DNA of 64,000 bases, from assembly GCA_001770725.1 (NCBI GenBank), contig MERU01000002.1, positions 682,001-746,000 of the forward strand, written 5' to 3'. The notes beneath the pieces were generated by a model that saw nothing but the letters and a program-made list of their open reading frames with translations, did no database searches and was not told where the DNA came from. This DNA comes from Burkholderiales bacterium RIFCSPHIGHO2_01_FULL_63_240. Lineage in GTDB: Bacteria > Pseudomonadota > Gammaproteobacteria > Burkholderiales > Burkholderiaceae_C. Of this stretch, positions 1-64,000 are shown in pieces. Positions within the stretch are counted from its first letter, which is position 1. Each line of letters begins with the position of its first letter. The position numbers and the translations under genes are program-made.

Positions 1-690
1 GGCAAAGAGCTTGGCGCGCTGGAGCAGACCAAAGCCGTCGGCCTTGAGCATGGCGTTGGTGAACATCAGGATCACGTAGGGGAACATGAAGGTGGCGTGG
101 ATCAGGGCGCCGATGCGCTTGAAGTAGCCGACCTTGGCGTAGTCGATCATGACGTCGTAGGCCACGCCCTTGTGCTCGACCTCCTCGATGGCGTGCCAGG
201 CGTACATGGCGCGCACCTTCGGGTGGGCCGAGCCCATGATGTCGCGCTCGTCGAACATGGCGTGGGCGCCCAGGGCGGTGAAGTGCTCCAGCGCGCCGGT
301 GATGGCCAGGGTGTACTCGCGGCTGTGGCGGCTGCGGTACTTGTCGAACAGCAGCTTGTCGAGCCAGCCGATCAGCTTTTCAACCGGCATGCCTTGCTTG
401 CGCAGCACGTCGTTGTACTGGTTGTGCACGAGGCTGTGCTGGGCTTCCTGGCGGTTGAAGTCCTTGATGTCCTGCAGCAGCTTGGGGTCGGTGATGCGGT
501 CGCGGAAGTCGCGCACCGTGACCATGAAGAACTTTTCACCCGGCGGGAAGATCAGCGACATGGCGTCGAAGAAGCGGGTCTTGAACGCGTCGCCACCGAA
601 CCAGTACTTGGGGATGCTGGGATCGTCCAGGCCGAAATCCAGCTTCTCGCGCGGCACGATGGGGTGCTGCTGGTCTGCTTGGTGAGTCAT
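1..690 (-). CDS. Metal-dependent hydrolase, PF10118 family (3' end cut by window)
   Basis: The first 230 residues are present and the frame runs off the window edge without a stop. The protein starts MTHQADQQHPIVPREKL and aligns almost end to end with the next gene upstream (842-1729). It keeps the same carboxylate/histidine signatures: EAQH near residue 83, LEHF near 135 and AIEEVEHKG near 167. These suit a ferritin-like di-metal fold. PF10118 proteins are only predicted hydrolases, so the substrate is unknown. The ATG at 690 lies 151 bases below the paralogue, and a motif shared with the paralogue's upstream region sits about 65 bases before it. The pair looks like a recent tandem duplication with separate promoters. 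Confidence 0.85.
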   Translation of the reverse strand, partial: MTHQADQQHPIVPREKLDFGLDDPSIPKYWFGGDAFKTRFFDAMSLIFPPGEKFFMVTVRDFRDRITDPKLLQDIKDFNRQEAQHSLVHNQYNDVLRKQGMPVEKLIGWLDKLLFDKYRSRHSREYTLAITGALEHFTALGAHAMFDERDIMGSAHPKVRAMYAWHAIEEVEHKGVAYDVMIDYAKVGYFKRIGALIHATFMFPYVILMFTNAMLKADGFGLLQRAKLFA

Positions 691-753
691 GTTGTGGTCC
701 TTCTTGGTTTGTCTCCAGGATGGCTCCATCCTAGGGATCCAAGCCGCGCCACA

Positions 754-773
754 ACAGGATGACGCATGACAGG
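754..773 (-). promoter_or_regulatory. Upstream motif shared by the two PF10118 genes, copy 1
   Basis: The plus strand reads ACAGGATGACGCATGACAGG. A near copy is found at 1806-1827 in front of the second paralogue; the shared core is ACAGGATGnnGCATGACA. Both copies lie 60-80 bases before the start codon of the downstream minus-strand gene, as expected for an activator or repressor site. The function is inferred from conservation between the two copies only. Confidence 0.45.
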
Positions 774-841
774 AGGGCTTCGGCTGCGACATCACCCTCT
801 CGGGTTGCGCCAGGTCAAAAGCCCTCCTCCGGGCACCCGCC

Positions 842-1729
842 TCAGGCCAGCGACAGGTCGCGGCGCATCTGTTCGGTGGCCTTCACCGGGTCGCGGTCGA
901 ACTGGTCGAACGCGCTCATCCACTCCTTGTAGCCAGGCTGCTCGGTTTCCTGCCAGGGGTGGTAGCCAGGCTTGTAATAGGTGATGTAGTGCTTGTGCAT
1001 GGGCGCGAGCAGGCCACCCGGCTTGAGCAGCCACCACACGCCACCAGCGGCCATCTTCAGGCGCTGGCCCAGGGTGAAACCATCGTGGATCATCAACTGG
1101 CGCTGGATGCGGAAGATGGTCATGGGGAACATGACGGTCGCGTGCATCAGGGCGCCCACGCGCTTGAAGTAGCCCACCTTGGCGTAATCGACCATGACGT
1201 CATAGGCCACGCCCTTGTGCTCGACTTCCTCGATGGCGTGCCAGGCGTACATGGCCCGCACGCGGTGATCGGCGGCCTTCATCACGTCACGCTTGTCGAA
1301 CAGGCTGTGGGCGATGATGGACGTGAAGTGCTCCAGCGCGGAGGTCACGGCGATGTTGTAGCCCTGGCTGTAGGTGCTGCGATATCGCCCGTTGAGCAGG
1401 GTGTCGACGTAGTCGGTGAGCTTGTCCACATCCACGCCCTGCTTGCGCAGGCGGTCGTTGTCCTGGCGGTGGACCATGCTGTGCTGGGCTTCCTGGCGGT
1501 TGAAGTCCTTGATGTCCTGCAACAGCTTGGGGTCGCTGACCTGGTCGCGCCAGTCGCGCACGCAGTTCATGAAGTACTTCTCACCCGGCGGGAAGATCAG
1601 GGAGAGTGCGTCCCAGAAGCGGGTCTTGAACGGGTCGCCTTCAAACCAGTACTTGGGGATGTCGCCGTCCAGGCCGAAGTTCAGCTTCTCCCGGGGGACG
1701 ATGGGGTGCTGGGCAACGGGATGGGTCAT
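842..1729 (-). CDS. Metal-dependent hydrolase, PF10118 family
   Basis: A complete 295-residue paralogue of the gene at 1-690. Conserved residues are E80 and H83 (in NRQEAQHS), E133 and H134 (LEHF) and E167, E170 and H171 (AIEEVEHKG), a spacing typical of four-helix di-metal proteins. No signal peptide is seen, so it is probably cytoplasmic or membrane-associated; a hydrophobic stretch lies around residues 190-235. The ATG at 1729 has GGAGACCCC just upstream. PF10118 is annotated as a predicted metal-dependent hydrolase, without an established substrate that I can name. Duplication next to a similarly spaced motif suggests shared regulation with different fine tuning. Confidence 0.85.
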   Translation of the reverse strand: MTHPVAQHPIVPREKLNFGLDGDIPKYWFEGDPFKTRFWDALSLIFPPGEKYFMNCVRDWRDQVSDPKLLQDIKDFNRQEAQHSMVHRQDNDRLRKQGVDVDKLTDYVDTLLNGRYRSTYSQGYNIAVTSALEHFTSIIAHSLFDKRDVMKAADHRVRAMYAWHAIEEVEHKGVAYDVMVDYAKVGYFKRVGALMHATVMFPMTIFRIQRQLMIHDGFTLGQRLKMAAGGVWWLLKPGGLLAPMHKHYITYYKPGYHPWQETEQPGYKEWMSAFDQFDRDPVKATEQMRRDLSLA

Positions 1730-1805
1730 GGGGTCTCCTTATCTGATCGGGTGCGACCGGACAACATCGGTCCGTGAACCAATGTCTGCCCAGGATGCAC
1801 CTTCA

Positions 1806-1827
1806 CACAGGATGCTGCATGACACAG
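1806..1827 (-). promoter_or_regulatory. Upstream motif shared by the two PF10118 genes, copy 2
   Basis: ACAGGATGCTGCATGACACAGG on the plus strand (split as ACAGGATG, CT, GCATGACA, CAGG) matches the element at 754-773 except for the two central bases and a two-base insertion. It lies 77 bases before the ATG at 1729. The rest of the 300-base gap 1730-2029 holds only this motif and the operator at 1946-1968. Confidence 0.45.
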
Positions 1828-1945
1828 GGGAATCGGCGCCGACACCCCTGGGCCTGGAAGCGAGAAAGTGTCGCCCCGGGTGAATTCGGTCACGCTCGAC
1901 GTCGCCTTGCCCAAGGGCCCACGCTCTTGTCGGATTTGTTGAAGT

Positions 1946-1968
1946 TTCAGTATTTACTGAACTTTCAG
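1946..1968 (+). promoter_or_regulatory. Palindromic operator with three TTCAG half-sites
   Basis: TTCAGTA at 1946-1952 and TACTGAA at 1955-1961 form a perfect inverted repeat around TT. A third half-site, TTCAG at 1964-1968, forms a second overlapping palindrome with CTGAA (1957-1961). It lies 62-84 bases before the regulator's start and is AT-rich against a very GC-rich background. The natural reading is a binding site for the dimeric GbsR/MarR-type regulator encoded immediately downstream (autoregulation), which would also control cydAB. Confidence 0.65.
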
Positions 1969-2029
1969 CAGTACATTGACGGTCGTCAAACTTCCCTCGA
2001 TTGCGCCGCGCCGCGCAGGAGTCACCGTC

Positions 2030-2623
2030 ATGAGCACCCTCAGTCCCCTGGCCGTCAGCTTCGTCACCCACTTCGGTGAAATGGGCAGCCGCTGGGGCAT
2101 CAACCGCACCGTGGGCCAGATCTACGCCCTGATCTACCTCTCGCCGCGCCCGATCCACGCCGACGACATGGCCGAGACGCTGGGTTTCTCGCGCTCGAAC
2201 GTGAGCATGGGCCTCAAGGAGCTGCAGGCCTGGCGCCTGGTGCGCCTGCGTCACCTGCCTGGCGACCGCCGCGAGTACTTCGAGCCCTCTGGCGACGCCT
2301 GGGACACCTTCCGCCGCCTGGCCGAAGAGCGCCGCCGCAGGGAGATCGAGCCCACGCTGAGCATGCTGCGCGACGCCCTGCTGCAGGAACCCAGCGGCCC
2401 GGATGACGCCCACGCCCAGGCCCGCATGCGCGAGATGCACGACCTCATCGAGCAACTCATGAGCTGGTTCGACGAGGTCAGCCGCATGGACGTGCAGACG
2501 CTGTCGAAGTTGATGAAGATGGGCGCGCAGGTCGGCAAGCTGCTGGAGTTCACCGGTCGGCGCGGCAAGCGCCCGGCCGACGACGCGGGGCGAGACAACC
2601 GCGACAACGGCACGGAGGGCTGA
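2030..2623 (+). CDS. GbsR/MarR-type transcriptional regulator of cydAB
   Basis: A 197-residue winged-helix protein. Residues 20-80 (WGINRTVGQIYALIYLS, then DDMAETLGFSRSNVSMGLKEL) give the MarR/GbsR helix-turn-helix, followed by the wing (VRLRHLPGDRREYFEP) and a helical C-terminus. I chose ATG 2030 because CAGGAG lies nine bases before it; a GTG-type start upstream at 1976 would place the operator too close. The stop is three bases from cydA, so the regulator and the oxidase are almost certainly one transcript. A role as repressor of the oxidase is inferred from the gene order and the palindrome in front. Confidence 0.85.
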   Translation: MSTLSPLAVSFVTHFGEMGSRWGINRTVGQIYALIYLSPRPIHADDMAETLGFSRSNVSMGLKELQAWRLVRLRHLPGDRREYFEPSGDAWDTFRRLAEERRRREIEPTLSMLRDALLQEPSGPDDAHAQARMREMHDLIEQLMSWFDEVSRMDVQTLSKLMKMGAQVGKLLEFTGRRGKRPADDAGRDNRDNGTEG

Positions 2624-2626
2624 GCC

Positions 2627-4024
2627 ATGGACGCCGCCTTGTCATCGCTGATGCTGTCGCGGCTGCAGTTCGCGGCCAACATCTCGTTCCACATCCTGTT
2701 CCCGACCATCACCATCGCCCTGGGCTGGTGGCTGCTGTTCTTTCGCTGGCGCTGGGTGCGCACGCGCGACGAGCGCTGGCTGCTGGCCTGGCGCTTCTGG
2801 ACCAAGGTGTTCGCGCTGACGTTCGCGCTGGGTGTGGTCAGCGGCATCACGATGAGCTTTCAGTTCGGCACCAACTGGCCGGGCTTCATGGAACGGGTGG
2901 GCAACATCGCCGGGCCGCTGCTGGGCTACGAGGTGCTCACGGCCTTCTTCCTGGAGGCCACCTTCCTGGGCGTGATGCTGTTCGGGCACGACCGGGTGTC
3001 GGAGCGCACGCACCTGATCGCCACCTTCCTGGTCGCCTTCGGCACCACGGTGAGCGCGTTCTGGATCCTGGCCCTGAACTCGTGGATGCAGACGCCCGCG
3101 GGCCACGAGGTGATCGATGGCATCTACCACGTGCGCAGTTGGGCCGAGGTGGTCTTCAACCCCTCGTTCCCCTACCGGCTGGTGCACGTGCTGCTGGCCT
3201 CGGGGCTGACGGCCACCTTCCTGATCGCGGGCCTGACCGCGCTGCGGCAATTGCGTGGCACGGCCAGCCCGGCAGCGCCATTGGTGCTGCGAGCGGCGCT
3301 GACGGTGGCGGCCGTGCTGGTGCCGCTGCAGATCGTGGCCGGAGACATGCACGGGCTCAACACCCTGCAGCACCAGCCGCAGAAAATCGCCGCCATCGAA
3401 GGGGTGTGGCACACGGAACGCGGCGCGCCCCTGGTGCTCTTCGGCTGGCCCGACGAGGCGGCACGCACCACGCACTTCGCGGTGGAGGTGCCCAGGCTGG
3501 CTTCGCTGGTGCTGACCCACGAGTGGGACGGTGAGCTGCGCGGGCTCAACGAGTTCGAGGGCGCGCACCCGCCGGTGGCGCCGCTGTTCTGGGGCTTTCG
3601 CGTGATGGTGGGCGTGGGGCTGCTGATGCTGGCCGTGAGCTGGCTGGGGTTGTGGAAACTGCGCCGCGCGGGCTGGGAGCCTTCCCGCCTGCCGCGCGCG
3701 TGGCTGCAAGCGCTGCGCTTCATGAGCTTTTCGGGCTGGGTGGCCACGCTGGCCGGCTGGTACGTCACCGAGATCGGGCGCCAGCCCTTCATCGTGTTCG
3801 GCGAGTTGCGCACCGACGAGGTCGTGACCAGCACGCCCCCTGCCCACATCGCACTGACCTTTTCGGTCTACCTGGTGATGTACGTGCTGCTGATCGCTGC
3901 CTACATCGCGGTGCTGCGCTACATGAGCGAAAAGCCGCTGGCCTCGCCTGCGCAGTCGCAAACCGGGCGCTCGATCGCCCAGACTGGTCACGACGCCAAC
4001 CTGCCACAAGGAGCCCAGCCATGA
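2627..4024 (+). CDS. cydA: Cytochrome bd-type ubiquinol oxidase subunit I
   Basis: A 465-residue membrane protein, the quinol-oxidising, heme-binding subunit that reduces O2 without pumping protons. It begins with the family pattern SRLQFAANISFH, in which H22 matches the heme b595 ligand region. It carries MHGLNTLQHQPQKIAAIEG (split: QPQKIAAIEG) of the Q-loop side and a GRQPF motif near residue 385, a variant of GRQPW. At 465 residues it is shorter than E. coli CydA (about 520), in line with the short Q-loop, CIO-like type. CIO enzymes are often cyanide-insensitive; that property cannot be read from sequence. A good GGAGGG site precedes the ATG, and the stop overlaps the start of cydB by four bases (ATGA). 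Confidence 0.95.
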   Translation: MDAALSSLMLSRLQFAANISFHILFPTITIALGWWLLFFRWRWVRTRDERWLLAWRFWTKVFALTFALGVVSGITMSFQFGTNWPGFMERVGNIAGPLLGYEVLTAFFLEATFLGVMLFGHDRVSERTHLIATFLVAFGTTVSAFWILALNSWMQTPAGHEVIDGIYHVRSWAEVVFNPSFPYRLVHVLLASGLTATFLIAGLTALRQLRGTASPAAPLVLRAALTVAAVLVPLQIVAGDMHGLNTLQHQPQKIAAIEGVWHTERGAPLVLFGWPDEAARTTHFAVEVPRLASLVLTHEWDGELRGLNEFEGAHPPVAPLFWGFRVMVGVGLLMLAVSWLGLWKLRRAGWEPSRLPRAWLQALRFMSFSGWVATLAGWYVTEIGRQPFIVFGELRTDEVVTSTPPAHIALTFSVYLVMYVLLIAAYIAVLRYMSEKPLASPAQSQTGRSIAQTGHDANLPQGAQP

Positions 4025-5049
4025 CCCCGCTTGACGCACTGCCTTCTGCCATCCCGGCGTCAGGCGACTGGCTGCCCGTGCTCTTCATGGCGATCATGGG
4101 CCTGGCCATGCTGGCCTACGTGCTGCTGGACGGCTACGACCTTGGCGTGGGCATGTGGATGTCCCGCGCCGATGCCCGCGAGCGCGACGTGATGGTCGCC
4201 TCCATCGGTCCGTTCTGGGATGCCAACGAGACCTGGCTGGTGCTGGGGGTGGGCATCTTGCTGATCGCCTTCCCCAAGGCGCATGGCGTGGTGCTCGGGG
4301 CGCTGTACCTGCCGGTGGCGCTGATGCTGTTCGGGCTGACCTTGCGCGGCGTGGCCTTCGACTTCCGCGTCAAGGCGCGCGACGAGCACCAGTTGCTCTG
4401 GAACCGCCTGTTCATCGCCGGCTCGCTGCTGGCCTCGCTGGCCCAGGGCTGGATGCTGGGGCGCTTCGTCACCGGCTTTGCCCAGGGGCTGTGGCCACAG
4501 GTCTTCGCGGGGCTGATCGCGCTGTCGCTGGTGGCGGCCTACCTGCTGCTGGGTGCGGGCTGGCTCATCATCAAGACAGAAGGCGCGCTGCAACGCCGGG
4601 CCGTGGAGTGGGCCAAGTCGGCCTGGCCGGTGGTCGTCATCGGCATCGGCTTGATCTCGGTGGCCACGCCGCTGATCAGCCTGGAGGTGCGCGAGCGCTG
4701 GTTCAGCATGCCGGGCTTCATCGCGCTGCTGCCCATCCCCCTGATCACCTTGGGCGCCCTGATCGCCTTGCGTTCGGTGCTGAACTCGAAGCTGGTGACC
4801 GAGCGCTTTTGCGCCCTGCCCTTCTGGGCCACGGTGGTGGTGTTCGCGATGGCGGGCATCGGCCTGGCCTACAGCCTGTTCCCCTATGTGGTGGTGGACC
4901 GGCTCACGGTCTGGCAGGCCGCCGCCTCGCGCGAGTCGCTGCAAGTCATCCTGTTCGGCACCCTGCTGACCTTGCCAGCCATCATCGGCTACACGGTGTT
5001 CGCCTACCGTGTGTTCCGCGGCAAGGCCAGCGAGCTGAGCTACGGCTGA
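4021..5049 (+). CDS. cydB: Cytochrome bd-type ubiquinol oxidase subunit II
   Basis: A 342-residue integral membrane protein starting at the ATG that overlaps the cydA stop, so translation is coupled. The N-terminal stretch LLDGYDLGVGMW is the CydB hallmark, followed by GPFWDANETWLVLGVG and about eight or nine membrane segments. It forms the heterodimer with CydA. No small CydX-like subunit is visible after it; the 3' end overlaps the convergent M48 peptidase gene by ten bases, so the operon ends here. Confidence 0.95.
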   Translation: MTPLDALPSAIPASGDWLPVLFMAIMGLAMLAYVLLDGYDLGVGMWMSRADARERDVMVASIGPFWDANETWLVLGVGILLIAFPKAHGVVLGALYLPVALMLFGLTLRGVAFDFRVKARDEHQLLWNRLFIAGSLLASLAQGWMLGRFVTGFAQGLWPQVFAGLIALSLVAAYLLLGAGWLIIKTEGALQRRAVEWAKSAWPVVVIGIGLISVATPLISLEVRERWFSMPGFIALLPIPLITLGALIALRSVLNSKLVTERFCALPFWATVVVFAMAGIGLAYSLFPYVVVDRLTVWQAAASRESLQVILFGTLLTLPAIIGYTVFAYRVFRGKASELSYG

Positions 5050-6086
5050 TCCGTGGGGTTGGTGAGTTCGGTGCGCCCGGCCTGCTGGCAGGGCTCTTGA
5101 CTGGCGCGGGCCCAGGCCAGCAAGGCGGGGTGCATGGCAGGCGCGGCGCCGCTCACGGGCACGCCGTTCTGGCGGGCCCAGGCGCGGGCCGCCTCGCTGC
5201 GGTCTTCGTCGGCGGGGTGGGTGCTGAGCCAGGTGGGCACGGCGCGAGGGGGCTTGCCAGGATCGCCGGATGAATCGGATGGGGCGGATGGGGCGGATGG
5301 GGCGGTCTCTGCGCCGGCACCGCCCGAAGGTGAGCAGCGCTGCCCCCCCGCTCCACCGCTGGTTTCGCCGGCTTCGCGACGGGGCGGCTCATCGCGCGCG
5401 CTGGCGATGAGGTCGAACAGGCCGATGACCCCGCCGACGTGCCCATGCAGCGCGGCCGCGGCGCGCATGGCCCCGGTGTCGGCCTCTCGCTCGTGGTCGC
5501 GCCCGTAGCCGCGCACCAACAAGCCACCAGTCTGCTCCAGCAACACGCCAGCGGCCCGGCCGCCGGCATCTGCAGACACCACGCTCAGCACCAGGCCAAT
5601 GACCAGGCCCCGCCCCAGGCTGGCGGCCACGTGCCGATGCTGGACATGGGCCATTTCATGGGCCAGCAGGGCCGCGAGCTCGTGCTCCCCCCTCAGGCGG
5701 CGCAACAGGCCACGGTGGATGACGATGCGCCCGCCCACGGTGGCGTAGGCGTTGAGCACCTCGCTGTCGTCGACCCGAACCTTCACGGTGATGTCTTCGG
5801 GCATGCCGAGCGGGCCGCGCAAGCGATCGGCCAACTCCTGCAAGGCCGCGTTCGCCGCCTGCTCCTGGGGCGGCAGCTTGGGCGGCTCGCCTTCCATGCG
5901 ATCGGCCAGCTCTCGCTCCAGCGAAAACGGCAGGCGGGGCGCCAGCCAGCTCGCGGCGACATCGGCCAGCACCACCAGCCCGATCACGCAAACGATGGCA
6001 CCAACGATCAGCCAGATGGCCTCGCGGCCCAGGTGTTCAGGCTGGGCGTTGATGCCTTCGTCAGGCGAACGGTTCTCGAACTGCAT
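5040..6086 (-). CDS. Membrane-anchored M48-family zinc metallopeptidase
   Basis: 348 residues. One membrane segment (about 24-41) is followed by a domain with the zinc motif H143-E144-M-A-H147 and the third ligand region HEREAD (E201). This is the M48 (HtpX/Oma1/LoiP-like) arrangement, a protein quality-control protease at the membrane. An unusual Ser/Ala/Pro-rich insertion (about residues 255-275) is encoded by a 9-base tandem repeat. The C-terminus keeps the STHPADEDR motif of the family. It is the last gene of a three-gene operon with the two YbjQ-like genes (22-base gap), suggesting a shared envelope or metal-stress role. The substrate is unknown. Confidence 0.85.
   Translation of the reverse strand: MQFENRSPDEGINAQPEHLGREAIWLIVGAIVCVIGLVVLADVAASWLAPRLPFSLERELADRMEGEPPKLPPQEQAANAALQELADRLRGPLGMPEDITVKVRVDDSEVLNAYATVGGRIVIHRGLLRRLRGEHELAALLAHEMAHVQHRHVAASLGRGLVIGLVLSVVSADAGGRAAGVLLEQTGGLLVRGYGRDHEREADTGAMRAAAALHGHVGGVIGLFDLIASARDEPPRREAGETSGGAGGQRCSPSGGAGAETAPSAPSAPSDSSGDPGKPPRAVPTWLSTHPADEDRSEAARAWARQNGVPVSGAAPAMHPALLAWARASQEPCQQAGRTELTNPTDQP
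5277..5305. repeat. 9-base tandem repeat inside the M48 gene
   Basis: GGATGGGGC is repeated three times with a partial fourth copy. Because the unit is nine bases, gain or loss of copies keeps the reading frame; it encodes an S-A-P repeat on the minus strand in the low-complexity linker between the catalytic domain and the C-terminal part. Confidence 0.7.
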
Positions 6087-6108
6087 GGGGGGGTGCCCGT
6101 CTCCCCGC

Positions 6109-6597
6109 TCAGGCTGCCGCCCGAGCGGACGACGTGGGTGCGGCGGCCGACTTCAGCGCCGTGCCATAGGCCAGCACCTCCATGCAGGGCGTGCCACGCC
6201 CGGCGATCTGTGTGGTCTCGAAGCGCAGGCCGATGACCAGCTTGGCGCCCTGCCGATGGGCCTCTTCCTTCAGGCGCAGCACGGCTTCGCGGCGCGCCCG
6301 CTCCATCAGGGTTTCATAGCTGCGCACGTTGCCGCCGAAGATGTTGCGCAGGCCGGCCACGAAGGTCTTGAAATGGTCGGACGAGATGACCACGCTGCCA
6401 GCGACCAGGGTGGTGCGCTGGGGCGCCATCACCTCGGGCGGCCAGCGGGTGGAAAACACCAGCACGCCCGCGAGCTTTTTCTCGCGCAGGCGGATGGACG
6501 CGTAGTGGCGCTTCTCCAGGATGCGCCCGACGATCAGCCCCAGCAAAAGCAGGGCGAGCGGCAGGCCAAGCTGGAGGCCCAGATCGAGCCAGACCAT
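6109..6597 (-). CDS. YbjQ/UPF0145-like protein with N-terminal membrane anchor
   Basis: 162 residues. A hydrophobic helix (about 8-25, LGLPLALLLLGLIVGRIL) is followed by a YbjQ-type domain (PF01906, sometimes called heavy-metal-binding) with FVAGLRNIFGGNVRSYETLMERARREA. The domain is normally about 105 residues and soluble; here it is tethered to the membrane and somewhat degenerate at its start. It lies between the soluble paralogue (13 bases upstream) and the M48 peptidase (22 bases downstream) in one operon. The function of the family is unproven; YbjQ-like proteins form pentamers in solved structures, as far as I recall. Confidence 0.75.
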   Translation of the reverse strand: MVWLDLGLQLGLPLALLLLGLIVGRILEKRHYASIRLREKKLAGVLVFSTRWPPEVMAPQRTTLVAGSVVISSDHFKTFVAGLRNIFGGNVRSYETLMERARREAVLRLKEEAHRQGAKLVIGLRFETTQIAGRGTPCMEVLAYGTALKSAAAPTSSARAAA

Positions 6598-6610
6598 GGG
6601 GCCTCCCGCC

Positions 6611-6931
6611 TCAAATGGACTCGACCTGCACGGCCGAGCCGTAGGCCAGGATTTCGGCCGCCCCCATGGTGATGGAGGTGGTGGTGAAGCGCACGTTGAG
6701 CACGGCGTTGGCGCCCATGGAGCGGGCCTCCTCCACCATGCGCTTGACCGCTTCGTCGCGGGCTTCCTTCATCAGTTCGGTGTAGGCCTTGAGCTCACCA
6801 CCGACGATGTTCTTGAGCCCCGAGAGGAAGTCCTTGCCCGCGTGCTTGGCCCGCACCGTGCTGCCCTGGGCCAGGCCCAGGTGCTTGACGACGCGCTGGC
6901 CCGGCAGGACCTCGAGGTTGCTGACGATCAT
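6611..6931 (-). CDS. YbjQ-family (UPF0145) protein
   Basis: 106 residues, the usual full length of the family. Family signatures are VKHLGLAQGSTVRAKH, GLKNIVGGELKAYTELM and ARSMGANAVLNVRFTT. It is cytoplasmic with no signal peptide. It is the first gene of the operon that continues with the membrane-anchored YbjQ-like protein and the M48 peptidase. The role is not known; the conserved pairing with a membrane protease hints at envelope maintenance, but that is inference. Confidence 0.85.
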   Translation of the reverse strand: MIVSNLEVLPGQRVVKHLGLAQGSTVRAKHAGKDFLSGLKNIVGGELKAYTELMKEARDEAVKRMVEEARSMGANAVLNVRFTTTSITMGAAEILAYGSAVQVESI

Positions 6932-7083
6932 GTGAACGCTCCCTGCTGTGGCAGGTGTGGCCGAGGCCGCCCTGCCCTGGTTGTGATGAGCGCCATCATA
7001 AAGCGCACAGGCACACGGTCATTCAGGACGTCACATCGAATGAAAAAGCGGCGACGCTCCGGGCGTGGTGTCACCAAAACAAA

Positions 7084-7111
7084 GCGCCCTGGCCGCAAGG
7101 ACTCAGGGCGC
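7084..7111 (-). terminator. Rho-independent terminator after the PEP-CTERM gene
   Basis: GCGCCCT (7084-7090) pairs with AGGGCGC (7105-7111). On the minus strand the stem is followed by TTTGTTTT (complement of 7075-7083). It lies 40 bases after the stop of the PEP-CTERM gene. Confidence 0.75.
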
Positions 7112-7150
7112 CGGGTCGGCAGGCCGGTGCGCGACCGGCTGCCATGAACA

Positions 7151-7705
7151 TCAAACGAGCGCAGGCTTCTTCTTGCGGGCAACCCAGCCCACGACACCCA
7201 CACCGGCCAGCACCAGCGCCACGCTGGCGGGTTCGGGCACGACGCCGCTGTAGGTCTCGTAGTAGAAGATCAAGCCGTTGTTGTTGCCTGGATCGAAAAA
7301 CGGTGCGGAGACCAGCACCTTTGCGTAGTTGCCAGAGGTGGTCTTGACGGCAAACACGTCGCCAAAGGTGAGTTGGTTGCCAGCATTGCTGCCGACGATC
7401 GGCGTCAAACCATAAGACAGGCTTTGAAGGGCCGCCTCCGTCAGGCCGGCGAAACTGACACTGCCGAGGTTGACGATCTGAGCCCCGTTCGTGGGCACCA
7501 GTTGGCGGGTGCTCGAGGTCATCTGCTCCCACCAGGCATCCTGCCCAGCGTCGAAGATGAAATTGCCTTGCACACCGGTGTCGAAGTCAAAGCTCCAGGT
7601 GCCAGTGACGTTTGCCACCCCCGAAGACACCAGTGCCGCAGAGGCCATCGATGCAGAGGCGCTCAACAAAGCGGCCACCGCGAACTTGGAAACAGGCTTG
7701 AACAT
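7151..7705 (-). CDS. Secreted PEP-CTERM sorting-domain protein
   Basis: 184 residues. It has an N-terminal signal peptide (MFKPVSKFAVAALLSASA, cleavage likely after ASA near residue 23) and a classic C-terminal tail: VPEP, a hydrophobic helix (ASVALVLAGVGVVGWVA), then RKKK. Such tails are recognised by exosortase (EpsH) and anchor or release proteins during export, usually with an exopolysaccharide system. The middle part is Gly/Ser/Thr-rich with no catalytic motif that I recognise. ATG 7705 is preferred over an upstream GTG at 7720 because it has a purine-rich GGGGG site and begins the signal peptide. No exosortase gene is present in this window. Confidence 0.85.
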   Translation of the reverse strand: MFKPVSKFAVAALLSASASMASAALVSSGVANVTGTWSFDFDTGVQGNFIFDAGQDAWWEQMTSSTRQLVPTNGAQIVNLGSVSFAGLTEAALQSLSYGLTPIVGSNAGNQLTFGDVFAVKTTSGNYAKVLVSAPFFDPGNNNGLIFYYETYSGVVPEPASVALVLAGVGVVGWVARKKKPALV

Positions 7706-7848
7706 GGAACCCCCAAACACGTCAAATCATTGATTCAGGAACAATCACCCGAGGCCTTCGCGCCAAGCAGATCATCCCGTTTCAGCTCAGGATACACGGA
7801 GCGTGATCCATCGCCCCTCCCTGAATGCGGGGGATCCAGTTCAACTGG

Positions 7849-10491
7849 TCACAAACGGTCACCAATCCAGGCCGCCACGGCCGCCAGCGCCTGCGGCAGC
7901 GCGGCGGCATCGGTGCCACCGGCCATGGCCAGGTCGGGCTTGCCGCCGCCCTTGCCGCCCACTTGCTGGGCCACAAAGTTCACCAGTTCACCAGCCTTGA
8001 CCTTGGCCGTGGTGTCTGCGGTCACGCCTGCGGCCAGCTGCACCTTGCCACCATCGACCGTTGCCAGCACGATGGCGGCGGTCTTGAGCTTGTTCTTGAG
8101 CTGGTCCATGGTGTTGCGCAGCGTGGCGGCGTCGGCGCCGTCCAGCTTGGCGGCCAGCACCCTGACCACTTGGCCATCCTTGCCCTTGACGTCCACGGCC
8201 TGGGCCACGAGTTCGTCGCCTTGAGCCGAAGCCAGCTTGCCCTTGAGGGCGGCGATTTCCTTTTCCAGGGCGCGGATCTGGTCCTGCGCCGCGGCCACGC
8301 GGGCGGGCACGTCGTGCGGCGTGGCCTTGAGCATGGCGGCCAGGCCGTTGACGGTGCCTTCGAGGTTCTGGGCGTAGGCCAGGGCGTTGTCGCCGGTGAT
8401 GGCTTCGACGCGGCGCACGCCAGCGGCCACCCCGCCTTCGGCCACGATCTTGAACAGGCCGATGTCACCGGTGCGCTTGACGTGGGTGCCGCCGCACAAC
8501 TCCTTGGACGAGCCGATGCTCAGCACGCGCACGGTCTCGCCGTACTTTTCGCCGAACAGCATCATGGCGCCGCTCTTTTGGGCGTCGTCCAGGGCCATCA
8601 CCTGGGCCCGCGCGTCGGCGTTGGCCAGGACCTCGGCGTTGACGATCTGCTCGATCTCGCGGATCTCTTCGTTGGTCAGGGGCTGGCCGTGCGAGAAGTC
8701 GAAACGCGTGCGATCGGGCGTGACCTGCGAGCCCTTTTGCTGCACGTGCTCGCCCAGCACCTCGCGCAGGGCCTTGTGCATCAGGTGGGTGGCGCTGTGG
8801 TTGCGGACCGTCTTGGCACGCAGTTCGGCGTCGACCTTGGCGTTGACGGCATCGCCCACCTTGATCGAACCCTCGACCACGCGGCCGTGGTGGCCGAACA
8901 CGTCGGCCTGGATCTTGAGCGTGTCTTCGACCACGAAGCGGCTGGTGGCGTTGCGCAGGTCGCCGCTGTCGCCGCACTGGCCGCCGGACTCGGCGTAGAA
9001 CGGGGTCTTGTCGAGCACGATGACGGCGTCGTCGCCGGCCGAGGCCTGCTGCACGCTGGCGCCGTCCACGTAGATGGCGGTGACCTGGGCACCTTCCTGC
9101 ACCAGGTGCTCGTAGCCCTGGAAGTCGGTGGCCACGCCCTTGTATTCGAGGCCTGCGGCCATCTTGAACTTGCCGGCGGCGCGGGCCTGCTCGCGTTGGC
9201 GGGCCATGGCGGCGTCGAAGCCGGCCTGGTCCACCGTCACGTCGCGCTCACGGCAGACGTCGGCGGTCAGGTCAACGGGGAAGCCGTAGGTGTCGTGCAG
9301 CTTGAAGGCGGTCTCGCCGTCGATCTGCTGGGTGCCCGTGGCCAGGGCGCCTTCCAGGATTTCCATGCCATTGGCGATGGTCTGGAAGAAGCGCTCCTCT
9401 TCGGTCTTGAGCACCTCGGTGATGCGCTTTTCGTTCTGGCGCAGTTCGGGATAGGCCTCACCCATTTCAACCACCAGGGCCGCCACCAGCTTGTGGAAGA
9501 AGGGGGTGCGGGCGCCCAGCTTGTAGCCGTGGCGGATGGCGCGACGGGTGATGCGGCGCAGCACGTAGCCACGGCCTTCGTTGCTGGGGATGACGCCGTC
9601 GGCCACCGTGAACGAGCAGGCGCGGATGTGGTCTGCAATCACCTTGAGGGACGGGCTGTTGGCGTCGAAACCTTCGCCGCCAGAGGCCGACACGGCGGCG
9701 CGGGCAGCAGCCAGCAGGTTCTGGAACAGGTCGATCTCGTAGTTGCTGTGCTTGCCCTGCAACACCGTGGCGATGCGCTCCAGGCCCATGCCGGTGTCCA
9801 CCGAGGGCTTGGGCAGCGGGTGCATCACGCCGTCTTCGGTGCGGTTGAACTGCATGAAGACGTTGTTCCAGATCTCGATGTAGCGGTCGCCGTCTTCATC
9901 GGGGCTGCCCGGAGGGCCACCGGCGATCTCGGGGCCGTGGTCATAGAAAATTTCTGTGCAGGGGCCGCACGGGCCGGTGTCGCCCATCATCCAGAAGTTG
10001 TCGGACATGTAGCGGCCGCCCTTGTTGTCGCCGATGCGCACGATGCGCTCGGCGGGCACGCCCACCACCTTGTTCCAGATATCGTAGGCCTCGTCGTCTT
10101 CCTGGTAGACGGTGACCCAGAGCTTTTCTTTCGGCAGCTTGAACTGTTCGGTCAGCAGGCCCCAGGCGAACTGGATGGCGTCGTGCTTGAAGTAGTCACC
10201 GAACGAGAAGTTGCCGAGCATCTCGAAGAAGGTGTGGTGGCGCGCGGTGTAGCCGACGTTGTCGAGGTCGTTGTGCTTGCCGCCGGCGCGGATGCATTTC
10301 TGAGAGGTGGTGGCGCGGCTGTAGGGGCGCTTGTCAAAACCCAGGAACACGTCCTTGAACTGGTTCATGCCCGCGTTGGTGAACAGCAGCGTGGGGTCGT
10401 CGCCCGGCACCACGGGGCTGGACGCCACGATGGTGTGGCCCTTGGACTGGAAGTACTCCAGGAAGGTCTTGCGGATGTCTGCGGCTTTCAT
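7849..10491 (-). CDS. alaS: Alanyl-tRNA synthetase
   Basis: 880 residues, full length for the family. It charges tRNA-Ala and edits mischarged Ser/Gly. In order: the class II catalytic core ([14 protein letters not shown], then [12 protein letters not shown] and [11 protein letters not shown]), the tRNA-recognition region, the editing domain with zinc-binding [11 protein letters not shown] and [13 protein letters not shown], and the C-Ala domain (residues about 740-880) ending in the Gly-rich [15 protein letters not shown]. It is the only gene of its transcript; the neighbours on both sides read away or are separated by promoters. Confidence 0.98.
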
Positions 10492-10578
10492 GCGGCGGCT
10501 TTCGGTGGGGCTCAGGGGGCCAACTGGAACGGACGGCCACTGGCGGGCGCGTTCTGGTGCTTTTCAGCAAAGCCTTGG

Positions 10579-10584
10579 ATTATA
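10579..10584 (-). promoter_or_regulatory. -10 element for alaS
   Basis: ATTATA on the plus strand gives a perfect TATAAT on the minus strand, 88 bases before the alaS ATG. No convincing -35 hexamer is found 16-18 bases upstream, so an activator or an alternative contact may be needed. The divergent 283-base gap to gabD also holds TAGAAT at 10704-10709 on the plus strand as a weak candidate for gabD. Confidence 0.5.
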
Positions 10585-10774
10585 GGCAAGGCCCCTCCCT
10601 GGGGCCCACCGCAACCACCCTGAGCGCAGCGGGCGACGGGCCCCGTCCGCCACCTCCAGGCATCCTGTCCGATGGGGCCATCGCAGGGATGCGGCGGGCT
10701 CACTAGAATGTTCGTTTCGCCTTGCGCGCGCTCCGTGGCGCCCTGGCAACCACCCTCCTCGCGCGGTCACCACC

Positions 10775-12268
10775 ATGCCAACGTCTCCCCTGTCCAAACT
10801 CCAGGACCCCACGCTGCTCAAGACCCAGGCCCTCATCGACGGCCAATGGAAGGGCAACGGCCAGGTTTTCGACGTGACCGACCCGGCCACCGGCGCCCTG
10901 CTCGCCCAGGTGGCCAACCTCGGTGGCACCGAGACCGAAGCGGCGATCGCCGCCGCCAACCGCGCCTGGCCAGCCTGGGCCAAGCTGCCGGCCAAGGCCC
11001 GCTCGGCCATCCTGATGAAGTGGTTTCACCTCTTGATGCAGCACGCCGACGACCTGGCCCGCATCATGACCGCCGAGCAAGGCAAGCCCCTGGCCGAGGC
11101 CAAGGGTGAGGTCGGCTACGGCGCCAGCTTCCTGGAGTGGTTCGCCGAGGAAGGCCGCCGCGTCTACGGCGAAACCGTGCCCTCCACCGATCCGAGCAAG
11201 CGCTTTTTGGTGCTCAAGCAGCCGGTGGGCGTGTGCGCGGCCATCACGCCGTGGAACTTCCCCATCGCGATGATCACGCGCAAGGTGGCCCCGGCCCTGG
11301 CCGCTGGCTGCCCCGTGATCATCAAGCCGGCCGAGGCCACGCCGCTGTCGGCCCTGGCCGTGGCCGAGCTGGCCCAGCGCGCCGGCATGCCGCCGGGTGT
11401 GCTGAACGTCATCACCGCCGACGGTGAGCGCTCCATCGAGGTCGGCAAGGTGCTCTGCGCCAGCGACGTGGTGCGCCACCTGTCCTTCACGGGCTCGACC
11501 GAGGTGGGCCGCATCCTCATGAAGCAGTGCGCGCAGACGGTCAAGAAGCTGTCGCTGGAACTCGGTGGCAACGCCCCCTTCATCGTCTTCGACGACGCCG
11601 ACCTGGACGCCGCCGTCGAAGGCGCGCTGATCAGCAAGTACCGCAACGCCGGCCAGACCTGCGTTTGTGCCAACCGCCTGTACGCCCAGGCCGGCATCTA
11701 CGAGCGCTTCGTTGAAAAGCTGACCGCCAAGGTCGCCGAAATGAAGGTGGGCAACGGGTTCGAAGCCGGCGTGGTGCAGGGGCCGCTGATCGATGGCCAG
11801 GCGCTGGCCAAGGTCGAAGAGCTGCTGGGCGACGCGCTGACCAAGGGCGCGAAGGTGCGCACGGGCGGCAAGCGCGCGGCCGTCGCGCCCGAGCTGGCGA
11901 GCGGTGCCTTCTTCGAGCCCACCGTGCTGTGCGACGTGGACGCCAGCATGCGCGTGGCCCGTGAGGAAATCTTCGGCCCCGTGGCGCCCGTGTTCAAGTT
12001 CGACACCGAGGCCGATGCCATCCGCCTGGCCAACGACACCGAGTTCGGCCTGGCCAGCTATTTCTACAGCCGCGACGTGGGCCGCATCTGGCGCGTCAGC
12101 GAGGGGCTGGAGTACGGCATGGTCGGGGTCAACACCGGGCTCATCTCGACCTGCGAGGTGCCCTTCGGGGGTGTCAAGCAATCGGGCCTGGGCCGCGAAG
12201 GCGCGCGTCAGGGCATCGAGGACTACGTCGAGGCCAAGTACGTCTGCCTGGGCGGCCTGGATCGCTGA
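10775..12268 (+). CDS. gabD: NAD(P)-dependent succinate-semialdehyde dehydrogenase
   Basis: 497 residues of the aldehyde dehydrogenase superfamily, GabD subgroup, oxidising succinate semialdehyde to succinate in the GABA shunt. Catalytic residues can be read: N161 (in ITPWNFP), E262 (LELGGNAP) and C296 (GQTCVCANR), with the cofactor motif FTGSTEVGR near 238. The second cysteine (C298) two residues after the nucleophile is common in GabD. No gabT is adjacent; the next gene, 30 bases on, is an LpxO-like hydroxylase, so a GABA operon is not supported by context. Confidence 0.92.
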   Translation: MPTSPLSKLQDPTLLKTQALIDGQWKGNGQVFDVTDPATGALLAQVANLGGTETEAAIAAANRAWPAWAKLPAKARSAILMKWFHLLMQHADDLARIMTAEQGKPLAEAKGEVGYGASFLEWFAEEGRRVYGETVPSTDPSKRFLVLKQPVGVCAAITPWNFPIAMITRKVAPALAAGCPVIIKPAEATPLSALAVAELAQRAGMPPGVLNVITADGERSIEVGKVLCASDVVRHLSFTGSTEVGRILMKQCAQTVKKLSLELGGNAPFIVFDDADLDAAVEGALISKYRNAGQTCVCANRLYAQAGIYERFVEKLTAKVAEMKVGNGFEAGVVQGPLIDGQALAKVEELLGDALTKGAKVRTGGKRAAVAPELASGAFFEPTVLCDVDASMRVAREEIFGPVAPVFKFDTEADAIRLANDTEFGLASYFYSRDVGRIWRVSEGLEYGMVGVNTGLISTCEVPFGGVKQSGLGREGARQGIEDYVEAKYVCLGGLDR

Positions 12269-12298
12269 GTTTTTTGCATTGATGTTCCGAGAACAACC

Positions 12299-13228
12299 AT
12301 GAGTTTCTTTCACGAAATCTGGCCCCTGGCGCCTCGCCACTGGGTGCTGATCACCTTCATCGCCGCCGCCCTGCATGCCCACTTGCGCGGCAAGGTGCGC
12401 TTCGGCCTCGTTCGTGCGCTGACCGACTTCACGGTGCTGATCGCGCCCTTCAACTCGCTGATGGTGCTGTTCTCGAAGGTGGGCAGCCAGCCCTACCTCG
12501 ACGCCAGGCAGTTCCCGGAGCTGAAGGTGCTGCAGGAGAACTGGCAGGTCATCCGTGACGAGGCCCTGGCGCTGGACGAAGGCGGGCGCATCAAGGCCGC
12601 CGACGGCTACAACGACATCGGCTTCAACTCGTTTTTCCGCACCGGCTGGAAGCGCTTTTACCTGAAGTGGTACGGGGTGGACCAGCCTTCGGCCGCCGAG
12701 CGCTGCCCCAAGACCGTGGCCCTGCTCAACCAGATCCCCGGCATCAAGGCGGCCATGTTCGCCTCGCTGCCGCCCGGCGCCACCCTGGTCAAACACCGCG
12801 ACCCGTATGCCGGCTCGCTGCGCTACCACCTGGGCCTGATCACGCCGAACGACCCGGGCTGCTACATCGAGGTCGATGGCCAGCGCTACCACTGGAAGGA
12901 CGGCGAGGTCGTGATGTTCGACGAGACCTACATCCACCACGCCGCCAACACCACGCAGCAGCCGCGCATCATCCTGTTCGCAGACGTCGAGCGACCGGTC
13001 CACACCCCCGTGGTGCGCTGGATCAACAAGCTGTTCGCCGCCATCGTCATGAAAGCCTCGGCCACCCAGAACGAACAGGGCGAGCAGGTTGGCGGCATCA
13101 ACAAGTTCTTTGGCGTGGCCTACCAGATGCGCGAGAGGGCCAAGCAGTTCAAGGCCACCAACCGCACCGGCTACTACGTCGGCAAGTGGGTGCTGATCAT
13201 CGGGCTGCTGCTGGCGCTGTTCTGGTGA
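12299..13228 (+). CDS. lpxO: LpxO-like aspartyl/asparaginyl beta-hydroxylase (lipid A hydroxylase family)
   Basis: 309 residues. The Asp/Asn beta-hydroxylase domain has iron ligands H166 and D168 (VKHRDPY) and a distal histidine in YIHHAAN (213-214), typical of Fe(II)/2-oxoglutarate dioxygenases. Hydrophobic segments occur near the N-terminus (residues 15-28) and at the very C-terminus (VLIIGLLLALFW), placing it at the inner membrane as in LpxO, which 2-hydroxylates a lipid A acyl chain. The lipid A role is by family resemblance. It abuts the convergent GNAT gene with no gap. Confidence 0.82.
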   Translation: MSFFHEIWPLAPRHWVLITFIAAALHAHLRGKVRFGLVRALTDFTVLIAPFNSLMVLFSKVGSQPYLDARQFPELKVLQENWQVIRDEALALDEGGRIKAADGYNDIGFNSFFRTGWKRFYLKWYGVDQPSAAERCPKTVALLNQIPGIKAAMFASLPPGATLVKHRDPYAGSLRYHLGLITPNDPGCYIEVDGQRYHWKDGEVVMFDETYIHHAANTTQQPRIILFADVERPVHTPVVRWINKLFAAIVMKASATQNEQGEQVGGINKFFGVAYQMRERAKQFKATNRTGYYVGKWVLIIGLLLALFW

Positions 13229-14371
13229 TCAGCCCTGGTCCCGGTCGGTGTGGATGTCCATCAGCGACCACGCCACGCGTGCCTTGACCGCCTCCTTGAA
13301 CTCGCCCTCGGGGCAAGACCACGCCATCGTCTCGTAAGGGTGCGGCTGGTGCCGAAAGAACAGGCGTGAAAAGCGCGCCTCCAGCTCGGGGTCGTACAGC
13401 GTCACATTCAGGTACTCGGCGCCTTCCCTGAAGCCCCGGGCAGCCACCCGGGCCAGCAAGGCCCTGAGGGCCACGTCTTCGTGGTGCCTGTCGAGCACAA
13501 CGTCCATGATCTGCAAAGCGTGGCGCTGCTCGTCGAGCTGGGTGCGGCGGACCGCCATCAGGCCCACCACCTCCCCGCCACGGCGCGCCAGCCAAACCTC
13601 GGCGGGGCTGCGGGGGTTGCGCAGCAGGCGCTGGCCGAGCCCCCTGGCCGAACGGGCCACCTCCACGCGCCGGGTGCGTTGCGACCGAGCCAGCAGCAAG
13701 GCGACCTCGGCGCCCAGCTCGTGTGCTGGCGCGACGTGGATCGTCGAAGACGCCAGCCACAGCGTCGTCAGGCGAAACAGCACCATCGCCGTGGTGGCTG
13801 CCCAGGACGCCAGGGCGGCCAACCAGCCTTGCGACAGCCGCTTGGCCATGAAGTGGCCGAAGTTCAGTGGGTGGGTGTAGCTGCGGCGGTCGGGCAAAGG
13901 CTCGAAGGTGCGCGCGATGACGCCGCGCGAGTTCGGGTTCGAGCCCACCGCCAGCACGCAGCCCAGTCGCTCGCAGATGGCCTGGTTGACCCAAACGCCC
14001 AGGCCGATGCCATCGAGTTCCGGGCGCACCATGATGTCCATCGTGACGTGCGCGTCGCAGGCCTGCTCGCCCGCCTGAAGGTGAACCGGCTCGACCCCGA
14101 TCATGCCCAGCAGGCGATCGCCCTGGGTGCAGACCCAGCAGGTGGCCAGGCCAGCGCCTGGGGTGCCGAACTGGTAGCGCCAGCGCAAGTAGGCCTCGTC
14201 GTCCCAGTTCAGGCCGTTGCCGATGACCTGTTTGCGCAACTCAAGCACCGCCGGCAAGTCATCGGCACGTGCGGGCCGCAGGCCGGCGGCAAGGTCTTGC
14301 GGCGTGCAGCCCAGGGCACGCGCCACCAGGCGGGCCGTTTTTTCGATGGGCAGTGCAGCGCGGGTGTTCAA
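13229..14371 (-). CDS. GNAT-fold acyltransferase of the divergent biosynthetic cluster
   Basis: 380 residues. The N-terminal half (LRPARADDLPAVLELR to about residue 165) has GNAT topology with the acetyl-CoA site region MVRPELDGIGLGVW. The C-terminal half (about 215-365) looks like a second GNAT-like domain (VGLMAVRRTQLDEQR), giving a tandem or two-lobed enzyme. The start is TTG, supported by GAGG eight bases before it. It is the last gene of asnB-acp-KASIII-acp-gnat, 30 bases after the second ACP, so it may transfer an acyl group from an ACP thioester. The exact substrate is unknown. Confidence 0.7.
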   Translation of the reverse strand: MNTRAALPIEKTARLVARALGCTPQDLAAGLRPARADDLPAVLELRKQVIGNGLNWDDEAYLRWRYQFGTPGAGLATCWVCTQGDRLLGMIGVEPVHLQAGEQACDAHVTMDIMVRPELDGIGLGVWVNQAICERLGCVLAVGSNPNSRGVIARTFEPLPDRRSYTHPLNFGHFMAKRLSQGWLAALASWAATTAMVLFRLTTLWLASSTIHVAPAHELGAEVALLLARSQRTRRVEVARSARGLGQRLLRNPRSPAEVWLARRGGEVVGLMAVRRTQLDEQRHALQIMDVVLDRHHEDVALRALLARVAARGFREGAEYLNVTLYDPELEARFSRLFFRHQPHPYETMAWSCPEGEFKEAVKARVAWSLMDIHTDRDQG

Positions 14372-14401
14372 GCTTGGACCTCGGGTGAGCGCAGACCCGG
14401 G

Positions 14402-14656
14402 TCAGGGCGCCAGCGCCCCGTGCGAGGCCAGGAAGTCGAGCACGTGCTGCACCAGCTTCATTTCGCGCGAGACCTCGGCCTTGAGCTCCAGCCCCAGGCG
14501 CTCGTCCAGCTCGGCGATCAACATCAGCGCCCCCATCGAGTCCCAACCCGGGATGCTCTCGCGCGCGGTCTCGGGCGAGAGGTTTTCGATGGGCTCGTTG
14601 AAGGCGTCCGCCATCATCTCCAGGGCTTGCTGGGTGGTGAGGGTGCGTTGGCTCAT
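14402..14656 (-). CDS. Acyl carrier protein (second of the cluster)
   Basis: 84 residues. S40 in GWDSMGALML is the phosphopantetheine attachment site; the rest is acidic and helical as in ACPs. The ATG at 14656 overlaps the stop of the KAS III-like gene (ATGA), and GGGAG precedes it inside that gene, so the two are translationally coupled. A dedicated ACP beside a dedicated condensing enzyme points to a specialised acyl product and not to bulk fatty acid synthesis. Confidence 0.9.
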   Translation of the reverse strand: MSQRTLTTQQALEMMADAFNEPIENLSPETARESIPGWDSMGALMLIAELDERLGLELKAEVSREMKLVQHVLDFLASHGALAP

Positions 14657-15732
14657 GGGGTGACTCCCGAGGGATCGGGCGTGGCGGGGTTCGGGGTGGG
14701 GGCGCACACGCCGTGCAACAACACGGCATCGGGTGGCAGTGTGACAACGGCCGATGACCAGGACAGGCCCACGCCATAGCCCAGCAGCATCAGGCGCAGG
14801 GGGTGGTCACGGCCTCTTTCAGCCAGGCAGCGCGTCAGGGTCACCGCCACGGAGGGGCCGCCGCAGTTGCCCGTGTCTTCGATGGTGAAGGGCACGCGGT
14901 CTTCGGGCAGGCCGCACTTTTTCATCAGGTGCTTCATGATGAAGCGGTTGGACTGGTGAAAGAGGTAGGCGTCGACGTCCGGCACCGTCAGGCCCGCGAA
15001 GGCCAGCGTGTCGTTGACCAGCGGTGGCACGCGCTTGATGGTGAAGTTGAAGATGCCGGCGCCGTCCATGCGCACGCACAGGTCGCGTGGGTCGGCCGGG
15101 TTGCGGTCGCGGAAGGCGCCGCCGCGGATGATCAGGCCGTCGGCACCACTGCCATCGGTGAACAGGCCAAAACTCGCGGGCTCGCCATCAGGCGAGGCGG
15201 GGACGGCCTCAAGCGCCGTGGCCGAGCCCGCGTCACCGAACAGCAGCGTCGTGGCGTGGTCATCGGGGTGCACGAAGCGGCTGGGCGTTTCGCCATGCAG
15301 CATCAAGATGCGCTGCTGTCCGCCGGCTTTGAGCATGGTCGCGGCGATGTAGAGCCCGTAGGGATAGCCGGAGCAACCCAGGCCCATGTCGAAGGCCGCG
15401 CACTCGACGGGCAGGCCCAGCTTCGCGTGCACCACGCAGGCCGAAGAGGGCAGGAAGTGGTCGGGCGACTGGGTGACCATGATCAGGCCAGTGATGCTTT
15501 CCGGCGCCCAGCCCAGCCGGTCGAGCAGGCGGCGGGCGGCCTCGGTGCACAGGTCGACGGCGGTGAGCTCGTCGCCCACCACGTGCCGGTGTCGCACCCC
15601 GGCCATCGACACCACCTTGCGAACGTCCTCGGCGCCATAGCGCTCACCGAGGTCCAGGTTGTCGACGCGGGTGGGCGGCACGCAGGTGCTCACCCCGGCG
15701 ATGCGGAACCCGTCGATGCGGCTGAAGCTCAC
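14653..15732 (-). CDS. 3-oxoacyl-ACP synthase III-like condensing enzyme
   Basis: 359 residues of the thiolase/KAS III fold. The catalytic triad is complete: C120 (GLGCSGYPYGL), H259 (LFHQSN) and N289 (DTGNCGGPS). Such enzymes condense an acyl-CoA with an ACP-bound extender or act as acyl transferases. Residues 1-20 (FRIAGVSTCVPPTRVDN) match secondary-metabolite KAS III relatives more than a housekeeping FabH, which normally lies with fabD and fabG. Start GTG 15732 with GGGAG upstream. It lies 17 bases after the first ACP and overlaps the second. Confidence 0.88.
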   Translation of the reverse strand: MSFSRIDGFRIAGVSTCVPPTRVDNLDLGERYGAEDVRKVVSMAGVRHRHVVGDELTAVDLCTEAARRLLDRLGWAPESITGLIMVTQSPDHFLPSSACVVHAKLGLPVECAAFDMGLGCSGYPYGLYIAATMLKAGGQQRILMLHGETPSRFVHPDDHATTLLFGDAGSATALEAVPASPDGEPASFGLFTDGSGADGLIIRGGAFRDRNPADPRDLCVRMDGAGIFNFTIKRVPPLVNDTLAFAGLTVPDVDAYLFHQSNRFIMKHLMKKCGLPEDRVPFTIEDTGNCGGPSVAVTLTRCLAERGRDHPLRLMLLGYGVGLSWSSAVVTLPPDAVLLHGVCAPTPNPATPDPSGVTP

Positions 15733-15749
15733 GGCGCGCTCCCGAATGG

Positions 15750-16004
15750 TCAGGCCGCGGCCTGCTGCTTGCGCTCCACGTAGGCCACCAGGCTGTCGAT
15801 GGAGTCGAGGTTCTCTGGTGCCATCTCGTCGTCGGTCACCTTGAGCTGGAAGGTCTCTTCGATGAAGAGGATCAGCTCCATGATGCCGGTCGAGTCGAGG
15901 ATGCCGGTCTCCAGGAAGGAGTCGGCGTCCTGGAGGGCGGCATCGTCGTCGGTGAACAGGTGGTTGTCCAGGACGTAGCGTCGCAGGGTGGCACGGACGG
16001 TCAC
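15750..16004 (-). CDS. Acyl carrier protein (first of the cluster)
   Basis: 84 residues with the attachment site S38 in ILDSTGIMELI. The sequence differs clearly from the second ACP of the cluster (14402-14656), so the two are not a recent duplicate; each may serve a different step. Start GTG 16004 with GAGGAG upstream. It lies 18 bases after the asparagine-synthase-like gene. Relatives next to asparagine-synthase-like genes are known from exopolysaccharide and exosortase-associated loci. Confidence 0.88.
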   Translation of the reverse strand: MTVRATLRRYVLDNHLFTDDDAALQDADSFLETGILDSTGIMELILFIEETFQLKVTDDEMAPENLDSIDSLVAYVERKQQAAA

Positions 16005-16022
16005 AGCGGGGCTCCTCGGGTT

Positions 16023-18011
16023 TCAGTGCGCCAGGGGACGCATGGGATGGTGGGATTCGATGAACAGGCGATGCCAGGCTTGCAGCGTGACCATGCCGAT
16101 CAGGGCCTGATTGTCGCGGTTGCCGAGGGCAGCGGGCTGGCGGCTGGCCTTGCGCAGCAGCAAACCCACGCGGGTGTGCTCGAAGCAGGCCGAACGGGTC
16201 AGGCTCTGCGGCGAGAGCAGGTCACTGACAAAAGCCAGGGGTTCGCCCGTCGCCGGGTTGAACAGCGCGGCGGCATCGGGCGCTCGGTAAGGCTGCTTGT
16301 GGCGCATGCGGGTGCGCTCAGGCAGGTAGCGGGCCATGGCCTGGCGCAAGCCGATCTTCTCGCGCAAACCGCGCAGCTTCAGGCGCGGCGGCAAGCGGTT
16401 GGCGAATTCGATGACGCGGTGGTCGAGGTAGGGAAAGCGCCCCTCCACGCCATTGGCCATGAGCATGCGGTCGCCCTGCGATGACAGCAGGTAGTTGCCC
16501 ATCAGCAGGCGGGCTTCGAGGTACTGGGCACGCGCCAGCGGGTGCCAATGGCTGGCTTCGGGCGGCAGGATGGCGCGGATGTCTTCGAGCGATTCGCGAT
16601 CAGGTCGCGGCTCGAGCAGGAACATGCGCGCCTTGCTGGTGGTGTCAAAGCGCGGACCGTGCGAGAACAACAGGTCATCGGGGTCTTCCAGGCCGTTGCC
16701 GTAGAAGCCGCGCATGAAGGCGTCCGAGCGCCCCGACTGTCCCGCCAGCCAGGGGTAGAGGCGCTGCAGCAACTGAGGCCGGTGGGGCGATTGCGGCTGG
16801 CGCGCCCAGAACTGGCGCAACTGCGCTTCCTTGAACAGGTCGTAGCCGCCAAAGACCTCGTCGGCGCCCTCGCCCGTGAGCACCACCTTGTAGCCCTGGC
16901 GGCGCACCAGGCCAGACAACAGGCGCATGGGCACAGGCGCCGTGCGCAGCACCGCGCATTCGGCGTGCCAGACCGTGTCCATCAGCCCCAGCCCGACGTC
17001 TTCCTGGCGGCACTCGATGCGGCTGTGGCGCGCATGCAGGAACTCGATCATCTCGCGCTGCTGGGCGCTTTCATCGAGCGAGGCGTCTTCAAACCCGATC
17101 GAGAAGGTGCGCAGCGGCGCGTTCGTCTCGTGGTGGATGACGCTGGTCAGGATCGACGAATCGAGCCCGCCCGACAGGTAGGCGCCCACCGGCACGTCGG
17201 CGCGCAGGCGGATGCGGGTGGCGTCCACCAGCGTGGCGCGCAGCTCTTCGAGCAGGTCATCGTCGGGGCCCTGCAGGCAGTCGTCGGGTGACAGCGGGAA
17301 GCGCCAGTCCCAGTAACGCCGCACGGTGGCGTGCAGGCGCTTGTCGCGGTCAGGCTCGGCAATCAGCATGGTGCCCGGCTCGAGCGACCAGATGCCCTCG
17401 AACAGGGTTTCGGCGCCCACCGGCGTCCAGCAGGTGAAGACCTGGTCGAGTGCCCGGCGGTTGACGCGCGGGCTGCGCACCAGGGCCGGCAGCAGCGCCT
17501 TGACCTCGGAGCCGAAAATCAGCTGGTGCTCGTCATCTGTCTCGCCGATGCGGTAGTACAGCGGCGCGATGCCGACGCGATCGCGCACCAGCAGCAGGCG
17601 CTGGCGGCGTTCGTCCCACAGCACGATGGCGAACTGCCCGTTGAGGTGGTGAACGAAGTCGTCGCCGTGCTGCTCGTAGAGGTGCACGATGACCTCGGTG
17701 TCGGAGCGGGTGGCGAAGCGGTGGCCCAGCGACTCGAGTTCGTCGCGCAACTCGATGTGGTTGAAGATCTCGCCGTTGAAGACGACGGCGATGCTGCCGT
17801 CTTCGTTGAAGATGGGTTGATCCCCCCCAGCGAGGTCGACGATGGCCAGGCGGGTGTGCGCCAGACCCAGCTCCGGGCGCTTGAGGAATCCACGGCCGTC
17901 CGGCCCCCGGTGGTGGAGGGTGTCGGCCATGCGCCTGAGCAGCCCGTCGTCAGGAGACCACACCGGATTGGCCTGAGCTCGCCAATCCAGCACCCCCGCG
18001 ACACCGCACAT
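16023..18011 (-). CDS. asnB: Glutamine-dependent asparagine-synthase-like amidotransferase
   Basis: 662 residues. The glutaminase nucleophile is C2 (MCGVAGVL), so ATG 18011 is the start, with AAGGGGGG before it; a longer frame upstream would bury the cysteine. RLAIVDLAGGDQP (55-67) belongs to the glutaminase domain and SGGLDSS (280-286) is the ATP pyrophosphatase loop of the synthase domain. It is longer than E. coli AsnB (554), as in the amidotransferases of polysaccharide and natural-product clusters. The context of two ACPs, a KAS III, a GNAT and a divergent acyl ligase suggests amidation of an acyl or amino acid intermediate; simple asparagine synthesis cannot be excluded. Confidence 0.88.
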   Translation of the reverse strand: MCGVAGVLDWRAQANPVWSPDDGLLRRMADTLHHRGPDGRGFLKRPELGLAHTRLAIVDLAGGDQPIFNEDGSIAVVFNGEIFNHIELRDELESLGHRFATRSDTEVIVHLYEQHGDDFVHHLNGQFAIVLWDERRQRLLLVRDRVGIAPLYYRIGETDDEHQLIFGSEVKALLPALVRSPRVNRRALDQVFTCWTPVGAETLFEGIWSLEPGTMLIAEPDRDKRLHATVRRYWDWRFPLSPDDCLQGPDDDLLEELRATLVDATRIRLRADVPVGAYLSGGLDSSILTSVIHHETNAPLRTFSIGFEDASLDESAQQREMIEFLHARHSRIECRQEDVGLGLMDTVWHAECAVLRTAPVPMRLLSGLVRRQGYKVVLTGEGADEVFGGYDLFKEAQLRQFWARQPQSPHRPQLLQRLYPWLAGQSGRSDAFMRGFYGNGLEDPDDLLFSHGPRFDTTSKARMFLLEPRPDRESLEDIRAILPPEASHWHPLARAQYLEARLLMGNYLLSSQGDRMLMANGVEGRFPYLDHRVIEFANRLPPRLKLRGLREKIGLRQAMARYLPERTRMRHKQPYRAPDAAALFNPATGEPLAFVSDLLSPQSLTRSACFEHTRVGLLLRKASRQPAALGNRDNQALIGMVTLQAWHRLFIESHHPMRPLAH

Positions 18012-18021
18012 GCACACCCCC

Positions 18022-18050
18022 CTTGAATCAAGTCCTTGCGAGCGATGATA
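18022..18050. promoter_or_regulatory. Divergent promoter region of the biosynthetic cluster
   Basis: The 102-base gap between the asnB-like gene and the acyl ligase gene contains a perfect palindrome, CTTGAATCAAG (18022-18032), placed just before the asnB ribosome site, and ATGATA (18045-18050), which reads TATCAT, a -10-like hexamer, on the minus strand. TAGACT (18077-18082) is the plus-strand counterpart. A site in the middle of a short divergent gap would let one regulator control both arms. No regulator gene is in the cluster. Confidence 0.4.
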
Positions 18051-18113
18051 CGGCGCCAACAGGCCTGGAGTCCCCCTAGACTGTGTGGAATTGCATCGCC
18101 CTCGCCCCCGGTC

Positions 18114-19577
18114 ATGCCCGGCGCCCAGAACCCCACTTCATCCGCCCTGCTGTTGACACGCCTGTTGCATCAGGCGGCCACGCGGCCCACGCACCCGGCC
18201 TTCATCGAAGGCGATCGGGTCACGTCGTTCGGGGCACTCGCGGCGCTGATCGCCGCACAGGGCGAGGCTTTGAAGTCGTCGATTCAACCCGGCGATCGCG
18301 TGTCCATGGTGATGGACAACTGCACCGAGCTGGCCGTGGCGATCTACGCCACATGGTGGGCGGGCGGCGTGGCCGTGGCCCTGAACCCGGCGCTCAAGCC
18401 AGCCGACATCGCCCAGCTCACCGAGGCCTGCCAGGCCCGTTTCTGCTGGACCGCGCTGCCCGAAGCCCCCGCGCCTGCGCCTGCCGACGCCACACCGCAC
18501 ACCACCCAGCCCGAGGCCCTCGCCAGCCTGGTCTTCACCTCCGGCACGACCGGCCAGCCCAAGGGCGTGATGCTCAGCCACGGCGCCCTGGCGGCCAACA
18601 CCTTGGCCGTGCAGCAGACCCTGCCCATGTCGCCCGACGACGTGACCCTGTGTGTGCTGCCCTTTCACTACGCCTTCGGCAGCTCGGTGCTGCACACCCA
18701 CCTGAGCCTGGGCGCCACGCTGGTGCTGGAAAACAGCTTCATGTACCCGCAGCGCATCGTCCAGCGCATGGCCCAGGTGGCGGCCACGCATTTCTACGGC
18801 GTGCCCTCGTCCTTCTACCTGCTGCTCGAGCGCGGCCAACTCAGCGCCCAGCCCCTGCCCGCCCTGCGCCACGTTGCCCAAGCCGGTGGCCCCATGGACC
18901 CGGCCCGCATCGAGCGCTTCCAGCAGGCCCTGCCCGAGGTGGGTTTCTGGGTGATGTACGGCCAGACCGAGGCCTGCTCGCGCCTGACCACGCTGAGCCC
19001 GGTGCTGCGCGCCAGCAAGCCAGGTTCGGTGGGGCCCGCCCTGCCAGGGATCGAACTGCAGGTGCGCAACGCCCAAGGCGACACGCTGCCGCCTGGCGAG
19101 GTCGGCGACATCTGGGCCCGCGGCCCCAACCTGATGCTTGGCTACTGGGCGTCGCCCGAAGACACCGCCAGCACCCTGGTGGACGGCTGGCTGCACACCG
19201 GCGACATCGGTCACCTCGATGCCGACGGCTGCCTGTTCCTGCACGGGCGCAGCCGCGAGATCCTCAAGGTGGGCGCGCACCGCGTGTCACCCCATGAAAT
19301 CGAACGCTGCATCCAGGCGGTGCCCGGTGTCGGCGAGTGCGCCGTGGTGCCCCTGCCCGACGCGTTGCTTGGCGAGGTGGTGCGTGCCTGCGTGGTCCCC
19401 GCCGTCGGTCACCCGCCATTGCCCCAGCTCACGCGGGACATCCAGCGCCACTGCCGCGAGCACCTGGCGCTCTACAAGGCACCCAAGCAGATCGACTTCT
19501 TCGACGCCCTGCCCCGCACGGCATCCGGCAAGGTCCAAAAACACCTGATCCCGGCATCGAACACCTCATCCACCTGA
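18114..19577 (+). CDS. AMP-forming acyl-CoA/acyl-ACP ligase
   Basis: 487 residues from ATG 18114. ANL-superfamily motifs are complete: FTSGTTGQPKG (A3), YGQTEAC (A5), GWLHTGDIG (A7) and the catalytic lysine region RTASGKVQKH (A10). It adenylates a carboxylic acid and passes it to a thiol, either CoA or one of the neighbouring ACPs. It begins the plus-strand arm of the divergent cluster and is followed after 31 bases by the NadE-like gene. Related ligases occur in exosortase-associated loci, but assignment to that subfamily needs a model search. No Shine-Dalgarno sequence is obvious, so the start could be a few codons off. Confidence 0.88.
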   Translation: MPGAQNPTSSALLLTRLLHQAATRPTHPAFIEGDRVTSFGALAALIAAQGEALKSSIQPGDRVSMVMDNCTELAVAIYATWWAGGVAVALNPALKPADIAQLTEACQARFCWTALPEAPAPAPADATPHTTQPEALASLVFTSGTTGQPKGVMLSHGALAANTLAVQQTLPMSPDDVTLCVLPFHYAFGSSVLHTHLSLGATLVLENSFMYPQRIVQRMAQVAATHFYGVPSSFYLLLERGQLSAQPLPALRHVAQAGGPMDPARIERFQQALPEVGFWVMYGQTEACSRLTTLSPVLRASKPGSVGPALPGIELQVRNAQGDTLPPGEVGDIWARGPNLMLGYWASPEDTASTLVDGWLHTGDIGHLDADGCLFLHGRSREILKVGAHRVSPHEIERCIQAVPGVGECAVVPLPDALLGEVVRACVVPAVGHPPLPQLTRDIQRHCREHLALYKAPKQIDFFDALPRTASGKVQKHLIPASNTSST

Positions 19578-19608
19578 ATCACCACCCCAACCCAGGGAAG
19601 CCTTCACC

Positions 19609-20619
19609 ATGCCCCAAGCCATCGACACCCTGATCGACACCTTGCTGGCCTTCGACCGCGACGCCGAAATCACCCGCATCACCGGCAAGGTCCGCGAGCT
19701 GATGCGCCTGCACCTCAAACGCCGCGGCCTGGTCGTGGCCATGTCAGGCGGCATCGACAGCTCGGTGTGCGCCGCCCTGGCTGTGCGCGCCCTGGGCCCC
19801 GACAAGGTCTTCGGCCTGCTGATGCCAGAACGCGACTCGTCGTCTGAAAGCTCGCTCAAAGGTCGGCTGCTGGCCGAGCACCTGGGCATCCGTCACACGG
19901 TCGAAGACATCGCTCCCACACTGGAAGCCATCGGCTGCTACCGCTGGCGCGACGAGGCCATCCGAGCCGTCTTCCCGGCGTATGGCGAGGGCTGGAAGAA
20001 CAAGATCGTCATCGCCGGCGGCACCCAGGGCCAGATCAACCACTTCAAGCTGGTGGTGCAGGAGCCCGGCAATGGCCCGCTTCACGAGCAGCGCCTGGGC
20101 CTGCGCGAGTACCTGCAGATCGTGGCCGCCACCAACTTCAAGCAGCGCATCCGCAAGACGCTGGAGTTCTTCCACGCCGACCGGCTGAACTACGCCGTGG
20201 TGGGCACACCCAACCGCGTCGAGTACGACCAGGGTTTTTTCGTCAAGAACGGTGACGGCTCGGCCGACCTCAAGCCCATCGCCCACCTCTACAAGACGCA
20301 GGTGTACGCGCTGGCCCGTCACATGGGGCTGCCCGACGTCATCTGCAATGCCACGCCCACCACCGACACCTACAGCCTCAGCCAGGGCCAGGACGAGTTC
20401 TATTACGCCCTGCCCTACAAGGAGATGGACGTGGCGCTGTGGCACCTCAACCAGGGCCTGCCCGCTGCGAAATTGGCCGAATGCCTGGGCCTGAGCGAAC
20501 AGCAGGCCGGCTTCATCTACCAGGACATCGAGGCCAAGCGCCGCACCACAGCGCCATTGCACTGGTCGGGCCTGCTGATGGAGCCGGTGAGCGGGCCGGT
20601 GCCACGCCCGGTCGACTGA
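19609..20619 (+). CDS. NadE-like PP-loop ATP pyrophosphatase (amide-forming)
   Basis: 336 residues. SGGIDSS (46-52) is the PP-loop, and the remainder follows the NAD synthase fold (AGGTQGQINHF, ATNFKQRIRK, VGTPNRVEYDQGF, and ATPTTDTYSLSQGQDEFYYALP, here split: TTDTYSLSQGQDEF). There is no glutaminase domain. A stand-alone ammonia-dependent NadE is usually about 270 residues; this one is longer. Since a complete glutamine-dependent NadE is encoded at 50626-52335, this copy is probably not the housekeeping enzyme; it may adenylate a carboxylate and form an amide in the product of this cluster. Ammonia could come from the AsnB-like glutaminase. That is inference. Confidence 0.8.
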   Translation: MPQAIDTLIDTLLAFDRDAEITRITGKVRELMRLHLKRRGLVVAMSGGIDSSVCAALAVRALGPDKVFGLLMPERDSSSESSLKGRLLAEHLGIRHTVEDIAPTLEAIGCYRWRDEAIRAVFPAYGEGWKNKIVIAGGTQGQINHFKLVVQEPGNGPLHEQRLGLREYLQIVAATNFKQRIRKTLEFFHADRLNYAVVGTPNRVEYDQGFFVKNGDGSADLKPIAHLYKTQVYALARHMGLPDVICNATPTTDTYSLSQGQDEFYYALPYKEMDVALWHLNQGLPAAKLAECLGLSEQQAGFIYQDIEAKRRTTAPLHWSGLLMEPVSGPVPRPVD

Positions 20620-20633
20620 ACAATCGGCCGCCC

Positions 20634-20664
20634 CAAAGAAAAAGGCCAGTCAGTGACTGGCCTT
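20634..20664 (-). terminator. Rho-independent terminator of tRNA-Gly
   Basis: A perfect 11-base stem: AAGGCCAGTCA (20642-20652) and TGACTGGCCTT (20654-20664). On the minus strand it is followed by a T-rich run (complement of AAAGAAAAA). It lies immediately after the CCA end of the tRNA and also separates it from the convergent NadE-like gene. Confidence 0.85.
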
Positions 20665-20672
20665 GGCTCATG

Positions 20673-20746
20673 TGGAGCGGGTGATGGGAATCGAACCCAC
20701 GTTATTTGCTTGGGAAGCAAGAGTCCTGCCATTGAACGACACCCGC
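20673..20746 (-). tRNA. glyU: tRNA-Gly, anticodon CCC
   Basis: On the minus strand, acceptor GCGGGTG pairs with CACCCGC followed by U and an encoded CCA. The anticodon loop is TTCCCAA giving CCC, the T-loop is GGTTCGATTCC, and the D-loop is GTTCAATGGC. The anticodon stem has one weak pair at 27-43. Length 74 with CCA. It reads GGG codons. It is a single tRNA followed directly by a terminator. Confidence 0.95.
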
Positions 20747-20787
20747 AATGCAGCGAGATTGTAGCGTGACGATGGCCGCCATCCGCA

Positions 20788-21537
20788 TCACCTCACCATG
20801 CGATGCCGGGCCACGAATCCGATCCCGAACATCCCAGTCACAAGCATGAGCAGCGTGGAGTTCTCCGGAACCGCCGCGATCAGGGGCTTGTCTGACACAT
20901 TGAAACGCAAGCTTGGGGAAATGTTGATGTCCAGCGAGCCGAAGTTCAAGCGCGGCAGGATGACCACCGCGAAAGGCTCGAGCTGAAGTGCCGATGCGAA
21001 CTGGGCCTGCGCCCCAGAGGTCAGGATCATGTTCTGCAGGCTCATCTTCATGGACAAACCGCCGCTGGTCGACAGATGCAGATCCTGATCCACCTTGAAA
21101 GAATAGACGTCGAAGTTCTTGATGATGCCTGTCGAGGTGCCGAGATCGGCAGTCAACACGTTGCGAGAAAAATCCAGTCCGAAATTGGCCAGGCTGAGGG
21201 CGCCGTTGTCCCCCTGGATCAGCAGCCCCGAACCAGACGCCTGCCCCGACACCGGGCTCAGGTCCCACGGGAACAAGGACACGTCAAGCGCCACCTGCGT
21301 GACCGGCATCATGTAATTCCAGATGCTGCCCCCCACAGAGCGCGTGTTGCCCAATGCCGAAACGCTGAACCCCATGTTGGCCATCACGTTCGATGCGGTG
21401 TCGCTGAAATTGAACTGCGCCTGCGCATCGATCAACGAGGTCGGCATGGTCACCGTCAGGGCCTGTGCCCCGGCGACCGACGCAAGCAACCCCGATGCGA
21501 TCAGCATTTGTCGTGAGGCGCGCAAGGCGGTGGTCAT
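20788..21537 (-). CDS. Secreted protein with PEP-CTERM-like tail (PEN variant)
   Basis: 249 residues from ATG 21537, which has AGGAG six bases upstream. Signal peptide: MTTALRASRQMLIASGLLAS with cleavage after AQA near residue 26. The C-terminus is VPENSTLLMLVTGMFGIGF then ARHRMVR: a Pro-Glu motif, hydrophobic helix and basic end, the pattern of PEP-CTERM, but with PEN in place of PEP. The mature part is rich in Ser, Asn, Asp and Leu, like extracellular beta proteins, with no enzyme motif that I recognise. It may be an exosortase substrate together with the protein at 7151-7705. Confidence 0.75.
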   Translation of the reverse strand: MTTALRASRQMLIASGLLASVAGAQALTVTMPTSLIDAQAQFNFSDTASNVMANMGFSVSALGNTRSVGGSIWNYMMPVTQVALDVSLFPWDLSPVSGQASGSGLLIQGDNGALSLANFGLDFSRNVLTADLGTSTGIIKNFDVYSFKVDQDLHLSTSGGLSMKMSLQNMILTSGAQAQFASALQLEPFAVVILPRLNFGSLDINISPSLRFNVSDKPLIAAVPENSTLLMLVTGMFGIGFVARHRMVR

Positions 21538-21727
21538 GTTGAACTCCTGGATCGATTGAAACTGCACAACGAGGTCATGCACGAGGCCGACCATGTCGTT
21601 GGAATGAGGATCGCAGAAGCAAGGCCCGGAAACACAGCCACTTACCGGCTTGACCGGCTTCGTGCGAATTGCTTCACGGGCAGGCTGCACACCCCCCAAA
21701 TGAAGGGTCAGGGTCTACCCCGAACCT

Positions 21728-21733
21728 TAAAAT
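21728..21733 (+). promoter_or_regulatory. -10-like hexamer directly before trmB
   Basis: TAAAAT ends six bases before the trmB ATG (21740), which puts the expected transcription start on or next to the start codon. No Shine-Dalgarno sequence is present. See the finding on leaderless transcripts. Confidence 0.4.
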
Positions 21734-21739
21734 GGCGGC

Positions 21740-22471
21740 ATGACCGAACAAGATGAGCTCCCCGGCCCGACCGAGGCCACGACCACCTCAACCGACGTGG
21801 CCCACCCCCGCAGCATCCGCAGCTTCGTGATGCGCGCTGGCCGCACCACCGAAGGCCAGGCGCGCGCCTTGAGCGAGCTGGGGCCCCGCTTCGTGCTGCC
21901 GTACTCGACTCAGCCACTGGATTTCCCTGCGGTTTTCGGCCGCACCGCACCCGTGGTTCTGGAAATCGGCTTCGGCATGGGAGACGCCACGGCCAAGATC
22001 GCCGACACCCTGCCCGACACCGACTTCATCGGCTGCGAAGTGCACGAGCCCGGCGTCGGCTCCCTCCTCAAGCAGATCGGCGAACGCGGGCTGAGCAACC
22101 TGCGCATCGTGCAGCACGATGCCGTCGAGGTGCTTGAGCACATGATCCGTCCCGCTTCGCTGGCCGGTGTGCACATCTATTTTCCCGACCCATGGCACAA
22201 GAAGCGCCACCACAAGCGCCGCCTCATCCAGCCCCCGTTCGTGGCGGACCTGGTCAGGCACCTGGCGCCTGGCGGCTACATCCACTGCGCCACCGACTGG
22301 GAGCCATATGCTCAACAGATGCTTGAGGTGCTGAGCGCAGACCCTGATCTCGTCAACACCGCCGATGGCTACGCCGAGAAGCCGGCTTACCGCCCGCTGA
22401 CCAAGTTCGAAAACCGTGGGTTGAAGCTCGGCCATGGGGTGTGGGACCTGGTCTTGCGCAAGCGCGACTGA
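21740..22471 (+). CDS. trmB: tRNA (guanine46-N7)-methyltransferase
   Basis: 243 residues. The SAM-binding motif [10 protein letters not shown] and the family signature [15 protein letters not shown] are both present, as is TKFENRG near the C-terminus. It makes m7G46 in the variable loop of many tRNAs. The start is supported by the frame and a -10-like TAAAAT just upstream. It stands alone between a PEP-CTERM-like gene on the other strand and the bidirectional terminator at 22543-22580. Confidence 0.95.
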
Positions 22472-22542
22472 CGCGACCGAGCGGGCGATCAGCACCTGCT
22501 CTGCCGGTTCGCAGATCGCTCGCCTTCCCAGGCGGCACGCAC

Positions 22543-22580
22543 CCAAAACAAAAGGCAGGCCGATCGCGAGATCGCCTGCC
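22543..22580 (-). terminator. Terminator between trmB and ppiC
   Basis: GGCAGG (22554-22559) pairs with CCTGCC (22575-22580), with inner pairs CGATC/GATCG and one bulged C. The minus strand continues with TTTTGTTTT, so it best ends the ppiC transcript; in the plus direction TGTTT follows, so it may work weakly for trmB too. Confidence 0.75.
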
Positions 22581-22637
22581 TGTTTCACCTCATCGCCGCC
22601 CCAGGTCGTCCCTCGACCCGGCGCGGCGTGACGCAGA

Positions 22638-23468
22638 TCAGTTGCCGCTGGTGAACTTGTAGTCGGTCTTGGCCTTGTTCTTCAGGTCCTCACGGAACTT
22701 GGTCACCTTGACCTGGTTCTGGCGCTGGATGATCTGTTCCTTGACCTCTTCGAAAGCCGGGAACTGCACAGCGCGCACATCCTCGAGCTTGATGATGTGG
22801 AAGCCAAACTGCGACTTCACGGGCGCATCGGTGACCTGGCCCTTTTGCAGCTTGGTCATGGCGGCCGAGAACTCGGGCACGTAGTTGCCGGGGTTGGCCC
22901 AGTCCAGGTCGCCGCCGTTTTCAGCAGAACCAGGGTCCTTGGAATTTTTCTTGGCCAGGTCTTCGAACTTGGCACCGGCCTTGATCTGGGCGATCAGGGC
23001 TTTGGCTTCGTCTTCTTTCTCGACCAGGATGTGGCGAGCGCGGTATTCCTTGTCGCCGTTCGATGCCTTGATGCGATCGTACTCGGCCCGGGCTTCGGCT
23101 TCGGTCGTGCCCAGCTTCTTCTCCGCGTCGGTGAACAGCGAACGGATCAGGATGGACTGGCGGGCAAACTCCATCTGGGTCTTGTAGTCAGCGGAGTTCT
23201 GCAGGCCGCGACGTTCGGCTTCCTGGATGTAGATCTCGCGCAGAACAATCTCGTCCTTGACCTTTTGCTCCAGCTCGGGTGTGCGTGCCATCGGCGGCAT
23301 GCCGGGTTGCTGCGGCGACTTGATGATCTGGTCGATCATGGCGTCGACGCGGGCCTTGGGCACGGCCTTGCCATTGACGATGGCGATGTTCTGGGCCGAC
23401 ACCAGCGGGGCGGCCAGCGACAGCGAAGCGGCCAGCAGGGCAGCCAGGACGGTACGGGAAGTCTTCAT
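22638..23468 (-). CDS. PpiC-type (parvulin) peptidylprolyl isomerase, exported
   Basis: 276 residues. Signal peptide (MKTSRTVLAALLAASLSLAA, cleavage near residue 25 after VSA), an N-terminal SurA/PrsA-like helical part, then the parvulin domain (about 140-235): RARHILVEKEDEA, KNSKDPGSAENGGDLDW and KSQFGFHIIKLED. It helps outer-membrane or periplasmic proteins fold. ATG 23468 begins the signal peptide. It is the last gene of msrB-yciB-bolA-ppiC, an order familiar in Burkholderiales. Confidence 0.92.
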   Translation of the reverse strand: MKTSRTVLAALLAASLSLAAPLVSAQNIAIVNGKAVPKARVDAMIDQIIKSPQQPGMPPMARTPELEQKVKDEIVLREIYIQEAERRGLQNSADYKTQMEFARQSILIRSLFTDAEKKLGTTEAEARAEYDRIKASNGDKEYRARHILVEKEDEAKALIAQIKAGAKFEDLAKKNSKDPGSAENGGDLDWANPGNYVPEFSAAMTKLQKGQVTDAPVKSQFGFHIIKLEDVRAVQFPAFEEVKEQIIQRQNQVKVTKFREDLKNKAKTDYKFTSGN

Positions 23469-23511
23469 GTTGAGCAGAGCGCTTGGGGTGCAGGGATGTG
23501 AGGGCGACGAC

Positions 23512-23799
23512 TCAGGTGTTGGGCTGGGTCGGCTCGGCCTGGATGGCCAGGGCGTGGACGCCCCGGGGCATGAGATCGCGCAGGGCATCATACACAAGGC
23601 GATGGCGCTTGACGTGTGACAAGCCGTTGAAGCAGGCGGCGCGGATGCGCAGCGAGAAATGGGTGCCGAACGGGGCGCCGCTGTGGCCGGCGTGGCCCTG
23701 GTGGTCGGCCGTGTCGTCGTGGACCTCGATGGCCTCGGGCGAGAGGGCAGCACGCAGCACGCGCTCCATTTCTTCGGCGGTGACGGGGGCGTGGCTCAT
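23512..23799 (-). CDS. BolA-family protein
   Basis: 95 residues with the BolA fold: LSPEAIEVHDDTADHQGH, then GTHFSLRIRAACFNGLSHVKRHRLVYDAL, here split as THFSLRIRAACF and HVKRHRLVYDAL. BolA proteins bind [2Fe-2S] clusters with monothiol glutaredoxins and affect morphology and iron or thiol stress. A His-rich loop lies at residues 28-38. The ATG at 23799 has GAGGTGAG before it and lies 14 bases after the yciB stop. Confidence 0.9.
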   Translation of the reverse strand: MSHAPVTAEEMERVLRAALSPEAIEVHDDTADHQGHAGHSGAPFGTHFSLRIRAACFNGLSHVKRHRLVYDALRDLMPRGVHALAIQAEPTQPNT

Positions 23800-23813
23800 G
23801 CTCACCTCGGTGC

Positions 23814-24446
23814 TCACGGTTTGGCCTCGGTCGGCTCGACCATGTGGCGGCTCAGGTAGACACCTTGCGCCAGCGTGAAGACCAGGGTCAGGCCCAGGCT
23901 GCCCCACATCTTGAAGCTCACCCAGGTGTCGAGCGGGTAGTTGAAGGCCACGTAAAGGTTCAGCACCCCCATGGCGGCGAAGAACAGCACCCAGGCCCAG
24001 CCCAGGTTCCGCCAGACGGCATCTGGTGCGTCGACCTGGCCGCCCATCATCTGACGGAGCATCTTGCGACCCAGGATGACCTCGGTGACCAGCAGCCCGG
24101 CGCCCATCAACCAGTAGATGACGGTGGGCTTCCACTTGATGAAGGTCTCGTCGTGGAACCACAGCGTCAGCCCGCCCAGCACGACGACGATGCCCAGGCT
24201 GGCCCACAGCATCTTGTCCACGGGTTTGCGCAGCACCTTGAGCGTGCCGATCTGCAGCACCGTGGCCAGGATGACGACCACCGTGGCCAGCAGCACCGGC
24301 GCTTCGGTGACACCCACCACACCACCCGAGACGGCAAAGCCGAGGTGCTCCGTGAGCCAGGCGGCCACCAGCTCCTTGTGCCCGTCGGCCCATTTGAAGC
24401 TGACGAAAAAGAGGATGACTGGCAGCAGGTCGAAGAGGAATTTCAT
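23814..24446 (-). CDS. yciB: Inner-membrane septation protein A
   Basis: 210 residues, about five membrane segments. It begins MKFLFDLLPVILFFVSFKW, the YciB/IspA signature, and carries KPTVIYWLMGAGLL and NLGWAWVLFFAAMG. YciB interacts with cell elongation and division proteins and affects envelope integrity. It lies between msrB (35 bases upstream) and bolA. Confidence 0.92.
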   Translation of the reverse strand: MKFLFDLLPVILFFVSFKWADGHKELVAAWLTEHLGFAVSGGVVGVTEAPVLLATVVVILATVLQIGTLKVLRKPVDKMLWASLGIVVVLGGLTLWFHDETFIKWKPTVIYWLMGAGLLVTEVILGRKMLRQMMGGQVDAPDAVWRNLGWAWVLFFAAMGVLNLYVAFNYPLDTWVSFKMWGSLGLTLVFTLAQGVYLSRHMVEPTEAKP

Positions 24447-24480
24447 GGGGACGCGCAGGGCAGCGGCGAGCTCGGGGCGA

Positions 24481-24900
24481 TCAACGTGACCGGGGTTCGA
24501 AGTCTATCGCGGCCGAGTTGATGCAGTAGCGCTCGCCCGTGGGCTCGGGGCCATCGTCGAACACATGTCCCAGGTGGGCGCCGCAGTTCTTGCAGCGCAC
24601 CTCGGTGCGGATCATGCCGTGGCTGTTGTCTCGCACGTACTCGATGAGGTCGTCGGCAGCGGGCTGCCAGTAGCTGGGCCAGCCGCAGCCCGCGTCGAAC
24701 TTGGTCTCCGACTCGAAGAGCTTGACGCCGCAGCAGATGCAGCGGTAGCCGCCCTCAGCGAAGTTGTCCCAGTGCTTGCCACTGAATGGGGGCTCGGTGG
24801 CGGCGTGGCGGGTGACGCGAAAGGCCAGCGGCTCGGCCCCCGCTTCCTTGAGTTGCGCCTGCCATTCGGCATCGGTCTTCTTGACGGGGTGGTCGCTCAT
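24481..24900 (-). CDS. msrB: Peptide-methionine (R)-S-oxide reductase
   Basis: 139 residues. Zinc cysteines are present as two CxxC pairs (CICC and CKNC), and the catalytic cysteine is in [19 protein letters not shown] is the substrate-binding signature. It reduces methionine-R-sulfoxide in proteins. The ATG at 24900 overlaps the selO stop by four bases (ATGA), so synthesis is coupled to SelO. A longer frame upstream would only duplicate SelO's end and is not used. Confidence 0.95.
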
Positions 24901-26450
24901 GATGAACAGGAAACCTCGATGGATTGGGCCCATTCGGGCGGGAAGCCGGCATCGGCCTCGCAGCCAGCCTGCTCGGTGAACGGCTGCTGCAAGAGGCGGT
25001 GCAGGCGCTGCACCTCGCTGAAATCGCCACGCTGGGCCTGGCGGATGGCCGTCTCGGCCAGGTGGTTGCGCAGCACGTACAGCGGGTTGGTGCGGCGCAT
25101 GCGGTCGGCGCGCTCGGCGTCCAGGCTGGCCTCGGCCTGCAGGCGCTCGCGGTAGCGTCCGGCCCAGGCATCGAAGGCAGCGCGGTCCAGGAAGAGGTCG
25201 CGCACGGTGGCGTTGCGCGCATCGTCAACCGCCACGGAGGTGTCAAAGCCGGCCAGGCGACGAAAGGCGATGGTGAAGTCCACCTTGCCCGCTGCCAGCA
25301 GGCGCAGGAAGTCGATGCACAGGACGTCGTCGCCGGCTTGTTCGGTGCGCAGACCCAACTTGGCGCGCCAGCGGGCGTTCATGGCCTGGATGAAGGCCTG
25401 CTCGTAGCGCTCGAGCACCTCGATGACGACCTTCGGGTCGGCCTGGGCCTCGGGGATGAGGGGCAGCAGGGCCTGGGCCAGCGCACGCAGGTTCCAGTAG
25501 CCGATCTGCGGCTGGTTGTTCCAGCTGTAGCGGCCCTGGTTGTCGGAGTGGTTGCAGACGTGGTCCGGATCAAAGGCATCCAGGAAGCCGAAGGGGCCGT
25601 AGTCGATCGTCAGGCCCAGGATGGACATGTTGTCGGTGTTCATGACCCCGTGGCAAAAGCCCGCGGCCTGCCAGTCGGCCATGAGCCGGGCGGTGCGGCG
25701 CACCACCTCGTCCAGCAGGGCCAGGGCGCGCCGAGGCTGCTCAGCCAGCTCCGGAAAGTGATGGGTGACGACAAAGTCCAGCAGGGCCTGGAGCACCTCG
25801 TGGTGGCGTGGCTGGCCACTGTGCGCGAAGTGCTCGAAATGCCCGAAGCGGATGAAGCTCGGCGCCACACGGGTGACGACGGCGGCCGTCTCGATGGTTT
25901 CGCGACGCACGCGCTCGGGCGAGGCCACCACGGCGAGCGCGCGGGTGGTCGGGATGCCCAGGCCGTGCATCGCCTCGGAGCACAGGAATTCGCGGATCGA
26001 GGAGCGCAGCACGGCTCGGCCATCGCCGCGGCGCGAATACGGCGTCTGTCCAGCGCCCTTGAGCTGAACTTCGCGCGGGCCCAGCGGGGTGTCGACCTCG
26101 CCCAGCAGCAAGGCCCGGCCGTCACCCAGTTGCCCGGCCCAGGAGCCGAACTGGTGGCCCGAGTAGACCGTGGCCATGGGCGCCATGCCCGGCCAGACGC
26201 CGTTGCCGCCAAACACTTGCAAGGCCTGCTCATCGGCCCAGTCGGCGGGCCAGCCCAGTTCGGCGGCGAGCGCGTCGCTGCGAGCCACCCACTGCAAGGC
26301 GGGCAAGGGCTCGCCTTGCAGGAAGGTGCCCAGCGGCACGTCGAACTCGGCGCGGGCACGTTGGCTGATTGCGGCGTACCGGTTCGGCCAGTTTTGAGCG
26401 GGCGGGTGCCAGCCGGCATCGAGGGGAGCGTCAAGGGGGGACAGGGGCAT
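24897..26450 (-). CDS. selO: SelO pseudokinase, protein AMPylator (YdiU family)
   Basis: 517 residues from ATG 26450. Family signatures include [38 protein letters not shown] (split at 19 residues each) and [20 protein letters not shown] in the atypical kinase core. SelO binds ATP in flipped orientation and transfers AMP to Ser/Thr/Tyr of proteins, in a redox-dependent way. The C-terminal SCSS corresponds to the selenocysteine region of eukaryotic SelO, here Cys. A TACACT hexamer lies seven bases before the ATG, without a ribosome site. Confidence 0.93.
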
Positions 26451-26575
26451 GTGGCAGAGTGTAGACAAGCCCCCCTGTCCCTGGGGCGCGACGGGGCATG
26501 TGTCCGAATGCACAGGCCCTAAGATGCGCTGCATCGCCGGCTCGCTGCCGGCTTCGTCTTGTTCAGGAGATCGCT

Positions 26576-27421
26576 TTGGATCTGGTGTTGTTCTTCAAGG
26601 CCGCGTTGATGGGCATCGTCGAGGGGCTGACCGAGTTCCTGCCCATCTCCAGCACAGGCCACCTCATCCTGGCCAACGCGATGATGGGCTTCTCGCAAGC
26701 CACCGGCTCCGAAAAGGCCAAAGTCTTCGAAATTGCCATCCAGACCGGCGCCATCTTCGCCGTCATCCTGGTCTACCTTCAAAGACTCAAGGACACGGTC
26801 GCCGGCCTGGGCTCCGACCCGAAGGCGCAGCGTTTCGCCCTCAATGTGGTCATCGGCTTCCTGCCAGCGGTCGTCATGGGCCTGCTGGTCGGCAAGGTGA
26901 TCAAGGAGCACCTGTTCACGCCAACGGTGGTTGCCACCACCTTCATCATCGGTGGCGTGATCATCCTGATCGCCGAGCGCATCGCGGCGCGCCAACCCCA
27001 GGCCCGCATCGAGACCGTTGACGACCTTGGCTTCATCGACGCCATCAAGGTTGGCCTGATCCAGTGCCTGGCGATGGTCCCTGGCACCAGCCGCTCTGGC
27101 GCCACCATCATTGGCGGCATGCTGATGGGCCTGTCGCGCAAGGCGGCCACCGACTACAGCTTCTTTCTGGGCATCCCGACCCTGGTGGGCGCCGGGGTCT
27201 ACAGCCTCTACAAAGAGCGCGAGTTGCTGTCCTGGGATGACCTGCCGCTGTTCGCCACCGGCCTGGTGTTCGCCTTCCTGTCGGCCTGGGTGTGCGTGCG
27301 CTGGCTGATCCGTTACGTGTCAAGCCACACCTTCGTGCCATTCGCCTGGTACCGCATTGGATTTGGCATCCTGATCCTGGTGACAGCCCAAATGGGCTGG
27401 GTGAGCTGGCACGCGGATTGA
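26576..27421 (+). CDS. uppP: Undecaprenyl-diphosphatase
   Basis: 281 residues, about eight membrane helices. The catalytic motifs [15 protein letters not shown] near the N-terminus and [10 protein letters not shown] near residue 170 are intact. It recycles undecaprenyl pyrophosphate for peptidoglycan and polysaccharide synthesis and confers bacitracin resistance when overproduced. The start is TTG 26576: AGGAGA sits five bases before it and the protein then begins exactly where the family does. Longer frames from 26498 lack any site. TAAGAT at 26520-26525 is a possible -10. Confidence 0.93.
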
Positions 27422-27430
27422 CCCCAGCCT

Positions 27431-27449
27431 CGCAGCATGCTGCGACAAT
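27431..27449 (+). promoter_or_regulatory. Perfect 14-base palindrome overlapping a -10-like hexamer
   Basis: CGCAGCATGCTGCG (27431-27444) is a perfect palindrome, immediately followed by and sharing one base with GACAAT (27444-27449), whose end lies six bases before the ATG of the DUF455 gene. It could be an operator or a small hairpin after uppP; no T-run follows, so termination is unlikely. Confidence 0.45.
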
Positions 27450-27455
27450 CGCGGC

Positions 27456-28337
27456 ATGAGCCCCCCTGTTGCCGCCAAGAGCCTGCGCCAGCGCGCCCTC
27501 GACGCTTTGCTGGAGGGCGATCCGGCCCGCAAGGCCCTGCAGGCGCGGGCGCTGTTCGCACAAGCACCTGCGGGCGAAGAGCCAGGCGACGAGGCCACCA
27601 GCCCCCACAACCTGGTCACCCCAGGCTTGTCCGAGCCTGAACGGCAGGCTGTGCTGACGCTGGACGATGCCCAGCAAGCCGCCATGCCTGGCCGCCCCGC
27701 CCTGCCCCGATTGGTGCCTGCCAAGGACGTGCCTTCGCGCAGCCCCTTCACCCTCGAAGGCCGGGCCGCGCTGTTGCATGCCATCTGCCACATCGAGTTC
27801 AACGCCATCAACCTGGCACTCGATGCCGCCTGGCGTTTCCCGGGCATGCCCGAGGCCTTCTACCGCGACTGGCTGCGCGTGGCCGCCGAAGAGGCCCTGC
27901 ACTTCACACTCCTGCGCGAACACCTGCAAAGCCTCGGCCACGACTACGGTGACTTCGACGCCCACGACGGGCTGTGGAGCATGTGTGAGAGGACGCGCCA
28001 TGACATCGTCGCGCGCATGGCCCTGGTGCCCCGCACGCTGGAGGCCCGAGGCCTGGACGCCACCCCGCTCATCCAGGACAAGCTCACGCGCGCGGGCGAC
28101 CTGCGCGCCGTCGAGATCCTCGACGTGATCCTGCGCGACGAGGTCGGGCACGTGGCCATTGGCAACCGCTGGTTCCACCACCTGTGCCAGGAGCGTGGGC
28201 TCGATGCCGTGACGCTTTACCCCCGGCTGGTGCGCGAATTCGAAGCGCCCCGGCTGCGCCCGCCTTTCAACGAGGCGGCGCGCAGGGCGGCCGGGTTCAC
28301 CGAGGCAGAGATGGCTTTCCTGCTGGGCGTGGACTGA
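27456..28337 (+). CDS. DUF455 family ferritin-like protein
   Basis: 293 residues. Conserved carboxylate/His motifs: HIEFNAINLALDAAWRF (about 108-125), AEEALHFTLL (about 143-152) and RDEVGHVAIGN (about 227-237). They are spaced as in di-iron four-helix proteins. DUF455 members have no agreed function; they resemble MiaE-like oxygenases. It is convergent with xerD (nine-base gap) and preceded by the palindrome at 27431. Confidence 0.85.
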   Translation: MSPPVAAKSLRQRALDALLEGDPARKALQARALFAQAPAGEEPGDEATSPHNLVTPGLSEPERQAVLTLDDAQQAAMPGRPALPRLVPAKDVPSRSPFTLEGRAALLHAICHIEFNAINLALDAAWRFPGMPEAFYRDWLRVAAEEALHFTLLREHLQSLGHDYGDFDAHDGLWSMCERTRHDIVARMALVPRTLEARGLDATPLIQDKLTRAGDLRAVEILDVILRDEVGHVAIGNRWFHHLCQERGLDAVTLYPRLVREFEAPRLRPPFNEAARRAAGFTEAEMAFLLGVD

Positions 28338-28346
28338 GGCCTGGCC

Positions 28347-29292
<946 letters not shown>

Positions 29293-29306
<14 letters not shown>

Positions 29307-29913
29307 GCAGCAAACCCTCTTTCATGCGCTTGTCGGCCGGGTGCTCGCCCACGAAGATCTTCAGCACCGCTCGATAGAGGTCGTCACCGGCCACGGGCTG
29401 ACCCACGGGCTTTTCGTTCAAACGCAGCACGGTGCCACGGTCGGGCTGGAAGTCAAGGTCGACGGTGTCGCCCACCTTGAGCTCGCCCAGGCCGTCGATC
29501 AGGGCGGCCAGGGTCTTGAGCCGGGCGCCGATCTGAGCCTGAACGGGTTCGGGCTCGTGGCGGGCAATGCGGCTGGTCAGCGATTTGGTGAGTTCGTTGC
29601 TGGGCGCGTCCAGCATGATCTTCAGGCGCAGGCGCTTGGGGCCCGGCATGCTCAACACCTGGGCCGAATCCTTCGTGGGGGCGGCCAGGTACAGGCCAGC
29701 CACGAAAGCCTTGACCCAGGCCACGCCGCGCAGGCCCAGGCCATTGAGGCGCAGGGTGCGATCGGACAGCACGGCCGTTTCCTCAAAGGACTGCCCTTCA
29801 AGGGTGGCCGCGATGGCCGGCGAGGCCCCGATCCAGGTGCCAGCGACGAGGGCCAGCAGCGCGGTGCAGGCCAATTGACGGGATGCGCGCAGGCGCCAGG
29901 AAAAATTCAGCAT
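29293..29913 (-). CDS. Chalcone isomerase-like secreted protein
   Basis: 206 residues. Signal peptide at the N-terminus (LACTALLALVAGTWIGASPAIA; cleavage near residue 36), followed by a chalcone-isomerase-like domain (PF16036 type): LNGLGLRGVAWVKAFVAGLY, here split as LNGLGLRGVA and WVKAFVAGLY, and KIFVGEHPADKRMKEGLL at the end. Bacterial members lack the plant enzyme's role as far as known; they may bind fatty acids. ATG 29913. It precedes and overlaps xerD. Confidence 0.82.
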
Positions 29914-30021
29914 GCAGCGATGTTGTTGGGTGACAGGCAGCCTAGCGGCGCGCCCCTTCTGCGTCCATGTGGGGACACACAATCGGCATTCAAGGGCAAA
30001 CACGCTAGGCTCACGGGCACC

Positions 30022-30933
30022 ATGATGGACCCGCTTTTGTTGCTGCCTGATTTCCTGTTGATTCTGGGAGGTTTCTGCCTGTGCCGCTACACGGCCTTCG
30101 GACGCCCCACCTGGGATGTGGTTGAACGCCTGGTCTACCACCTGCTTTTCCCGGCCCTGCTGTTTGCCTCGATCGTGCGCAGCCCGCTGCAACCCGGCGA
30201 CGCCGCCACCCTGGCTGGCGCTGGCGTCGGGCTGTGTTTGCTGGGGCTGGTGCTGGCAACCTGGCTGCGCCACCTGCCCGGTGTGGACGCCAATCTGCAC
30301 GCCAGCGGGGCGCAAGTGGCGTTTCGATTCAATTCCTACATCGCGCTGGCCCTGGCCGACCGCCTGCTGGGCGCACAAGGCGTGGCCCTGATCGCCATCC
30401 TCATCGCGCTGTGCGTGCCGCTGTGCAACGCCGGGGCGGTGTGGAGCCTGGCCCGGCACGGCGGTCACAACACCTGGGCGGAGCTGGTGCGCAACCCGCT
30501 GATCATCGGCACCCTGGGTGGGCTGCTGGTGCGCGTGCTCGATCTGCACCTGCCGGTGTGGCTGCTGGAAACGGTCAGCCGCATCGGTCAGGCCGCCCTG
30601 CCCCTGGGCTTGCTGGCGGTGGGCGCCGGCCTGAAGATGACCGGGCTGACCGCCGCGCCGACCCTGGCCCTGGGGCTGTTGGGCATACGTCACCTGCTGC
30701 TGCCACTGGCGGCCATCGGTCTGGCCTGGGCGCTGGAGCTGCCGCGCACCGAGCAGGCCATCCTGGTGGCCTTCGGCGCACTGCCAACGGCCTCAAGCGC
30801 CTACGTGCTGGCGGTGCGCATGGGCGGCAACGGGCCCTTCGTGGCCGGCTTGATCACGGTGTCGACCTTGCTGGGCATGGCCACCGTGCCCATGTGGCTC
30901 GGGGCCCTGACCTGGCTCACGCCAGGGGGCTGA
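30022..30933 (+). CDS. AEC-family (auxin efflux carrier-like) transporter
   Basis: 303 residues with about ten membrane segments in two halves. It starts MMDPLLLLPDFLLILGGF and has FPALLFASIVRSP, RNPLIIGTLGGLLV and GALPTASSAYVLAVRMGG, all typical of the AEC family, which exports or takes up small acids such as malate, malonate or auxin. Substrate unknown. TAGGCT (30006-30011) lies ten bases before the ATG, so the leader is very short. Convergent with the hypothetical protein after 22 bases. Confidence 0.88.
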   Translation: MMDPLLLLPDFLLILGGFCLCRYTAFGRPTWDVVERLVYHLLFPALLFASIVRSPLQPGDAATLAGAGVGLCLLGLVLATWLRHLPGVDANLHASGAQVAFRFNSYIALALADRLLGAQGVALIAILIALCVPLCNAGAVWSLARHGGHNTWAELVRNPLIIGTLGGLLVRVLDLHLPVWLLETVSRIGQAALPLGLLAVGAGLKMTGLTAAPTLALGLLGIRHLLLPLAAIGLAWALELPRTEQAILVAFGALPTASSAYVLAVRMGGNGPFVAGLITVSTLLGMATVPMWLGALTWLTPGG

Positions 30934-30955
30934 CCGAGCCCAATGACTCAAAGGT

Positions 30956-31684
30956 TCACTGACCGCTGGCGTAGGCGCGGTTGATTTCCGCCATGGCCTG
31001 CTCGAGCTTGGCGGGCGTGCGCAGCGCTGGATCGGTCTGGTTCTGCCACTCACCGAAGGCGGTGGCGCGACGGCGCATGTACTCGGTCTCGCGGTTCTGG
31101 GCGGCCATGCGGGTTTCGTCCTCGGGGTTGGGGACGATGGTGGCCAACTGAGCCTGCCAGGCTTCGACGCGCTGCGTGCGACGGGCTTCGTCGGGTTCGG
31201 CCTCGGCGATCAGGACGGCGCCCATCAGCGCGGCCTCCATCAGCGTGAACTCGCCCGTTTTGAGTCGGTCAGGCAATTCCTTGAACAGGCCTTCGGCCAG
31301 TTGGCGACGCTCACGGGCCTGCTTTTGCTCATCGAGGCCTTGCCAGGCCTCAAAGGCCCGGTGGTACTGCACGTAGCTGACGATGCGGGTGGCTTCGGCC
31401 TTGGGGTTGGCGGTCTTGCTCAGCGCGGACTCGAGCGTGGCCTGGTCTTCTGCGTTGACATTGCCCCAACGGGCATCGGTGAGGATGGAGGTGACCGGCG
31501 CTCCGCTGCTGGCGGCACCCGATGCCGAGGACCACTGCCACATGGCACCGGTGGCGCCGGGGGCACCTGCTTCACCCGAGTCACCCTGCGGGGCGAACGC
31601 CCACCAAGCCAGCCCACCGGCGACAGCGACCGCGGCCACGATGGCCACACCAGTCCAGGAACGGTTCTTCTCGATCGTGATCAT
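30956..31684 (-). CDS. Hypothetical membrane-anchored helical protein
   Basis: 242 residues from ATG 31684. One N-terminal membrane segment (about 10-28, TGVAIVAAVAVAGGLAWW) is followed by a Gly/Ser/Ala-rich linker and an Arg/Glu-rich helical domain (YHRAFEAWQGLDEQKQARERR, here split as YHRAFEAWQGL and DEQKQARERR). The domain is predicted to face the periplasm. I do not recognise the family. The ladder of short charged helices recalls lipase-foldase chaperones in general form only, and no lipase gene is near. Confidence 0.65.
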   Translation of the reverse strand: MITIEKNRSWTGVAIVAAVAVAGGLAWWAFAPQGDSGEAGAPGATGAMWQWSSASGAASSGAPVTSILTDARWGNVNAEDQATLESALSKTANPKAEATRIVSYVQYHRAFEAWQGLDEQKQARERRQLAEGLFKELPDRLKTGEFTLMEAALMGAVLIAEAEPDEARRTQRVEAWQAQLATIVPNPEDETRMAAQNRETEYMRRRATAFGEWQNQTDPALRTPAKLEQAMAEINRAYASGQ

Positions 31685-31811
31685 GGGAATCAGGGAAATG
31701 CTGCTGCGAGAGCCCCGCAGGATACCCCCATGGCGCATGCCCCCTCGTGTCCGCCCACCCCGGATTACTACCAAGTGTTCTCAGGAATCGGCGGGCGGAT
31801 CGGACGCACCC

Positions 31812-31817
31812 TAGACT
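31812..31817 (+). promoter_or_regulatory. -10-like hexamer directly before the GNAT gene
   Basis: TAGACT ends six bases before the ATG at 31824 and no Shine-Dalgarno sequence is present, so a leaderless transcript is possible. No good -35 hexamer is seen. Confidence 0.4.
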
Positions 31818-31823
31818 CCCCCC

Positions 31824-32318
31824 ATGGACATCCGCCCCATGAACCTGACCGACCTGGGCCTGGTGCTCGCCATCCAGCAGCGCTGCTACCCGCCGGCCTA
31901 CCACGAGCCCTTGACCGCCTTCGAGAACAAGCTGCGGCAGGCGCCGCATTCTGCCTGGCTGGCCACCTGCGCCCAAGGCCCCCAAGCCTACCTCGTCACC
32001 CTGCCAGTCGATGAAGCGCACTTCCCAGCCCTTCACGCTGACAACTGGCACCCACCCACTCAGGCGAAATGGCTCTACCTGCACGACCTTGCCGTGGACC
32101 CGGACCACCGGGGCAGCGGCGCGGGACAAAGGCTGGTCGAGCAGGCCTTCACCCACGCCAGACTGCTGGGTCTCGAAGGTCTGGCCTTGGTCGCGGTGCA
32201 GGGGTCTCAGCCCTACTGGGCCCGCCAAGGCTTCCAGGCCCGGGACGTCGCACACGCCGGATTGCGAGAAAAGCTGCGCTCGTTTGGCGACGAAGCGTGT
32301 TTCATGGTCCGCGATTGA
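31824..32318 (+). CDS. GNAT-family N-acetyltransferase
   Basis: 164 residues with one GNAT domain. The acetyl-CoA signature reads DHRGSGAGQRLVEQAF (motif A, Q/RxxGxG/A) after the beta strand LYLHDLAVDP, and QPYWARQGF forms the C-terminal motif B. Substrate cannot be inferred. It is a single gene with its own promoter-like element and is not linked to the next operon, which has its own regulator. Confidence 0.88.
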   Translation: MDIRPMNLTDLGLVLAIQQRCYPPAYHEPLTAFENKLRQAPHSAWLATCAQGPQAYLVTLPVDEAHFPALHADNWHPPTQAKWLYLHDLAVDPDHRGSGAGQRLVEQAFTHARLLGLEGLALVAVQGSQPYWARQGFQARDVAHAGLREKLRSFGDEACFMVRD

Positions 32319-32364
32319 CGCCTCACAGGTCGTCGGGGTGTTTTCGCTCACAGGGTTGATTCAC

Positions 32365-32383
32365 GTCAATTCATACGATTGAC
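32365..32383. promoter_or_regulatory. Inverted repeat before the exporter operon
   Basis: GTCAAT (32365-32370) and ATTGAC (32378-32383) form an inverted repeat separated by seven bases, in an AT-richer stretch 46-64 bases before the TetR start. TetR-type repressors bind such sites and commonly autoregulate. Confidence 0.45.
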
Positions 32384-32428
32384 TGACTTCAGGGCCGGTG
32401 CGATGCTGCATCGCAACAAACCTGAACC

Positions 32429-33184
32429 ATGTGCGCACTGCTCTCTCCTCATCCGGCCTGCGAAGGCCCCGTGACAGCGCCCTGCCTGCCGGAAACGGCC
32501 CGAGGCCTGCAGGCGCGCGAGCGCATGCTGCATGCCGCGCTCGACCAGTTCGGCCGCCATGGTTTCGACGGCACGACGACGCGGATGATCGCCGCCGCCG
32601 CCGGCATGAACCTGGGCGCCATCCCCTACTACTTCGGCACCAAGGAAGAGCTGTACGTCGAAGCGGCCGGGTTCCTGGCGGATGCCATCCAGGCGCGACA
32701 ACGCGAGCCCTTGCTCCTGCTGCAGGCCCAGAGGCCACTGACACCCAGCGCCCAGCCAACCGAGGGCACCTCGCCCATCGCACGCGACGCCCTCATCGAC
32801 CAGGTGGTGGCCTTCCTGTGTCAGCAGGCCCGCGTGCTGCTGGCCGACGACTTCCCAGCCGAGTGGGTGCATTTTTTCCTGCGGGTGCAGGCCGAAGAAG
32901 GGCCGGCTTTCGATCGGCTGCTCGCGCAGGTGGTGGCGCCCATGCAGGACGCGGTCGAGGGGATGGTGGCGCGCATCTGCGGCCGCGAGGCCGCCGACGC
33001 CCTCCCACGCGCCATCACCTTCCTGGCCGCACACCAAGTGATGAGTTTGCGGCTCTCCGATGCCCTGCTCATGAGGCGCCTGGGCTGGGACCGGCTCACC
33101 CCCGAGCGCATCGACCAACTCCTTGACATCATTGCCATCACGCTGCGGGCCCAGTTCGCCGCGCTGGCCACCCCCTCGCCATGA
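32429..33184 (+). CDS. TetR/AcrR-family regulator (CecR/YbiH-like)
   Basis: 251 residues. The N-terminal TetR helix-turn-helix (residues 30-75: RERMLHAALDQFGRHGFDGT then MNLGAIPYYFGTKEELY) is followed by a ligand-binding domain of the DUF1956/CecR type (WVHFFLRVQAEEGPAFDRL). In E. coli CecR (YbiH) controls an adjacent HlyD-ABC efflux operon, the same layout as here. Its stop overlaps the HlyD start by four bases (ATGA), so it is the first gene of the operon and likely autorepresses it. Confidence 0.88.
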   Translation: MCALLSPHPACEGPVTAPCLPETARGLQARERMLHAALDQFGRHGFDGTTTRMIAAAAGMNLGAIPYYFGTKEELYVEAAGFLADAIQARQREPLLLLQAQRPLTPSAQPTEGTSPIARDALIDQVVAFLCQQARVLLADDFPAEWVHFFLRVQAEEGPAFDRLLAQVVAPMQDAVEGMVARICGREAADALPRAITFLAAHQVMSLRLSDALLMRRLGWDRLTPERIDQLLDIIAITLRAQFAALATPSP

Positions 33185-34212
33185 ACCGACGCAGCCTGAA
33201 CTGGACCCTGATCGCCCTTGCCGCGGCCGCCGCCACCGGTCTCGCCTGGTGGGTGAACACCCAACGCGATCGCCTGCCCGACGGCATCCACCGAGGCAAC
33301 GGTCGGCTGGAAGTCGAGCGCATCGAGGTCGCGGCCAAGTACCCAGGGCGCATCATCGAGCTGCCGGTGCACGAGGGTGACCTGGTCAAAGCAGGTGACG
33401 TGATCGCCCGCCAGGACCCAACCGACCTGCTGGCCCAGCGTGGCGCGGTGGAGGCCGCCCGCGACCGCGCCGCGCAAGCCATGCAACGCGCCGGTGCCGA
33501 GACCGAGGTGCGCAAGGTGCAGGCGCGCATCGCCCAGCTGGAACTCGACCACGCTACGCGACTCAAGCAGGACGCGTTGGTCTCGGGCGCAGAGGTCGAG
33601 CGGCGCACGGCGCAGCGCGATGGCGAGCGAGCCGGCATCCTGGTGGCCACGGCGGCCATCGGCGAAGCCACCGCCGCGCGCGCCGAAGCCCAGGCCCAGA
33701 TCCAGCGGATCAACGTGGCACTCGACGACCTGGTGCTGCGCGCGCCGGTGGCCGGACGCATCGAGTACCGTGTGGTCGAGCCGGGCTCGGTCATCCCGTC
33801 CGGCGGGCGCGTGGCCACCTTGCTGAACACGGCCGAAGTGCACATGACCGTGTTCCTGCCCACCGACGTGGCGGGCAGGCTGAAGCTGGGCGATGAAGCC
33901 CGCATCGTGCTGGACGCGGCGCCCCAGTTCGTCATCCCGGCCGTTGTGTCCTTCGTGGCATCCGAGGCGCAGTTCACGCCCAAGTACGTCGAGACCGCGT
34001 CCGAGCGCGAGAAGCTGGTCTTTCGCGTCAAGCTCAAGGTGGCGCCTGAGCTGGCCAGCCGATATGCGCCTTATGTGAAGGCGGGACTGACGGGGTACGG
34101 GCATGTGCGTGGTGATGCGACCCAGGCCTGGCCGGCTGCGCTGCAGGTGAAGTTGCCGCTGCAGGCGCCTGCGGCATCCAAAGCGGCATCCGGTGCGGCC
34201 TCGGCCTCCTGA
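33181..34212 (+). CDS. HlyD-family periplasmic adaptor (YhiI/YbhG-like)
   Basis: 343 residues. N-terminal membrane anchor (TLIALAAAAATGLAWW), then a barrel-sandwich hybrid (GRIIELPVHEGDLVKAGDVIA), a coiled-coil hairpin rich in Ala/Arg/Glu (about residues 88-175) and a second lipoyl half (LVLRAPVAGRIEYRVVEPG). It links inner-membrane ABC components to an outer-membrane channel. Genes of this type sit before rbbA- or ybhF-like ATPases, exactly as here. The C-terminus is Ala/Ser-rich low complexity. Confidence 0.9.
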   Translation: MNRRSLNWTLIALAAAAATGLAWWVNTQRDRLPDGIHRGNGRLEVERIEVAAKYPGRIIELPVHEGDLVKAGDVIARQDPTDLLAQRGAVEAARDRAAQAMQRAGAETEVRKVQARIAQLELDHATRLKQDALVSGAEVERRTAQRDGERAGILVATAAIGEATAARAEAQAQIQRINVALDDLVLRAPVAGRIEYRVVEPGSVIPSGGRVATLLNTAEVHMTVFLPTDVAGRLKLGDEARIVLDAAPQFVIPAVVSFVASEAQFTPKYVETASEREKLVFRVKLKVAPELASRYAPYVKAGLTGYGHVRGDATQAWPAALQVKLPLQAPAASKAASGAASAS

Positions 34213-34236
34213 CAAGCACACCTCCTCCAACCAGGC

Positions 34237-37053
34237 ATGAACGACATGGCCCGCGCTGACGCCTCATCGATCGCCCCCATCGCGGTCGATGTGGGTGACT
34301 TGGTTCATCGCTACGGCGACACGCGGGCGCTCGACCACATCAACCTGCGGTTCCCCGCAGGCCGGACCATCGGCCTGGTGGGGCCCGATGGCGTGGGCAA
34401 GTCGACGCTGCTGTCGGTCATCGCGGGGGTGAAAGTGATCCAGCGTGGTCGCGTGCAGGTGCTGGGCGAAGACCTGTCGGACGCCAAGGCGCGGGCCAGG
34501 CTGTCGCCACGCGTGGCCTTCATGCCGCAGGGCCTGGGACGCAACCTCTACCCCACGCTGTCGGTGGCCGAGAACATCGATTTCTTCGCGCGGTTGTTCG
34601 GCCAAGGCGCGGCCGAGCGCGAGGCGCGCATCCAGCGCCTGCTCGACGCCACGGGCCTGGCTCCGTTCCGTGATCGGCCCGCAGGCAAACTGTCCGGCGG
34701 CATGAAGCAGAAGCTCGGCCTGTGCTGCTCGCTGGTGCACGACCCCGACCTGCTCATCCTCGACGAGCCCACCACGGGCGTGGACCCCTTGTCTCGGCGG
34801 CAGTTCTGGGCCCTGGTCGAGGCCTTGCGGGCCGAGCGCCCGGGCATGACGGTGATCGTGGCCACGGCCTACATGGAAGAGGCGGAACGTTTCGAGCACC
34901 TGGTGGCCATGAACGCCGGCCGGGTGCTGGTGTTCGACCGCACCGAAAACGTGCTGGCGCGCACCCCCCATCACACGCTGGAAGCCGCCTACCTCGACCT
35001 GTTGCCCGAGGCCGACCGAGGCAGCACCGAGCCGCTGGTCATCCCGCCTCGCCCAACTGTGGATGGCCCCCCCGCCATCGAGGCAACAGGCCTGACGCGC
35101 CGATTCGGTGACTTCGTGGCCGTGGACAACGTGAGCTTTCGCATCGAGCGCGGCGAGATCTTCGGCTTCCTGGGCTCGAACGGCTGCGGCAAGACCACGA
35201 CCATGAAGATGCTCACCGGCTTGCTGGACATCAGCTCGGGCTCGGCGCGGCTGCTGGGTGCCCCCATCGACCCGCGCGACCTCGCCACACGCATGAGGGT
35301 GGGCTACATGTCGCAGGCCTTCTCGCTGTACGACGAGCTCAGCGTGCGGCAGAACCTGTTGCTGCACGCGCGCCTTTACCGAATGGAAGGCGATGCAGCC
35401 GAGCGCGCCATCGCCGATGCCTTGCAACGCTTCGACCTGGTTGAGCATGCAGAAGCCCGGCCGAGCGAGCTGTCTCTGGGCATCCGCCAGCGCTTGCAAC
35501 TGGCTGCGGCCTGCCTGCACAAGCCAGAGGTGCTGATCCTGGATGAGCCGACCTCGGGCGTGGACCCCGCCGCGCGCGACCTTTTCTGGCGCCAGCTCGT
35601 GCAGCTCTCGCGCCAGGAGCAGGTCACCATCTTCGTGTCGACCCACTTCATGAACGAGGCCGAGCGCTGCGACCGCATCTCGCTGATGCATCGCGGGCGG
35701 GTGCTGGCCGTGGGCTCGCCTGGGGCATTGCAGGCCGAGCAAGGAGCGGCTTGCCTGGAGGATGCTTTCGTGGCGCACCTGCAGGCGGCGGACAGCACCG
35801 TGCAGGCCGCGCAAGCCGCGGCGACGGCTCGCACGCCGGTGGCGGCGACTTCGCGCAGCGCTGCCGCAAACGCATCGGTCACGCAGGAAAGCGTGGCGGC
35901 ACGTTCGGCGCACGAGCGCACGCTGCTGGACTGGTGGGCACGCACCTGGGCCTTCGCGCGCCGCGAGGCCATGGAACTCAAGCGCGACCCGATCCGCCTG
36001 ACCTTTGCCCTGCTGGGCCCGATCATCCTGCTGGTGACGGCCGCCTGGAGCATCTCCTTCGACATCCAGAAGGCCAGTTTCACCGTGCTCGACCGCGACC
36101 AGACCCATGACAGCCGCCAGTTGATCGAGCACTTCGAGGGATCGCGCCACTTTCAGCGAAAGGGCTCGGTGCAGACGCTGCAGGAAGGGGATGACCTCCT
36201 GCGCGCGCACGAGGTGGTGATGGTGATCGAGATCCCACCGGGCTTCGGGCGTGACCTGATCGGTGGCCGGCGGCCCGATGTGGCGCTGTACATCGACGGT
36301 GCTCAGACCTTCACGGCCGAGAACGTGCGCGGCTATGCCAAGGGCATCCTGCTGGAGCACGCGATGCGCTTTGCACAGGAAACGCCTGGTCTGAAGGCCC
36401 CCACCCTGCCCGCCCGCCTGGAGCCGCGCTTTTCGTACAACCAGGCGTTTCGCAGCATCTATGCCTCGACGCCCGGGCTGCTGATGCTGTGCCTGATCAT
36501 CATCCCGGCCATGCTGACCGCGCTGGGCGTGGTGCGGGAAAAGGAAATGGGCTCCATCCTCAACCTCTATGCCTCACCCGCCAGCGTCGGACAGTTCCTG
36601 GTCGGCAAGCAACTGCCCTACATCGGCCTGGCCATGCTGAGCTACCTCAGCCTGGTGTTCCTGACCATCGTGTTGCTGCAGGTGCCGCTCAAGGGCAACT
36701 TCTTCGCGCTCAGCCTGGGGGCGCTGTGCTTCGTCTTCGCCACCACGGCGCTGGGCCTGCTCATCTCGGCCTTCCTGAAGTCGCAGGTGGCGGCCACCTT
36801 CGCCACGGCCATCGTCTGCCTGATCCCCTCGATCAACTTCTCGGGACTGCTCTACCCGGTGTCCACGCTGACGGGCGCGGCCTTGTGGGTGGGCCAGGGC
36901 TTTCCGGCCTCGTGGTTCCAGCTCATCAGCCTGGGCAGCTTCACCAAGGGGCTGAGCTTCGACAGCTTCGGGCCGATGTACGCGGCGCTGCTGGGCTTCG
37001 GTCTGGCCTACCTGGCGCTGGCGCGGCTGGCCGTGCGCAAGCAGGAGGCTTGA
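34237..37053 (+). CDS. RbbA-like fused double ABC ATPase and ABC-2 permease
   Basis: 938 residues. Two nucleotide-binding domains: Walker A GPDGVGKST (49-57) with signature LSGGMKQ and Walker B LLILDEPTTGVDP; then Walker A GSNGCGKTT (313-321) with LSLGIRQ and VLILDEPTSGVDP. A linker rich in Ala/Thr (about 510-555) leads to an ABC-2 permease with about six membrane helices (560-930). This is the architecture of E. coli RbbA (YhiH, 911 residues). RbbA has been linked to ribosomes in E. coli, but the genetic context here is an exporter. It is followed after four bases by a second permease. Confidence 0.92.
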   Translation: MNDMARADASSIAPIAVDVGDLVHRYGDTRALDHINLRFPAGRTIGLVGPDGVGKSTLLSVIAGVKVIQRGRVQVLGEDLSDAKARARLSPRVAFMPQGLGRNLYPTLSVAENIDFFARLFGQGAAEREARIQRLLDATGLAPFRDRPAGKLSGGMKQKLGLCCSLVHDPDLLILDEPTTGVDPLSRRQFWALVEALRAERPGMTVIVATAYMEEAERFEHLVAMNAGRVLVFDRTENVLARTPHHTLEAAYLDLLPEADRGSTEPLVIPPRPTVDGPPAIEATGLTRRFGDFVAVDNVSFRIERGEIFGFLGSNGCGKTTTMKMLTGLLDISSGSARLLGAPIDPRDLATRMRVGYMSQAFSLYDELSVRQNLLLHARLYRMEGDAAERAIADALQRFDLVEHAEARPSELSLGIRQRLQLAAACLHKPEVLILDEPTSGVDPAARDLFWRQLVQLSRQEQVTIFVSTHFMNEAERCDRISLMHRGRVLAVGSPGALQAEQGAACLEDAFVAHLQAADSTVQAAQAAATARTPVAATSRSAAANASVTQESVAARSAHERTLLDWWARTWAFARREAMELKRDPIRLTFALLGPIILLVTAAWSISFDIQKASFTVLDRDQTHDSRQLIEHFEGSRHFQRKGSVQTLQEGDDLLRAHEVVMVIEIPPGFGRDLIGGRRPDVALYIDGAQTFTAENVRGYAKGILLEHAMRFAQETPGLKAPTLPARLEPRFSYNQAFRSIYASTPGLLMLCLIIIPAMLTALGVVREKEMGSILNLYASPASVGQFLVGKQLPYIGLAMLSYLSLVFLTIVLLQVPLKGNFFALSLGALCFVFATTALGLLISAFLKSQVAATFATAIVCLIPSINFSGLLYPVSTLTGAALWVGQGFPASWFQLISLGSFTKGLSFDSFGPMYAALLGFGLAYLALARLAVRKQEA

Positions 37054-37057
37054 GGCC

Positions 37058-38197
37058 ATGACTGGCAACACCCGGCAATGGTTGCGCAACGTCGCTCGGC
37101 TGTCCGCCAAGGAGCTGCGCAGCCTGCTCGGCGACGTGCCCCTGGTCGCGCTCATCCTGTTCGCCTTCACCATCTCGGTCTACACGACCGCCAAGGGCGT
37201 CAAGGCGGAGGTCTCGCACGCCTCGGTGGGCTGGATCGACGCCGACCAGTCGGCGCTGTCGATGCGCCTGCGCGACGCCATCCGCGCGCCCTACTTCCAG
37301 CCGCCGCGCGACATCTCCGCTCAGCAGGCTGGCCCCGCCCTGGACCGCGGCGACGTCATCTTCGTCATCGACGTGCCACCGCATTTCGAGGCGGATGTGC
37401 TGGCTGGCCGCGCGCCCGCCGTGCAGGTCACCGTGGACGCCACGGCCATGACGCAGGCCGGCCTGGGCGTGGCCTACCTCAACGAGATCTTCCTGCAGGA
37501 GCTGATGGGGTTTTTTCACCAGCAAGGCATCGACAGCCTGCTGCCGGCCAAACCCGTCATCCACCTGGCGTTCAACCCCAACAACCAGTCGCACTGGTTC
37601 ACCTCGGTGATGCTCATCATCACCAACATCACGGTGCTGGCCATCATCCTGGTGGGCGCGGCCGTGATCCGCGAACGCGAGCACGGCACCATCGAGCACC
37701 TGCTGGTGATGCCGGTGCGCCCATCGGAAATCGCCCTGGCCAAGATCCTGGCCAACGGTGGCGTGATCCTGCTGGCGGTGTGGCTGTCGCTGATGTTCGT
37801 GGTGCAGGGCTGGCTGGGTGTGCCACTGCTGGGCTCGATCACGCTGTTCCTGCTGGGCACCAGCGCCTACCTGTTTGCCGTGACATCGCTGGGCATCCTG
37901 CTTGCCACGGTCACCTCGTCGATGCCTCAGTTCGGTCTGCTGGCGGCGCCGGTCTACGTCGTGCTGTACCTGCTCTCGGGCGCGGCCACGCCGGTTGAAA
38001 GCATGCCCGAGCTGATGCAGGGCGTCGTGCAGGTCTCGCCCACCACGCAGTTCGTCAAGCTCACCCATGCCGTGCTCTACCGGGGCGCGGGCCTGGACAT
38101 CGTCTGGCCGCAGCTGCTCGCCGTCTCGGTCGCGGGCGCGGCCTTCCTCTTCATCGCGTTGTCGCGATTCCGTTCGATGCTGGCACGCCAAGGCTGA
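37058..38197 (+). CDS. ABC-2 type permease (YhhJ-like)
   Basis: 379 residues. One N-terminal membrane segment, a large periplasmic loop (about 45-175) and a cluster of five or six helices at the end, the YhhJ/YbhR pattern. EREHGTIEHLLVMPVRP is the family's cytoplasmic coupling motif. AGGAGG lies a few bases before the ATG. It is the partner permease of the RbbA-like protein. Confidence 0.9.
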   Translation: MTGNTRQWLRNVARLSAKELRSLLGDVPLVALILFAFTISVYTTAKGVKAEVSHASVGWIDADQSALSMRLRDAIRAPYFQPPRDISAQQAGPALDRGDVIFVIDVPPHFEADVLAGRAPAVQVTVDATAMTQAGLGVAYLNEIFLQELMGFFHQQGIDSLLPAKPVIHLAFNPNNQSHWFTSVMLIITNITVLAIILVGAAVIREREHGTIEHLLVMPVRPSEIALAKILANGGVILLAVWLSLMFVVQGWLGVPLLGSITLFLLGTSAYLFAVTSLGILLATVTSSMPQFGLLAAPVYVVLYLLSGAATPVESMPELMQGVVQVSPTTQFVKLTHAVLYRGAGLDIVWPQLLAVSVAGAAFLFIALSRFRSMLARQG

Positions 38198-38218
38198 ACC
38201 AGCGCACAGGAGCACACC

Positions 38219-39961
38219 ATGAGCGAATGCACGCCACAAGACATGAGTTGGGACGACTGGGTCCGCGCGCTGGACAGGCAGGTTCACGGCGACATCGGCC
38301 AGCTGATGAGCGGCATCTCGCCCATTCAGACCACGCTGGTCTACCTGGACTGGCTCTCGCACCTGATGATCTCGCCCGGCAAGCAACTCGACCTGGTCAA
38401 GCAGACGGCCGAAGACCTGAGCGCGGCCCTGGGCAACCCGGCAACATCCCACCTCAGCACCGATGCCAAAGGCCGCCCCTCCGAGGTGCCCGATCGGCGC
38501 TTCGCCAGCCAGGCCTGGCAGCAGTGGCCCTTCAACGCCTACGCCCAGGGCTTTCACATCCTGGAGCGCGCCTGGCACCGCGCCACCCATGGCGTGCCCG
38601 GCCTGAACCACCGGCACGAGGACATCGCGGCCTTCGCGGCCCGCCAGTGGCTCGACATCTTCAACCCCACCAACATCCCCTGGATGAACCCCGAGGTCAT
38701 CACGACGACGCTCAAGGAAGGTGGCATGAACCTGGTGCGTGGCGCCGCGAACTGGGCCGATGACCTTCAGCGCATCGCGCGCGACCTGCCTCCGGCGGGC
38801 GTCGAAGCCTTCAAGCCGGGCGAGAACGTGGCCATCACCCCCGGTCGGGTCGTGCTGCGCAACGACCTCATCGAGCTGATCCAGTACAGCCCCACGACCG
38901 AGACGGTGCACCCCGAGCCCGTGCTCATCGTGCCGGCCTGGATCATGAAGTACTACATCCTCGACCTGGCGCCGCACAACTCGCTGGTCAAGCACCTGGT
39001 CGACCAGGGCCACACCGTGTTCATGATCTCGTGGAAGAACCCCACCGAAGAGGACCGTTGCAAAGGCCTGGAGGACTACCGACAAGAGGGCGTGATGGCC
39101 GCGCTCGACACCATCGGCCGCATCGTGCCAGGCCAGAAGGTGCACGCCACCGGCTACTGCCTGGGCGGCACGCTGCTGATGATCACCGCCGCCACCATGG
39201 GCCGCGAAAAGGACGACCGACTGGCCTCGATGACACTGTTTGCCGCCCAGGGTGACTTCACCGAAGCGGGCGAGCTGCTCATGTTCATCAACGAGAGCGA
39301 GGTCGAACTCATCGAGTCGATGATGGCGCAGCAGGGCTACCTCAAGGGCTCGCAGATGGCCGGCACCTTCCAGCTGCTGCATGCCGACGACCTGATCTGG
39401 TCGCGTGCGCTCAAGAACTACATGCTCGGCCAGCGCGACCGCCCCAATGACCTGATGGCCTGGAACGCCGACACCACGCGCATGCCCTATCGCATGCACT
39501 CGGAGTACCTGCACAAGCTTTTCTTGCACAACGAGCTCGCCAGCGGGCGCTACGAGGTCGATGGCAAGCCCATCTGGTTCACCGACATCCACGTGCCCTG
39601 CTTCGCCGTGGGCACCGTGACCGACCACGTCGCGCCCTGGAAGTCCGTCTACAAGCTGCACCTGCTGCCGCTGGACATCACCTTCGTGCTCACCAGCGGC
39701 GGCCACAACGCCGGCATCGTCAGCGAACCCGGGCACAAGGGGCGGCACTTCCAGGTGCACCACCGCCCGGTCACCGAAGCCTACGTGGCCCCCGAGCGCT
39801 GGCAGGCCCAGGTGCCGCACACCGAGGGCTCGTGGTGGCCCACGTGGCAGGCCTGGTTGGCCGCTCACTCCGGCGCAAAGCAGGCACCGCCGCCCCTGGG
39901 CGTACCAGGCCGCAAGCAGAAGCTGCCCGACGCCCCCGGCCACTATGTCAAACAAGGCTGA
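38219..39961 (+). CDS. phaC: Class I-type polyhydroxyalkanoate synthase
   Basis: 580 residues. The catalytic triad is readable: C314 in GYCLGG, D469 in TVTDHVAPW and H496 in SGGHNAG, matching the Cys-Asp-His triad of Ralstonia PhaC. The PHA synthase N-terminal domain (about 80-250: RFASQAWQQWPFNAYAQGF in 19 residues) is present. It polymerises 3-hydroxyacyl-CoA. It lies in the exporter operon, 21 bases after the permease; no phaA, phaB or phasin gene is nearby. Size and motifs suit a working synthase of a side branch rather than the main phaCAB locus. Confidence 0.9.
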   Translation: MSECTPQDMSWDDWVRALDRQVHGDIGQLMSGISPIQTTLVYLDWLSHLMISPGKQLDLVKQTAEDLSAALGNPATSHLSTDAKGRPSEVPDRRFASQAWQQWPFNAYAQGFHILERAWHRATHGVPGLNHRHEDIAAFAARQWLDIFNPTNIPWMNPEVITTTLKEGGMNLVRGAANWADDLQRIARDLPPAGVEAFKPGENVAITPGRVVLRNDLIELIQYSPTTETVHPEPVLIVPAWIMKYYILDLAPHNSLVKHLVDQGHTVFMISWKNPTEEDRCKGLEDYRQEGVMAALDTIGRIVPGQKVHATGYCLGGTLLMITAATMGREKDDRLASMTLFAAQGDFTEAGELLMFINESEVELIESMMAQQGYLKGSQMAGTFQLLHADDLIWSRALKNYMLGQRDRPNDLMAWNADTTRMPYRMHSEYLHKLFLHNELASGRYEVDGKPIWFTDIHVPCFAVGTVTDHVAPWKSVYKLHLLPLDITFVLTSGGHNAGIVSEPGHKGRHFQVHHRPVTEAYVAPERWQAQVPHTEGSWWPTWQAWLAAHSGAKQAPPPLGVPGRKQKLPDAPGHYVKQG

Positions 39962-39964
39962 ATC

Positions 39965-41383
39965 ATGTCCCTGACCGACACCCCCAGGCTGCTGGAGAAC
40001 CGCTGCTACGACGAGCTCGCCCCGGGCGATTCGGCCAGCATCACCCGCACCCTGACGAAGCAGGACATCGAGCTGTTCGCCATCCTCAGCGGCGACGTCA
40101 ACCCCGCGCACCTGGACGAGGCCTACGCCCGCGAAACGCCTTTTCACAAGGTCATCGCGCACGGCATGTGGGGCGGCACCCTCATCTCGACGGTGCTGGG
40201 CACGCGCCTGCCAGGCCCGGGCACCATCTACGTCCGGCAATCGCTGGCCTTCGTGCGGCCGGTGGGCCTGGGCGACGTCGTCACCGTCACCGTGACCGTC
40301 AAGGACAAGCTCGACAAGCACCGCGTCATCCTGGACTGCCTGTGCAGCAACCAGGCGGGCAAGCCCGTCATCACCGGTGAAGCCGAGGTCATCGCACCTG
40401 ACGTGAAGGTGCGCCGCCAGGCCGCCGCGCTGCCTGAGCTGCAGCTGCACCACCACGAGCGCTTCGCGCGGCTGATGGCGCGCACCCAAGGCATGCCGCC
40501 AGCGGTTTGCGCCGTCGTCCACCCGCTCGATGCCGATGCGCTGCAGTCGGCCATGCAGGCGCAACAGGCCGGACTCATCACGCCCCTGCTGGTGGGGCCG
40601 CGCGACGAGATCGAGGCCCTTGCAAGCGCCCATGGCATCGACGTCTCACCGGCCCGCTGGCATGACTGCGCCAGCACCGCAGGCCACACCACCGCCCTGC
40701 ACGAGGCCATGGCGCTGATCCACCAAGGCAAGGCCGAAACGCTGATGCAGGGCGGCGTGCCCACGCTCGAATTGCTGCAGGCCCTGATGGCGCGCGACGG
40801 TGGCCTGCGAGCCGGCCGCCGCATCAGCCATGCGTGCATCGCCGACGTGCCTGGCCGCGACGAGCCCCTGCTCATCACCGACGACGCCCTGAACATCCAG
40901 CCCACGCTCGACGCCAAGCGCGACATCGCCCAGAACGCCATCGACCTGGCCCTGAAGATGGGTCTGAGTCCTCGCGTGGCCGTGCTCTCGGCCGCCAGCG
41001 ATCCGGGCAGCCGACTTGCCTCGTCGCTGGACGCCACGGCCCTGTGCAAGATGGCCGAACAAGGGCGGATCACCGGCGGCATCGTTGACGGCCCCCTGCC
41101 CCTGGACGCCGCCATCAGCCCCGAGGCGGCACGCGTTCGGCACGCCGACTCCCCCGTGGCCGGTCGCGCGAACGTGTTGCTGGTGCCCAACCTCGAAACA
41201 GGCGACATGCTGGTCAAGCAACTCGTTCGCCTGGCGCACGCCGACGTGGCGGGCATCGTCCTCGGCGCCCAGGTGCCCGTCATCCTCCAGGGCGCCACCG
41301 ACACGCCCCGAACGCGACTGGCCTCGGCGGCGCTCGCGCTGCTGCAGGCGCGCGCCGTCACCGCCCCCACGACCGGAAACTGA
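39965..41383 (+). CDS. MaoC-like enoyl-CoA hydratase fused to phosphate acyltransferase
   Basis: 472 residues. The N-terminal MaoC (hot-dog) domain, about 1-150, carries the (R)-hydratase signature HLDEAYARETPFHKVIAHGMWGG (split at HLDEAYARETPF and KVIAHGMWGG). The C-terminal PTA/PTB domain (about 165-472) transfers acyl groups between CoA and phosphate. This fusion is known as a bifunctional enoyl-CoA hydratase/phosphate acetyltransferase. It is three bases from phaC, so it could supply (R)-3-hydroxyacyl-CoA to the synthase and remove excess acyl-CoA. No acetate kinase gene is adjacent, unlike in some relatives. Confidence 0.9.
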   Translation: MSLTDTPRLLENRCYDELAPGDSASITRTLTKQDIELFAILSGDVNPAHLDEAYARETPFHKVIAHGMWGGTLISTVLGTRLPGPGTIYVRQSLAFVRPVGLGDVVTVTVTVKDKLDKHRVILDCLCSNQAGKPVITGEAEVIAPDVKVRRQAAALPELQLHHHERFARLMARTQGMPPAVCAVVHPLDADALQSAMQAQQAGLITPLLVGPRDEIEALASAHGIDVSPARWHDCASTAGHTTALHEAMALIHQGKAETLMQGGVPTLELLQALMARDGGLRAGRRISHACIADVPGRDEPLLITDDALNIQPTLDAKRDIAQNAIDLALKMGLSPRVAVLSAASDPGSRLASSLDATALCKMAEQGRITGGIVDGPLPLDAAISPEAARVRHADSPVAGRANVLLVPNLETGDMLVKQLVRLAHADVAGIVLGAQVPVILQGATDTPRTRLASAALALLQARAVTAPTTGN

Positions 41384-41386
41384 ACC

Positions 41387-42913
41387 ATGTCCCCGCCCCG
41401 CACCCCTGCTCGCCTGGGCCTCATCGCCGCCGCCTCGCTGTTGGGGCTCACGGCCTGCACCACCGTCCGGGTCGATGTGCCCGAAAGCCGTGTTCACGCG
41501 CCGGATCGTTTCACGCAGGTCGAGACGAACACCGTCACCGACACCAGCCAGGTCGATCTCGCTCGCTGGTGGCGCACCATCCCCGATCCCACCCTGCAGG
41601 CGCTGATCGAACAAGGCCTGGAAGCCAACGCCGACGTGCGCATCGCCGCCGCCCGCGTGCGCGAGGCCCGTGCCGTGGTCACCCAGGCTGAATCGGCCCT
41701 CTATCCCACCCTGGCCGCGCTGGGCTACGCCGGCCGCACCCAGCAGAACGAAACCGGCGTGCAGGTGCCCAACCAGGTGCAGCCACCGTCGTCCATCCCG
41801 GGCCTGCCGGTGCCCCTGCCCACGCTGCCCGCCATCAACGTGCCGACGCCCAACGTGCCCAAGCTGCCCATCAGCACCTACAGCGGATACGGCTTTGCGG
41901 CCACCTGGGAGATCGACATCTTCGGATCCCGGCGCAGCGACGCCGAAGCGGCCCGAAGCGCGGCCCTGGCCAACGAAGAGCGCCTGCACGGCGCCCAGTT
42001 GATGGTGGCCGGCGACATCGCCGCCAGCTACGTCGAAGCGCGCAGCCTGGAGCGCCGCATCGGCGTGCTGTCGCGCACCATTGCGCAAGGCGAGCGCCTG
42101 CAGCGCTACGCTCAGGGTCGCTTCGACGCCGGCCAGGCAACGCGTTACGACGTCGACCGCGTGGGCGCCCAGGTGCAGGCCCTTCGCGGCGGCACCGCCC
42201 CGCTGCAGACCTTGCTGCAATCGCGCCTGCGGCGCCTGGCCGTGCTGACCGGGCAGACGCCGCAACAACTGCCAAGCCTGCCCGCACCCACCGCCGCGGC
42301 GCCGGCTGACGGCAGCGCCATCCCATCAAAGCTGCCAGCCGTGCTGCCCTCCGACGTGCTGGAGCGCCGCCCCGATGTGCGCGGCACCGCCCAACTGGTG
42401 CGCGCGCGCGCCGCGCAACTGGGCAGCGCCAAGGCCGACCTGCTGCCGCGCTTTTACCTCGGCTTCCTGGCCAACGACGGTCGCATCGAAATCGGCGACG
42501 TGGGCGCCTCCGGTCGCTTCACCTCCTGGGGTGCGGGCCTGTACCTGCCCATCTTCGAAGCCGGCCGCATCCGCGCGCGCATCCGAGCCAGCGATGCCCA
42601 ACTCGAAGCCGCCGTCGCCCAGCACGAGCAGACCGTGCTCGCAGCCCTGGAAGACGTCGAGAACGCCTACGGCACCCGGCGTGCGCTCGATCAGCGCTCG
42701 GCCCAGTTGCAGTCAGCCTGGCAGACCGCCGACCTGGGTGCGCGCCATGCCCAACGCCTCTTCGACGAGGGCAACGGCCTGCTGCAAGGCGCCATCGAAG
42801 CCAGGCTGAACGCCCTGCAGCGCGAGGACGAGCTCATCCAGGCAGAAACCGCCCGAGCGCTCGTCACCGTGGCCTTGTACAAGGCCGTGGGCGGCGGCTG
42901 GCCCAGCCCCTGA
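41387..42913 (+). CDS. NodT/OprM-family outer-membrane efflux lipoprotein
   Basis: 508 residues. Lipoprotein signal with lipobox LTAC (C24), then two TolC-type outer-membrane factor repeats (EQGLEANADVRIAAARVREA and HEQTVLAALEDVENAYGTRR, 20 residues each). An insertion rich in Pro and Val (about residues 125-165) sits between. It forms the outer-membrane duct for the HlyD and ABC proteins of this operon. It begins three bases after the MaoC/PTA gene and closes the operon. Confidence 0.9.
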   Translation: MSPPRTPARLGLIAAASLLGLTACTTVRVDVPESRVHAPDRFTQVETNTVTDTSQVDLARWWRTIPDPTLQALIEQGLEANADVRIAAARVREARAVVTQAESALYPTLAALGYAGRTQQNETGVQVPNQVQPPSSIPGLPVPLPTLPAINVPTPNVPKLPISTYSGYGFAATWEIDIFGSRRSDAEAARSAALANEERLHGAQLMVAGDIAASYVEARSLERRIGVLSRTIAQGERLQRYAQGRFDAGQATRYDVDRVGAQVQALRGGTAPLQTLLQSRLRRLAVLTGQTPQQLPSLPAPTAAAPADGSAIPSKLPAVLPSDVLERRPDVRGTAQLVRARAAQLGSAKADLLPRFYLGFLANDGRIEIGDVGASGRFTSWGAGLYLPIFEAGRIRARIRASDAQLEAAVAQHEQTVLAALEDVENAYGTRRALDQRSAQLQSAWQTADLGARHAQRLFDEGNGLLQGAIEARLNALQREDELIQAETARALVTVALYKAVGGGWPSP

Positions 42914-42951
42914 AAAACAAACAGGCCGCGAAGGTTGCCCCTCGCGGCCTG
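42912..42951 (-). terminator. Terminator of ilvC (bidirectional stem)
   Basis: CAGGCCGCGA (42922-42931) and TCGCGGCCTG (42942-42951) form a perfect ten-base stem. On the minus strand TTTGTTTTT follows, so it ends ilvC; in the plus direction only CTTTG follows, so it would be weak for the exporter operon. Confidence 0.85.
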
Positions 42952-42975
42952 CTTTGAAGCTCAGATCAATTCAGA

Positions 42976-44067
<1,092 letters not shown>

Positions 44068-44115
44068 TCAGACGTTTGCACGCAGGCGGCGAAGCCCGCA
44101 GGCAGCCAAGCGTCA

Positions 44116-44607
44116 TCACACGCGCAGGATGCGCTCGCCGCGCCCGATCCCGCTGGTCCCGGTGCGCACGGTTTCAAGGATGGCGGCGCGGTCGATCGCT
44201 TCGATGAAAGCGTCGAGCTTGGCGGCGTCGCCAGTGAGTTCGATGGTGTAGGTCTTGTCGGTGACGTCGATGATGCGGCCGCGGAAGATGTCGGCCATGC
44301 GCTTCATCTCTTCACGCTCCTTGCCCACGGCGCGAACCTTGATGAGCATGAGTTCGCGCTCGGTGTAGGGGCCTTCGGACAGGTCCACCACCTTGACCAC
44401 CTCGATGAGGCGGTTGAGGTGCTTGGTGATCTGCTCGATGACGTCGTCGGAGCCGGTGGTCACGATGGTCATGCGCGACAGCGAGGGGTCTTCGGTGGTG
44501 GCCACCGTCAGGCTCTCGATGTTGTAGCCACGGGCCGAGAACAGGCCCACCACGCGGGACAGGGCACCGGCTTCGTTTTCGATCAGCAGGGCAATGATGT
44601 GTTTCAT
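44116..44607 (-). CDS. ilvH: Acetolactate synthase small (regulatory) subunit
   Basis: 163 residues. N-terminal ACT domain: MKHIIALLIENEAGALSRVVG (split after LIENEAG) and GYNIESLTV, followed by the C-terminal ACT-like part with EREMKR-like EREEMKRMADIFRGRI. It confers valine feedback inhibition on IlvB. It starts 190 bases after the ilvB stop; the gap is GC-rich with no gene visible. Confidence 0.95.
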   Translation of the reverse strand: MKHIIALLIENEAGALSRVVGLFSARGYNIESLTVATTEDPSLSRMTIVTTGSDDVIEQITKHLNRLIEVVKVVDLSEGPYTERELMLIKVRAVGKEREEMKRMADIFRGRIIDVTDKTYTIELTGDAAKLDAFIEAIDRAAILETVRTGTSGIGRGERILRV

Positions 44608-44797
44608 GGCGATCGTCCTGGCAAGGCTCTTGGGTCATCGGGGCGGTAACCCCGGCGCTGTGGCCTCGCGGTTCGATGAGGTTCGGTTGTGTGGGTCAGC
44701 CCGGCCGCTGCGGTCTGCCACCCGAAGCAGGCGCCGGCAAGCGCCCGTCTGTGGCAGCCTGGGTCGGCCAGGCCTGTGTTTCAGTGGGTCAGGTTGC

Positions 44798-46546
44798 TCA
44801 CAGGTCTTCCGAGCCCAGCAGCATCTCGGAGATGCCCTTGCCGGCCTGCACCATCGGCCACACGTTTTCGGTGGGGTCGGTGCGGATGTCCAGGAACACC
44901 GAGCGGTCCTTGAGCTTGATGGCCTCGCGCAGCGCGCCTTCCACGTCAGACGGGCGCTCGATCAGCATGCCGACGTGGCCATAGGCCTCGGCCAGCTTGA
45001 CGAAGTCGGGCAGCGCGTCCATGTAGCTGTGCGAGTAGCGGCTGCCGTAGTCCAGCTGCTGCCACTGGCGCACCATGCCCAGGTAGCGGTTGTTCAGCGA
45101 CAGCACCTTGACCGGCGTGCGGTACTGCAGGCAGGTCGAAAGCTCCTGGATGCACATCTGGATCGAGCCTTCGCCGGTGATGCAAAACACATCGGCGTCG
45201 GGCTTGGCCAGCTTGATGCCCATGGCGTAAGGCAGGCCCACGCCCATGGTGCCCAGGCCACCGGAGTTGATCCAGCGGCGCGGCTCTTCGAACTTGCTGT
45301 ACTGGGCCGCGAACATCTGGTGCTGGCCCACGTCCGAGGTGATGTAGTAGTCGGTGCCGGCGGTCAGCTCGGCCAGCTTTTGCACCACGTACTGAGGCTT
45401 GATGACCTCATCCGAAGTCTTGAACTTCAGGCAGTCGCGCTTCTTCCACTCGTTGACCTGGTTCCACCAAGCGGCCAAGGCGTTCTGGTCCGGCTTGACC
45501 TGCGACTCCTTGATCTGGGCGATCATCTCGATCAGCACGTCCTTGACGTCACCGACGATGGGGATGTCGACCTTCACGCGCTTGGAGATCGAGGACGGGT
45601 CGATGTCGATGTGGATGATCTTGCGCTCGACCTGGGCGAAGTGCTTGGGGTTGCCGATCACGCGGTCGTCGAAGCGGGCGCCCACGGCGATCACCACGTC
45701 GGCGTTCTGCATGGTCATGTTGGCTTCGTACGTGCCATGCATGCCCAGCATGCCCAGGAAGGTCTTGTCGGATGCGGGGATGGCGCCCAGGCCCATCAGG
45801 GTGCTGGTGCTGGGGTAGCCCAGCATGTTGACCAGTTCGCGCAGCTCGGCGGAGGCCTCGCCCAGGATCACGCCGCCGCCGGTGTAGATGTACGGGCGCT
45901 TGGCGTTGAGCAGCAGTTGCACGGCCTTGCGGATCTGGCCGCCGTGGCCCTTGCGGACGGGGTTGTACGAGCGCATTTCCACCGACTCGGGGTAGTGGAA
46001 GGCGGTGGTCTTGAGCGAGACGTCCTTGGGCACGTCCACCACCACGGGGCCAGGGCGGCCGGTGCGGGCGATGTGGAAGGCCTTCTTCATCGTGACGGCC
46101 AGGTCGGCGACGTCCTTGACGAGGAAGTTGTGCTTGACGATGGGACGGGTGATGCCGACGGTGTCGCACTCCTGGAAAGCGTCCAGCCCGATGGCCGGGG
46201 TGGGCACCTGACCCGTGATGATCACCATCGGGATGGAGTCCATGTAGGCAGTGGCGATGCCGGTGATGGCATTGGTCACGCCGGGACCGGAGGTGACCAG
46301 GGCAACGCCGACGTCGCCGGTGGCGCGGGCGTAGCCGTCGGCCGCGTGAACGGCGGCCTGTTCATGGCGCACGAGCACGTGCTCGATGGTGTCTTGCTTG
46401 TAAAGCGCGTCGTAGATGTACAGCACGGCGCCACCGGGGTAGCCCCACATGTACTTGACGCCTTCTGCCTGCAGGCAGCGCACGAGGATTTCGGAGCCGT
46501 TGATGACGTCGCCGGTGTTGGCGATCGCGGCTTGAGACATTTCCAT
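44798..46546 (-). CDS. ilvB: Acetolactate synthase large subunit
   Basis: 582 residues from ATG 46546 (MEMSQAAIANTGDV), the usual start of the family. Three thiamine-diphosphate domains: HEQAAVHAADGYARATG contains the catalytic glutamate, and ITGEGSIQMCIQELST with NNRYLGMVRQWQ the cofactor site. It condenses two pyruvates or pyruvate with 2-oxobutyrate. Upstream, the frame stays open for another 33 codons without a good ribosome site, starting at a GTG and rich in Val/Leu. The promoter lies 200 bases before the ATG. Confidence 0.97.
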   Translation of the reverse strand: MEMSQAAIANTGDVINGSEILVRCLQAEGVKYMWGYPGGAVLYIYDALYKQDTIEHVLVRHEQAAVHAADGYARATGDVGVALVTSGPGVTNAITGIATAYMDSIPMVIITGQVPTPAIGLDAFQECDTVGITRPIVKHNFLVKDVADLAVTMKKAFHIARTGRPGPVVVDVPKDVSLKTTAFHYPESVEMRSYNPVRKGHGGQIRKAVQLLLNAKRPYIYTGGGVILGEASAELRELVNMLGYPSTSTLMGLGAIPASDKTFLGMLGMHGTYEANMTMQNADVVIAVGARFDDRVIGNPKHFAQVERKIIHIDIDPSSISKRVKVDIPIVGDVKDVLIEMIAQIKESQVKPDQNALAAWWNQVNEWKKRDCLKFKTSDEVIKPQYVVQKLAELTAGTDYYITSDVGQHQMFAAQYSKFEEPRRWINSGGLGTMGVGLPYAMGIKLAKPDADVFCITGEGSIQMCIQELSTCLQYRTPVKVLSLNNRYLGMVRQWQQLDYGSRYSHSYMDALPDFVKLAEAYGHVGMLIERPSDVEGALREAIKLKDRSVFLDIRTDPTENVWPMVQAGKGISEMLLGSEDL

Positions 46547-46754
46547 GATGGAAGAACCTTTCAGAATTTCTCTAACGAAAAACGATCGGTGCCCCTCTAC
46601 ACCAAGGTGTCCCTGAAAGGGAAACCCCAGCAGCACTGCGACCACGGATGGCCGTGTGCTCGCCCTTGTGAGGCGGATTTGGAGCCTGCGCGGCCTGCCA
46701 CCGGTGCCTGTGAAGCACCCGGCTCAGACCAGATCGAGATGACGCAAAACCGCG

Positions 46755-46782
46755 ATTATCGCACCCCCGCGAGGCAATTCAA
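46755..46782 (-). promoter_or_regulatory. Sigma70-type promoter of ilvBHC
   Basis: On the minus strand -35 TTGAAT (complement 46777-46782) and -10 GATAAT (46755-46760) are 16 bases apart. This gives a leader of about 200 nucleotides before ilvB. A small inverted repeat ACACC-AA-GGTGT lies at 46599-46610 in the leader. The 315-base stretch 46547-46861 also holds the start region of the divergent sigma factor gene, with CATAAT at 46812-46817 as a weak -10 for it; otherwise nothing else is seen. Confidence 0.65.
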
Positions 46783-46861
46783 GTCAAAACCGCCTTGACC
46801 AGGCCAGGTGCCATAATGCGCGCGGCTCGAATCCACGGCCCGAAGCGGCCCGTCCCTGCGC

Positions 46862-47446
46862 TTGACCCCCCTGCCCACGCCTTCCCGAGAAGAAGAACTC
46901 AACGCCTTCCTGAAAGGTGTCGAGTCGCGCGCCTTCCGGCGCACGGTGTACGCGGTCCGCCAGGACGATGCCGCGCTGGACATCGTCCAGGACGCCATGA
47001 TCCGGCTGGCTCAAAGCTACGCAGATCGGCCGGCCAACGAATGGCCGATGCTGTTCCAGCGCATCCTCTCGAACGCCACCCTGGACTGGTTCCGCCGCCA
47101 GAAGGTGCGCAACGCCGTGTTCACCAGCATCGAGGACATGGCGGGCCCTGCCGGGGGCGAAGATGGGGATTTTGACCTGCTGGAGGTCCTCGACGTGGAG
47201 GACACAGGCACGGAAGCTGCTGAAGTTCAAGTCAGCAGAGCCGAAACATTGAAACAAATCGAAGAAGAAATCGGGCAGCTGCCAGCGCGTCAACGGGAAG
47301 CGTTTCTGCTGCGTTACTGGGAGGAACTGGATGTTGCAGAAACGGCCGCGGCCATGGGTTGCTCCGAAGGGAGCGTGAAAACCCATTGTTCGCGAGCGGT
47401 TGCCGCACTGTCCAAGGCCCTGCAAGCCAGAGGGATCACATTGTGA
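46862..47446 (+). CDS. RNA polymerase sigma factor, ECF-like
   Basis: 194 residues. Sigma region 2 (DAALDIVQDAMIRLAQSY, then RILSNATLDWFRRQKVRN) and region 4 (LPARQREAFLLRYWEELDV, ETAAAMGCSEGSVKTHCSRA) are joined by a short acidic linker with no region 3. Start TTG 46862 is the best available; there is no strong ribosome site. Its stop overlaps the GTG start of the DUF3619 gene (GTGA). The target promoters are unknown. Order with DUF3619, DUF3106 and RDD genes is conserved in Burkholderiales. Confidence 0.9.
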   Translation: MTPLPTPSREEELNAFLKGVESRAFRRTVYAVRQDDAALDIVQDAMIRLAQSYADRPANEWPMLFQRILSNATLDWFRRQKVRNAVFTSIEDMAGPAGGEDGDFDLLEVLDVEDTGTEAAEVQVSRAETLKQIEEEIGQLPARQREAFLLRYWEELDVAETAAAMGCSEGSVKTHCSRAVAALSKALQARGITL

Positions 47447-48066
47447 AAACGCGCCAGACCACCCAGCTGAATGACGCCCAGCGCGAAGCGCTGCAGGCTC
47501 GCTTTGCGCTGCGCGTGACGGCGCGCTTGAACGAAGGCAGCCAGGGGTTGCCGCACGACATCACCGAGCGGCTGCGCATCGCGCGCGAGCAGGCAATCGA
47601 AGTCGCTCGCCAGGCCCAGCAGACCCGAGTCGGCGTGGTCGCTGCGGGCGAGCTCGCCCCGGTGGTCGCCACCGCCGTCGCGGGCGTCAACACCCAGGGC
47701 GCGGCCGTGCTGGGTGGCTGGAACGAAGCCGGTCAGGCCCGCCAGCCAGGCCGAGGCCGCCGCCTGGATGACGGCCCCCTCTCCTGGGGCTGGCGACTGG
47801 CCACCGCCCTGCCGGTGCTGGCCTTGGTGGCCGGGCTCTGGCTGGTGCACGCTTACCATGACCAGGAAAAGGTCGAGGCCACGGCCGACATCGACACCGC
47901 CATCCTGACCGATGACCTGCCCCCCGACGCCTACGCCGACCCGGGCTTCGAAGAGTTTCTGCGCGGCGACGAGCGCACCCCGATGCGTCCCATTGAGGAG
48001 GCGATCCCCGAGGCAGATGGCGACCTCAGCAGCACCGACACCGAGCCTGCCGAGATCACGCCTTGA
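47443..48066 (+). CDS. DUF3619 family membrane protein, candidate anti-sigma factor
   Basis: 207 residues from GTG 47443, overlapping the sigma factor stop. Cytoplasmic helical N-terminus (FALRVTARLNEGSQGLPHDI, THE first 110 residues), one membrane helix (about 117-137, RLATALPVLALVAGLWLV), then an acidic periplasmic tail with the family signature LTDDLPPDAYADPGFEEFL. The topology and position right after an ECF-like sigma factor are what membrane anti-sigma factors show; no zinc HxxxCxxC motif is present. The role is an inference from gene order. Confidence 0.85.
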   Translation: MKTRQTTQLNDAQREALQARFALRVTARLNEGSQGLPHDITERLRIAREQAIEVARQAQQTRVGVVAAGELAPVVATAVAGVNTQGAAVLGGWNEAGQARQPGRGRRLDDGPLSWGWRLATALPVLALVAGLWLVHAYHDQEKVEATADIDTAILTDDLPPDAYADPGFEEFLRGDERTPMRPIEEAIPEADGDLSSTDTEPAEITP

Positions 48067-48079
48067 GGACGCCACCCGC

Positions 48080-48949
48080 ATGACCGCTTCGTCCTCGCCT
48101 TCGAGCACCCATTCGTTGTCGTCTGCACGCCCGCGCGCCAGCGTGTTCGTGGCCGGCAGCCTGCTGGCGCTCGCCTTGCTCGGTCTGCTGGGCAGCCTGG
48201 TGTGGCACCCGTCCGCCCAGGCCACGACCAACGCCCAGTCCTCGGTCGCCCCCACGACGGGTGCGCCCAGCGACTGGTCACAGCTCAGCGCATCGCAGCG
48301 CAAGGCCCTGGCACCCCTGGCATCGCAATGGGCCAGCCTGGCGCCGTCCAGCCGCGTGAAATGGGTCGAAGTGGCCCGCCGCTTCAACCAGCTCGCCCCG
48401 GCCGAGCAGGCTCGCTTGCAAGAGCGCATGGCCAGCTGGGCCGCCCTGCCATCCGACCAGCGCGGTGAGGCCCGCCTGCGTTACCAGCAATCGCGCCAGC
48501 TGCCCGCCGGCCAGCGACAGGAAAAGTGGCAGGCCTACCAGGCCTTGTCCAACGAAGAAAAGCAGGACCTCGGTCGTCAGGCTCAGCGCCGCAGCAAACC
48601 GGTGATGCTGCCCGACCGGGTGGCCGGCCCGCGTGAGCCGGCACAGGCCTACGGCAACAAGCGAGCGACCAGCGCCTCGGGCTCGCCCGCCAAGTCCAAC
48701 ACCGTCCCCAATGCCGTGACGGCCAGCCCCCGGCAACCCACGGTCGTCTCCCCCGCCACGGTCAAGGCCGGCTCAGGCGCCACCACCAACCTGGTCACCC
48801 GGCGACCTTCGCCCCCCATGCACCAGCAAGTGGGCATGCCCAAGGTCAACGCGGCCAAGGGCTCGGTCGACCCGGTGACGTTGTTGCCGCGCACCGGCGC
48901 CCAGGGCGCCGCCATGGCCAGCCTGCCCGCATCGGGGCAGCGCCCCTGA
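48080..48949 (+). CDS. DUF3106 family protein
   Basis: 289 residues. An N-terminal membrane or signal segment (about 24-40, VFVAGSLLALALLGLLGSL) is followed by a DUF3106 domain (about 65-170) of short Trp/Pro-spaced helices: LSASQRKALAPLASQWASL, WVEVARRFNQLAPAEQARL. The long C-terminus is Ser/Pro/Thr-rich. The domain is periplasmic by topology. Helices of this kind recall the metal-sensor CpxP/Spy type in general look. It is third in the sigma factor operon, 13 bases after DUF3619, so it may be the periplasmic sensor or a target of the pathway. Confidence 0.82.
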   Translation: MTASSSPSSTHSLSSARPRASVFVAGSLLALALLGLLGSLVWHPSAQATTNAQSSVAPTTGAPSDWSQLSASQRKALAPLASQWASLAPSSRVKWVEVARRFNQLAPAEQARLQERMASWAALPSDQRGEARLRYQQSRQLPAGQRQEKWQAYQALSNEEKQDLGRQAQRRSKPVMLPDRVAGPREPAQAYGNKRATSASGSPAKSNTVPNAVTASPRQPTVVSPATVKAGSGATTNLVTRRPSPPMHQQVGMPKVNAAKGSVDPVTLLPRTGAQGAAMASLPASGQRP

Positions 48950-49009
48950 GTCAGACAGCAGGGCGCCAACAGCGGTGATATCGTTCGCGGCTGTTGATCG
49001 CCTGAACCC

Positions 49010-49567
49010 ATGTCCGTCTTTTCCATCCCTTCCCAGGGCGGCCTGAGCGCGGCCCAGCTGAGCGCCCGCGCCCAAGGCCCCGCAGCCCCCCTCGCCCGCC
49101 GCCTGGCGGCCTTCACTTATGAGGGCGTGCTCCTTTTCGGCCTCGTCATGGCGGTCGGTGCGCTCTACAGCATCGCGATCGGGCAGCGCCATGGCCTGCA
49201 GGGCCGCGAAGGCATGATGGCGGCGCAGTTCATCGCACTGGCCGCCTACTTCATCTGGTTCTGGACCCATGGTGGGCAAACCCTGGCGATGCGCACCTGG
49301 CAGGTGCGCCTGCTCAGCGCCTCAGGTGGCCCCATTTCGCTGTGGCAGGCGCTCACGCGCTTCCTGCTGTCCTGGCTGTGGTTCATGCCCGCCTGGCTGG
49401 CGGCCTGGCTGGCCGGCTGGCATCAGTCCAAGTACCTGTTTGGCGGCATGCTGGTGTGGATCCTGTTCTACGCCGGCATCTCGCGGTTGCTGCCCCAGCA
49501 GCAGTTCCTGCACGACCTCGTCTGCGGCACCAGGGTCATCGATCACCGCGATCAAGTGCCAGCCTGA
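49010..49567 (+). CDS. RDD-family membrane protein
   Basis: 185 residues with four membrane segments. The RDD start is LARRLAAFTYEGVLLFGLV, where the usual Arg-Asp-Asp is reduced to R-x-x with the acidic position replaced, and the end is LPQQQFLHDLVCGTRVI (HDxxxGT motif). RDD proteins are small membrane proteins of unclear role, some in Na+/H+ transport. It is 60 bases after DUF3106 with GATATC at 48977-48982 as a possible own -10. Confidence 0.8.
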   Translation: MSVFSIPSQGGLSAAQLSARAQGPAAPLARRLAAFTYEGVLLFGLVMAVGALYSIAIGQRHGLQGREGMMAAQFIALAAYFIWFWTHGGQTLAMRTWQVRLLSASGGPISLWQALTRFLLSWLWFMPAWLAAWLAGWHQSKYLFGGMLVWILFYAGISRLLPQQQFLHDLVCGTRVIDHRDQVPA

Positions 49568-49612
49568 TGCCAACGCGCTCGCTGGCGGCTCACCTCTTCT
49601 TCGAGTCTCTAC

Positions 49613-50224
49613 ATGACCTTTTCCCTCTGTGTTTACTGCGGCTCCCGCGATGGCCTGGAACCGGCTCACCTGGCCGCGGCCCGTGAAGTGGGACGTGAAA
49701 TCGGTCGGCGCGGCTGGCGCCTGGTCTATGGCGGTGGTCACACCGGCCTGATGGGCGCGGTCGCCGACGCTGCCCTGGCCGCTGGCGCCAAGGTCATCGG
49801 GATCATCCCCGACCGCCTCATCGAGCGCGAGCTGGGCCACGGTGGCGTGACCGAGTTGCAGGTGGTCGGCAGCATGCACGAGCGCAAGCACAAGATGGCC
49901 GAGCAGTCGGACGCCTTCGTGGCCCTGCCAGGGGGCATCGGCACCATGGAAGAGATCTTCGAGATCTGGACCTGGCGCCAGCTCGGCTACCACAACAAGT
50001 CCCTGGGACTGCTCAACGTGGGCGGCTACTACGACGACCTGCTGCGCTTCATTGAACGAAGCCAGGACAGCGGCTTCCTGTGGCCGGACGTTCAGGCCTT
50101 GCTGCAGGTCGACACCGACATCAACCGCCTGCTCGACAACCTAGCGACAGAAGCTGCCACCCTGAAAGCACAAACGCCACCCGACCAGCTCACTGGCCCG
50201 GGTGGCGTTGCGCCGGGAACCTGA
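49613..50224 (+). CDS. LOG-family nucleotide 5'-monophosphate phosphoribohydrolase (TIGR00730)
   Basis: 203 residues. Rossmann-like fold with the two LOG motifs PGGIGTMEE (about 101-109) and the phosphate-binding VYGGGHTGLMG (about 38-48). Family members cleave cytokinin riboside 5'-monophosphates or AMP to base and ribose 5-phosphate. The 3' end contains the stem that terminates the convergent glnB gene; the last 15 residues (PPDQLTGPGGVAPGT) may be shaped by that RNA structure. Confidence 0.88.
   Translation: MTFSLCVYCGSRDGLEPAHLAAAREVGREIGRRGWRLVYGGGHTGLMGAVADAALAAGAKVIGIIPDRLIERELGHGGVTELQVVGSMHERKHKMAEQSDAFVALPGGIGTMEEIFEIWTWRQLGYHNKSLGLLNVGGYYDDLLRFIERSQDSGFLWPDVQALLQVDTDINRLLDNLATEAATLKAQTPPDQLTGPGGVAPGT
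50164..50209 (-). terminator. Terminator of the P-II gene, inside the 3' end of the LOG gene
   Basis: AACGCCACCCG (50173-50183) and CGGGTGGCGTT (50199-50209) form a perfect 11-base stem; on the minus strand TTTGTGCTTT follows. It lies 22 bases after the P-II stop and wholly within the LOG coding region. Confidence 0.8.
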
Positions 50225-50231
50225 CCTGGGG

Positions 50232-50609
<378 letters not shown>

Positions 50610-50625
50610 TTAAGCACGACTGCCG

Positions 50626-52335
50626 TCATGCACGAAAGCGCGAGGTGATGGGATAACGCCAGTCTCGCCCGAACGCGCGGTGCGTGATGCGGATGCCAAT
50701 GGGCGCCTGACGGCGCTTGTACTCGTTGAGCTTGATCAGGCGGGTGACCTTGTCGACGTCGGCGGGGGCAAAACCAGCGGCCACGATCTGCTCGATGGAC
50801 TGGTCCTGCTCCATGTAGCGCTCGAGGATGGCGTCGAGCACGTCGTACTCGGGCAGGCTGTCCTGGTCGGTCTGGTCGGGGCGCAGCTCGGCCGAGGGCG
50901 GGCGCGTGATGATGCGCTCGGGGATGGGCTCGACCTGCCCCGCGGCCTTGGCCTGGGCGTTGCGCCAGCGCGAAAGGCGGTACACCAGCGTCTTGGCCAG
51001 GTCCTTGATGACGGCAAAGCCACCAGCCATGTCGCCATACAGCGTGCAGTAGCCCGTGGCCATCTCGCTCTTGTTGCCCGTGGTCAGAACGATGGCGCCG
51101 GTCTTGTTGGACAGGGCCATGAGCAGGGTGCCGCGGATGCGCGCCTGGATGTTTTCTTCGGTGGTGTCCTCGGCGCGGCCGACGAACAAGGGCGCCAGAG
51201 AGGTCTTGAAAGCCTCGAACTCGGGCGCGATGGCGATCTCGTCGTGCCGCACCCCCAGGCGATCGGCCATGTCACGCGCGTCGATCCAGGAGATGTCGGC
51301 CGTGTAGGGCGAAGGCATCATCACGGTGCGCACCTTGTCGGCGCCCAGGGCGTCGACCGCGATGGCGAGCACCAGGGCCGAATCGATGCCGCCCGACAGC
51401 CCGATGATGGCCCCTGGAAAGCCGTTCTTGCCCAGGTAGTCGCGCACGCCGGTGACCAGGGCCTGCCAGATCTCGGCCTCGGGCGACAGCGGTGCGGCGA
51501 TGGCCCCTCCGACGTGGCCGTCAAGCTGCACGCGCAGGTGCAGCGTGGTGGCCTCGAAACTGGGCGCACGGGCCATGACCTGCCCGGAAGCATCGACCGC
51601 GAACGAAGCCCCGTCGAACACGACCTCGTCCTGACCACCCGCGAGGTGGGCATAAAGCAGCGGCAGGCGCACCTGACGGGCGCGTTCGCCCATGCGCTGC
51701 TCGCGCTCGGCCAGTTTGCCGGCGTGAAAAGGCGAAGCGTTGAGCACGACCAGGGCTTGCGCACCTGCCGCCGCGGCGGCTTGGGCGGGCTCGTCGAACC
51801 AGGCGTCTTCACAGATGAGCACGCCCACCCTCCAGCCATCGGCGTCCACCACCAGGGGAGGCAGCCCCACCTCGCGACCGCTGACGAAGTAGCGGCGCTC
51901 GTCGAAGACCTGGTAGTTGGGCAACTCGCGCTTGGCGTAGGTGGCCTGCACCTGCCCACCCTGGATGACGCTGGCGGCATTGAGCAGGCGCGGCACGGCG
52001 TGCGAACGGCTGCGCACACCTTCGTCACGATGACGCTGCGGATGCCCGATGATCAGCGTCATGCCGCTCAGGTCGGCCAGGTCGGCAGCGAGCTGGGACA
52101 AAGCCGCTTCACAGGCGCGCAGGAAGGCAGGGCGCAGCAGCAGGTCCTCAGGGGGGTAGCCGCACAGGGCCATTTCCGGCGTCACCACCAGGCGCGCGCC
52201 TTCGTCGTAGGCTTGGCGGGTGGCCTCGGTGATGAGGCGCGCGTTGCCGGCCAGGTCGCCGACAACGGGGTTGATTTGCAACAGGGCCGCGTGGAGCACG
52301 GGAGCGGCCTCAGGGGTCACAGCGTTCATGGACAT
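50626..52335 (-). CDS. nadE: Glutamine-dependent NAD+ synthetase
   Basis: 569 residues. The N-terminal nitrilase-type glutaminase has the Glu-Lys-Cys triad (TPEMALCGYPPEDL, YAKRELPNYQVF, LICEDAWF). The C-terminal synthetase has PP-loop SGGIDSA, followed by TTGNKSEMATGYCTLYGD. It makes NAD+ from nicotinate adenine dinucleotide, taking ammonia from glutamine through a tunnel. It is complete, so it provides the housekeeping function and makes the shorter NadE-like protein at 19609 look specialised. Confidence 0.97.
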   Translation of the reverse strand: MSMNAVTPEAAPVLHAALLQINPVVGDLAGNARLITEATRQAYDEGARLVVTPEMALCGYPPEDLLLRPAFLRACEAALSQLAADLADLSGMTLIIGHPQRHRDEGVRSRSHAVPRLLNAASVIQGGQVQATYAKRELPNYQVFDERRYFVSGREVGLPPLVVDADGWRVGVLICEDAWFDEPAQAAAAAGAQALVVLNASPFHAGKLAEREQRMGERARQVRLPLLYAHLAGGQDEVVFDGASFAVDASGQVMARAPSFEATTLHLRVQLDGHVGGAIAAPLSPEAEIWQALVTGVRDYLGKNGFPGAIIGLSGGIDSALVLAIAVDALGADKVRTVMMPSPYTADISWIDARDMADRLGVRHDEIAIAPEFEAFKTSLAPLFVGRAEDTTEENIQARIRGTLLMALSNKTGAIVLTTGNKSEMATGYCTLYGDMAGGFAVIKDLAKTLVYRLSRWRNAQAKAAGQVEPIPERIITRPPSAELRPDQTDQDSLPEYDVLDAILERYMEQDQSIEQIVAAGFAPADVDKVTRLIKLNEYKRRQAPIGIRITHRAFGRDWRYPITSRFRA

Positions 52336-52387
52336 GGATCAGGCAGACAGCGCACGAAGCGCACCAAGCGCACAGAGGCAAGCCAGC

Positions 52388-53620
52388 ATGGTACCGGCAG
52401 AGGGCCCGCTCGCGTGGCTCGACCACCCTTCGCAGGTGGACTCGACCGAGTGGGACGCGCTGGTGGCAGGCATCGAAGGTGGCACGCCCTTCTTGCGCCA
52501 TGGCTTCCTGCAGGCCATGGTCGACAGTGGCAGCGCCTGCGCCGACACCGGCTGGCAGCCGCGCTTTCTGGTCGTGCGCGATGGCACGAGCCGCCTGATC
52601 GGCGCCTGTCCTGTCTTCCTGAAATCGCACTCCTACGGCGAGTACGTGTTCGACTGGGCCTGGGCCGATGCCCACGACCGTGCGCTGGCCGCGCACGGGC
52701 ATCGCTATTTTCCCAAGCTGTTGTCGGCCTCTCCCTTCTCGCCGATCCCCGGTGTGCGCCTGCTGGTGCACCCCACGCTCGCCCCCGCCGAGCAAGCCAG
52801 GGTGCGCAAGCAGATGCTCGCGGCACTGAGCCAGGCCTGCGAAGACGAAGGCTGGTCCTCGGCCCACCTGCTGTTCGTGTCGCCCGATGAAGCCCGGCTG
52901 GCCGAAGAAGGGGGCTGGCTCGTGCGGCAAGGGGTGCAGTTTCATTGGCACAACCGCGAACCCGAGCCCTACACCAGCTTCGAGGACTTCCTTGCCAGCT
53001 TGCAGCGCGACAAGCGCAAAAAGGTGCAGCAAGAGCGGCGCAAGGTGCGCGAAGCCGGTGTCACCTTCGATGTGCTCGAAGGCGCGGCCATCACCGAAGG
53101 TGACTGGGACTTCTTTCATCGCTGCTACACTCGCACCTACCTCGAACACGGTCAACGGCCCTACCTCGATCGGGCCTTTTGGACGCTGGCCAGCCAGGCC
53201 GGGCCCGAGCAATGGGTGATGTTCGTTGCCAGCCAGGGCGGCGAGCGCATCGCGGCATCGCTGCTGGCGGTGGACCCGCTCAACCGCCTGGCCTTCGGCC
53301 GCTACTGGGGTGCCTTGCAGACGGTGTCCTGCCTGCACTTCGAGGCCTGCTACCACCAGCCTCTGGCCTGGTGCATCGAGCGTGGCTTGCGCCGCTTCGA
53401 AGGCGGCGCGCAAGGCGAGCACAAGCTGGCGCGGGGCCTGCTGCCCAGCCCGACGCGGTCGGTGCACTGGCTGCGCCACCCCGGTCTGCGCGAGGCCGTG
53501 GCCGATTTCTTGCATCGTGAATCGCAAGGCATCGGCCGCTACGTGGACGAGCTCGAGGAGAGGGCACCGTTCAAACCCTCTGGCGAGTCAGCGCAAGCAG
53601 GTGCAAGATCCTCCGAATAA
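52388..53620 (+). CDS. COG3146-type GNAT-fold protein (DUF482)
   Basis: 410 residues from ATG 52388, chosen for AGAGG nine bases upstream; starts at 52328 or 52334 would overlap nadE. Family signatures are GTPFLRHGFLQAM, YGEYVFDWAWADA, FSPIPGVRLL, and LQRDKRKKVQQERRKV, with FEGGAQGEHKLARGL near the end. The fold is related to FemAB/GNAT enzymes of peptidoglycan synthesis, so an aminoacyl- or acyltransferase role is possible, unproven. Confidence 0.85.
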   Translation: MVPAEGPLAWLDHPSQVDSTEWDALVAGIEGGTPFLRHGFLQAMVDSGSACADTGWQPRFLVVRDGTSRLIGACPVFLKSHSYGEYVFDWAWADAHDRALAAHGHRYFPKLLSASPFSPIPGVRLLVHPTLAPAEQARVRKQMLAALSQACEDEGWSSAHLLFVSPDEARLAEEGGWLVRQGVQFHWHNREPEPYTSFEDFLASLQRDKRKKVQQERRKVREAGVTFDVLEGAAITEGDWDFFHRCYTRTYLEHGQRPYLDRAFWTLASQAGPEQWVMFVASQGGERIAASLLAVDPLNRLAFGRYWGALQTVSCLHFEACYHQPLAWCIERGLRRFEGGAQGEHKLARGLLPSPTRSVHWLRHPGLREAVADFLHRESQGIGRYVDELEERAPFKPSGESAQAGARSSE

Positions 53621-53638
53621 ATCAGGCTGAGACCCGCC

Positions 53639-54172
53639 ATGCAAGCGCAAACAACGCCGGGGCCCCGCACGCCCGGCCTGCCCACCATCCTCGACATCGA
53701 GGCCTCCGGCTTCGGTCCGGGCAGCTACCCCATCGAAGTCGGCTTTGTCACCAGCGAAGGCAAGGCATGGTGCAGCCTGATTCGCCCCGAGGCCGACTGG
53801 CTTCACTGGGATCAGGAGGCCGCCGCCATGCACGGCATCACCCGTGCGCACATCGAGCGGCACGGCCGCAGCGTGGGGGACATCGCCGCTGCGCTGAACG
53901 AGCGCCTGCGCGGCCAGACCGTCTATTCCGATGCCTGGGCCCACGACTACACCTGGCTCAACCGCATCTACGAATCGGCCGAGCGCTCCCCCAGCTTCAA
54001 GCTCGACAACCTGCGGGCCCTGCTCGACGACCAGCAGGCCGCCCACTGGCACGAAGTCAAGGCGACCTTGCTCGGCACGCTTGGCAGTCAGCGACATCGG
54101 GCCAGCGCCGACGCACGCCTGCTGCAGCAGACCTTCCTGGCTGTGCAGGCCTGGCGCACGGCAGAAGCCTGA
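53639..54172 (+). CDS. DEDDh 3'-5' exonuclease
   Basis: 177 residues. Exo I D19 and E21 (LDIEASG), Exo II with the Asp in YSDAWAHDYTWL and Exo III H-x4-D in HRASADARLL. Related to DNA polymerase III epsilon and RNase T-like nucleases but stands alone. Substrate not known. It follows the COG3146 gene by 18 bases and is probably cotranscribed. Confidence 0.85.
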   Translation: MQAQTTPGPRTPGLPTILDIEASGFGPGSYPIEVGFVTSEGKAWCSLIRPEADWLHWDQEAAAMHGITRAHIERHGRSVGDIAAALNERLRGQTVYSDAWAHDYTWLNRIYESAERSPSFKLDNLRALLDDQQAAHWHEVKATLLGTLGSQRHRASADARLLQQTFLAVQAWRTAEA

Positions 54173-54283
54173 GTCAAGGCCGAGTCAAGCTCAAAACAGC
54201 GCAAAAAAGCCCCTGGACCGCTCAAGTCATCCAAAAGGGTGACCGAAATCCCCATCACTGTGTTTTCTCCAGTCGGGGTGTCC

Positions 54284-56203
54284 ATGTCGTCGCTGATGTC
54301 TTCGGTGAGCATGGGGACGCCCACCAGCCCCTTTCATCCGGCCCACCGGGCCTCCGGGCTCGTGTCGCTGGCCTGCCTTGCCGCAGGGCTTGCGTTGACG
54401 TCCTCTCATCATGTGCCGGTCCAGGTGGCCGGCTTCTTCCTGGCCGGGGCCACCGGCTGGATGAGCTGGCGGGCCCACGCCCGCATGCGCCGGGCGCTTG
54501 ACCTCGCCCACCACAACGAGGCCACCTGGCAGGCTTGCCTGCAGGGCAGCCAGGACGCCGTCATGGTGCTGGAGCGCCGCAATGACATGATGGGCCGGTT
54601 CATGGGCTACACGGTCGTGCAGGCCAACCATCAGGCCCATCGGCTTTTCCGCACCGATGGGCTGCCGCTGGTGGGGCAACTGCTCAAGGACGTGGTGCCC
54701 GAGGGCGAACATGGCAATTTCCACCAACGGGTCAGGCTCGCTGCCGAATCGGGCCAGGCGCAGGTCGACGAGCAGGCCAGCCCATCGCCCGAGCGCAGCA
54801 GCCGCCAGCGCTGGCTGCACCACCAGATCATCCCGCTGCCCTCGGGCATGGCGCTGATCTCGCGCGACACCACCGAAGTGCACGAATCCATGCAGGCCCT
54901 GCGAGAGCAGGAAACCTTCTACCGCAGCGCGGTCGACAGCTTGCCGATGGCGCTCTACGCCCGCAGCGCACGCGCCCACAACAAGGGACGCTACATCGTC
55001 TGGAACCGACAAGCCTCGGACATCATGCAGATGCCGGCCGAACAGGTGCTGGGCCGCAGGGCCAGCGACGTGATGCCGGCCGAGATCGCGCAGCGCGGCG
55101 ACGCGCAGGACCAGCAGGTGCTGGACGACCCTCGCACGCACTTCTTCCCCAACCTGGTCTTTCGCACCCCGCAAGGCGAGCGACTGATCGACCTGATCAA
55201 GGCCCCGGTCTATGGCGTCGATGGTCAGCTCGACCACATCCTGTCGATCGCCACCGACGTGACCGAGAGCCGCCGCGCCGCCGAGCAGCTCAAGCTGGCC
55301 TCGCGCGTGATGGAGGAGACCGCCGACGCGGTGGTCGTCAGCGATGCCCTCGACCGCATCGTCATGGTCAACCCCGCTTTCCTCAAGATGATGGGACTGA
55401 GCCGCGCGGCGGTGATCGGCCAGAGTGCCGAACTGTTGGGCATGACCCCGCTGCGCGAAAGCCACCTGCCAGGCATCGAAGACGCCCTGAAAAGCGGGCG
55501 CCGCTGGACAGGCGAATGCGCCCTCGTCGGCCTCGAAGGCCGCTCGCTGGAAACCTGGCTGACCGTCACCACCCTTCGCGGCGACGACCAGCGCCTGTCG
55601 CAGCACATCCGCGTGCTGACCGACATCTCGGTGCTCAAAGCACAGCAACGCGAGCTGGCGGAACAGGCTCGCCGCGACAGCCTGACCGGGTTGCCCAACC
55701 GCCGCGTGTTCGTCGAACGCCTGCGTCAGGGCATGGCCCGCGCGCGTCGCCAGCCGCAGACCCTGGCGGTGATGTTCATCGACCTCGACGGGTTCAAGGC
55801 CATCAACGATCGGCTCGGCCACGCAGCGGGCGACCGCCTGCTCATCGAAGTGGCCACGCGGCTGGAATCATCGGTGCGCGACACCGACTGCGTCTGCCGC
55901 CTGGCGGGTGACGAGTTCACCGTGATCCTCGAGGGCGCCGGTCACCCGACCGAGGTGCACCGCATCGGCCAGCGCATCCTGGATCGACTTGGCCAGCCCT
56001 GCGTGATCGGCAATGAAACCGTTTGGCCAGGCGCCAGCATTGGTGCGACGCTGTTCGAGGCGCAGGACACCCACGACAGCCTGTGTCAGCGCGCCGACGC
56101 TGCGATGTACACCGCCAAGCGTGCCGGCAAAGCCCGCTTCGTGCTCGCGGGGGAAGAGGTGGCACCGCATCACCCCCCATCGGTGCAACAGGCCTGCGCC
56201 TGA
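54284..56203 (+). CDS. PAS-GGDEF protein, putative diguanylate cyclase
   Basis: About 639 residues. Two short hydrophobic segments near the N-terminus (SLACLAAGLALTSS and VAGFFLAGATGWM), three PAS-like domains (about 75-195, 205-330 and 340-450) and a C-terminal GGDEF domain with DSLTGLPNRRVF and the signature AGDEF (usually GGDEF or GGEEF). The Gly-to-Ala change at the first position occurs in some working cyclases; activity is uncertain. No EAL domain. ATG 54284 is one of several possible starts; a GTG at 54239 lacks a clear site. Confidence 0.85.
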   Translation: MSSLMSSVSMGTPTSPFHPAHRASGLVSLACLAAGLALTSSHHVPVQVAGFFLAGATGWMSWRAHARMRRALDLAHHNEATWQACLQGSQDAVMVLERRNDMMGRFMGYTVVQANHQAHRLFRTDGLPLVGQLLKDVVPEGEHGNFHQRVRLAAESGQAQVDEQASPSPERSSRQRWLHHQIIPLPSGMALISRDTTEVHESMQALREQETFYRSAVDSLPMALYARSARAHNKGRYIVWNRQASDIMQMPAEQVLGRRASDVMPAEIAQRGDAQDQQVLDDPRTHFFPNLVFRTPQGERLIDLIKAPVYGVDGQLDHILSIATDVTESRRAAEQLKLASRVMEETADAVVVSDALDRIVMVNPAFLKMMGLSRAAVIGQSAELLGMTPLRESHLPGIEDALKSGRRWTGECALVGLEGRSLETWLTVTTLRGDDQRLSQHIRVLTDISVLKAQQRELAEQARRDSLTGLPNRRVFVERLRQGMARARRQPQTLAVMFIDLDGFKAINDRLGHAAGDRLLIEVATRLESSVRDTDCVCRLAGDEFTVILEGAGHPTEVHRIGQRILDRLGQPCVIGNETVWPGASIGATLFEAQDTHDSLCQRADAAMYTAKRAGKARFVLAGEEVAPHHPPSVQQACA

Positions 56204-56270
56204 GGGACCTGTTCCCCGCGATCGAGGGGCGCACCACAACGGTGCCAGGCATCCGCCATCCGGATCACCC

Positions 56271-56279
56271 TGGTATAAA
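56271..56279 (+). promoter_or_regulatory. Extended -10 promoter of the NDH-2 gene
   Basis: TGGTATAAA reads as TGn plus TATAAA, an extended -10 box. No -35 match is required in such promoters. It lies 73 bases before the ATG at 56352. Confidence 0.5.
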
Positions 56280-56351
56280 CACCGAGCCCCACCCGACGGC
56301 CTGCTGGATGCAGGTTGTCGGCGTTTCGCCCACCCTTCCCTTTTGTCGCGC

Positions 56352-57860
56352 ATGCAGCCTCACGACCGCCCCGCTTCCCCCCAAGCCGCCCCCACCCGCG
56401 GGGCGACCAGCGGACCTGCGGGGGCTCAGCGCCAGCGCGTCGTCATCATCGGCTGCGGCTTCGGTGGCCTCGAAGCCGCCAAGGCCCTCGAGCACGCCAA
56501 CGTGGACGTGGTCGTGGTTGACCGCACCAACCACCACCTCTTTCAGCCCCTGCTCTACCAGGTGGCGACCGCCGGCCTGCCTGCGCCCGCCATTGCCGCG
56601 CCCATCCGCCACGTGCTGCGCAAACAGATCGCTCAGGGCCACCTGACGGTGTTGATGGGCGAAGTCACGTCCATCGACACGGCCTCTTCCTGCGTGGTGC
56701 TCGATGGTGGCGAGCACCTGCACTACGACCAATTGATCGTGGCCGCCGGCGCCACCCACAGCTACTTCGGCCGCGACGACTGGGCCAAGTACGCCCCCGG
56801 CCTCAAGACCCTGGGCGACGCCTTCACCATCCGCCGCCGCGTGCTCACCGCCTTCGAGCAGGCCGAGCGCGAACCCGACCCCGAAAAGCGCGTACCCTGG
56901 CTGACGTTCGCCGTCGTCGGCGCCGGCCCCACCGGGGTCGAGATGGCCGGCACCATGGCCGAGATCGCCCAGCACACGCTGAGCGCCGAGTTCCGTCGCA
57001 TCGATTCACGCGACGCCCGCGTCATCCTGCTCGAAGGCGCGCCGCGCGTGCTGGGCACCTTCACCGAAGACCTGTCCCAGCGCGCCAAGGAGCAGCTCGA
57101 AGGCCTGGGCGCCGAGGTGCTGCCGGGCGCCAAGGTGACCAACATCACCGCCTTCGGCATCCACTACGACGTGCTTGAGAAGCAGCCCGACGGCAGCAGT
57201 CGCAGCGTCTCCCATTTCCTGCCCACCCGCACGGTGATCTGGGCCGCAGGCGTGGCCGCCTCACCGCTGGGCAAGGCCCTGGCCAAGAGCACCGGCTGCG
57301 AACTCGACCGCGCTGGCCGCGTCGTGGTGCAGCCAGACCTGACGATCCCGGGTCATCCGAACATCCACGTCGTGGGCGACCTGGCCAGCGCCAAGAGCTA
57401 CCTCGACCCGCACAACCCGACGCCCGTGCCCGGCGTGAGCCCCGGCGCCAAGCAGATGGGGCGCAAGGCCGCCTTCAACATCATGCGGCGCATGAAAGGC
57501 CTGGAGCCCCAGGCTTTCCGCTACTTCGACTACGGCTCGCTGGCCACCATCGGCAAGCGCGCGGCCGTGGCCATGATCGACCTGCCCTTCACGAAAAAGC
57601 AACTGCGCTTCAGCGGCTTCGCGGCCTGGCTGTTCTGGCTCTTCGTGCACGTGTATTTCCTGATCGGTTTCCGCAACCGCATGGTGGTGATGATGGACTG
57701 GGCCTGGGCCTACTTCACCTCTCAGCGCCACGCCCGCGTCTTCCCCGACCCGCACGCGCTGGAGCCCCACAAGGTGCTGGTGAGCTTGGCCGATGCACGC
57801 GCGACGCCTGGGGTCAAACCGGCCCCGGCCGCTGCACCGACGCCGGGCCAAGTCGGCTGA
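56352..57860 (+). CDS. ndh: Type II NADH:quinone oxidoreductase
   Basis: 502 residues from ATG 56352. N-terminal low-complexity extension, then the FAD motif VVIIGCGFGGLEAAKAL and LLYQVATAGL, the NAD(P)H motif FAVVGAGPTGVEMAG and the second FAD motif VHVVGDLAS-like NIHVVGDLASA. The C-terminal FAAWLFWLFVHVYFLIGFRN is the amphipathic membrane-binding helix pair of NDH-2. It oxidises NADH without pumping protons, as a partner to bd-type oxidase in this genome. Confidence 0.93.
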   Translation: MQPHDRPASPQAAPTRGATSGPAGAQRQRVVIIGCGFGGLEAAKALEHANVDVVVVDRTNHHLFQPLLYQVATAGLPAPAIAAPIRHVLRKQIAQGHLTVLMGEVTSIDTASSCVVLDGGEHLHYDQLIVAAGATHSYFGRDDWAKYAPGLKTLGDAFTIRRRVLTAFEQAEREPDPEKRVPWLTFAVVGAGPTGVEMAGTMAEIAQHTLSAEFRRIDSRDARVILLEGAPRVLGTFTEDLSQRAKEQLEGLGAEVLPGAKVTNITAFGIHYDVLEKQPDGSSRSVSHFLPTRTVIWAAGVAASPLGKALAKSTGCELDRAGRVVVQPDLTIPGHPNIHVVGDLASAKSYLDPHNPTPVPGVSPGAKQMGRKAAFNIMRRMKGLEPQAFRYFDYGSLATIGKRAAVAMIDLPFTKKQLRFSGFAAWLFWLFVHVYFLIGFRNRMVVMMDWAWAYFTSQRHARVFPDPHALEPHKVLVSLADARATPGVKPAPAAAPTPGQVG

Positions 57861-57950
57861 GTCGCCACGGCGTCCAATGGGGTGACCGCAGGCGTGGCAA
57901 CATCGGAGCCTGAACGCCTGGCGCACCAGGCCCCGAGCAGGATCCCACCC

Positions 57951-59834
57951 GTGAACGCCCCGACCAACGCCGCCCTCGCCTCGCCCATCCCGGCTCGCTT
58001 GGCCACCCTGCGCGCCCGCATGGCCACACAAGGCTGGCAGGCCGTGCTGCTGCCCAGCAGCGACCCGCACCTCTCCGAATACCTGCCCGAGCGCTGGCAG
58101 GGCCGTGCCCACTTCAGCGGCTTCACCGGTTCGTCGGGCACGCTGCTGGTGGCCGCCGAGCGCGCCGCCGTGTTCACCGACAGCCGCTACTGGACCCAGG
58201 CCGAGGCCGAGCTCGCCGGCTCGGGCGTGGACCTGGTCAAGCTCGATGGCGCCTTCAACCCGGCGTGCGTCGAATGGCTGCAGGCACTGGGCCTCAAGGT
58301 CAATGCGGGTGATGCGGGTGATGCCCTCACGCTGGCCACAGACGGCGCCGTCATGGGCCTGGCCCAGACGCAGCAATTGCAATCGGCGCTGAAAGACGCG
58401 GGCTGGCGCCTGCACACCCAGGGGGACGTGCTGGAGGGCGCCTGGCCCGAGCGCCCCGGCCTGCCCGCCGCCCCGGTGTACGAACACCTGCCGCCACACG
58501 CCGCGACCTCGCGCGCCGACAAGCTCGCCCACGTGCGCCAGGCCCTGGCAGAGCGCGGCGCCACCCACCACTGGATCGCCACGCTGGACGACCTGGCCTG
58601 GCTGCTGAACCTGCGCGGTGCGGACGTCGAATACAACCCCGTCTTCCTGGCTCACCTGCTGGTTTCGCCCGACGGCGCCGAGCTCTTCGTGGGCGAGGGC
58701 AAGGTCGATGCGGCCCTGGCCGCGCGCCTGGCCGCCGATGGCGTGCGCTGCCGCCCCTATGACCAGGCCCTGCCCGCGCTGGCCCAGTTGCCCGCCAGCG
58801 CCGTGCTGTGGCTAGACCCCAAACGCACCACCTGGGGCCTGCGCGAAGCCGTGCCCGAGGGCGTGCGCGTGATCGAGGCCATCAACCCCAGCACCGTCGC
58901 CAAGTCCCGCAAGACACACGCCGAGGCCGCCCACATCCGCGAGGCCATGGAACGAGACGGCGCGGCCATGTGCGCCTTCTACGCGTGGCTGGAACAGGCC
59001 CTGGGCCGCGAACACGTCAGCGAGCTCACCATCGATGAGCGCATGAGCGCCGAACGGGCCAAGCAGCCAGGCTATGTGTCGCTCAGTTTCCCGACCATCG
59101 CCGGCTTCAACGCCAACGGCGCCCTGCCCCACTACCGCGCCACGCCCGAGGCCTTCTCGGCGATCAGCACGCCACAGGGCCTGGTGGCCGAGGGCCTGCT
59201 GCTGATCGACTCGGGCGCGCAGTACCTGGGCGGCACCACCGACATCACCCGCGTGTGGGCCATCGGAGCGCCCACGGCCGCGCAAAAGCGCGACTTCACC
59301 CTGGTGCTCAAGGGCACGTTGGCCCTGTCGCGCACGCGCTTTCCGCTGGGCACGCTCGCGCCCATGCTCGACGCCATCGCGCGCGCGCCGCTGTGGGCCG
59401 AGGGGCTGGATTTCGGCCATGGCACCGGCCACGGCGTGGGCTACTTCCTCAACGTGCACGAGGGCCCGCAATCGATCTCCAAGGCCATGCCCAACCCCGA
59501 CATGGCCATGCACCCGGGCATGATCACCTCCATCGAGCCTGGGCTGTACCGGCCGGGCCAATGGGGCATCCGCATCGAGAACCTGGTGCTCAACGTGCCG
59601 GTGGCACCCGCCGTGCCCGATGCCGAACCCGGCACGCCGGAACATGGCAGCTACCTGGCCTTCGAAACGCTGAGCCTGTGCCCGATCGACACCCGCTGCA
59701 TCGACCTGGCCCTGATGCGCCCCGATGAAATCGACTGGCTCAACGCGTACCACGCCGAAGTGCGCCGGCGCCTGTCGCCCATCGTGAGCGGCGAGGCCTT
59801 GCGCTGGCTGACCTTGCGCACCGAGCCGATCTGA
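57951..59834 (+). CDS. Xaa-Pro aminopeptidase (M24B)
   Basis: 627 residues from GTG 57951 (an upstream GTG at 57882 is possible). Two creatinase-like N-terminal domains precede the pita-bread metallopeptidase fold: metal ligands Asp in LLIDSGAQYLGGTTDITRVW (first and second Asp), His in GHGTGHGVGYFLNVHEGP, Glu in SIEPGLY and Glu in IRIENLV. It removes N-terminal residues preceding proline. The size (over 600) matches the eukaryote-like aminopeptidase P1 group rather than E. coli PepP (441). It stands alone. Confidence 0.9.
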   Translation: MNAPTNAALASPIPARLATLRARMATQGWQAVLLPSSDPHLSEYLPERWQGRAHFSGFTGSSGTLLVAAERAAVFTDSRYWTQAEAELAGSGVDLVKLDGAFNPACVEWLQALGLKVNAGDAGDALTLATDGAVMGLAQTQQLQSALKDAGWRLHTQGDVLEGAWPERPGLPAAPVYEHLPPHAATSRADKLAHVRQALAERGATHHWIATLDDLAWLLNLRGADVEYNPVFLAHLLVSPDGAELFVGEGKVDAALAARLAADGVRCRPYDQALPALAQLPASAVLWLDPKRTTWGLREAVPEGVRVIEAINPSTVAKSRKTHAEAAHIREAMERDGAAMCAFYAWLEQALGREHVSELTIDERMSAERAKQPGYVSLSFPTIAGFNANGALPHYRATPEAFSAISTPQGLVAEGLLLIDSGAQYLGGTTDITRVWAIGAPTAAQKRDFTLVLKGTLALSRTRFPLGTLAPMLDAIARAPLWAEGLDFGHGTGHGVGYFLNVHEGPQSISKAMPNPDMAMHPGMITSIEPGLYRPGQWGIRIENLVLNVPVAPAVPDAEPGTPEHGSYLAFETLSLCPIDTRCIDLALMRPDEIDWLNAYHAEVRRRLSPIVSGEALRWLTLRTEPI

Positions 59835-59858
59835 TCGGCTTGAGTTTCGTCAGGCCGC

Positions 59859-60563
59859 TCAGACGCAGCCCGCCAGCCGCTCCACATCGGGGATGACGAT
59901 CTCGCGCCGGTTCACCGCGATCAGGCCGCGAGACTGCAGGTCGTGCAGGATGCGCGAAAAGTGTTCGGGCGTGACCGACAACAGCGAGGCGATCGTGCCC
60001 TTGCTGGCTGGCAAGGACACCGTGCACGCCGAGGTGGCCGCCTGCGGGCTGGTGCGCAGCAGGTAGCTCACGACCCGTTGCGCTGCCGTGTGCAAGGTCA
60101 CGGCCTCGATGTCGCGCACCAGGCGGTTGAAGCGGCCAGAGACTTCGGCCAGCAGGCGCACGGCCAGCTTGGGATCGGCCTGCAACTCGGCCAGCAACTG
60201 CGCGCGAGGCAGCAGCAGCAGGTGTGCCTCGGTGAGCGCGGCGGCATGGCTGACCTGGCGCATCACGCCCCCCTGCCCGGCCACATCGGCCAGCAGCAGC
60301 GAGCCGCCGATGCAGGCCGGCGCCGACACCACCTCGATGACCTTTTCCTGTCCGTTGTCCGCGCGGGCGTAGACCTTGATCTGCCCCTTGGTGAGCACAT
60401 GAAGGCCCTCGCTGACATCGCCGGAGTGGAACAGGTCATCGCCCCGCACCAAGTGGACACGCCGAGCCGAGGCGGCCAGGCGCGCCAGCGTCGGTTCGGG
60501 GGCGTCGCGAAACAGGTTCAGCCCGCGCAGAAAATGCCCTGCATCAAACGGGGCGGATGGCAT
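59859..60563 (-). CDS. Crp/Fnr-family regulator (DNR-like)
   Basis: 234 residues. Cyclic-nucleotide-binding-type beta barrel (GDVSEGLHVLTKGQIKVY) then dimer helix and HTH (SKGTIASLLSVTPEHFSRIL). No Fnr-type Fe-S cysteine cluster near the N-terminus, so an Fnr of the [4Fe-4S] type is unlikely; DNR/NnrR regulators have this form and bind heme. Good site AAGGAG before the ATG. Divergent from the PaaX-like gene, across a 194-base gap. Confidence 0.88.
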   Translation of the reverse strand: MPSAPFDAGHFLRGLNLFRDAPEPTLARLAASARRVHLVRGDDLFHSGDVSEGLHVLTKGQIKVYARADNGQEKVIEVVSAPACIGGSLLLADVAGQGGVMRQVSHAAALTEAHLLLLPRAQLLAELQADPKLAVRLLAEVSGRFNRLVRDIEAVTLHTAAQRVVSYLLRTSPQAATSACTVSLPASKGTIASLLSVTPEHFSRILHDLQSRGLIAVNRREIVIPDVERLAGCV

Positions 60564-60623
60564 GTCATGCTCCTTGGGGGTTCTCCACGCCTTGGATTCT
60601 GAAAAAACCCGCCCGCCACAGAC

Positions 60624-60637
60624 TTGATGCCGCGCAA
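60624..60637. promoter_or_regulatory. Weak Fnr/DNR-like palindromes in the divergent gap
   Basis: TTGATGCCGCGCAA (60624-60637) matches TTGAT-N4-ATCAA in 8 of 10 positions. A closer match, TTGAT-TGTC-ATGAA (9 of 10), at 60749-60762 overlaps the PaaX-like start codon. If functional they could link both genes to the Crp/Fnr protein. The remainder of the gap 60564-60757 holds nothing else convincing. Confidence 0.3.
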
Positions 60638-60757
60638 GGATTGACCGCCTGCCTCACCAGACCATCGCCCGCACACGGGGGGTACCGACGACACCCCCGG
60701 GGCAACCCTGATGCCTCAGAACATTACACGAATTAGCATTAGCAACAGTTGATTGTC

Positions 60758-61615
60758 ATGAAAATGGTCCCGACGCCCAAAAACCTCATCCTCAACCTGC
60801 TGCTCGCCGCAGGCGGTGAACCGCTGAGCGCCAGCGACGCCGTGGCCTCCTGCCTGCTCTTCGGCATCCGAGAAAACAGCGTGCGCGTGGCCCTGGTGCG
60901 CCTCAACGCGGCCGGCCTCATCGAGTCGGTGGGCCGTGGCGCTTACCGGCTCGGGCCCCAGGCGGCCACGCTGGCAGCCGACGTGGCCAGCTGGCGCCAT
61001 GCCGAGCAGCGCGTCTGCCAATGGGATGGCGGCTGGCTGATGGTCAGCACGGCCGGGCTGCGCCGCAGCGACCGGGCCGCCTTGCGCCTGCGCGAACGCG
61101 CCCTCGCACTCGCCGGCTTCCAGACCCTGGCACCCGAGTTGCACATCCGCCCCGACAACCTGGTCGGCCATGCCGAAGGCGCCCGACACCGCCTTGCGCA
61201 GCTGGGCCTGGACGCAGATGCCCACGTCTTCGTGGCCCGTGACCTGGCCCCCGAGCTGGACCAGCGCGCCCGCCAGCTCTGGGCCGACAAACAGCTGGAC
61301 CAGAGCTACGCCCGCACCCGCCAGAAGCTTGACGCCTGGCTGCAAGGCGCCGACCGGCTCGACCTCGAAACCGCCGCCCGCGAAAGCTATGTGCTGGGCA
61401 ACGAGGCCATCCGTCAGCTCGTCTTCGACCCGCTGCTGCCCCACCCGCTGGTTGACGTCGAAGCCCGCCATGGGTTCCTGCAGGCCGTCATCGACTTCGA
61501 TGCCACCGGCCACCGCATCTGGCAGCGCCTGCTGCCCTCGCTGCGCGGTGGTGCGACCGATCCCTTGCCAGCCCCGACCGGTGCCCAGCCACCAGACCGA
61601 CGCTGGTCCCATTGA
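60758..61615 (+). CDS. PaaX-family transcriptional regulator
   Basis: 285 residues from ATG 60758. The N-terminal winged helix (LSASDAVASCLLFGIRENSV, then RVALVRLNAAGLIESVGRGA) and a middle domain with WDGGWLMVSTAGLRRSDRAAL follow PaaX; DPLLPHPLVDVEAR is near the C-terminus. PaaX represses phenylacetate catabolism genes on phenylacetyl-CoA binding, but no paa gene is here; the downstream gene is a fatty acid desaturase (39 bases), so it may regulate that or a distant locus. Confidence 0.85.
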   Translation: MKMVPTPKNLILNLLLAAGGEPLSASDAVASCLLFGIRENSVRVALVRLNAAGLIESVGRGAYRLGPQAATLAADVASWRHAEQRVCQWDGGWLMVSTAGLRRSDRAALRLRERALALAGFQTLAPELHIRPDNLVGHAEGARHRLAQLGLDADAHVFVARDLAPELDQRARQLWADKQLDQSYARTRQKLDAWLQGADRLDLETAARESYVLGNEAIRQLVFDPLLPHPLVDVEARHGFLQAVIDFDATGHRIWQRLLPSLRGGATDPLPAPTGAQPPDRRWSH

Positions 61616-61654
61616 CCTCTTTGCCGCGACGCGACATCGCGGCCGACTGCCCCC

Positions 61655-62719
61655 ATGCGTGCCCCCACCTCTGCGAACGATCCTCGCCTTGCCCAGACCG
61701 CTGACGCCCGGGTCGACAGCGCCACGCCCACGGAGCTGCCGCCTGTCACGCGCCGCAAGCTCAAGGAGTTGTTCACCCGTGAGCAACTGGCCGTCCTCAC
61801 CGAGCGCTCCGACTGGCGCGGCGCCTGGGCCATTGCCTCCACCTGGGGCGTGATCGCCGCAGCCTTTGCGGTGCTGGCATGGTGGCCCAACGTGTTCACC
61901 TTCTTGCTGGCCAGCGTCGTCATCGCCGGGCGCCAGTTGTGCCTGGCCATCCTGCAGCACGAAGGCTCGCACGGCACGCTGTTCAAGAACCGCTGGGCCA
62001 ACGACGTGCTCACCGACTGGTTGTGCGCCCGCCCCATCTGGCAGAACCTGCCCAAGTACAAGGTGCATCACTTCGGGCACCACACCCGCACCGGCACGCT
62101 CGAAGACCCGGACATCACCCTGCACGCCGACTACCCCGTGACCCGCGCTTCGCTGGCGCGGAAGGTGCTGCGCGACCTCTCGGGCCTCACAGGACTGAAG
62201 CTGCTCTACGGCCTGTTCATGATGGACGCGGGGGTCTTCAAGTGGACGGTGGCCAACCACATCGAGCGCTTGCCACAGGAGGGGCGCACCTGGCCCGAAC
62301 GCATCGCCACCACGGCGCGGAACATGGCCCCCGTCGTGCTGACCAACCTGGTGCTGTGGGCCATGCTGGCCGCCACAGGTCACGCCTGGCTGTACTGGGC
62401 CTGGGTGGTGGCGTACCTCAACGTGCTGCCGCTGTTCGTGCGCATCCGCTCCATCGCCGAACACGGCTGCCTGCCGCGCACGCCCGACATGTTCCTCAAC
62501 ACGCGCACAACGAAAGCGGGCTGGCTGGCACGCATGACGGTGGCCCCGGTGCACGTGAACCACCACATGGAACACCACGTGATGGCCTCGGTGCCCTATC
62601 ACCGGCTGCCGCTGATGCACAAATGGCTGCGCGAGCAAGCCGGTGTGCCCGAAGCGCCCACCTACCTGCAGGTGCTCAAGCTCGCCAGCAGCGGTCAGGC
62701 CCAGCCAAATCAAGGCTGA
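61655..62719 (+). CDS. Membrane fatty acid desaturase
   Basis: 354 residues with about four membrane helices. Three histidine boxes: HEGSH (102-106), HHFGHH (138-143) and HVNHHMEHH (300-308), the eight-His di-iron pattern of acyl-lipid desaturases. It inserts a double bond in a lipid acyl chain. It follows the PaaX-like regulator in the same direction, so it may belong to the same transcript. Convergent with the GST gene after 24 bases. Confidence 0.9.
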   Translation: MRAPTSANDPRLAQTADARVDSATPTELPPVTRRKLKELFTREQLAVLTERSDWRGAWAIASTWGVIAAAFAVLAWWPNVFTFLLASVVIAGRQLCLAILQHEGSHGTLFKNRWANDVLTDWLCARPIWQNLPKYKVHHFGHHTRTGTLEDPDITLHADYPVTRASLARKVLRDLSGLTGLKLLYGLFMMDAGVFKWTVANHIERLPQEGRTWPERIATTARNMAPVVLTNLVLWAMLAATGHAWLYWAWVVAYLNVLPLFVRIRSIAEHGCLPRTPDMFLNTRTTKAGWLARMTVAPVHVNHHMEHHVMASVPYHRLPLMHKWLREQAGVPEAPTYLQVLKLASSGQAQPNQG

Positions 62720-62743
62720 GGGGCTGAAGCCCTGCGCGGCGCG

Positions 62744-63430
62744 TCAGCCCATCACGACCGGGCCGCCCTTGGCCAGCGCACGCTGGTAGGCCGGGCGGCT
62801 CTCCATGCGCTTGGCATAAGCGACCAGGTTCGGGTGCTTCGCCGCCGCGTCCGAGCGCGCCAGCAAGGCCGACACCGCGAAACTCATCTGGAAGTCGGCC
62901 AGGCTGATCTGATCGCCGGCGAACCAGGTGTGGCGGCCCAGGTGGTCTTCGATGAAGGCCAGCGACGTGTTCACGTTCGGGTCGATCAGCTGCTTTTGCA
63001 CGCGCTTGCACAGCTCCCGCGCGATCGGCTTGACGAAAAAGGGCATCGGCTGCGTCGGGATCGTCATGAAGACCAGCTTCATGACCAGCCAGTTCATCAG
63101 CGAGCCTTCGGCAAAGTGCATCCAGAAGCGCACCTGGCGGTGCTCCGGCGTGCCCACGGCCGGCACCAGGCGGGCGGCGTCACCCGGGGCCTGGCGGCCG
63201 TACTGCTCGACCAAGTACTCCAGGATGGCGCCCGACTCGGCGACGACTTCGCCGCGGTCGGTGATGACGGGCGATTTGCCCAGGGGGTGGACCTGCTTGA
63301 GTTCGGGCGGGGCCAGTTTGGTCAGCGGGTGGCGCTTGTAGACCTTGAGCTCGTAAGGCTGACCGAGCTCTTCCAGCAGCCACAGGATCCGCTGTGACCG
63401 GGAGGTTTCCAAGTGATGGACGGTGATCAT
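62744..63430 (-). CDS. Glutathione S-transferase
   Basis: 228 residues from ATG 63430. Thioredoxin-like N-terminal domain (HHLETSRSQRILWLLEELG; S in the catalytic loop), HPLGKSPVI and AESGAILEYL, then the all-helical C-terminal domain with DHLGRHTWFAGDQISLADF. Likely a detoxification or dehalogenase-like GST with unknown electrophile. It lies 43 bases after an outer-membrane efflux gene read in the same direction. Confidence 0.93.
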   Translation of the reverse strand: MITVHHLETSRSQRILWLLEELGQPYELKVYKRHPLTKLAPPELKQVHPLGKSPVITDRGEVVAESGAILEYLVEQYGRQAPGDAARLVPAVGTPEHRQVRFWMHFAEGSLMNWLVMKLVFMTIPTQPMPFFVKPIARELCKRVQKQLIDPNVNTSLAFIEDHLGRHTWFAGDQISLADFQMSFAVSALLARSDAAAKHPNLVAYAKRMESRPAYQRALAKGGPVVMG

Positions 63431-63473
63431 GTGCAAAGCATAACTTGCTGCAGTGCAACATGCACAACCGGGG

Positions 63474-64000
63474 TTACCTCGGGGTGATCCGTTCGGACGA
63501 TGCTGGCGAGACGGATGTCGCGGTTGGCGCCACAGCGGCGACCTCGCCCAGGCCACCACCGGCCGACTGGTACAGCGTGATCAGGGCGTCCAGCCGGTTG
63601 AACCGGTTCAGCGCCAGGTTGTTTTCGGCCTGACGGCGGGTTTCCTGGGCGTCCAGCCAGGTCTTCAGGGGCACCGCACCGGCGCGGTAGCGGGCCTCGG
63701 AGAGGCGCTCGCTGTCGCGGGCGGCGGTCACAGCGACCTGCAGGCGCTCGCCCTGTTGCTCGTAGCGCAGGCGCGAAGCCAGGGCGTTGTCCACCTCCGA
63801 CAACGCCGTGTACCAACTCTGGCGGAAACCGCGCACCGCCAGCTCGTGATCGGTCTTGGAGATGTCGATGTTGCGCTGCACGTCGCGCCACTGCACAAAG
63901 GGCAGCAGCAGGCCAGCCCCCAGGGTGCCCACCGGGTCGGCCAGCACGCGGCTGAGCTCGGTGGAGCTGCCGCCCACGCTGCCGGTGAGGGTCAGCTTAG
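63474..64000 (-). CDS. NodT/OprM-family outer-membrane efflux protein (N-terminus outside window)
   Basis: The last about 175 codons; the frame is open to the window edge and reads KLTLTGSVGGSS at the cut. The visible part has the outer-membrane factor repeat with WYTALSEVDNALASRLRYEQ, LSEARYRAGAVPLKTWLDAQ and RRQAENNLALNRF, and ends in a Ser/Thr/Ala-rich tail. It likely closes an RND or MFS tripartite exporter lying beyond the window. It is a distant paralogue of the protein at 41387-42913. Confidence 0.9.
   Translation of the reverse strand, partial: KLTLTGSVGGSSTELSRVLADPVGTLGAGLLLPFVQWRDVQRNIDISKTDHELAVRGFRQSWYTALSEVDNALASRLRYEQQGERLQVAVTAARDSERLSEARYRAGAVPLKTWLDAQETRRQAENNLALNRFNRLDALITLYQSAGGGLGEVAAVAPTATSVSPASSERITPR

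Follow-up and report, generated by a model that had tools for sequence, protein, structure and literature searches.

Two portable gene modules in a divergent Burkholderiales locus with a candidate role in carrier-bound acyl amide formation

Seven genes in two divergent arms of a 64,000-nucleotide stretch of DNA from a Burkholderiales bacterium (the window) encode an AsnB-like amidotransferase, an AMP-forming ligase, a NadE-like PP-loop enzyme, a KAS III-like enzyme, two carrier proteins and a GNAT protein, raising the question of what such a set makes and whether it forms a single pathway. Sequence comparison indicates that the seven genes combine two portable modules and do not constitute a single fixed pathway. 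Our tentative reading, which we regard as quite possible, is that, by way of these two modules, the enzymes produce amide-bearing acyl or aminoacyl groups on carrier proteins and that these groups decorate glycoconjugates of the envelope. All seven listed open reading frames (13229–20619) are present and match the expected families, GNAT and ACP2 only weakly. The original prediction of two arms sharing a divergent gap was confirmed by the reading frames and start codons, with exactly 102 bases separating the AsnB ATG at 18011 (minus strand) from the ligase ATG at 18114 (plus strand; Table 1). Active-site residues proposed to be intact are so, as judged for the KAS III triad by orthologue alignment (C120, H259, and N289 do not vary among three orthologues, consistent with the KAS III superfamily) and for ACP1 S38, ACP2 S40, and AsnB C2 from the translations. 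PEP-CTERM proteins had been placed on both flanks, but a single flank carries one PEP-CTERM-like ORF, which does not reach the cut-offs of the NCBIfam models applied to it; the opposite flank holds an LpxO-like hydroxylase and a succinate-semialdehyde dehydrogenase. The tRNA-Gly(ccc) gene marks a boundary, as module A lies beside it in the window and is missing there in a genome of the same genus (G033). Site-specific integration at this tRNA was rejected: no att-like repeat was found, exact copies of tRNA sequence in 13001–20650 being no longer than 10 bases. A defence system was likewise rejected, none of the seven proteins having a PADLOC match at E ≤ 1e-5.

Table 1. Features of the divergent cluster and its tRNA-side flank (window positions).
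Feature	Position	Strand	Details
Tandem-GNAT acyltransferase, module B	13229..14371	-	380 aa, TTG start as listed
ACP2, module B carrier protein	14402..14656	-	Ser40 in GWDSMG; PP-binding match below cut-off
KAS III-like beta-ketoacyl-ACP synthase, module B	14653..15732	-	C120/H259/N289
ACP1, module A carrier protein	15750..16004	-	Ser38 in LDST
AsnB-like glutamine amidotransferase, module A	16023..18011	-	Cys2, SGGLDSS and GEGADE intact
Divergent intergenic region	18012..18113		102 bases, between AsnB and ligase ATGs
AMP-forming acid ligase, module A	18114..19577	+	YGxS type (LPFHYAFGSSVL)
NadE-like PP-loop amide synthetase, module A	19609..20619	+	NF002048 subfamily
tRNA-Gly(ccc)	20673..20746	-	Between NadE-like gene and PEP-CTERM-like ORF
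PEP-CTERM-like ORF	20788-21549		Under cut-off in the NCBIfam models applied

Module A consists of the AsnB-like amidotransferase, ACP1, the AMP-forming ligase, and the NadE-like enzyme, and was scored as complete where all four lie within 10 kb, as they do in the window. Its spread was assessed in mechanically called genes of the best 80 of at least 555 tblastn relatives, a nonrandom sample selected with the NadE-like protein as sole query. The complete module was found in 64 of these 80 loci, which belong to beta-, gamma-, and deltaproteobacteria and Myxococcota, and in 58 of the 64 loci whose contig extends at least 5 kb upstream of the NadE-like gene; six of the 16 incomplete loci likewise have at least 5 kb upstream. 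Individually, the ligase and ACP1 each occur in 77 and an AsnB-like gene in 65 of the best 80. In loci chosen by the NadE-like protein alone, this association of the four genes exceeds chance. Module A also forms an operon on plasmids of Sinorhizobium, Nitratireductor, and Mesorhizobium, standing alone on Sinorhizobium pSymB. The synteny proposed as a check on the seven genes was thus upheld insofar as they co-occur in relatives, but as two separable modules rather than a fixed set: G033 has module B at the same site but its module A, a different one, at another locus, and because it separates the two a fixed seven-gene pathway was rejected. A literature search returned no title or abstract describing this gene set. 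The four-gene core recurs in several bacterial classes, the genetically tractable S. meliloti included, and may represent an uncharacterised route to amide groups that runs through a carrier protein and probably operates at the cell envelope.

Module B comprises KAS III, ACP2, and usually the tandem-GNAT transferase, and is much rarer. KAS III was detected at E ≤ 1e-60 in six of 150 genomes of the family, three of them at 68–100% identity (its own genome, G033, and G005), and at E ≤ 1e-90 in one of 398 genomes of the phylum, its own, with at most five candidates scored per genome. Both G033 and G005 carry module A, unlinked in G033, and each close copy of module B seen lies in a genome or locus that also carries module A. 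Among the best 80 NadE-like loci, KAS III is present in seven, every one with the whole module A core and two lacking GNAT. The enzyme scores below the FabH model TIGR00747 (187.8 bits versus a cut-off of 292.1). ACP2 adjoins KAS III in relatives; a ketoreductase accompanies module B in some of them and none was seen in the window cluster. The GNAT gene is present as first described and is more exactly a predicted tandem-GNAT protein: Pfam GNAT matches are weak, with none over cut-off, and its AlphaFold model (mean pLDDT 89.9) finds tandem-GNAT N-myristoyltransferases and GNAT acetyltransferases as best Foldseek matches, at TM ∼0.5. Hand-over of one particular acid from ACP1 to KAS III is unsupported, since KAS III is found alongside every ligase type.

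Several types of ligase occur in module A, reassorting against the other module genes. One of these, the D-type, has Asp at the position where nonribosomal peptide synthetase domains bind amino groups. On trees from quick searches (LG+G4 model, no mixture; ACP1 being a short protein), the D-type label changes four times on the ligase tree, nine times on the NadE tree (at least six on well-supported branches), and 14 times on the AsnB tree. This last scatter is almost random (111 of 500 shuffles were as low), a pattern compatible with ligase swapping as well as with noise in the tree or an erroneously chosen paralogue. These changes of ligase type suggest that the choice of acid varies among module A loci. 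A PrmC-like methyltransferase is present in 17 of 20 D-type loci versus none of 63 others, with three changes on the ligase tree versus 12 on the AsnB tree, and this tracking of the ligase rather than AsnB suggests that in the D-type module an amide is carried by the loaded acid. When restricted to independent supported pairs, the association of D-type and PrmC is not significant (six pairs; concordant 3.5 on average, opposite never; median p 0.25). The best solved relatives of ACP1 are mostly peptidyl, D-alanyl, or prolyl carriers, with weak E-values. Ligase swapping and the coupled methyltransferase yield concrete predictions about the acid.

The two amide-forming enzymes might be housekeeping proteins lying by chance beside lipid-type genes, as both exceed broad models: AsnB scores 464.9 bits on the asparagine synthase family TIGR01536 (cut-off 267.1) and carries its Cys2, SGGxDS, and GEGxDE motifs, the NadE-like protein scores 472.3 bits on the NAD synthase subfamily NF002048 (PRK00876; cut-off 313), and AsnB is the sole AsnB-family protein over cut-off in its genome. 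However, no AsnRS over cut-off was found in the same genome (three weaker matches, the best at 88.2 versus 342.6 bits), so AsnB need not supply protein synthesis; a fused housekeeping NadE lies within the same 64-kb window; the four-gene block is conserved across classes; and the NadE-like protein is rare, occurring at E ≤ 1e-75 in two of 300 genomes of the order, its own included, with at most six candidates scored per genome. AsnB falls below the asparagine synthase B equivalog PRK09431 (317.9 versus 499 bits) and below TIGR03104, N-acetylglutaminylglutamine amidotransferase (324.8 versus 570.1 bits), and MCG occurs within the first 120 residues of 59 of 69 AsnB reading frames from module loci. 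The NadE-like enzyme has a predicted NadE fold (pLDDT 88.9), and the PP-loop SGGxDS is present in all 86 module homologues. Aligned with housekeeping NadE, it keeps fold and adenylation motifs and differs in a later segment and in a conserved insertion of ∼60 residues (about 109–168) that housekeeping NadE lacks. A housekeeping role, which we consider scarcely credible, was rejected on synteny, paralogy, and the lack of an AsnRS over cut-off, in agreement with the original prediction. The NadE-like protein would then be a NadE-type enzyme with a role outside NAD synthesis.

As to the product, the envelope or exopolymer link first suggested finds support in relatives: XrtA exopolysaccharide markers lie near 33 of the best 80 NadE-like loci, with at least two marker kinds in 17, with labels taken from a single scanned member of each sequence cluster (two of seven representatives fall below their own family cut-off). 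In the other 47 loci XrtA markers are lacking, in part because the contig stops short. The genome itself encodes an XrtA-type chain-length protein and three exosortases, all outside the window. These neighbourhoods argue against a free product, a small acyl or aminoacyl amide serving as metabolite or signal, for which XrtA surroundings would merely be gene-cluster hot spots, as do the four-gene core, which includes no exporter, thioesterase, or PKS, and the tandem-GNAT family, counted in 32 of 86 loci with profiles built from those same loci. A free molecule, on balance unlikely, would nonetheless suit the stand-alone operons, which adjoin minCDE in S. meliloti and transposition genes in Nitratireductor; annotated glycan-synthesis genes were absent within 10 kb of the former in an incomplete gene table. 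The best solved relative of AsnB, 7ylz, named a hydroxyamidotransferase, and the malonamyl-starter precedent noted below point the same way. Alternatively, AsnB and the NadE-like enzyme might act on a common acceptor, for example converting uronic acid to uronamide, with the ligase, ACP1, and GNAT attaching to the same sugar an acyl or aminoacyl group that varies, resembling the seryl-glucuronamide linking sugar of Porphyromonas. Repeated changes of ligase type against NadE and AsnB, together with the Porphyromonas findings of PMC7468200 given below, are consistent with this doubtful alternative; the lack of a nucleotide-sugar gene in the core and the tracking of the ligase by the PrmC-like methyltransferase are not. 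A far more speculative reading, which we consider improbable, takes module A as a swappable acid-selector line whose common enzymes, among them a NadE-like enzyme turned into a novel amide synthetase, build a cap with amine or amide groups on the XrtA-associated glycolipid that exosortase joins to PEP-CTERM proteins. What those proteins are attached to is an open question on which the XrtA neighbourhood has a bearing, and available sections of PMC7468200 describe the exosortase acceptor as unidentified.

Under the favoured reading of envelope decoration, the ligase would adenylate a carboxylic, perhaps amino, acid and load it onto the ACP1 phosphopantetheine, by analogy with a probable S. meliloti homologue; of all the steps, this loading alone has published support. 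The AsnB-like enzyme would convert a carboxylate to an amide with glutamine nitrogen and the NadE-like enzyme would form a second amide bond at the expense of ATP, their sites of action being conjectural. In module B, KAS III and ACP2 may build a short acyl chain or lengthen one; the tandem-GNAT protein may move an acyl or aminoacyl group from carrier to amine, the presumed acceptor most likely being an amino sugar within a glycoconjugate of the envelope. The product may be an acyl amide, as first suggested.

Among known systems, the TIGR03098 ligase and TIGR03108 amidotransferase of XrtA/PEP-CTERM loci belong to the same superfamilies and often the same neighbourhoods as module A, which adds NadE-like and ACP1 partners. 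Canonical identity with this pair, a check proposed at the outset, was rejected: the window ligase reaches 283.2 bits against a TIGR03098 cut-off of 592.35, and AsnB 390.5 against a TIGR03108 cut-off of 816.9. The TIGR03098 scores of two D-type module ligases (491.6 and 457.7 bits) are closer to the cut-off. Three other clusters (L019–L021) encode KAS III 44–46% identical to that of the window in an amino-sugar context (DegT aminotransferase in L019 and L020, hexapeptide transferase in L020 and L021), with an ACP adjoining KAS III in L020 and a reductase gene in L021; these surroundings favour the envelope link. They differ from the window in having paired KAS III genes and no ligase, ACP1, NadE-like, or GNAT match; their sole AsnB match, at 30%, is in L019. 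In glutarimide and tetracycline pathways an AsnB-like enzyme and an ACP make a malonamyl starter, a pairing like that of module A, although the seven genes include no PKS and we know of no NadE-like enzyme in those systems. The Porphyromonas Wbp/Vim linking-sugar pathway (WbpS-type amidotransferase, VimA) shares AsnB-like amidation and the attachment of an amino acid to a sugar of the envelope: according to available sections of PMC7468200, mutants deleted for the AsnB-like gene PGN_1234 no longer form the uronamide, the identity of the attached amino acid depends on vimA, and genes of the TIGR03108 and VimA-related kinds occur in XrtA loci; those sections name neither a NadE-like enzyme nor a carrier protein. 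Similar in arrangement to part of module A is the co-transcribed AMP-forming ligase and ACP pair SMb20650/SMb20651 on S. meliloti pSymB, for which available sections of PMC7232532, in which AsnB and NadE-like partners do not appear, give in vivo acylation of SMb20651, credited to a 2009 paper. The S. meliloti module A operon probably includes this pair. The order of its genes on the minus strand agrees with the tag numbers, NC_003078.1 itself lacking gene annotation, and no other ligase-ACP pair was found on pSymB of strain 1021, although one could have escaped because the PF00550 scan missed the operon's own ACP. The S. meliloti module ligase is D-type, in contrast to the YGxS type of the window.

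The cluster is real and wider in scope than first described. All seven genes of the original prediction, and the 102 bases separating the start codons of their two divergent arms, were confirmed in the window; the family labels given to them agree with family scans, the named catalytic residues are present, and none of the seven encodes a reductase. PEP-CTERM proteins had been proposed to flank the cluster, which holds for one flank, where a tRNA-Gly is followed by a PEP-CTERM-like ORF, whereas the other consists of an LpxO-like hydroxylase and a dehydrogenase. The LpxO-like lipid A hydroxylase directly adjoins the cluster (score 445.8 against a cut-off of 500), and such a gene also lies beside the cluster in G033, a genome of the same genus, and in fetched loci L025 and L026.

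Coordinates of the cluster genes and associated features
Feature	Sequence	Coordinates	Strand	Transcription order
GNAT protein	window	14371-13229	minus	fifth
ACP2	window	14656-14402	minus	fourth
KAS III	window	15732-14653	minus	third
ACP1	window	16004-15750	minus	second
AsnB-like amidotransferase	window	18011-16023	minus	first
AMP-forming ligase	window	18114-19577	plus
NadE-like protein	window	19609-20619	plus
LpxO-like hydroxylase	window	12299-13228	plus
tRNA-Gly(ccc)	window	20673-20746	minus
tRNA-Gly(ccc)	L017	9677-9750
Fused NadE	window	50629-52338	minus
Rieske-type oxygenase	L021	6678-7721	minus
~286-aa family	L033	5649-6518	plus
~286-aa family	L060	197-1057	plus
PrmC-like family	L018	10220-11197	minus
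PrmC-like family	L135	13888-14811	plus
Module A operon, Sinorhizobium meliloti 1021	NC_003078.1	1450582-1455388	minus

In G005, a genome of another genus, all seven genes are clustered and the locus also holds a PrmC-like methyltransferase and a short-chain reductase, whereas in G033 KAS III, ACP2 and GNAT occupy the same chromosomal site as in the window, between a PEP-CTERM-like gene and LpxO, while AsnB, ligase, ACP1 and the NadE-like gene lie at a different locus, followed by a PrmC-like methyltransferase. Because G033 splits what G005 joins, two separable units can be told apart: module A, with AsnB, ACP1, the ligase and the NadE-like gene, and module B, with KAS III, ACP2, GNAT and in some cases a reductase; the seven-gene set recurs together but is not one fixed unit. 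At the G033 module B site, blastn found no match to window 15734-20672, and tRNA-Gly immediately precedes KAS III. The tRNA-Gly(ccc) of the window and L017 forms a boundary beside which the window has module A and G033 does not; a search for att-like repeats there found none. In the tree of NadE-like proteins, those of the window, L025 and L026 cluster with delta-, gammaproteobacterial and myxococcal sequences rather than most betaproteobacterial ones, which hints weakly at horizontal gain (the fork has support 90 and is not starred).

Judged from sequence, this predicted module A is widespread and conserved. A NadE-like alignment run against genome_contigs (84,980 species) returned at least 555 relatives, and in the best 80 loci, with presence judged by blast thresholds, ACP1 and ligase were each found in 77, AsnB in 65 and all four genes in 64. 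Where at least 5 kb lay upstream of the NadE-like gene, 58 of 64 loci held all four, five of the six incomplete loci lacking AsnB and one the ligase. The predominant gene order in gamma- and deltaproteobacteria is AsnB-ACP1-ligase-NadE; betaproteobacteria usually have AsnB-ligase-ACP1-NadE, and exceptions occur. The NadE-like family is rare in the order (2/300 genomes, the window's own included), and 116 of 72,556 plasmid records carry a relative, every one below 60% identity. Three of these were inspected: module A is a four-gene operon three genes before minC on S. meliloti pSymB, comes after transposition genes on a Nitratireductor plasmid, and precedes a weakly tandem-GNAT-like protein and a HemK/PrmC methyltransferase on a Mesorhizobium ciceri plasmid. 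A family of ~286 residues occurs in 10 loci, often 3' of module A and in five with serine acetyltransferase-like genes too; both members read contain an FGHQSVG motif, and a scan of one member gave no match in Pfam or NCBIfam.

Module B is rare, and its close copies in the genomes and loci examined always had module A in the same genome or locus. KAS III relatives (E <= 1e-60) occur in 6/150 family genomes, three of them (the window's own, G033 and G005) at 68-100% identity, and module A is present in both G033 and G005; at E <= 1e-90 the own genome was the single carrier among 398 in the phylum. KAS III was found in 7/80 NadE-selected loci, a set that by design cannot reveal KAS III without NadE, and all seven hold the full core plus ACP2, with GNAT in five. 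The clusters that hold the more distant relatives (44-46%; genomes G035, G139 and G116) combine paired KAS III genes with DegT aminotransferase, hexapeptide transferase, ACP or reductase genes, a content that would suit N-acylated amino sugars. A Rieske-type oxygenase was observed in a paired-KAS III cluster (L021).

The AsnB and NadE-like proteins are very unlikely to be housekeeping enzymes. The cluster AsnB is the only family member over cut-off in its genome, which taken alone would allow such a role. However, no AsnRS scored over cut-off in that genome; asparagine could therefore be formed on tRNA here. The genome also encodes a separate fused, glutamine-dependent housekeeping NadE. The cluster NadE-like protein retains the adenylation motifs and NadE fold but, unlike housekeeping NadE, has a conserved insertion of ~60 residues, and 85/86 homologues contain a PTTDTY segment where housekeeping NadE has PPSAEL.

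The A4 motif divides 84 ligases into YGxS (47, including that of the window), D (20) and other YGL (17) types, the D position being where NRPS adenylation domains carry their alpha-amino-binding aspartate. In 17/20 D-type loci and 0/63 others there is a PrmC-like methyltransferase related to N5-glutamine methyltransferases (Fisher p 5.6e-15, kinship ignored). The NadE tree requires 9 changes of the D label, of which 6 or more fall on starred branches, and in 6 independent supported pairs PrmC tracks D in 3.5 on average and never opposes it, too few for significance. The ligase seems to be exchanged as acid selector, the methyltransferase moving with it, because D and PrmC change only 4 and 3 times, respectively, on the ligase tree, as compared to 14 and 12 on the AsnB tree (D hardly clustered, with 111/500 shuffles as low) and 14 and 12 on the short ACP1 alignment. 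The PrmC-like family beside D-type modules (L018, L135 and relatives) is a candidate for N-methylating amides, either of small molecules or of carrier-bound groups; most sequences inspected have an N-terminal DKPEET-like motif.

A link to exosortase-type envelope loci, originally posed as possible, gains support from XrtA exopolysaccharide cluster genes within reach in 33/80 loci, 17 of which have two or more kinds, with representatives of 5/7 marker clusters over family cut-off and those of TIGR03016 and TIGR03097 below. In the own genome, an XrtA chain-length protein over cut-off lies on another contig; of three exosortases, two are on another contig and the third is ~100 kb past the window. 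The tandem-GNAT family, to which the window GNAT belongs by profile comparison (99.6% probability), occurs in 32/86 loci, and the predicted structure of the window GNAT resembles tandem-GNAT N-acyltransferases (TM about 0.5). According to PMC7468200, a uronamide on the protein-linking sugar of Porphyromonas needs an AsnB-like gene and vimA controls which amino acid is attached to that sugar; a tie to XrtA loci is those authors' speculation. In Rubrivivax, mutation of a WbpS-like gene in a PEP-CTERM polysaccharide cluster altered how an EmbRS mutant aggregates and the form of its colonies (PMC3684757).

Among the ten best solved relatives of ACP1, peptidyl, D-alanyl and prolyl carriers predominate (weak E-values). 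The ligase and ACP of the strain 1021 operon, whose record lacks gene annotation, are probably SMb20650 and SMb20651, because the two PP-binding matches elsewhere on pSymB (in a non-exhaustive scan that missed the operon's own ACP) lack such an adjoining ligase and the tag numbers agree with the gene order on the minus strand. SMb20651 is co-transcribed with SMb20650, and this pair provides published support for one proposed step, ligase loading of ACP: PMC7232532 describes co-expression with AcpS and reports that this ACP is acylated in vivo. We infer the mechanism past that step. We regard the cluster as a variant within the carrier-protein-dependent systems for acyl and aminoacyl modification.
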